This document shows, piece by piece, positions 1 through 26,014 of a stretch of 26,014 nt of DNA; the first letter of the stretch is position 1, and each line of letters begins with the position of its first letter. A program made the position numbers and the translations under genes. Below the pieces are notes generated by a model, which saw nothing but the letters and a program-made list of their open reading frames with translations, was not told the origin of the DNA and did no database searches. The DNA comes from a virus, in the IMG/VR virus record IMGVR_UViG_3300007344_000207, positions 1 to 26,014 of that record, one strand, 5' to 3'.

Positions 1-674
1 AATAATGTATGATTTTTGTAAAGATCAGCAGTTTGGCTTAAAATACTAGAAGCAACTTTATAATCTTTAACGAATGGTTCTTCAAAATCATTGTAAGCCA
101 TGTATTCACCGCCTATATTAAATCCTAAATTACCATTGTCTCCTATTTCAAAAGGAGCATTTGCTTTTTCGCCGGCGCTAAATCCATATATGGTAGCAGC
201 CGTGCTGTACTGGCCTTCATCGTTTCCTTCAGAATACATGCCAGTCCGAACCCCTTCTGCAAATTGCACTTTATCGGCTTTATAAGCGTCTAGCTGGTTT
301 TTAAGGTTGCTAAAGCTATTGTTAACACCGTTCATTACATCAACATAATGCTGATACTGTGGGGAAGAAGTGTCATCAATCTGTGCTAAAGCATTTGCGG
401 CATTAGCATACTTGCTACGCTGAGAAGTTAAAAATACTCTAATGTTTTTTTGCTCTTCCGGAGAATAAGCAGTTAAATCTACATCAGATTTCATTTTACC
501 CATTGAAGTGCTAATACTGCTATTTACAGCCTGTATTTTACTTTTTCTTTCAAAATTAGCTATCTGCGCCGAACGATATAAATTATTACCGTTTTCAGCA
601 GCGAGTTTAACTACTGGCCGTCTTCTGGACTCCAGCATTCTTCTGTTTGATTCTATTAAACTTTTATCTGCCAT
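1..674 (-). CDS. Partial virion structural protein, 3' end beyond left edge
   Basis: The frame is open from the ATG at 674 to the left edge, giving about 224 residues without a stop. The protein starts MADKSLIESNRRMLESRR. It is hydrophilic, with a helix-rich first half carrying many Ser, Asn, Gln and Ala, and a more mixed later part with Gly- and aromatic-rich stretches (AATIYGFSAGEKANAPFEIG). The ATG overlaps the TAA of the preceding gene by one base (TAATG), which supports this start and suggests coupled translation. I do not recognise the family. Its place after the stabilisation protein and the Gln-rich internal-protein-like gene makes a large internal or ejected virion protein plausible. 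That role is inferred from position only. Confidence 0.75.
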   Translation of the reverse strand, partial: MADKSLIESNRRMLESRRRPVVKLAAENGNNLYRSAQIANFERKSKIQAVNSSISTSMGKMKSDVDLTAYSPEEQKNIRVFLTSQRSKYANAANALAQIDDTSSPQYQHYVDVMNGVNNSFSNLKNQLDAYKADKVQFAEGVRTGMYSEGNDEGQYSTAATIYGFSAGEKANAPFEIGDNGNLGFNIGGEYMAYNDFEEPFVKDYKVASSILSQTADLYKNHTL

Positions 675-1324
675 TATCCCCCTGTATTTAAACCTAGTAA
701 GTCGCCAAATATGCTATCTGATCCAGCTCTTCCCTCACTAGCTTGCAATCCGACACCACCCATAATAGTATTGCCAATACCGCCCATTAACGATTGAGTA
801 GCTTCTTGTCTGGCTAAATCCGCCTGGCCTTTGCGATCCATAGCCATACCTAGCTCGGTACTGTACTGTTCGCGTTTCATATCACGTGACATAACATCAC
901 CTTCACGCTCCATGGTTTGCAAATTACCCGCCATTTGTGCAGCGGCAGCTTGATTACCCGCTTCTTGTCTACCAATATCAGCAGATGCTTGTTGTGCGTT
1001 TTGTGATTGTTGATTAGCTAGAGACTGAGCCAAAGCAGCAATACCTGATCCTCCAGCGGCTCCGCGCATGTTGCCCATAATATTAGCCATACCTTGCTGC
1101 TGCTGCTGCGCTGCAAAATCCGCTGCTTGTGTATTAACAGTAAGATCTTCCATAGTGTTCTGCATATTAGCGTATGGATTAGAAAGATCTTGTTGCTGGT
1201 AACGCGCTTTGCTTGCCTCAAATTCTGCCTGCGCAGTTTTTTGCTCTTGCTTTCTTTTCTTGTGACCAATTATACCACTGGCAATTCCCATGGCACCTTG
1301 AAGTCCTAAAGCTAAAGGTATCAT
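674..1324 (-). CDS. Gln/Ala-rich internal virion-like protein
   Basis: The product has 216 residues. A hydrophobic Gly/Ala-rich N-terminus (MIPLALGLQGAMGIASGIIG) is followed by a basic patch (HKKRKQEQK). A long low-complexity, predicted helical stretch of Gln, Ala, Met and Asn follows, including QQQQQ near residue 75 and many QA/AQ pairs. The C-terminus is Gly-rich. This resembles, in composition and position, the small internal core proteins of podoviruses such as T7 gp14, which have a membrane-active N-terminal segment and leave the head at infection. I see no alignable motif, so the role is inferred. It starts 31 bases after the stabilisation gene and its stop overlaps the next start (TAATG). 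An alternative is a tail-knob or minor structural protein. Confidence 0.7.
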   Translation of the reverse strand: MIPLALGLQGAMGIASGIIGHKKRKQEQKTAQAEFEASKARYQQQDLSNPYANMQNTMEDLTVNTQAADFAAQQQQQGMANIMGNMRGAAGGSGIAALAQSLANQQSQNAQQASADIGRQEAGNQAAAAQMAGNLQTMEREGDVMSRDMKREQYSTELGMAMDRKGQADLARQEATQSLMGGIGNTIMGGVGLQASEGRAGSDSIFGDLLGLNTGG

Positions 1325-1355
1325 ATTGTATTAGTTTATAAGTTATTATTACGTA

Positions 1356-4300
1356 TTATTCACTGCTGATAAACACCTCAGAGTTAACAGCAAAGAGCTC
1401 TTTTTTGTCGGAGCTGGTTGTTTTCATTTCAACGGATGCATGGTAACCTATTATACCTGAAGTGTTCTTTTCAGAGTCTTTAGCAAACAACACAAAATCG
1501 CCGTCTTCTGGTTCATTTGCAGAAGTTCCGTCCCAATTTGCGCGAATAGTTAAACCACTAATGCTAATACAGGTACCCAGCTGCTTTATTGGGCCGTTAT
1601 TAGACTCTTGGAAAAATATCATATCTCCAACTTGCAATGAAACATTAATTTTATCTACAAATGATAAATCATAAAAATTTGATCCATCAACAGAATAATC
1701 AACTTGACCAATACCCTGCACTGAAAACTCACCAGCATCAATATTTGACAGTGTAGTAGCTTTACCTTTAATATAGTTAAAGTAAAGGTTTTCTTTCTTT
1801 TTCCAAGCTTCTACTTCTCCGTCTTGCTGATCAGTAAGCACATCCGCTACCCAGCCCGCATCACCTTCGTAAGATAGTGTTTTAAAGTTTTTAATACTAG
1901 AAGGCGCATCGTTAAATATAGGTGTTACTATAGAATTACTTTGAACACCATAAAAATTAGAGCGTGTTGCGCTATTATGCACCCACAGTTCACCATTTTT
2001 CATAGTGTAATAATCGTTGTTTAACGATATAGCCGCTTCAGGCACAAAAGACAATCTTGATGTCCAACCGTTTACGCCTTCTTTAAATGCAATAGATTCG
2101 TCACCGCTTAAACTTATATTGTAAGACCCAGAAGCCTCATCATATGAGCCCAAAATAGCGCCTGTGTGCGCTTTAAACTTGTCTTCAAAGTAATCGGACA
2201 TGCCTTTTTCAGCTATCTCCGTAATGCCGTCCATTGATAGCCGTATTACCGTTCCTCTTGCTTTATCTGTAAAGTAAGATCTGAACCCATATGTAGTAAA
2301 CGATTCAGGATTATTAGATATACCAAATTCACCGGCATATGCCATTGTTTGACCAAGTACATTATTTGTAGACGTAACATTAGGGTTACCGTCTGCCGTA
2401 AATAACGCATCTTTATTAGCTTGTATTTTAAAGCATTTGTCTTCACAAAGAGTCACTAAGTCAGTATCTCTAGCTTTTAAAATTTGTATGCCGCCATATA
2501 TGGGGTTCAAGTCTTTTGTTATTTTAAGACCTTGAATAAACTGGTTAAGTTCATTTACACCGCTGGTGTTATTAAATAAACCGCTATATATTAAACCTGC
2601 TTTTCTTCTTTCTTGCTTGTATTCCGTTTCAAGTATACTAGATACCTTAACACCTTTACCAATACGCTTTGCGTTGAAGTCATCTCGTATTCTATCCGAC
2701 TCTACACCGTTACCAAAGCTGTAACAATTAAAGTAATCGAGCGTATGCCAAGTGTCTATAGCCGATATAGGATAAGCTTCACTAGCTTCGTAATAAAGTT
2801 CTAAATCTATTGCTTCCTTAGGCTCAACTTCAAATACAGCCGGGTTCATTGAAGGTAACACCTCGCTATTTTCATCAATAACAGTTGGTTGCAATCTTTT
2901 TCTTTCGGCTAATCTAAAACGGTCTGCAACTATATCCGTATCGGTATAAGGCTCGTTTAATACAAATTCCCACCGGTATCCTGTTTCGTCGTCAGTATCG
3001 CCAACAGGTGATGCGTTACGAGTATAGGTTCCTTGAGTTACAGAATTTAAAGTGTAAAGATTTGACCAAACACCAGCAGCAGAACCAAATTGTATGTAAT
3101 CTCCAGCTTGTGCGCCGGTTACAAAATTGTACATTGAGCTGCTGCCGTTAATATTTTGCCCGGGAGTGCCGCTAATATAAGGCGACTGTACAACACCAAA
3201 TTTTTTAGAATTTTCGGTTGGTTTACCCGTTAATACTGTACTGCCAACATTAGCATTAGAATGTTCGGCCCAGCTTAACCCAGTTATTGCTCCAATGTTA
3301 CCTGTATTATCAGGATCATCGAAAGCGGTATCATCGGGATGCGTGCTTGTTGTTCCTTTTTCTTTATAATCTTCAGGATTATTTGTAAAGTTATAAACTA
3401 CATTTTCATCAAACGCGGTATTTCTATTAATCTTAACAAAAAATCTCCCTTGGTATTCAGGTAAAGTTAAACGTTTTTCTTCGTGCAGTTCTAACTTAAA
3501 ACTAGCGCTGTCTGATAAAGCATTTATAAAGGATGCATCACTTAATTGTAACTGCTCTGAAATTTCTAATGAGTATCCAGCGTTTGCAATTCCCGAATAT
3601 CCACCAGTAACAACTTTATAAAATCTAGTTTTATTAGCCCCTGAAATAAACCTAACGTAAACGTCAGCTTGCAGTGCATCAACAAAATGATCGTTACCTG
3701 CGTTAGGTGTTGGACCTTCAAAAGTGAACTCTGTTAAACCTGTAGCAATTTTAGTAGCTGCTGAGCCTTTGGTAATACCTACTAAAGATTTAAACTTACG
3801 TTTTACAGCAACAGCATCTGGTGCCTCATTACTTATGTCTAAGACTTTAAACTTAGCTTCAGAAGTAACCGGAAGATCTGTGTTATGTTGTTTCTTAAGT
3901 ATTAAAAAATCTCCTTCTTGCACTTTATTTCTTTCAGCACTAGGTATAGATAGCCACATAAAGCCATCTGGATCAGGGTAGTAACGGTCTAATGAAACGT
4001 TATAGTATTCGTTTGATGTTTCTTTTACGTAGTATTTAAAATGCTTAGCCCATAAACCTGGGGCGTCATTTTCCACTCTAGCTTTAAGCTTATTTACTTT
4101 AGAAGCTTTGTCTATACCTATCTTTATCGTAGAATAGCTATTTGTAAAAACCGGTGTTTCTCTTCCATGCTCGTCAATATATACAACGCCTATCTGGTAG
4201 TCTCTTAAAGACTTAACACTTTCTTCTGGCGTTTTAACCGCCGCTATATTGTTTGACTGCAAATTAACATTTAAATCAACTTCGTCTTCTATGTTATTTT

Positions 4301-5657
4301 GTTGGACATAATTACCATATACTAAACGATTGCCAATTACTTCCTGAGCTAAAGCTTTAAGAGGCACGTTATCGTATGGTCTAAGTATCTGGTTAGAATC
4401 TATAACGTTTACAGCTACCTCTGACGTAATTGCCACAGAAGACACTGACACCGGCTTATCATCTACTCTATAAATTATATTTTCAGAAGAATCTTTATAT
4501 AATATTTCAACTCTATCTACATCTGCCGGCGGTGTTTCAAATCCGCTTAAAGTAAGCTTACGCAGATTATTAACCATTCCTTCATTATAAGCGTCATAAC
4601 TACCATACTCAAAAGGACCAGGAACAAAAATAGCATTAGTCCATGGCGAAAAGGCTGATGTCTCACCGTCCACGTATTTCCATCTATAAGCAAATCGAGG
4701 AAAAGAAAACTCAAACATAGGTGGGTCCTCTTGTAGCTCGCACTCCCAGGTTAGCTCTATATCTGGCATGTCTGAAGATATAGATAGTATTTTAGCGTTA
4801 ATAAAACTTAATGCCGCACCAGAAGGATTAGCTGTAAGCTGCATTCGCACTTCGTAATTATCGTCCGCGTTTCTGTCGTTATTAAACTCTGACGCTCGTA
4901 AAGTAATTATGTCTCCGTTTTGCCAATTAGGAGCAGCGCTGGTTGTAAATGTACGATCACTACCAATATCCATGGTTACTCTCACTCCTCCTACTGTTTC
5001 TACAAAAGTTTTATCTGTAGTAACTCTATCTAGTCCCACACCATTGCCTGTTCTTGTAGAAGAAGCAGCAACATAATCCAATCTTTCGTTTGGCTTTTTC
5101 TTAATTACGGTAATATCCGATGCAATAAACGGTCTGCTATACACTTGCGTATGAGTATTTATACTCGTTCCACTTTGTGTACTACCTGCTTTAAACCTAG
5201 ATATTAATATTTTTCTAGGCTCATTTAAATTATCAGTCCAGCATAATAGCCCCTCAAAAACGTTAACACCGGTTATAAAGTTAGCCGTGTTAAAATTTAA
5301 TACTGCGCCTGTATCAACCAATATAGGGGCAACAAAGCCTGTGGCTTCATCATACTCTAATATAGTGTCAACCGATGCCGAGGTAACAAACCAATACAAC
5401 TTGTTGTTTTGAGTATCTCTAGCCGTACCTATACATTGTGCAGAGGTTAAACCAAAATTAGCCGCCCAATTTACAGAGGACGACTTTTTATTTAGTTTAG
5501 TATTACCTAATATGTTCTCAACAGCGCCGACGTCCGAACCTTCAGATGTTGAAACCTGAATGTTTAGGGCGTCACGATATTGGCCATTGGGCACAAGTCT
5601 CTCATCAAGATCCTTGTTCATTTTACCCTGGACAAAGTTGTGTGCTAATTTTGGCAT
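1356..5657 (-). CDS. Tail stabilisation / muzzle-type protein, 1433 aa
   Basis: This is the largest gene in the window. The N-terminus has a motif I know from podoviral tail stabilisation proteins: residues 8-24 read VQGKMNKDLDERLVPNG, followed by a Tyr-Arg-Asp-Ala segment and a Gly-rich GAVENILGN near residue 45. The rest is beta-rich with many aromatic, Asn, Asp and Thr residues and no membrane segment. In crAss-like and related podoviruses, a protein of this type caps the tail barrel and interacts with the ring proteins, guiding DNA out. The gene follows the two connector-like genes with a three-base gap, as expected for that role. Codon use favours TTA, AGA and A/T-ending codons, unlike the capsid gene. 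The family assignment comes from the N-terminal motif and gene order. The central region could also carry receptor-contact or enzymatic parts that I cannot identify. Confidence 0.75.
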   Translation of the reverse strand: MPKLAHNFVQGKMNKDLDERLVPNGQYRDALNIQVSTSEGSDVGAVENILGNTKLNKKSSSVNWAANFGLTSAQCIGTARDTQNNKLYWFVTSASVDTILEYDEATGFVAPILVDTGAVLNFNTANFITGVNVFEGLLCWTDNLNEPRKILISRFKAGSTQSGTSINTHTQVYSRPFIASDITVIKKKPNERLDYVAASSTRTGNGVGLDRVTTDKTFVETVGGVRVTMDIGSDRTFTTSAAPNWQNGDIITLRASEFNNDRNADDNYEVRMQLTANPSGAALSFINAKILSISSDMPDIELTWECELQEDPPMFEFSFPRFAYRWKYVDGETSAFSPWTNAIFVPGPFEYGSYDAYNEGMVNNLRKLTLSGFETPPADVDRVEILYKDSSENIIYRVDDKPVSVSSVAITSEVAVNVIDSNQILRPYDNVPLKALAQEVIGNRLVYGNYVQQNNIEDEVDLNVNLQSNNIAAVKTPEESVKSLRDYQIGVVYIDEHGRETPVFTNSYSTIKIGIDKASKVNKLKARVENDAPGLWAKHFKYYVKETSNEYYNVSLDRYYPDPDGFMWLSIPSAERNKVQEGDFLILKKQHNTDLPVTSEAKFKVLDISNEAPDAVAVKRKFKSLVGITKGSAATKIATGLTEFTFEGPTPNAGNDHFVDALQADVYVRFISGANKTRFYKVVTGGYSGIANAGYSLEISEQLQLSDASFINALSDSASFKLELHEEKRLTLPEYQGRFFVKINRNTAFDENVVYNFTNNPEDYKEKGTTSTHPDDTAFDDPDNTGNIGAITGLSWAEHSNANVGSTVLTGKPTENSKKFGVVQSPYISGTPGQNINGSSSMYNFVTGAQAGDYIQFGSAAGVWSNLYTLNSVTQGTYTRNASPVGDTDDETGYRWEFVLNEPYTDTDIVADRFRLAERKRLQPTVIDENSEVLPSMNPAVFEVEPKEAIDLELYYEASEAYPISAIDTWHTLDYFNCYSFGNGVESDRIRDDFNAKRIGKGVKVSSILETEYKQERRKAGLIYSGLFNNTSGVNELNQFIQGLKITKDLNPIYGGIQILKARDTDLVTLCEDKCFKIQANKDALFTADGNPNVTSTNNVLGQTMAYAGEFGISNNPESFTTYGFRSYFTDKARGTVIRLSMDGITEIAEKGMSDYFEDKFKAHTGAILGSYDEASGSYNISLSGDESIAFKEGVNGWTSRLSFVPEAAISLNNDYYTMKNGELWVHNSATRSNFYGVQSNSIVTPIFNDAPSSIKNFKTLSYEGDAGWVADVLTDQQDGEVEAWKKKENLYFNYIKGKATTLSNIDAGEFSVQGIGQVDYSVDGSNFYDLSFVDKINVSLQVGDMIFFQESNNGPIKQLGTCISISGLTIRANWDGTSANEPEDGDFVLFAKDSEKNTSGIIGYHASVEMKTTSSDKKELFAVNSEVFISSE

Positions 5658-5660
5658 GTA

Positions 5661-6566
5661 TTAGTGTTTAATCCATTTAGCCTGGTTGCGCATGATTTGA
5701 GCAATCTCACTAATCTTAAGGTTAGACATACGAAGTTTTGCAACTCTTTTTGCTGCAAACGCTTCTTTCTTAAAGCGTGCGACTAAATATTCTTGAGTAT
5801 TGGCTCTTGTTGCCAGAATGGCATGAGCTAGATATTTGTAAACGGCTTCTTCTGCAAATTTATGCACTCGCATATCTTCGTCAGATCCTAAGCTGTCACT
5901 GATGTACTTTAATGTAACAATTTTGTTTACCAAGCTAGAGCTAAAGTGTGCGATACCCTTAAGCTTATCAATGTAGAACACACCATTACCTTGAGCAAAC
6001 TCGGGATTTAGCCCATAGCGTCTACCGTGACGATAAAGGTTAAAGAGCTCACTGGTGCTAAGCTCTGCTTTACTATTAGCTTCATGGTTAGATGCTTCAA
6101 ACTTCTTTAAAGTTTCAGACTTATTAGCATACTGCTTTTCACCATTGCCATCAAACGTGTATTCGTAATCAGAATCTTGGACAATAGCTTGGGGGTTGCT
6201 CGAGTGACGTGTAGGATAGATAATGTGTTCTATACCGCCTGCATCTGCCCAGCTAAAACGAACGTAGTTAACGTAGTCTTGTGGCAAAATCATTTCTAGC
6301 GCTGGCCCTAATTCAATTTCTAAAGCTTTTTCCGAGGGTAGTATATCGAAGGAAAGCTCTTGTAAAGCACGCTGAGCATGAAATGCAACATCCGTGCGCT
6401 TAATTTTGCTAATGATTTTATCTTCTCCAACATAAGCAATAATGAAGTTGTTAATGATATCTTTAATGCTTACAAACTGGTAATCACCGTAATTTTCATC
6501 TCCGCTATTCCAGTTGCCGTCAGCGCCTTCGTAATAGAGCTTTTGTGTTTGATTAATTAATCCCAT
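5661..6566 (-). CDS. Head-tail connector / tail tubular ring protein
   Basis: The product has 301 residues, starting MGLINQTQKLYYEGADG. The first third has a helical segment with Asp, Val and Phe spacing typical of adaptors (TDVAFHAQRALQELSFDILP, about residues 59-78). A beta-rich middle follows, then a C-terminal helical region rich in Ala, Lys and Arg (about 230-301). This layout matches the P22 gp4 / T7 gp11-type adaptor or ring proteins that sit under the portal. The gene lies between another connector-like gene and the 1433-residue stabilisation gene, in the place of the tail tubular protein of crAss-like phages. It follows the upstream stop by three bases. The exact ring it forms cannot be told from sequence alone. 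Confidence 0.7.
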   Translation of the reverse strand: MGLINQTQKLYYEGADGNWNSGDENYGDYQFVSIKDIINNFIIAYVGEDKIISKIKRTDVAFHAQRALQELSFDILPSEKALEIELGPALEMILPQDYVNYVRFSWADAGGIEHIIYPTRHSSNPQAIVQDSDYEYTFDGNGEKQYANKSETLKKFEASNHEANSKAELSTSELFNLYRHGRRYGLNPEFAQGNGVFYIDKLKGIAHFSSSLVNKIVTLKYISDSLGSDEDMRVHKFAEEAVYKYLAHAILATRANTQEYLVARFKKEAFAAKRVAKLRMSNLKISEIAQIMRNQAKWIKH

Positions 6567-6569
6567 TTA

Positions 6570-7256
6570 TTAAGCTTTTTCTTGTTGTGTGTTTTGCCCT
6601 TCCATTTGGTTACCAATTTGGTAAACCTGAAGTTCTTTAATAGAAAGCCCTGCTAGTTGTAATATTTTAAAAACCAGTTCGGTTTCTTCAGAAGCATGCA
6701 ACTCAAAATCAGTAGCATTCGTTGAATTATATACAGCTCTTCCGGCCACTGTGTTATATGCCCATTCAACTGTTGCAGGTACTTTAATATAATTACACGA
6801 TACTCCTGAAGTTAATGCAGCCGCACCATACACCTTATAGCCTGAAGAATTTGCTACAAATATTGGGCGATCGTTAGTGGGCTTAGTAAGTGGAGAAGCA
6901 TTGATATATAAATATTCGTTTGCGTTAATACGCTCGGCTTCAATACCATTATAAATAATTGTACCTAACCGGTAAAGATCACTAGGGACCGTCCAGTTAG
7001 GAGCAGAGTAGGTCATACTACCATTCTTCTCGAATATGTTTATTTTTTCATTCAAGAGGTTAAGCATGTCAGAGTATTCAGTGTCATTACCATGCATTCT
7101 ACCGAACTGGTTAATGTCATAGAAATACTGCTCAAAAATATCAGACTGTGCTTGGTTTGCAAACAAGTTAAATTCCTGAGGAGTTACGTACCCTCTTTGT
7201 TCTTTGTTAAGGATAGCCAATACTCTTTGGTATACTGTATCTACGCTTACTGCCAT
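6570..7256 (-). CDS. Connector/ring protein (tail accessory type)
   Basis: The product has 228 residues. The N-terminal helical segment (MAVSVDTVYQRVLAILNKEQ) is followed by a segment with Phe, Asn and Gln (TPQEFNLFANQAQSDIFEQY, about 25-44). A beta-rich core carries WTVPSDLYRLGTI near residue 88, and the C-terminus is helical and Gln-rich. I recognise the N-terminal pattern from small adaptor-like proteins next to head-tail connector genes in marine podoviruses, but cannot name a family. It sits after the 283-residue head protein and a 71-base gap containing a hairpin, and three bases before the next connector gene. It most likely forms one of the rings between portal and tail; this is inferred from context. 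The leader AACAAACACAAA before the ATG is A-rich and has no Shine-Dalgarno sequence. Confidence 0.65.
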   Translation of the reverse strand: MAVSVDTVYQRVLAILNKEQRGYVTPQEFNLFANQAQSDIFEQYFYDINQFGRMHGNDTEYSDMLNLLNEKINIFEKNGSMTYSAPNWTVPSDLYRLGTIIYNGIEAERINANEYLYINASPLTKPTNDRPIFVANSSGYKVYGAAALTSGVSCNYIKVPATVEWAYNTVAGRAVYNSTNATDFELHASEETELVFKILQLAGLSIKELQVYQIGNQMEGQNTQQEKA

Positions 7257-7283
7257 TTTGTGTTTGTTTATGTATATTAAGTA

Positions 7284-7311
7284 ATTAGGCCGCTTGTTAC
7301 AGCAGCCTAAT
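7284..7311 (-). terminator. Hairpin after the 283-residue gene
   Basis: The arms ATTAGGC (7284-7290) and GCCTAAT (7305-7311) pair perfectly. After one mismatch, GCT/AGC add three more pairs around a short loop. On the minus strand the hairpin lies just 3' of the stop at 7328 and is followed by an A/T-rich stretch without a strong T-run. It could be a weak terminator or an mRNA-stabilising 3' end. Confidence 0.5.
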
Positions 7312-7327
7312 CACAAAAAGATATGTA

Positions 7328-8179
7328 TTATAGCTGTTTCTCTACGGCTCGTAATACTTCCATACCCTCATCTGTTTTAAAGTAAGCAGCGAGTGCTGAA
7401 TATGGATGTTCATTAAACGGTACTGTTAACAGCTTTCTTCCGTTACTTGCATATGTAAATGTGCGTTGGTCTTGTGATAAACTCAAAATTCCCGTTTCGG
7501 TAGCTTTGATTCCAATGTTACGCAGCATTACGTTGTCGTCATTAGCCAAGTCTAAGAAGAGACTAGGGTTATTACGCGCAAGTATTAGTAAATCACGTTT
7601 TAGTTCTTTAGAAGACGCGTTAGATACCTGTTGTGAGCCGTATTGAGCTCTTAAAATTGCTTCAGCTTCGTCGATATCCATTGATTTTGCAACGGTCATC
7701 GCTTCTAGCTCTAATTCAATCCAGTCAGTTTCGTTTGCAGCGATCTGCTCTGGCTTATATTCCATAATGCGACCTTGCAGTGTATATGGGTGGTATAAAG
7801 AAAGAAGTTTTTGTAAAACTATATTTTCTTTTGGTACCCTCAAAATGCCGTCTCTAAATACGATACGACCTAATGTTGCAGTTCCTTGTTGCTCATCAAC
7901 GAATGGGGTACGCTGGTTAGTTGCATAACGCAATTCACGGTTGTATCCCAATTTTTCATCAAAGTATAACAAGGGAGTGCGAGCTGAATGTACGGTAGGT
8001 AATGTAAACGCCAGTGGTTTACGTCCTGAAGTAATTTCGTACAATCTGTCTTTGATAACCCATGTATCTACAGGTGCAGGTGCTGCGACGGGTGCCGCAA
8101 CTGCTTCTTCAACAACTGCCGCTGCAGGTGCTGTTTTTTTTACCGCAGGCTTTGCTGCGGGCTTTTTAGCTTGTGCCAT
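7328..8179 (-). CDS. Head-associated protein with Ala/Pro/Lys-rich arm
   Basis: The product has 283 residues. Residues 1-38 are a low-complexity arm of Ala, Lys, Pro and Val (MAQAKKPAAKPAVKKTAPAA, then Glu/Val/Ala), likely disordered. The rest looks globular, with LLYFDEKLGYNRELRYATNQ around residues 70-89 and a segment with RVPKENIVLQKLLSLYHP around 113-130. Helical parts rich in Leu and Asp follow. I recall this core from structural genes of marine phages but know no assigned function. Its position directly after the capsid gene, separated by 78 bases with a hairpin, and before the connector genes suggests a head-completion, decoration or head-tail joining role. The basic arm could contact DNA or neighbouring subunits. 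Function is inferred from position. Confidence 0.6.
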   Translation of the reverse strand: MAQAKKPAAKPAVKKTAPAAAVVEEAVAAPVAAPAPVDTWVIKDRLYEITSGRKPLAFTLPTVHSARTPLLYFDEKLGYNRELRYATNQRTPFVDEQQGTATLGRIVFRDGILRVPKENIVLQKLLSLYHPYTLQGRIMEYKPEQIAANETDWIELELEAMTVAKSMDIDEAEAILRAQYGSQQVSNASSKELKRDLLILARNNPSLFLDLANDDNVMLRNIGIKATETGILSLSQDQRTFTYASNGRKLLTVPFNEHPYSALAAYFKTDEGMEVLRAVEKQL

Positions 8180-8207
8180 GATATAATATAATTAAATAAA
8201 GGTAATA

Positions 8208-8236
8208 ATTACCCCCGCCACAAGGACGAGGGTAAT
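8208..8236 (-). terminator. Hairpin after the capsid gene
   Basis: The arms ATTACCC (8208-8214) and GGGTAAT (8230-8236) form a 7-bp stem. Inner C-G pairs with mismatches can extend it. On the minus strand it stands 22 bases after the capsid stop (8258) and is followed by an A/T-rich, moderately T-rich tract. It may be a partial terminator that lowers expression of downstream genes relative to the capsid, or an mRNA 3'-end stabiliser. The gap 8180-8257 holds nothing else that I recognise. Confidence 0.55.
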
Positions 8237-8257
8237 ATTTTTGATTAACTACGCTAA

Positions 8258-9676
8258 TTAAGCAGTAGTTTTCTTCAGCATTACGAAGTTGTTCGCAGCT
8301 TGAACACAAAGTGCACGCTCAGAAAGGAAGTGTACGTTCATTTCATCAGCATCACTAGTGTAGTTGCCACCAACTGAACCAGTAACCCAAGACTTCATAC
8401 GACGATCTTCAGCTTCAGAAGCACGGTAACGTACGTGTAAGAACGGACGCGCGATGTTCTGACCTAAGTTTTGGTCGTATACAGTAGAAGTACCAGCAGG
8501 AACAATAACACCCTCTACGTCAGCAATGCTACCGCGAGTTGCAGAATCGTTCAAGTATTTCCAGTCAGTCTTGTAGAAATCGTAAGAACCACGACGGAAT
8601 CCAGAGAAACCTAAGTTCAAAGCCATATCTTCAGAGTTATCGAATACTCCGTAAGAAGTGCCACCTGTTCCGTAGCTGTTAGCACGTGCAAGCATGTTGT
8701 CGATATCTAAAGCAGTACGACGATCCAAGAACATCATGTTCTCCTCAATAGCACCTTGCTTGTCTAATTCTTGAAGGATAACGTCGAAGTCACCCAAACC
8801 AGTCAAACCAGTAGCGTTATTGAAATCTTGGTCGTTGAATACCAAACCGCGAGACTCTAGAGCCGCGAATAGACCTTCAGAACCTTCGATTGAAGCAGTG
8901 TTACCAAAAGCAGCAGCTTGAGCAATAGTAGTCTGAGCTTTTTCAGCTTCAACCATGCTCATCTCCAAGTAGTCTTCAAAACGTAGACGAGACTCGTGCT
9001 CAGACTTCAAGTACCATAAGTAACCAGAAGTACCAGCTTCAGTAGTTACTTCAACCCAACCAATTTGAGCTACATCAGAACCTTTAACATTGTACTTATC
9101 ACGTAAGATGATAGGCTTGTTGTCAAAAGTAGTGAAAGAAGCATCCATTGAGTTTCCAGCACCGCTAGAACCTTTAGTGTACTCAGAACCGTAAACAAAT
9201 ACTTTAGCATCAGTAGCAGCATCAAAGGTGCTACTCAAGTTTGCATCAGAAGTATCGTAAACAGCAATGTTTACAGTATTACCAGATACAGAAGTAACGT
9301 ATGCTTTGTGGCTTACGTATCCTTTAGATACTACCAAAGTCATACCCGCACCGATCAAGTGACCAGCAGGCATAGTAAGTGCATCACCATCAGCATCAAC
9401 AGTAATACCGTCGTAAGCGATGTGAAGACGTCCTTGCTCTTGCCATACTACGCGGTCAGAAGCCATAGGCATTTCTGCACCAACCATGCGCAAGAATCCT
9501 GATACTGTACGGTTTCCGTAGCGCTCTACTTCTTTCTCGTATACCTCAGGAAGGAATTGTTGTGTAAAGTCCATGTCAGCCACAGACAGATAATTGTCAC
9601 CAAACAAGCCCTTGATAGGACGTGGAGTAAGGTGAGCTAAGTTTGCCAGACCAGCTGGCGACGTTGCAAAACTCAT
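8258..9676 (-). CDS. Major capsid protein
   Basis: The product has 472 residues, a usual length for a HK97-fold capsid protein of crAss-like and related podoviruses. The N-terminal arm (MSFATSPAGLANLAHLTPRP) precedes a region with WQEQGRLHIAYDG near residues 78-90. The spine-like part with LRFEDYLEMSMVEAEKAQTT (about 230-249) is followed by VILQELDKQGAIEENMMFLD (about 299-318) and a C-terminal region with FLHVRYRASEAEDRRMKSW. Codon use differs from its neighbours: Arg is mostly CGT/CGC, and AAC, TAC, TTC and GAC are frequent, as expected for the most highly expressed gene. It lies between the acidic scaffold-like gene and the 283-residue head gene. The leader AAAACAAATAAGAA before the ATG has no Shine-Dalgarno sequence. 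Confidence 0.85.
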   Translation of the reverse strand: MSFATSPAGLANLAHLTPRPIKGLFGDNYLSVADMDFTQQFLPEVYEKEVERYGNRTVSGFLRMVGAEMPMASDRVVWQEQGRLHIAYDGITVDADGDALTMPAGHLIGAGMTLVVSKGYVSHKAYVTSVSGNTVNIAVYDTSDANLSSTFDAATDAKVFVYGSEYTKGSSGAGNSMDASFTTFDNKPIILRDKYNVKGSDVAQIGWVEVTTEAGTSGYLWYLKSEHESRLRFEDYLEMSMVEAEKAQTTIAQAAAFGNTASIEGSEGLFAALESRGLVFNDQDFNNATGLTGLGDFDVILQELDKQGAIEENMMFLDRRTALDIDNMLARANSYGTGGTSYGVFDNSEDMALNLGFSGFRRGSYDFYKTDWKYLNDSATRGSIADVEGVIVPAGTSTVYDQNLGQNIARPFLHVRYRASEAEDRRMKSWVTGSVGGNYTSDADEMNVHFLSERALCVQAANNFVMLKKTTA

Positions 9677-9696
9677 TTCTTATTTGTTTTAATGAA

Positions 9697-10842
9697 TTAT
9701 TTTTTAAACTTGACTTTGAGTTTAGAAGTGCTTTCGCCATCATTTACAGCGCGTATAGTCCACCCGTTTTGTGTTGTAACTTTTTCATGAGCCCCTCTCG
9801 GATTCATATCAACATTCTTCGTGCGTGCCATACTGTCCTTTACTGCATCGGCTTTACCTTGCTCGTAAAAGTGTTGTGCAACTTGATCGGCATTCATAGC
9901 GGTGAACAGCGATTTATGGTAACCCTTAGCATCTTGCATTTCTCCCTTTTCGTTCAAGAACTTCTTGATAAAGTTGTTAATGTCGCCTTGAGTTTCCTTA
10001 ACCTGGCCAGCGTCTTTAACCTTAAAGCGGTACTTTTTGTCTCCAACGCTGTAATCGAAACCTTCGAATTTGTCGCTGAATACTTTCTCGCTTTCTTGTT
10101 TAAACCTACTGGTTTGTCGTTCTGCTATTTTTGCAGCCTCTTCACTCTCCTTATTATAACGATTGAAAAATTCAATCGCTTTTTGCTGTTCAGGATTCAA
10201 TCTTGAACCCATCTTAATTTCATCGTAGTATTTAGACTTTAAGCCGTCTAAATGATTTTTAGCTTCTGCTAGTGCTTGTTTGCGCTCTAATTTCTTTAAG
10301 CGTATTTCGCGTTCATCATCAAGCTCTTCGTCGTAAGAAAACTTATCGGCTAATAAAAAGTCGATGTCCTCTCTATCATAAGCACTATACTTAGTTTCAT
10401 AGTACTCGCGAAGCAGCTGATCCTCGTTAAGACTAGAGTAGTCTGTGTTTAGACGAACGTAATCTTCCAATGATCCCCCTGTTTCATTCATAAAGTCTAC
10501 AACCTTCTGAATGTTTTCCGGTAATTCAACGCCAGTTTTTTCCTGCTCTAAAACAGCTTCAGCGATTTGTTCGTCAAGCTGGTGCGCTGCAACCTCTGCC
10601 TCTTCGTCTGTAATTTCCATTAGAACAGGCTCTTCAGCCGCTGCTTCTGTAGGTTCTTCTACAGGTGTTTCTTCTTGTACTGGTGTTTCTTCAACAACAG
10701 GCTCCTTAACAGGTGCATCTTCTACAGGTTGCTCAACAGTTTCTTCTGCTGGTGCTTCCTGAGATACTGCTGAAAAATCCACTTTAATAGTACCATCATC
10801 GCCCTGCGAAACAGGGGATGTGTCTTTGGTTTCTTCACTCAT
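9697..10842 (-). CDS. Capsid scaffolding-like acidic protein
   Basis: The product has 381 residues. Residues 1-85 are strongly acidic and low in complexity, with repeated Glu, Pro, Val and Thr (VEETPVQEETPVEEPTEAAA). Predicted coiled-coil or helical segments follow, for example about residues 165-205 (DDEREIRLKKLERKQALAEA) and about 230-260. The C-terminus is basic (SKLKVKFKK). An acidic, helical protein with a basic C-terminus between portal and major capsid genes is the standard profile of a scaffolding protein, whose basic end binds the capsid shell. It starts 32 bases after the portal stop and ends 20 bases before the capsid start. I see no Ser/His/Asp protease triad. The assignment rests on composition and position. 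Confidence 0.75.
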   Translation of the reverse strand: MSEETKDTSPVSQGDDGTIKVDFSAVSQEAPAEETVEQPVEDAPVKEPVVEETPVQEETPVEEPTEAAAEEPVLMEITDEEAEVAAHQLDEQIAEAVLEQEKTGVELPENIQKVVDFMNETGGSLEDYVRLNTDYSSLNEDQLLREYYETKYSAYDREDIDFLLADKFSYDEELDDEREIRLKKLERKQALAEAKNHLDGLKSKYYDEIKMGSRLNPEQQKAIEFFNRYNKESEEAAKIAERQTSRFKQESEKVFSDKFEGFDYSVGDKKYRFKVKDAGQVKETQGDINNFIKKFLNEKGEMQDAKGYHKSLFTAMNADQVAQHFYEQGKADAVKDSMARTKNVDMNPRGAHEKVTTQNGWTIRAVNDGESTSKLKVKFKK

Positions 10843-10874
10843 GATAAAATATTATATAATTGTTATGGTTATTA

Positions 10875-13304
10875 TTACCTAGGTTCGAAACTTCCTAAAC
10901 CGAAACCCCCACCAAGTATATCATTACCAGAGGATTCGAAGTCTTTAGGCGAACCGCCTTTTTGTCTTTGGTCTATAAGCTCACTTTGTTGTGTAGCTTG
11001 AATTTTTGTTCTTTTGTCTTTGCGATCTTCAGTTTCTGAGATCTTAGTTTTAGCGGCATCAACCTCTAAGCCTTTAAGCTTCATGTTATACTGAAACTCC
11101 AATGCCATTAATTGCATCTTAGCCTCAACTTCTTTGTCAATTCTTGCTTGCTCTAGTTGAGCTTTAAGTTGTTCTAGCTGAGACTTAGTTTGTAATGCAG
11201 CTTGATCTTTCTGCATTTCAGATTGCGCTGCAACTTGTTGTGCTTGAGCATTGGCTTGTGCCTGTGCTTGCATATTTTGTTGTTGCATCATTTGATCACG
11301 CTCTTGTTTTTTCTTACGGCGTAGCTTTAATAACTGGTTAGCTAGCTTTAAGTTTTTAACTTCACGTATATCAATAGCATCATCTAAATCAATAAGTCCT
11401 GCAGATAATGCAGTTTGAATATTGTTTTCTAGTAACGCTTTTTCTTCGTCATCCGGCGAAAGCTCTAATGAAATACCAAAGTCGTGCAAGTGTAAGTCTT
11501 CTAGCTCAGCTAAAATACCTACGTTATGGCTGCCGATTTTTTGTATAAACGCTTCACGCGAAGGATCAAACTCTATAATATCAGAAATACGTAGTGATAA
11601 ACACTCGGCTGTTTCTGCTGTTAAGAATAAACCAGCATCAAGGATATGACGCGTTGCTGTGTTTGAATTGGCTGCTGCCATTTTTTGAACGCCTACTAAT
11701 GCTCTAGAATCAGGCGATGAACCATCACGAGCTTCATTAAGACCCGTAACGTCACGAATCATTTGCAAGTAATAGTTATAGGTTTGTATAAGCGTTTGCA
11801 GCTTCTGGCCGCCCGCACCAGTTTGTAAGGGCTGTATTGGCACTTTGCCTGGATTCATATCACCCTCGCTCGTAAATGAACGACCAATAACAGAACCTGT
11901 TTGGAAGTACATGTTAAGCGCTTCCTGTGGGTTATAGTTGGTACCGTTACCCAAATCAATTTCAGCAAGACCGTCGGCATCCATGTATACCCCATCAGGC
12001 ATCATTTTGCTTAGTACTTGCTGCATCTTAAGGTGAGTAATTTGAATCATATCTGCAAAACCAGTACAGCGGCTTACAATAGATTCAATCTTACCTTTAT
12101 ACATGCGCGGTGCAACAATGCTGTAGTTCATTTTAACTTTAGCATAATCACTTTTAGGGCGCATCATATTTTTAGCCATCTCCCACTTAAGCAGAATGTC
12201 CGTACCTAATATAAGTACACCTTCATACAATACTTCAAGTGAACGAGACATTTTGCCAAACTCAGCCTCAAGTAATTCTACAGGAGGATCAAATTGGTCA
12301 TCTCTTACTATAATTTTAGAAGCACCGGTTGCGGTTTCCTTAACCTTATATACTTCATTCATGTACGTCTTATAATTAAAGTACAAGACTTGCACTACAT
12401 TATTGTCACGAACATCATGGTTTACCAAAGACTGGTCGTATCCAGCGCTATGATTATGTGATCCTTGCTTCTGTATTTTTTCTAATTGCGCTTCATCAAG
12501 ATTAGGAAATTGCTTCTTAAGCTCATTGATAGGCACAAACTTTACTTCACCAACATAATAAATGTCTTCGAAGTACGGCGACTCACTGTAAGAATGTACT
12601 AAATATGCAGGGTCTACATATTCTACTGTTACACCTTCCGATTGGTTAAATGTATTTTTAACAGCAGCAATACCTAGTGTAGTAAGATCGTAATAAAGTC
12701 TTTTCTTAGTTAGGTCGTAGTGGTTACCGTCAAGAAGAGTATTAATAGCTATTTCTTCAGCAATTTCAATACCTTGCTTGTAGCTTAGCTGCATGTGCAA
12801 CTCTAGCTCTTCTTTTGAATCAGGTAACTGCTCCGGACTGTTTTCAAATAAATTTACATCAAACGCTTCTTTAGCAAACTCATTTAACTCTTTTGTCTGC
12901 AAGTCACGTATAATAGATTCCATATACTTTGTGCGTTTGCTTACACCATATGGATCTTGTGAATATGCTTTTAAATCAAATGAACGATCTGCAATACCGT
13001 TAACTACAATATCTACAAACTTAGATAATATAGGTACTGGCTTCCAGTCAAGGTTTAAGTACGACAAGTCACCATTTACAGATAATTCATCTTTATATTT
13101 CTGAACACTCTGTTCGCCACGTGCATACAATCTCAGGTTATGAAACGTATTTTGGTTGCTTCTGAAGCGCGTAGTACCCGAATTGCTAGAGAACCATTCG
13201 TTTTGAATAGCTCTAGCTACTTGCAATCCATAGTCATCTGACATTTTTTCACCATCACTGGCTATCTGACTTGGGAAAGCGCTATTTGAAACCGACTTAG
13301 CCAT
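10875..13304 (-). CDS. Portal protein
   Basis: The product has 809 residues, about the length of portal proteins in crAss-like phages and other large-portal podoviruses. The N-terminal part contains ARAIQNEWFSSNSGTTRFRS, and a wing/stem-like region has WKPVPILSKFVDIVVNGIAD near residue 87. The middle has a segment with MMRPKSDYAKVKMNYSIVAP (about residue 382) and a helical region with TGLNEARDGSSPDSRALVG (about 525-543), typical of portal stem regions. The C-terminal 150 residues are a long Gln/Lys/Glu coiled coil (about 660-775) with runs such as QAQAQANAQAQQ, resembling a barrel extension into the head. The gene follows the large terminase after three bases and precedes the scaffold gene. 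Confidence 0.85.
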   Translation of the reverse strand: MAKSVSNSAFPSQIASDGEKMSDDYGLQVARAIQNEWFSSNSGTTRFRSNQNTFHNLRLYARGEQSVQKYKDELSVNGDLSYLNLDWKPVPILSKFVDIVVNGIADRSFDLKAYSQDPYGVSKRTKYMESIIRDLQTKELNEFAKEAFDVNLFENSPEQLPDSKEELELHMQLSYKQGIEIAEEIAINTLLDGNHYDLTKKRLYYDLTTLGIAAVKNTFNQSEGVTVEYVDPAYLVHSYSESPYFEDIYYVGEVKFVPINELKKQFPNLDEAQLEKIQKQGSHNHSAGYDQSLVNHDVRDNNVVQVLYFNYKTYMNEVYKVKETATGASKIIVRDDQFDPPVELLEAEFGKMSRSLEVLYEGVLILGTDILLKWEMAKNMMRPKSDYAKVKMNYSIVAPRMYKGKIESIVSRCTGFADMIQITHLKMQQVLSKMMPDGVYMDADGLAEIDLGNGTNYNPQEALNMYFQTGSVIGRSFTSEGDMNPGKVPIQPLQTGAGGQKLQTLIQTYNYYLQMIRDVTGLNEARDGSSPDSRALVGVQKMAAANSNTATRHILDAGLFLTAETAECLSLRISDIIEFDPSREAFIQKIGSHNVGILAELEDLHLHDFGISLELSPDDEEKALLENNIQTALSAGLIDLDDAIDIREVKNLKLANQLLKLRRKKKQERDQMMQQQNMQAQAQANAQAQQVAAQSEMQKDQAALQTKSQLEQLKAQLEQARIDKEVEAKMQLMALEFQYNMKLKGLEVDAAKTKISETEDRKDKRTKIQATQQSELIDQRQKGGSPKDFESSGNDILGGGFGLGSFEPR

Positions 13305-13307
13305 AAA

Positions 13308-15518
13308 TTATTTTATTATTTCAGAAGTAAATCCGTCTTGACGGAATTTTGAAATCTTTAGATTTAACTTTGTTTTTTCTAATTTGCCCACTGGTCTATA
13401 CAATTCTTTATTACATGCCATAATTGCTAAGCCCGAGCTTATTGCAGCATCGTACTTAGTACGTTTATTTATATCAAACTTAGACCAGTCATTAAGTGTT
13501 TCGTTAAAGTACATGCTTCCGTACTGCCCATCTTCCATTAAACCTACGTACTTATCTACGTACATTTCTATAGCCGCAGCGTGTGCTTGTTTCATGTCTT
13601 CACTCGAGTTAGGCACACCACCTATTTCTTTTTCCGTTACTGATAGCTTATTCCAAAGCCTATCCGGACGGTTCATAGAGTATCCCCTGTAACCACGGCG
13701 CTTAAAATGATAAAGCAACCTGGGTTTGTTATTCTCTGCTAGTATCGGCATACCATAAAATACACATGCCATCAATACATCTTCAAAGAATATCTCAGCG
13801 GTTTGTGGTCTAGCTATATATTCAAGGAAGAATGTACTTGGCGGTGCATCTTCCATAGTGAACTTAGTGAGTCCGTGTAAAGCCCCTTTTGAACCCTTAC
13901 CATCGGTAGTTCCCGATATGTCGTAGCTATCGCAACCAAATGCGCCGACGTGCTCATTACCCGGGTATTTAACACCATTTTTTGTAATTTGCCTATTCTG
14001 AAGACTAGCACCTGGTATCCAAGATACTTTAAATCTTCCTTGCGGCGTTGGCATAAACACAACTTTTGTATCTTTTATACCATTAACCCACTGAAAATTG
14101 CCAGTGGTTACAACATTAGTATTACGCAGATCTGCATTATAATCAATCTGTTCATATATTTTTGCAAGATTAAACAAGCTATTTTTTGTTTCATCCCTAA
14201 AAGCGTGCTCTTCTGTGCGTGGAAACTGGCGATAATATTCATTTAAAGCATCTTGATCTTGTTTAAGACCTTCAACTTCATTGTTCCAGTAATCTATAAC
14301 GCCTTGTTCTATAGTATCACCAAAAGGGTCTAATACTTCTTTTTCAGGCGTATTAAAAACTGGTTGTCCGTACTGATCAATAAATCCTTCGTAGTTCCAC
14401 TCCATTGGTATAAAGAGTGAATATAATCCTGATTTTGTTTGACCATTAGAGTTTCTTTTAGATACGTCAGAATCTGCATATAGTTTTTTAAAGTTTTCAC
14501 CACCTTTTTCTAATGAATTCGATGTTGATCCCATTAAACACTTGCCTATAATTCTGGCACCCAAACGAAGCGTGGTTTTTGTAACCCGCCAGTTATTTAA
14601 TATGTTATCAGGCCTTTCCCATTTACCGCTCTCATCATGCACTAAAAGCTTTAGCTTCTCACCATCATAAGAGTTATCTCCTGTATTCTTCCAGTCAATA
14701 GTTGTATCAAGACCCTCAAGCTCTATTTGCTTTTCTTTTGCCTGAATTGATTTACGGGTTAGCTTAGAAGCAGGAACCCTATATGCCAGTTCAGTCTTCG
14801 GTCGATCCATACCATCTTGTATAGGTTTGAAGAAAAACGGGTAGTTAACGGATATGGGTACAACCTTATCGGTAAACATTTTCTTTGCATCCGAACCGGT
14901 TTTTGATAATATACCGAATCTTGCATCACTTGAAATGGTAGCGAGGTTAACTGTTTCTCCAGAGGCCATAAACGAAAACCCACTCCGTCTGTTTTTAAGA
15001 TAGCACATCCCATAGCTTCTGTTATCTGCCTTACAGGCTTCCCAAAATATAAAGAAGAGTCTGTTTGCTTCTCTGTAATCGGGGTGTCCAACATCGATCT
15101 TACTCCACTGCAAGTACATGTAATGAGTCCCAGTGATGTAAGTAGGAGTCCCCTTGTTATAAAACCAATAACCACTATCACGCCGGTTGAATTCTTCATC
15201 AATATAGCCCTCCCAATTGCTTTTAAACTCATCTGGATAGGTTTGCCAATCGAATATGCTTTTAATGTTTTTAAGCTCCTTAGGATAGTCTGAAACAACC
15301 CACTTGTTTGCTCCCTTCTTTAACCCTTTAGGTTCCGGCGGCAATGCTATACATAAGTTTTGAATCTCTAGTATTTGCCCTATCTGTCCACTCTTACTAA
15401 TAACAACTATATCGTGTTCTTTGTTATAGCCGTATTTCCAAGACTTGGATCTATTAAGTCTGCTGATTGTTGTGAGCTTAACGTGCTCGGATTCTTTTAC
15501 TAGAGTCTGTTCGTACAT
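13308..15518 (-). CDS. terL: Terminase large subunit (ATPase-nuclease)
   Basis: The product has 736 residues and is the DNA-packaging motor that docks on the portal. The ATPase half shows a Walker A-like loop at about 174-187 (LKNRRSGFSFMASG), a deviant form seen in terminases of this group. Walker B is at 289-296 (LKLLVHDE, with D295 and E296), and a coupling motif lies at about 325-334 (GKCLMGSTSN). The nuclease half shows an acidic residue at D530 in GAFGCDSYDISG, a second acidic site near E579/D580 (EIFFEDVLMA), and D690 in RTKYDAAISSGLA, consistent with the RNase H-like metal triad. The ATG overlaps the TAA of the preceding small gene by one base. A same-strand 179-codon open frame inside it (14759-15298) is a shadow. 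Confidence 0.92.
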   Translation of the reverse strand: MYEQTLVKESEHVKLTTISRLNRSKSWKYGYNKEHDIVVISKSGQIGQILEIQNLCIALPPEPKGLKKGANKWVVSDYPKELKNIKSIFDWQTYPDEFKSNWEGYIDEEFNRRDSGYWFYNKGTPTYITGTHYMYLQWSKIDVGHPDYREANRLFFIFWEACKADNRSYGMCYLKNRRSGFSFMASGETVNLATISSDARFGILSKTGSDAKKMFTDKVVPISVNYPFFFKPIQDGMDRPKTELAYRVPASKLTRKSIQAKEKQIELEGLDTTIDWKNTGDNSYDGEKLKLLVHDESGKWERPDNILNNWRVTKTTLRLGARIIGKCLMGSTSNSLEKGGENFKKLYADSDVSKRNSNGQTKSGLYSLFIPMEWNYEGFIDQYGQPVFNTPEKEVLDPFGDTIEQGVIDYWNNEVEGLKQDQDALNEYYRQFPRTEEHAFRDETKNSLFNLAKIYEQIDYNADLRNTNVVTTGNFQWVNGIKDTKVVFMPTPQGRFKVSWIPGASLQNRQITKNGVKYPGNEHVGAFGCDSYDISGTTDGKGSKGALHGLTKFTMEDAPPSTFFLEYIARPQTAEIFFEDVLMACVFYGMPILAENNKPRLLYHFKRRGYRGYSMNRPDRLWNKLSVTEKEIGGVPNSSEDMKQAHAAAIEMYVDKYVGLMEDGQYGSMYFNETLNDWSKFDINKRTKYDAAISSGLAIMACNKELYRPVGKLEKTKLNLKISKFRQDGFTSEIIK

Positions 15519-15796
15519 TATCTAGATCTTTTTTCAGCAAACCCTGAGAATGTTTTCTTTTCTTTTTCTTCTTTTGGTTTGTTTTCAAGTATTCTTTCTT
15601 CCTCTTCTATGCGAGTAAGTATTTCAAACGCGTCAAAGATGGCCAGCTTCTTAGTAGCAGCGGCATTTTTTAAGCGGTCAGCAGAAACATCATCTTCCGT
15701 ATTGGTAATGATTTGCTCTTGTGCGACTTTTATAAGTTCTTCAACTGCTTTGCGACCAGCTAGGATTATATTCTTTTTCGCTTGTTTGGTGTCCAT
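15518..15796 (-). CDS. Small helical protein before terL, possible terminase small subunit
   Basis: The product has 92 residues, starting MDTKQAKKNIILAGRKAV. It is almost all helical and rich in Lys, Glu and Ala. Residues about 50-75 look like a coiled coil (DAFEILTRIEEEERILENKP), and the tail is basic (FSGFAEKRSR). I chose the ATG at 15796; an in-frame TTG at 15847 would lengthen it but lies deeper in the upstream gene. It overlaps the 196-residue gene by 56 bases, and its stop is joined to the terL start as TAATG. The position directly before terL suggests a terminase small subunit or packaging accessory. I see no clear helix-turn-helix, so this is only a positional guess. Confidence 0.65.
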   Translation of the reverse strand: MDTKQAKKNIILAGRKAVEELIKVAQEQIITNTEDDVSADRLKNAAATKKLAIFDAFEILTRIEEEERILENKPKEEKEKKTFSGFAEKRSR

Positions 15797-16331
15797 ACTT
15801 GATTGTGATTCGATTCTGGGGAACTCGGTAAACTTTCTCCCCCTCAATATTAAATTCGTATTCTGTACCAGGTGTAAAACCTATAAGCTCTCCGTTCTCA
15901 AAACCTTCGTAAGCATATTTAACTTTTCCTATCAAAGGAAGTTCGTTATGTTCGGAGAACATTCTTTCGTCTAGCATAGGCTTAACAAATATAAAACCCT
16001 TCACAGGTTTCCATTCGCTATCACGTTTGAATGCGTAGATCTGATCAGGGTACACAAAGTATTTGTCTTCTTCATAATATGAGCGGCTGTTCTTTTCAGC
16101 ACCCCGCACATCTCTAAATCTTCTGAATACATTATGGTGAACAATAACTTCATCACCGGGTTGTAAACCTAAATCATTTATTTTTGGTACAGCTTTGACA
16201 ACGCCGTGTCTGCTGGTATAAAGATGGTTTTGCAATTCTGTATTAAGTAACAGAGTTACACCATTTATTTCTTTTTCCGATGTCGTTCTTTTGGCATACG
16301 GAGATATAATAAAGTTGTATATGCTTTGCAT
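15741..16331 (-). CDS. Tandem GroES-like (Cpn10 fold) protein
   Basis: The product has 196 residues and reads as two GroES-like units. Unit 1 (about 5-103) has NFIISPYAKRTT, a mobile-loop-like stretch with NGVTLLLNTEL (23-33), RHGVVKAVP (41-49), LGLQPGDEVIVHH (54-66) and closing strands YFVYPDQIYAFK (91-102). Unit 2 (about 109-180) repeats the pattern without a loop: PVKGFIFVKP, IGKVKYAYEG, GFTPGTEYEF and VYRVPQNRITIKYG. The GxxPGxE turn and the V-x-P-x-x-x-I ending occur in both halves. GroES itself has one unit of about 97 residues; tandem forms are known in chloroplast Cpn20. I infer a second co-chaperonin, or a protein that keeps the fold for another use. The start is the ATG at 16331, joined to the upstream stop as TAATG; the GTG at 16337 is less likely. 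Confidence 0.7.
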   Translation of the reverse strand: MQSIYNFIISPYAKRTTSEKEINGVTLLLNTELQNHLYTSRHGVVKAVPKINDLGLQPGDEVIVHHNVFRRFRDVRGAEKNSRSYYEEDKYFVYPDQIYAFKRDSEWKPVKGFIFVKPMLDERMFSEHNELPLIGKVKYAYEGFENGELIGFTPGTEYEFNIEGEKVYRVPQNRITIKYGHQTSEKEYNPSWSQSS

Positions 16332-16552
16332 TACCACTTAAGATCATATTCGATAGATACAGCCATGTTCTTATTAAAGTCTTTCCACGGCATAACCAAA
16401 TCTCCTTTTTGAATATAGATAGAGTACTTAGATTCCTCTTCTAATATGTTAACTATAGTATGACCGCCATACACTTCCTGTCCAACAGAATAATGCATGG
16501 CGTCATTTTTATAGTCCTTCCCGATACTAATCTTGCGGATTACTTGCATCAT
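16331..16552 (-). CDS. Conserved small phage protein
   Basis: The product has 73 residues, starting MMQVIRKISIGKDYKNDAMH. It continues with YSVGQEVYGGHTIVNILEE and a C-terminal part with MPWKDFNKNMAVSIEYDL. I recall very similar small proteins from marine phages, also near packaging genes, with no function assigned. The composition suggests a compact beta-rich fold with no membrane segment and no Cys. Two adjacent ATG codons (16552 and 16549) are both possible starts. A longer form from 16570 would overlap the upstream gene by 44 bases rather than 26. The stop overlaps the start of the tandem GroES-like gene, so the two are probably translated together. Confidence 0.65.
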   Translation of the reverse strand: MMQVIRKISIGKDYKNDAMHYSVGQEVYGGHTIVNILEEESKYSIYIQKGDLVMPWKDFNKNMAVSIEYDLKW

Positions 16553-16793
16553 TAGGAGTGATAGCTCCATCTTGTAAGTTGATACTTACGTCTCCATAAG
16601 TTTTTTCTAAATCAGCTTGTACCTCAGCTAGCTTTGTGCGTAATGCTTTAACATTATCAATCAGCTCAGCTTTTTGCATTTCAGTTCCACCAATCTGCAT
16701 TTGGATTTGCTGTAGAGCATTAACGTACTTTTGTACTTCAGTTAGCTCGTCTGCTGTGATTGCTTTAGCAACCGCTTCTTTCTTCTTTCCCAT
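16527..16793 (-). CDS. Small coiled-coil protein
   Basis: The product has 88 residues with a basic start (MGKKKEAVAKAITADEL). Two amphipathic helices (about 14-34 and 37-66) are separated by a Gly-Gly turn at 35-36. A short beta-like segment (YGDVSINLQDGAI) and a polar tail follow. The helix-turn-helix arrangement is that of a coiled-coil hairpin. This is loosely reminiscent of prefoldin-type arms, but I would not assign that family. Similar small proteins occur in marine phages near terminase genes. The leader carries a short ATTTA-type repeat and no Shine-Dalgarno sequence. The gene overlaps the next gene by 26 bases. Confidence 0.65.
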   Translation of the reverse strand: MGKKKEAVAKAITADELTEVQKYVNALQQIQMQIGGTEMQKAELIDNVKALRTKLAEVQADLEKTYGDVSINLQDGAITPNDASNPQD

Positions 16794-16796
16794 TTG

Positions 16797-16814
16797 ATTT
16801 AATTTAATTTAATT
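16797..16814. repeat. Short ATTTA pentamer repeat in a leader
   Basis: ATTTA repeats 3.6 times in the 35-base gap before the coiled-coil gene. On the minus strand it reads as an A/T-rich, unstructured leader upstream of the ATG at 16793. It is small and may simply reflect A/T-rich leader composition. Confidence 0.45.
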
Positions 16815-16828
16815 GTTTTATTTTAAAA

Positions 16829-17146
16829 TTAGCAGTTCCATCTACGGCGTGCTGCTCTACCACGTTCACTTGTCCAGCTTTTAGAGCGTGCACAAAATGC
16901 TTTGCGACGCTTTGCAGCTTTACTACCAGGCTTCAACTTTGAAGGCGGAGTGGTTACCGCTGTCTGCAATTTACTACCTGGATTATTTCTTTTATAACTT
17001 TCAACGCCTTTTTTTGTCATTCCACCACCGGCTGCAGCACCCGTTGCGCTTTTAGAACGAACTTCGTTATAGTTTTTTTCTGATTTTTTACGAGAAGGTG
17101 CATCACCTTTAGCTTTAAAAGGAGAATTGTTTTGTACGTATGCCAT
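16829..17146 (-). CDS. Basic DUF6321-like protein
   Basis: The product has 105 residues and is strongly basic. It contains KKGVESYKRNNPGSKLQTAV (about 45-64), then PSKLKPGSKAAKRRKAFCAR and a C-terminus ending in RRRWNC. I recognise the segment running from G-x-x-x-Y-x-x-x-N-P-G-S-K-L-Q-T-A-V to FCAR as that of DUF6321-type proteins common in marine phages, whose function is unknown. Two Cys residues and many Arg/Lys suggest nucleic-acid binding or packaging of DNA-associated protein. The N-terminus (NNSPFKAKGDAPS) carries an SPFK motif related to those of its two upstream neighbours. The start follows the previous stop by one base, and an AAAGG in the upstream gene could serve as a ribosome binding site. 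Confidence 0.7.
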   Translation of the reverse strand: MAYVQNNSPFKAKGDAPSRKKSEKNYNEVRSKSATGAAAGGGMTKKGVESYKRNNPGSKLQTAVTTPPSKLKPGSKAAKRRKAFCARSKSWTSERGRAARRRWNC

Positions 17147-17147
17147 A

Positions 17148-18017
17148 TTATTTGCCTTTAAAGTACCCTTTTTTCATTGGGGTAGACTTTTTAATACCTA
17201 CGTTTTGGTCGTAGCGCATAGGAAAACCACTAAAATCAACGTCTCCTGGAGTTCTATCTATTTGAGCAATTACATCTGATCTTTCAATATCAGTTTGATT
17301 TGCCAGACGTGGTTTAGAAATAACTTTGTCATCACGTGTAGCACCCTGTGCTCTTTGGTTTCTTGAACGCTCTAAACTTTCAACGCTTGAAGACATGTCG
17401 GTCTGCACGTCAGAAACACCATCACGATAATTTCTAAGCTCTTGTACCTTATTTTTTGTTTCTTCGTCTTTATAATTAACTCCGTCGGCACCTCTTCGGA
17501 AATCACGACGTTGTGTACGGTTCGACATTAGTTTGCCAAAACCTTTTTTGCCGTCATCATCGGTTTCTTGGGCATAACGTTTTGCTAATTTATTTACAGC
17601 GCGCTTAGATTTTCTTTCAAGAGCGCCACCCTCACGTCTTTCTACAATACGATTTTGATAAGCCCCGTATGGACGGATTGCATCAGTTTCGTCTCTTGTA
17701 TATATAGGTGTTGTGGTTGTTTCCTCAGTATCAGGTGTGCCCGGCGTGCCTGGAGTACCTTCGGTAACAATAGTATTATCAGCTAATCCTTCGGCTGTTG
17801 GGTTATGAGTACCATATTTTTTCATATTATACTCCCTCGCCGCAGCTCTTTCTGATTCAGGTAAATCGCTATAAAGAATGGTTTTCTTTTTGCCTGGAGT
17901 ACCAGAAGTGCCGGGAGTACCTTTAGTTACTTTCGTATCTTTCATTATGATATCTCCGGGACCGTCTACTGCTTTTAAAGGCGATTTTGCTTTTTGTGTA
18001 ATAGGTTTGTTATACAT
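17148..18017 (-). CDS. Disordered protein with Gly-Thr-Pro repeats
   Basis: The product has 289 residues, highly charged and probably disordered over long parts. Two short collagen-like runs stand out: TKGTPGTSGTPG (31-42) and TEGTPGTPGTPD (85-96). Each is preceded by Val and they are about 54 residues apart, which suggests a duplicated module. A basic helical region follows (RKSKRAVNKLAKRYAQETDD), then Arg- and Asp-rich segments and a Lys/Gly-rich C-terminus (MKKGYFKGK). The N-terminus has KSPLK. I do not recognise a family. Composition fits a packaged or virion-associated protein rather than an enzyme. It ends one base before the DUF6321-like start and follows the zincin-like gene after four bases. 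Confidence 0.7.
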   Translation of the reverse strand: MYNKPITQKAKSPLKAVDGPGDIIMKDTKVTKGTPGTSGTPGKKKTILYSDLPESERAAAREYNMKKYGTHNPTAEGLADNTIVTEGTPGTPGTPDTEETTTTPIYTRDETDAIRPYGAYQNRIVERREGGALERKSKRAVNKLAKRYAQETDDDGKKGFGKLMSNRTQRRDFRRGADGVNYKDEETKNKVQELRNYRDGVSDVQTDMSSSVESLERSRNQRAQGATRDDKVISKPRLANQTDIERSDVIAQIDRTPGDVDFSGFPMRYDQNVGIKKSTPMKKGYFKGK

Positions 18018-18021
18018 AATA

Positions 18022-18369
18022 TTATGATTTATATGCTTCGTTTTCCCATTCTAGTTCCGAAGCTCCTTCATTGAGCTCGTGCCTTTTATAAACTTTCATT
18101 GGGGATTTAGTATCTCGTTTCCAGATTATTTCATTTTCAGTATAATCTAGTCGGTTTTGATGCATTTGATTTAAATGCACTTTTTCGTGCTCAACTGCTT
18201 CTTCTTTTTGCTTTGGTGATAACCCTTTATCAATAAAAATAGTTCCGTCACGATTAGCTTCCGCCATCACTTGGCCACCTAAATCTTTTTCAAATACAGG
18301 CGCATCAAATGTTGAGGTTTGCTTATCGTAACCGAACAGGGTACTTTTATCCTTAAGCTTAAAAGGCAT
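18022..18369 (-). CDS. Small HExxH zincin-like protein
   Basis: The product has 115 residues, starting MPFKLKDKSTLFGYDKQTS. It contains DGTIFIDKGLSPKQKEEAVE followed by HEKVH at 61-65, a zinc-binding HExxH motif with H61, E62 and H65. A Glu-rich C-terminus (GASELEWENEAY, 102-113) could supply the third ligand (E108 or E111). The I-x-I-D, L-S-P, then HE-x-x-H spacing resembles very small metallopeptidase-like domains of the ImmA/IrrE or DUF4157 type, but the protein is shorter than a full enzyme of those families. Its substrate is unknown; capsid maturation and cell-wall or host-factor cleavage are all possible. I chose the ATG at 18369, joined to the upstream TAA, over an in-frame TTG at 18375. 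Confidence 0.65.
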   Translation of the reverse strand: MPFKLKDKSTLFGYDKQTSTFDAPVFEKDLGGQVMAEANRDGTIFIDKGLSPKQKEEAVEHEKVHLNQMHQNRLDYTENEIIWKRDTKSPMKVYKRHELNEGASELEWENEAYKS

Positions 18370-18524
18370 TAGCAATCACACTTCCCTGTGCAACCACAGC
18401 TTCCTACATTAGTAAAGTTAGCACGCTTTTTACCAGCTGCATCTAATGTAACTTCTTGATTTGCAGGTGCTTTACCGTAATCAGTAACTGCACGCTTTGT
18501 AATAGGCTCTAAGTGATTCTTCAT
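18369..18524 (-). CDS. 51-residue Cys-rich protein
   Basis: This short gene starts at the ATG at 18524, which overlaps the preceding TGA (ATGA), and ends at a TAA that overlaps the next ATG (TAATG). The product starts MKNHLEPITKRAVTDYGKAP and ends NVGSCGCTGKCDC. Four Cys lie in the last nine residues as CxCxxxCxC (C43, C45, C49, C51). The rest has no Cys. The stop-start joints on both sides, the good spacing and the non-random C-terminus argue that it is real. The Cys cluster could bind zinc or another metal. I know of no family that fits firmly. Confidence 0.7.
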   Translation of the reverse strand: MKNHLEPITKRAVTDYGKAPANQEVTLDAAGKKRANFTNVGSCGCTGKCDC

Positions 18525-18961
18525 CGTTCTTTGTCTTTAATCATGTCGTCTATAGCTTTATTATAGACTTTATCAGTATAACTCTTGTTCTTGTAAAATT
18601 TGCTTGACCTACCGATTGGTAAATCTTCTTCCCCAAGCATAACTCGATACATGCGTGTAATCAAGCGTTTAGCTTTAGGTGACGTTGTGAAAACACTGTA
18701 TTTGATTGTAGTCCTATTACGATGACGCCATACGTCAATCCAGCCATCATTTCGAAGTCTTTCCCAGCGGTTTTTATCCCATGCATAGGTATAAGTTCCT
18801 TCTATAAAATCATTACGCGTAAATCGATCTTTGCAATCTAGATATATTAGCAGCTCTAGGTCAGCATCTAATATATCGTAAGTCTTACAGGCCCATTTTC
18901 TAACGAGCCTGTAATACTTAAACAAATTTATTTCACGTAAATCCGCGGGTGTTAGTCTCAT
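18521..18961 (-). CDS. Putative winged-helix DNA-binding protein
   Basis: The product has 146 residues, starting MRLTPADLREINLFKYYRLV. It is helical at first (about 10-50, with CKTYDILDADLELLIYLDCK). RFTRNDF and YAWDKNRWERLRNDGWIDVW (about 59-78) follow in the way a recognition helix is followed by a wing, and HRNRTTIKYSVFTTSPKAKR forms a beta hairpin and helix. The pattern resembles MarR-like winged helices, and the protein is rich in Arg and Lys. Proteins like it occur in marine phages near the terminase, where a small-subunit or regulator role has been suggested. I place it only as a likely DNA-binding protein. It is ATGA-coupled to the groES stop on one side and to the 51-residue gene on the other. 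Confidence 0.55.
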   Translation of the reverse strand: MRLTPADLREINLFKYYRLVRKWACKTYDILDADLELLIYLDCKDRFTRNDFIEGTYTYAWDKNRWERLRNDGWIDVWRHRNRTTIKYSVFTTSPKAKRLITRMYRVMLGEEDLPIGRSSKFYKNKSYTDKVYNKAIDDMIKDKER

Positions 18962-19215
18962 TCCACGATAACAACATCACCTACGGTAATAACATGAAAC
19001 AACTCATCATTCCATTCGATACCATGACCAGCGTGCTTATCGTATCTAATAGTGTTTCCATTTTCAACACCAATCACTAATGGTCCACAGCTAACGACTT
19101 CAGCCTTTAGATACCTAACGTCGCTGTTTTGCTTTTCAGTTAATTCAAGGCCGGCAACTGTTTTAGCTGCCTCCTTGATTTTCTTAATGATAATATAATT
19201 ATTTACCGCTTTCAT
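18958..19215 (-). CDS. groES: Co-chaperonin GroES
   Basis: The product has 85 residues, against about 97 in bacteria. It begins [19 protein letters not shown] and continues with a mobile-loop-like region including TVAGLELTEKQ (19-29), whose GLEL would supply the hydrophobic contact for GroEL. YLKAEVVSCGP and YDKHAGHGIEWNDELFH follow, and the chain ends VGDVVIVE, which matches the typical GroES C-terminal strand. It should form a seven-subunit lid over the GroEL cavity. It overlaps the end of groEL by 17 bases, so the two are translated together. The order is groEL then groES, the reverse of the usual bacterial operon. It is clearly divergent, so it is more likely an old phage gene than a recent host copy. 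Confidence 0.85.
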   Translation of the reverse strand: MKAVNNYIIIKKIKEAAKTVAGLELTEKQNSDVRYLKAEVVSCGPLVIGVENGNTIRYDKHAGHGIEWNDELFHVITVGDVVIVE

Positions 19216-20767
19216 CCATTCTCATATTAGAGATTACACAATCTGCAGAAATAATTGTTGTTGCTACACTGACTGCATTCTTCAGTGCGGTTTTAGTTAC
19301 AAGCACTGGGTCAATAATACCAGCCTTGATCATATTTACTTTTTTACCCGTAGTAGCATCAATACCATAACCCTTGCGTGTAATTGGCTCTTCAAGCACA
19401 ATATTTGCGTTTTCAAGAATGGTATTAAACGGAGAAACAAGAGCTCTAAGAAGAGCAGTGTATCCAACATTTTTATGTTTAATCTTTAGTGATGCATGCA
19501 AAAGCGCTGCGCCACCCCCTGCTACAATACCTTCTTTTAACGCGGCTTGCGTTGCATAGATGGCATCTTCTACTCTATCTTTCTTTTCTTTGAGCTCGAC
19601 CTGTGAGTCAGCTCCTACATAAATCAGTCCAACCTTACCGGTTAACATTGATAAACGCTCTTCGAGCTTACCCCTAAAGTAAGGGTTTGTTTCAGAACCG
19701 ATTCTTTCACGTACATTTTCAATACGCTCGAGAAGCTGCTCATGGTCGGTCTCTACCTGCATCACAGTGTTCTTAGAAGAAGTAACTGATTTTACCGCTT
19801 CTCCTAACACTTCGGGATTGATCAGATCCAAATCATCGCCAAGCTCTTCATTAATGACTGTAGCCCCAGTTAATATTGCTAAGTCTTCGATTGCTTCCTG
19901 CTTAGTTGGCCCAAACCCAGGTAAGTCTACTATGTTTACCTTGATATTGCCTTTTACCTTGTTAGCTAATAACGTTTGGTAAGGTTGTTGCTCAACGTCA
20001 GCGACGATTAGCAGGCTTCTATTCTTCTTTACAACGTGTTCTAAGACACTTTGGATCTTTCTTATATTAGGTATAGGCGAAGACACAATAAGGACCATAG
20101 GGTTGTCTAAAACAGCTAAGCCTTTGTCTTTGTCCGTTACAAGATGTGGTGATTTTAATCCTGAATCAAATTGAGTACCCTCTACAAACTCTACATAAGT
20201 TTCGTTTGTTTCGGATTCTTCCATCAATACAACTCCATCTTTTCCAACTTTGCCGAAAGCTTCACCAATAAAGCTTCCAAGCTCTTCGTCATTGTTTGTG
20301 CTAATGTATGCAACTTGCTTAAGCATTTCACCATCAACCGGAAGACTGGTAGTATCAAGATATTCCAAGATCTCCTTAGCACAGTCTTCAACGCCTTTTT
20401 TAATTTCTCTAATTTTGTCATCACTTGTAAATTCACTTAGTTCTATTAATAATGAGTGAGCAAGGACAGTAGAGGTTGTCGTACCGTCACCTGCTTCACG
20501 CACTGTATTTCGGGCAGCTTCCTTAACTAATGTTGCACCGATGTTTTCGACCGGATCCATCAAGACTACGCTTTCTGCTACGGTTACACCATCTTTAGTG
20601 ATGACCGGTCGGCCAAGGGCGTCTTCGTAAATCACGCATTTACCGGAAGCACCTAATGTGGACTTCACTGCGTTAGCTAACTTTTCGACGCCGGCCATAA
20701 TTTTTCCGTTGGCAGCACTGCCAAACGTGAGATCCTTTACAATCTCGCTAGGGTTATTAAATTCCAT
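19199..20767 (-). CDS. groEL: Chaperonin GroEL
   Basis: The product has 522 residues. The ATPase site is intact: [10 protein letters not shown] (D59 = E. coli D52), [11 protein letters not shown] (D94 = D87) and [12 protein letters not shown] (D401 = D398), plus VAGGG at 415-419. The apical binding face differs: the E. coli YLSPYF segment is LKSPHL here (204-209), and GFGDRRKAM becomes GFGPTKQEA. Near the C-terminus the equatorial domain lacks several residues before the inter-ring contact ([10 protein letters not shown] follows LKIKHK directly). The Gly-Gly-Met tail is missing; the chain ends NMRMDESGK. It should fold proteins in the phage-infected cell, presumably virion proteins. The leader AATTTAATATA before the ATG has no Shine-Dalgarno sequence. 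It stands 24 bases after the 94-residue gene. Confidence 0.95.
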
Positions 20768-20791
20768 TATATTAAATTAAAGTGTTTTGGT

Positions 20792-21076
20792 TTATTCGAA
20801 TGTTTTAACGACCTTAGGTCCTTGCACGAATTCTAGACGCGATTTGTAGTGCGCTATCGATGTATCAATAGCTTGTTCAGCACCCTCTAATGTTTCCCTG
20901 CGAGTTACGTCTTTCCAGGAATCTTCTAATAGCAATTCTGTTTGATAGTAGCCATTAGGTAATTGTACAATTCTCCAGTTCTTTTTTTCTGAAGCATGTT
21001 CCCAGAAAGCTTTGGTTTCCGCGGATACTTGTTGGTTGCCACTGGTTGCAGTGGTAGTCCGGTAATAAAATGTCAT
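20792..21076 (-). CDS. Small protein of unknown function upstream of groEL
   Basis: The product has 94 residues: MTFYYRTTTATSGNQQVSAE, then KNWRIVQLPNGYYQTELLLE, a segment DSWKDVTRRETLEGAEQAID and a C-terminus LEFVQGPKVVKTFE. It has a helix and beta mixture, several Trp/Tyr residues, no Cys and no membrane segment. I recall similar proteins (GYYQTE, SWKDVTRR, EGAEQAID) in other marine phages but not a function. It lies between the holin and groEL and is probably co-transcribed with them. The leader is A-rich (CCTAAAATAAAAACCAA) without a Shine-Dalgarno sequence. Confidence 0.6.
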   Translation of the reverse strand: MTFYYRTTTATSGNQQVSAETKAFWEHASEKKNWRIVQLPNGYYQTELLLEDSWKDVTRRETLEGAEQAIDTSIAHYKSRLEFVQGPKVVKTFE

Positions 21077-21114
21077 TTGGTTTTTATTTTAGGGTTATTA
21101 CTTACCTGGTATAA

Positions 21115-21522
21115 TTACTTGCGCATCAGCTTAGTTAAGTCTTTTGTCTTATCGCCAGATCCCATTGAAGATCCAAACCAATACCCATATACATCGCCTA
21201 AGGTACGCAAGAAAAACCCGCTAAACGTAGTTATTAATCCTTTTTGTACTTCCGTTAATGTTTCCCAATCAAGTATGTCTGTAAATATAGCCACCGCTAA
21301 GCCAATAGCAATAACCAATGTTATATAAGTTAGTATATCTGGCGTGCTTTTGCTCTTACCTAGTTCTCTAGCTTCTTTACGATCTAATACTTCTTGCTGG
21401 TATGCTTCTTTAATAAAAGCTTTCTTCTCAGCAGGTGTATCAATAAATCTGTCAGCAACCTCAGCTGCTTTGTCTAACAATGGCGCTGCACTCACACCTA
21501 GTAATTTTAATAATTTGCTCAT
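21115..21522 (-). CDS. Holin, 3TM gene-transfer-release type
   Basis: The product has 135 residues, starting MSKLLKLLGVSAAPLLDKAA. An amphipathic charged region (DTPAEKKAFIKEAYQQEVLD, about 28-47) precedes a clear membrane segment ILTYITLVIAIGLAVAIF (63-80). A second hydrophobic region follows (GLITTFSGFFLRTLGDVYGY, about 95-114), then YWFGSSMGSGDKTK. The whole layout, including the FGSS-x-GS-x-x-KT tail, matches the 3TM holin family linked to gene-transfer-agent release (PF11351), which opens the inner membrane for lysis. I use the ATG at 21522; an in-frame ATG at 21567 would overlap the upstream gene by 29 bases. No endolysin is visible in this window. Confidence 0.75.
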   Translation of the reverse strand: MSKLLKLLGVSAAPLLDKAAEVADRFIDTPAEKKAFIKEAYQQEVLDRKEARELGKSKSTPDILTYITLVIAIGLAVAIFTDILDWETLTEVQKGLITTFSGFFLRTLGDVYGYWFGSSMGSGDKTKDLTKLMRK

Positions 21523-21538
21523 AATGTATTTATATCGT

Positions 21539-21754
21539 TTAAACTCCGTATAGGTCGTCCCACACACTTAAATTATCTATAACATATTGTCGGCACTCTT
21601 CAGCACTAGCGTATTCAGTTATACAGTCTAGCCCCCCAGTCGTACACTCTACTATCCATTTGTCTGTAGCAATATTGCTATAAGGCTCTTGAAATAAAAC
21701 TTCCGCTTCCACCGCGTCTTTCTGCTCAGTGGTCATTAAATAGTATGTGTTCAT
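21539..21754 (-). CDS. Small acidic protein of unknown function
   Basis: The product has 71 residues, starting MNTYYLMTTEQKDAVEAEVL. It has acidic stretches, several Trp/Tyr and three Cys (IVECTTGGLDC and EECRQYVI). No membrane segment or signal is seen. The ATG at 21754 comes one base after the TAA of the LamG gene, so I prefer it to the in-frame ATG at 21781 that lies inside that gene. Similar small acidic proteins occur downstream of phage tail-fibre genes, sometimes as fibre accessory or assembly proteins, but I see nothing to prove that. Confidence 0.55.
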   Translation of the reverse strand: MNTYYLMTTEQKDAVEAEVLFQEPYSNIATDKWIVECTTGGLDCITEYASAEECRQYVIDNLSVWDDLYGV

Positions 21755-21755
21755 A

Positions 21756-22724
21756 TTAGTAAGCTGTAAATGTTCCACCACTATTTGTTAGGCTAGGGAA
21801 TGTACCGCTAGTATTCGTGGTGTTGTTTTCTAATCTATACTCAGCCAATAAATTGGTGGTTACGCCAGCATCGGAGCATGTCATTGGAGTACCACTGTTA
21901 TACAGGGCTGTTACTTCTGATTGTGTTAAAGTCTTGTTATACACACTTACTTGGTCTATACCACCTTTGAATACACTAGCATTGTTAGGTGAACTACCAA
22001 CAGCATCCCCAATAGCTACGCTTCGTATATTAAAAGTTGTTAGGCTTTGAGAATTAAACTGAATGCTTTCTGGTAATTTTGTTCCATTCCAGTATAGATT
22101 CATACCAGAAGAAGTCGTGTCTGAATTATCACGTGTGAATACTAAGTGTACAAATCCTTCACTATTTACATTGCCTCTGTTTGTAGAATACCATCCGTTA
22201 CTATTTACCCCCGTAATAGAAGTATTATTAGTAGAAGAAATAGACCAAAACCTTTGATGAAAATTACCCCCACCGCCATATCTGAATCTTAACTGCATTC
22301 TAGCGCTAGTTGGATTATACTGAATAAAAATCTGGTTAGACCCACTTGGAGATGCCTCAGAAAATGAACCTAGCCATTGCATTTGGTTACTAGTTTCATC
22401 CACCCGAAACCAACCACTATAACTAAAGTCATCATTACTCCCAAACAATGTGCTACTGTGGTTAGTAAACCTTAATGTATCATTAACACCATCACCAAGC
22501 CAGTAGTAATCACTATCAATAACTGCGCTATGGTCGTAGCTGTAAAACTCACTCATGGCGTGAGGTTTATTACCGTCTGGTCTGTCCGTTGAAGCGTTTG
22601 CGGTGTTTATAGTACCAAAATCACCCACAGACAAACCTGTAAGACTAAGGTTTGGTTCACTACTGCCAATAAGCTCAGTAGCTATTTCTGATATTTTTAT
22701 TTGTCCGCTGCTTTGTAACGCCAT
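21756..22724 (-). CDS. LamG-domain tail/adhesin protein
   Basis: The product has 322 residues. The N-terminus (MALQSSGQIKISEIATELIG) and DGNKPHAMSEFYSYDH (about 50-65) match the attachment region of phage tail proteins of marine flavobacterial phages as I know them. A LamG (concanavalin A-like) jelly roll follows, with YYWLGDGVNDTLRFTNHS, FSYSGWFRVDET and FVHLVFTRDNSD (LHLV-like strand). It ends with the typical GGIDQVSVYNKTLTQSEVTA and LYNSGTP motif. Such domains bind host surface carbohydrates. It is coupled to the tail-fibre gene by a TAATG overlap. The C-terminus is Asn/Thr-rich. It is probably a distal fibre or tip protein. Confidence 0.75.
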   Translation of the reverse strand: MALQSSGQIKISEIATELIGSSEPNLSLTGLSVGDFGTINTANASTDRPDGNKPHAMSEFYSYDHSAVIDSDYYWLGDGVNDTLRFTNHSSTLFGSNDDFSYSGWFRVDETSNQMQWLGSFSEASPSGSNQIFIQYNPTSARMQLRFRYGGGGNFHQRFWSISSTNNTSITGVNSNGWYSTNRGNVNSEGFVHLVFTRDNSDTTSSGMNLYWNGTKLPESIQFNSQSLTTFNIRSVAIGDAVGSSPNNASVFKGGIDQVSVYNKTLTQSEVTALYNSGTPMTCSDAGVTTNLLAEYRLENNTTNTSGTFPSLTNSGGTFTAY

Positions 22725-24076
22725 TATGAGAATATATCTGAGAACGCAATAACGTCTCCTTTAATATGTAAATCACCATCAGACTCCATACGAGCCACAA
22801 AATTATTATCTGCATAAAAATCTATACGTCTATTCGTAGAATCAAACTGTATGTAGTTGTTGCCATCAACACCAACGTGTGTAATACCATCTCGTAAATC
22901 AGGCTCAACACTAAAAGTAGTGCTGGTTAAATCAAGACCGCTACCTGCTGAATAAGTTGTGTCCGTATTCGTTGTGTAAGAAGGCGTTGCCCATACAGCA
23001 GTACCGCTTGATGAATACTTTAGGAACTGACCAGCAGCACCACCAGTTGGTATGTGTTTGTTACCAGCTGAAGTAGGGTGAACATATACTGTATTGTTAT
23101 CTGTTTGTGTTAAGGTATTAGTAGATACATTATAAGATAAACCACCTGCGAGCGATACACTTACTCCAGCTGTTAAGTCATTACCATCAATGGACATTAC
23201 AACATCAGATGAACTGAATGTCTCTGCAGTTAAGTATGAACTTAAATCTTGGTCACCTGTGTTAGTGCCTGATAGATTACCAATGTCCGTTATGTTCTGG
23301 GCAGACAAAGTGTTACCAGCCATTGCAGTGGTAGCTGTTGTACCTATGGTTAAGGGAGTTAAGTTACCTGTGTGGTAAATTTCTCTCCAAGCACTAAGCG
23401 TACCGCCTACGTTCCTTCTGAAATACAAGTCATCACTATGGAAACAAGCAGCAATATCAACATAGTAACCACTGTTGTTAGCATGGTTCATTATAATGTG
23501 ATGAAACCAATCGCTAAATGGGTTGCCAGGTGCTGCTCCGTTTAGTCCCGTGCCTCCATTACCATTAAGGTCAGTCCATTGAAGTTGGGGGTCTCCATAT
23601 GTGATTGTTGAACGCTCTAAAATTCTACTATGGTCATGTGCTGCTGCCGCAAAGTCCCCTGTAGCTGCCGCCGCTGCTGTTCCTAGTGTTGGAGTACCAG
23701 ATAAAGAACTATAAGATCCATCAAATGCATCAGTAATCCCATATCCACTAATAGTTGTAGGAGTACTTGAAACTGTTGACCACGGAATAGTAGCAGTATT
23801 GCTCACTACGCCATTTACATTAGTCTTTAAATACCCAGCACCAAAGTTGCTTAGCGTAACATCGTCTGTAACGGATAAATCACCGTCTATGTCAACGGCC
23901 CCACTAGAGTTTACGTTCAGTATTGGTATACCCGATATATCTGATACCGCAAACAAGTCTCCAGTGAGACTGTCTGTTATTGAAAACAGTTGCCCAACAC
24001 TACCTTGTATGTCTAGGATTGTACCACCAGAGCCTTCTACTATGAGACCCTTCTTTACTTTAAATTCGTTTGCCAT
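22724..24076 (-). CDS. Tail fibre protein without an S74 domain
   Basis: The product has 450 residues. MANEFKVKKGLIVEGSGGTI and a run of repeat-like segments (VNSSGAVDIDGDLSVTDDV, VEGSGG, NLSGTNTG, DLTSTTFSVEPDLRDG) form a beta-rich fibre shaft. A middle region has DPQLQWTDLN, WFHHIIMNHANNSGYYV and WREIYHTGNL, the last typical of fibre repeats. The chain ends SDGDLHIKGDVIAFSDIFS. In many fibres, a segment like DGDLHIKGDVIAFS leads into the self-cleaving S74 chaperone domain; here the stop comes at once. AAAGG lies about ten bases before the ATG and could serve as the ribosome binding site. Confidence 0.8.
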   Translation of the reverse strand: MANEFKVKKGLIVEGSGGTILDIQGSVGQLFSITDSLTGDLFAVSDISGIPILNVNSSGAVDIDGDLSVTDDVTLSNFGAGYLKTNVNGVVSNTATIPWSTVSSTPTTISGYGITDAFDGSYSSLSGTPTLGTAAAAATGDFAAAAHDHSRILERSTITYGDPQLQWTDLNGNGGTGLNGAAPGNPFSDWFHHIIMNHANNSGYYVDIAACFHSDDLYFRRNVGGTLSAWREIYHTGNLTPLTIGTTATTAMAGNTLSAQNITDIGNLSGTNTGDQDLSSYLTAETFSSSDVVMSIDGNDLTAGVSVSLAGGLSYNVSTNTLTQTDNNTVYVHPTSAGNKHIPTGGAAGQFLKYSSSGTAVWATPSYTTNTDTTYSAGSGLDLTSTTFSVEPDLRDGITHVGVDGNNYIQFDSTNRRIDFYADNNFVARMESDGDLHIKGDVIAFSDIFS

Positions 24077-24100
24077 AATTATTACCTTTCATTTTCCAGG

Positions 24101-25315
24101 TTAAATATCAAATCTGTTCTTGTATGCGTTAAAGTTTTGTTTTATTTCGGATGCTGATAGTGCATTAGTATACATCTTAAAAACAGGAATATCACCCTTC
24201 CAATACTCGGCACTACTCCTATATCCCAGTAATATTTCACCAGCGTCAGTGTAGTTTAAAGCACCAACAGATGTTGTGCCTATTTGAGTGCCGTTTTTAT
24301 ACATGGTTGCTGTTGTCCCATTATGAACAACCACTATATGAGCAAAAGTATCAGCAACAACAACGTTGTCAACAGATAATGTATACCATTGAGAACCATT
24401 ATGATGTTGATACATTAACCTACCATTGTTGGTTCCTTTTCTTATTTGAGCAACGCCATTTGATGTGTCTGTTTTGTCCCAATGAAATACTTTTCTATCG
24501 TTACTATCTAGTGCGCCATTAAATCTAATAACAGTTTCAAATGTTAAATTTGCGGACTCGTTAGTAGAAAGCCCGGATGTTGTAAAAAAATCATCCGTAC
24601 CATCAAATATAGGCTGACCAGTTGAATCAAAACTCATGTTTGATACATCTATATCAGTTGTTTCTTTTAGGTCTATGAGGGAAGATGTGGATGAGCGTGT
24701 GCCGTCAACAAAAGTAGTTAATTGGCTGGTCTGTTGTACCATTGGAGCGCAATACCATACTTGGTCACCTACTTGTGAGCCTATATAATTACTTAAATAA
24801 CACCCATTTTCATTTGATTGTACCGTAACCGTAACTGAAATTCTAATCCATTCATTTACTGGCCAATTAGAAGTATTTGTACTTCCATTATAACTAAGGT
24901 ATCCTAAGTTGTTATTATTTACGCTTGTCCTAAAATATGGTCTACTTGCGCCAGCTCTATTTTGGAGGTAGTAAACTGACATTGTATATGTGGTACTGGC
25001 AGACACGCTAACACTAGCACACCCAAAATGTTGGCTACCCGTAGTCGTGGTTTCACCATGCATTAAATTACATTTTGACATGTCTACCCCTAGTATAACG
25101 GGTTTATCCCTGTTACTAGCATTATAAGTGGCTACCCACGTACCGCTATTAGTCCAAGTAACACTTCGCACATGGTTGTCATTATATGCTGAAACAAGAT
25201 TAGTTGCTGGCTGACCTGGGTAAAACCTAGCAGCAGTATCATTATCAGATATACCATACCCAGTGTCGTAACCGAATACTAATCCATCTTTTATTATGTG
25301 TGGGCCTGTATACAT
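24101..25315 (-). CDS. LamG-type adhesin, 404 aa
   Basis: The product has 404 residues. The start MYTGPHIIKDGLVFGYDTG resembles the 198-residue neighbour's MATAVGPDIVTEGLVLALDA. A first jelly-roll-like region has SVTWTNSGTWVATYNAS and TTYTMSVYYLQNRAG (about 110-125). A second has FDGTDDFFTTSGL, LTFETVIRFNGA and IVVVHNGTTATMYKNGTQIG, ending with FKMYTNALSASEIKQNFNA and YKNRFDI. The last part is the classic LamG ending, and its QNFNAYKNRF is nearly the same as QNYNAQKNRF in the neighbour. I see it as a carbohydrate-binding or host-recognition protein on the tail. It is joined to the next gene's start by TAATG at 25315. Confidence 0.75.
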   Translation of the reverse strand: MYTGPHIIKDGLVFGYDTGYGISDNDTAARFYPGQPATNLVSAYNDNHVRSVTWTNSGTWVATYNASNRDKPVILGVDMSKCNLMHGETTTTGSQHFGCASVSVSASTTYTMSVYYLQNRAGASRPYFRTSVNNNNLGYLSYNGSTNTSNWPVNEWIRISVTVTVQSNENGCYLSNYIGSQVGDQVWYCAPMVQQTSQLTTFVDGTRSSTSSLIDLKETTDIDVSNMSFDSTGQPIFDGTDDFFTTSGLSTNESANLTFETVIRFNGALDSNDRKVFHWDKTDTSNGVAQIRKGTNNGRLMYQHHNGSQWYTLSVDNVVVADTFAHIVVVHNGTTATMYKNGTQIGTTSVGALNYTDAGEILLGYRSSAEYWKGDIPVFKMYTNALSASEIKQNFNAYKNRFDI

Positions 25316-25911
25316 TATAAGAATCTGTTTTTTTGAGCGTTGTAGTTTTGCTGCGATTCTGCTGCTGTAAGATTTCTATCGTATATTTGAATTATTGCAA
25401 TATCCCCATCTCCAAATGTAAAACTACCATATTGATTAAATTGATTATAATCTATAATATCCATGTTTACATTTTTAAATTCTACCATTATCCATTCGCC
25501 TGTTCTTACAAAATCATATATATTTGCTTTAGAAACAGTATTCATAAATAAAGTTGGTGAACCAAATCCATTGTTGTAAAATTTGTTACCTGACGAATAT
25601 GCTCCTAGATAATAAGTGGTTGTATTAGACTGCCAAAAAAGTGATTGGATATCAGTAGTTCTTATCCAAAATACAAATGTACATGTAGTTGAGTCCGTAA
25701 TGTTTTCCGTGTTAGTAATACCTCCACCAGCCATATCAAACCATCCACCAGCATTATAGCTAAATCCAGACCCATCTATAGTAAAATCAAAGTTATTTCC
25801 ACTTAGGTCATACCAAGCTGTTCCTGTTCCTGGATAGCTTTTTTCGCTACCCGCGTCTAATGCTAGTACCAATCCTTCTGTTACTATATCCGGCCCTACT
25901 GCTGTTGCCAT
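25315..25911 (-). CDS. LamG-type adhesin, 198 aa
   Basis: The product has 198 residues and is a single LamG-like jelly roll. MATAVGPDIVTEGLVLALDA is followed by GTAWYDLSGNNFDFTIDG, a sequence common at the start of such domains, then a CTFVFWIRTTDIQSLFW strand. The end is DGDIAIIQIYDRNLTAAESQ and QNYNAQKNRFL. It is a shorter relative of the 404-residue protein downstream, sharing both its start and its last ten residues in pattern. It may be a paralogue that binds a different surface sugar, or a stacked tip subunit. The ATG follows the stop of the partial gene after one base. Confidence 0.75.
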   Translation of the reverse strand: MATAVGPDIVTEGLVLALDAGSEKSYPGTGTAWYDLSGNNFDFTIDGSGFSYNAGGWFDMAGGGITNTENITDSTTCTFVFWIRTTDIQSLFWQSNTTTYYLGAYSSGNKFYNNGFGSPTLFMNTVSKANIYDFVRTGEWIMVEFKNVNMDIIDYNQFNQYGSFTFGDGDIAIIQIYDRNLTAAESQQNYNAQKNRFL

Positions 25912-25912
25912 A

Positions 25913-26014
25913 TTATTCTTCGTCTATTGGGTTAGTCCAAGCTTCCGTAGCTAGTAAAGCAAGAATCCCAGCGTGGCTGTATTCATCATAATCCGTGCTA
26001 TACACACTCGGTCT
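25913..26014 (-). CDS. C-terminal end of a protein cut by the right edge
   Basis: The last 33 codons are open from the right edge to the TAA at 25913-25915. They encode RPSVYSTDYDEYSHAGILAL followed by LATEAWTNPIDEE. The other two minus-strand frames are closed here. The stop lies one base before the start of the 198-residue LamG gene, matching the tight packing of the window. The product is too short to classify. Its position suggests a fibre or tail protein. Confidence 0.6.
   Translation of the reverse strand, partial: RPSVYSTDYDEYSHAGILALLATEAWTNPIDEE

Follow-up and report, generated by a model that had tools for sequence, protein, structure and literature searches.

A phage gene beside the terminase is predicted to encode two Cpn10 domains in tandem, a possible Cpn20-like partner of the phage GroES

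The stretch of DNA analysed here (the window) is a virus record of 26,014 bases in which the large open reading frames (ORFs) lie on the minus strand. At 15741..16331, on that strand, lies a gene of 196 codons plus a stop—it starts with an ATG at 16331, its last codon is at 15744, and its stop occupies 15741-15743—that we describe as a tandem Cpn10-like gene on the basis of the ORF call, a match to phrog_13932, an AlphaFold2 model, and the match of that model to the structure 7ekq_R. Read along the minus strand, the order of genes is groEL, groES, several small genes, a 79-aa ORF, the tandem gene, a small ORF, the terminase, the portal, a 381-aa ORF, and a structural protein (8258-9676). The packaging genes are readily recognized: the terminase large subunit (13308..15518, minus strand) matches phrog_6681 with an E value of 3.5e-169, and the portal protein (10875..13304, minus strand) matches phrog_6547 with an E value of 1e-155. 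The same holds for the chaperonin genes, with groEL (19199..20767, minus strand) matching Pfam Cpn60 (E 1.1e-55, 189.7 bits) and phrog_5725 (E 1.8e-138), and a single-domain groES (18958..19215, minus strand) matching Pfam Cpn10 (E 3.4e-8, 33.8 bits). These two genes overlap at 19199-19215 and groEL comes first; the usual bacterial order is groES-groEL, the reverse of that in the window. Other ORFs include one at 17148-18017 with low-complexity, GTPGTPGTP-like triplet runs, and a small one at 18022-18375 with an HExxH-like stretch (VEHEKVHLNQMHQ), which is perhaps a metallopeptidase.

The surroundings of the tandem gene are conserved. In a set of 196 loci (L019, L216-L219, and L245 are not included), many of them near-identical and so not giving independent counts, a terminase match starts at most 2.5 kb downstream on the same strand in 184 of the 184 loci with at least 1,200 bases downstream, a homologue of the 79-aa ORF lies directly upstream in 172 of the 181 with room, and a tblastn homologue of the ORF between tandem and terminase occurs in 178 of all 196. 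The upstream ORF (16331..16570, minus strand), identified by this synteny, has no family match in Pfam or PHROGs. The downstream ORF (15518..15796, minus strand) overlaps the 3' end of the tandem gene and encodes 92 aa from its ATG, or 109 aa if started from a TTG at 15847; it has no Pfam match at E 1, and its PHROGs matches are at E 0.06 or worse. The idea that the 109-aa form represents a split-off N-terminal part of the elemo terminase, which is longer, is unsupported (E 1.4), though the terminases themselves align.

Structure prediction indicates that the ORF at 15741-16331 almost certainly codes for two Cpn10 domains in tandem. It is not a chance ORF, since a relative is encoded in at least 589 viral stretches among the 600 matches listed in a scan of IMG/VR. 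The full-length AlphaFold2 model, built from 58 sequences, has a pLDDT of 84.1 and a pTM of 0.75. Its top match in Foldseek, and the sole one at 0.001 or better, is 7ekq_R (E 2.4e-5), with many single Cpn10 chains ranking after it; VIA-align gives the same chain a Z of 10.3 with an rmsd of 3.6 over 153 residues, spanning model residues 1-180. This top PDB match of both tools has 194 residues and comes from the Chlamydomonas ClpP complex, which is described as bearing a CPN11/CPN20/CPN23 heterotetramer (PMC8889267). Because the match to 7ekq_R places both halves together, their predicted relative orientation resembles that of neighbours in a ring, an arrangement that in an AlphaFold2 model could echo Cpn20 from the training data. 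The likeness to chloroplast Cpn20 and the position beside packaging genes, both put forward in the initial annotation of this DNA, are borne out by this match and by the terminase downstream.

The N-terminal domain (residues 1-105; 16017..16331, minus strand) was also modelled alone, with a pLDDT of 89.9. The input comprised 67 of 73 extracted sequences—L225, L229, and L230 were left out because they contain X, and L228, L236, and L237 as redundant—and 11 of the 58 earlier members had already been excluded beforehand. Compared with known structures, as the initial annotation had suggested for GroES and gp31, the N-half alone ranks GroES, gp31, and Cpn20 at the top: Cpn10, gp31, and Cpn20 make up the whole of the best 16 entries, whose Z values of 5.6-7.8 lie in the range under 8 where by the tool's own warning they may reflect a common arrangement. 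Dehydrogenase domains come next at Z 5.5 or less and practically tie with the lowest Cpn10 entry (5.6). Foldseek places the same families on top, but with a best E of 0.012 and none at 0.001 or better. We assign the Cpn10 fold to the N-half because Cpn10-type entries head the list, because the alignments cover up to 82 of its 105 residues, and because of its family link. The C-terminal domain (residues 106-181; 15789..16016, minus strand) is assigned from the full-length model, within which it matches single Cpn10 structures with Z up to 9.6 over 74 residues, from hhalign, and from Pfam matches in relatives.

Sequence searches place the protein in a co-chaperonin family mainly through these relatives. 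The window protein matches the profile of phrog_13932 (PHROGs v4, co-chaperonin GroES) with an E value of 3.5e-12, residues 1-134 aligning with positions 1-137 of 200, and the phi18:3, phi38:1, elemo, and Panino proteins match the same profile. Against Pfam, the window protein has no match, Cpn10 included, and the elemo and Panino tandems have no match to Cpn10; the second half scores 32.6 bits in phi18:3 and 28.2 bits in phi38:1, above the Pfam Cpn10 cut-off of 21.1, and PF00166 is matched at E 1 or better by 16 of 58 tandem members, the best at 2e-6. Searches of PDB sequences found no co-chaperonin, either with the single window protein or with the family profile, whose four matches were all at E 0.5 or worse. 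In hhalign comparisons made with 58 + 7 tandem sequences and a phage GroES set, the C-half matches that set with a probability of 94.6% and the N-half with 46%, while the two halves match each other with 2.7%. The halves thus have a common fold and little common sequence. A lack of similarity between them had been proposed as an argument against a tandem; the sequence profiles do show such a lack, yet the fold is common, and it is the fold that we let outweigh. Two tandem Cpn10 domains, supported by the full-length and N-half models and by the sequences of relatives, add up with the Pfam-matched groES to the three Cpn10-like units originally ascribed to this phage.

The motifs that had first suggested this reading hold up less well than the reading itself. 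A GxxPGxE turn had been noted in both halves, and the motif is indeed present at residues 55 and 151, but these positions are non-equivalent: alignments place the one at 55 in the conserved GD-V-I turn and the one at 151 in the next segment of its domain. Since the sites are non-equivalent and both motifs are found in just 1 of 58 non-redundant members, we have dropped the repeat as evidence. A closing V-x-P-x-x-x-I strand is absent as written, with VYPDQI at 93 and VPQNRI at 170 instead. Both cues are accidental; the conclusion drawn from them is right.

The two domains differ in the loop that in a co-chaperonin would grip GroEL. In the N-half, a mobile-loop-like segment, GVTLLLNTELQNHLYTSR (residues 24-41; 16209..16262, minus strand), is marked out by conservation—a mean of 0.80 over residues 25-41 versus 0.69 for the whole protein among 26 clade members, with L29, N30, T31, H36, and R41 invariant—and follows the pattern L-[LI]-L-N-T-E, on to R41, in the window clade; the segment at 59-74 is conserved above this loop, at 0.90. 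Alignments identify a reduced loop in the C-half, DERMFSEHNELPL (residues 121-133; 15933..15971, minus strand), which is short in the window clade and has a conservation of 0.55. The initial annotation saw a loop in the first half only, which is correct for the window phage but not for phi18:3, phi38:1, L088, and L089, where alignments reveal a longer, GroES-like loop in the second half as well. Because these distant relatives have the longer loop, the simplest reading of the sequences is a two-loop co-chaperonin ancestor whose second loop was later reduced.

The protein ends in a conserved peptide, EKEYNPSW (residues 185-192; 15756..15779, minus strand), which overlaps the next gene and is recognized by its conservation and low pLDDT. 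All eight residues are invariant in 26 non-redundant clade members, and the exact peptide occurs in 82 of 91 proteins that were picked by residues 1-160 alone, blind to the tail; of the other nine, four carry a close variant, four are without such a tail, and one has no anchor. The tail is predicted by AlphaFold2 to be disordered, with pLDDT below 50 at 182-190 and 192-196. Where it overlaps the next ORF, 21 distinct DNA versions encode 6 peptides in the tandem frame and 13 in the other, so that the tandem's peptide seems the more tightly conserved; judged from these sequences, selection is likely acting on the tandem's own tail.

Relatives of the tandem number in the hundreds among viral contigs. 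A second scan, with the homologue of phage ctfjg026, found relatives in 540 of 545 stretches, which may share members with those found using the window protein. Of 50,697 phage records searched by tblastn, 78 match, and 77 of these are 68 Flavobacterium elemo records, 7 Cellulophaga phi38:1/phi40:1/Calle records, Maribacter Panino, and ctfjg026; the remaining one, in Cobetia phage Carin1, covers 17% of the query with an E value of about 10 and is certainly a chance match. A more distant tandem is present in phi18:3, phi19:3, phi46:3, and phi13:2, found via the terminase, a fold search, and a further scan. Scanning with the Panino protein gave no relatives. When 84,980 bacterial and archaeal species, each represented by one genome, were scanned with two short conserved patterns, 26 loci were found, all in metagenome-assembled genomes (MAGs), and no tandem in any cultured bacterium; the 26 loci look like phage contigs because a terminase lies behind the gene wherever there is room. 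In related work, chaperonin cpn10 is counted among the core genes of the Pervagoviridae, in a passage that does not tell which of the two Cpn10 genes is meant (PMC8776804), and GroEL is given in 36 of 78 related environmental genomes (PMC5332604).

The genomes that carry a tandem usually carry its potential partners. Among tandem-bearing records of at least 55 kb (n = 22), a single GroES is present in 21 and GroEL in 16, although the lineage shares genes by descent, so that the tandem and GroES are not independent evidence and descent explains part of their co-occurrence. This count leaves out records below 55 kb (possible fragments), L228, the 1.05-Mb L232 contig, and IMG/VR duplicates of named phages; a single record stands for all 68 from elemo phages. 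Both GroES and GroEL are present in MW202828, NC_055853, NC_021796, PP540027, NC_062744, G006, G010, G014 to G018, G022, and the contigs of L223, L239, and L244. GroES occurs without GroEL in five tandem records—phi18:3, phi19:3, phi46:3, phi13:2, and G013—and complete phi18:3-type genomes are among them. The 56.5-kb contig of L240 has a tandem with neither GroES nor GroEL, and a 3.4-kb contig of the same MAG holds a GroES/GroEL pair. Below 55 kb, both partners are present in the window and in G001, G002, G005, G009, G012, G019, and G021; G003, G004 (52.5 kb), G007, G008, G011, and G020, which may be fragments, lack both a single GroES and a GroEL above the cut-off. Among the long records, then, the tandem goes with GroES more often than with GroEL, which is what a mixed lid would predict. 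Gundel, the only tandem-less terminase relative examined, has no tandem, GroES, or GroEL.

As to the completeness of these records, eight viral ones were tested for terminal repeats, which are present in G013 (32 bases), G016 (123), and G017 (123) and absent from G004, G006, G010, G014, and G015; MW202828, NC_021796, NC_021794, NC_021789, NC_021792, and NC_062744 were deposited as circular. Locus L088, in the 72,812-base record G013 with its 32-base repeat, is a second groEL-less case beside the phi18:3 type.

One of the closest known systems is the chloroplast Cpn20, or CPN20 and CPN23 in Chlamydomonas. As in the phage tandem, two Cpn10 domains are joined head to tail, and this is the best match over both halves; the phage genome also encodes a single Cpn10 partner. 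The differences are that the tandem is a phage gene placed before a terminase, that it has an extra conserved tail, and that in the window clade only the first half has a full loop. Plant Cpn20 has a mobile loop in both domains, a feature missing from the window-clade tandem, and we therefore propose that the latter may work like Cpn20, not that it is one. T4 gp31 and GroES have the same domain fold as both tandem halves (gp31, 1g31_A, has a Z of 6.8 with each) but are single-domain proteins, whereas the tandem has two domains per chain and so is not of the gp31 type. The phage's own GroES belongs to the Cpn10 family too, and it is its GroES set that the tandem's C-half matches; in contrast to the tandem, it has one domain, a full mobile loop, and a Pfam match above the cut-off, and it adjoins groEL.

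From these comparisons, some role for the tandem in a lid on GroEL is probable, and we are somewhat inclined to a specific form of it, in which the tandem is a Cpn20-like lid subunit that acts with the phage GroES on GroEL. Each chain, with its two predicted Cpn10 domains side by side, would grip GroEL by the loop of the first, and tandems would build a seven-domain lid together with the single GroES, for example from three tandems and one GroES. Such a lid would cap the phage's GroEL or, in groEL-less relatives, that of the host, and the closed chamber would serve to fold late products, the major capsid protein for instance. We infer all of these elements—GroEL binding, the mixed ring, the subunit number, and the substrate. 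The mixed ring of seven domains in particular is tentative, and rather less probable than not on our analysis, while naming the phage capsid protein as the client would be a guess from the likeness to T4 gp31. Precedents exist in the literature: Chlamydomonas CPN20 and CPN23 are described as assembling with a single co-chaperonin into rings that count seven GroES-like domains, and lids of six or eight domains as working with GroEL in vitro (PMC5780408), and T4 gp31 is described as forming a lid fit for the large capsid protein gp23 (PMC6318259). A more elaborate version—an asymmetric hybrid lid of three one-loop tandems and one GroES, with seven domains and four loops, on phage or host GroEL, whose conserved tail would tie it to the terminase or portal and so couple head-protein folding to packaging—strikes us as improbable.

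A lid could also be built from tandems only, apart from GroES. Three or four tandems would leave one position unmatched; alternatively, seven tandems would form two tiers, the halves with a loop sitting on GroEL and those without one enlarging the chamber as a second tier. The seven-tandem version has the appeal that one loop per chain gives seven loops for seven GroEL subunits, and both the fit of the gp31 lid to gp23 (PMC6318259) and the acceptance by GroEL of six- or eight-domain lids in vitro (PMC5780408) also speak for a tandem-only lid. The model, however, predicts the side-by-side placement of a Cpn20-type chain and not stacked domains, and a single GroES accompanies the tandem in all but one of the 22 long records, so a tandem-only lid seems unlikely.

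Another proposal is that the Cpn10 fold has been reused in head assembly or packaging, and that the tandem now acts on the terminase, portal, or capsid and no longer on GroEL. The invariable terminase downstream (184 of 184 loci with room), the retention of the tandem where groEL is missing, the reduced loop of the C-half, and the conserved, predicted disordered tail, which could bind a partner, are all consistent with this. Against it, the N-half loop is conserved, and groEL-less phages could use the host GroEL. Records of virion proteins bear on the question as well: in the phi18:3 record, 12 of the 80 genes viewed (gp044-gp123, of 123) carry an MS/MS note, the portal included, and the tandem (gp096), the single GroES (gp080), and the terminase are among the viewed genes without one. 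The missing note counts weakly against the tandem as an abundant virion component; as an argument against reuse in packaging it is weak, given that the terminase has no note either. Altogether we consider this reuse unlikely, though the fixed position ahead of the terminase, the groEL-less genomes, and the tail lend it some weight. For phi38:1 (W03 / NC_021796), GroEL is given as methylated in free virions (PMC13288928), so that virions may carry a phage chaperonin inside them or on their surface.

A GroES-like barrel that is unrelated to chaperonins and belongs to a different family (the catalytic domain of medium-chain dehydrogenases is one example) can hardly be the answer: such domains reach Z 5.5 in the structure lists, but they rank under 16 Cpn10-type entries in both (tying with the lowest in that of the N-half), and relatives of the tandem exceed the Pfam Cpn10 cut-off.

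Among the roles first envisaged—a second co-chaperonin, a hetero-lid, or a fold reused for head assembly—the evidence leans toward a co-chaperonin working with the phage GroES, because 21 of the 22 long records carry both and 16 carry GroEL. The protein is of a known kind, since database records and PHROGs already name the family co-chaperonin GroES; what is new is a tandem variant in a phage. The phrog_13932 label is silent on the tandem build and on the reduced second loop of the window clade, and our finding sharpens records that label the tandem and the single protein alike as GroES. No paper on a phage tandem co-chaperonin was found among the matches listed in a search of open-licence literature, and published work attributes tandem co-chaperonins to chloroplasts and to the related apicoplast (PMC5780408). 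A lineage of phages that has a tandem of its own and retains it alongside GroES even without GroEL would independently test how even-numbered subunits serve a seven-fold chamber. In addition, the series from two loops (phi18:3, phi38:1, L088) to one (the window clade) makes the number of grips needed per lid directly testable in isolates of Cellulophaga and Flavobacterium phages.

Two further observations concern related phages. In phi14:2 (NC_021806, Crassvirales), a 129-aa ORF (L249:34264-34653) lies two genes upstream of the terminase, with groEL nearby; by its length and its phage, it is probably the protein S0A2F3 that Foldseek matched weakly (E 0.015). As a GroES-like protein it has no Pfam Cpn10, PHROG, or profile support and is a lead only. 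In Panino (L085, PP540027), the tandem is the sole gene labelled co-chaperonin GroES in the stretch viewed, and the single GroES, at 68128-68394 of the record, was deposited as a hypothetical protein; GroEL and GroES homologues are mentioned in the paper describing this phage (PMC11590407).
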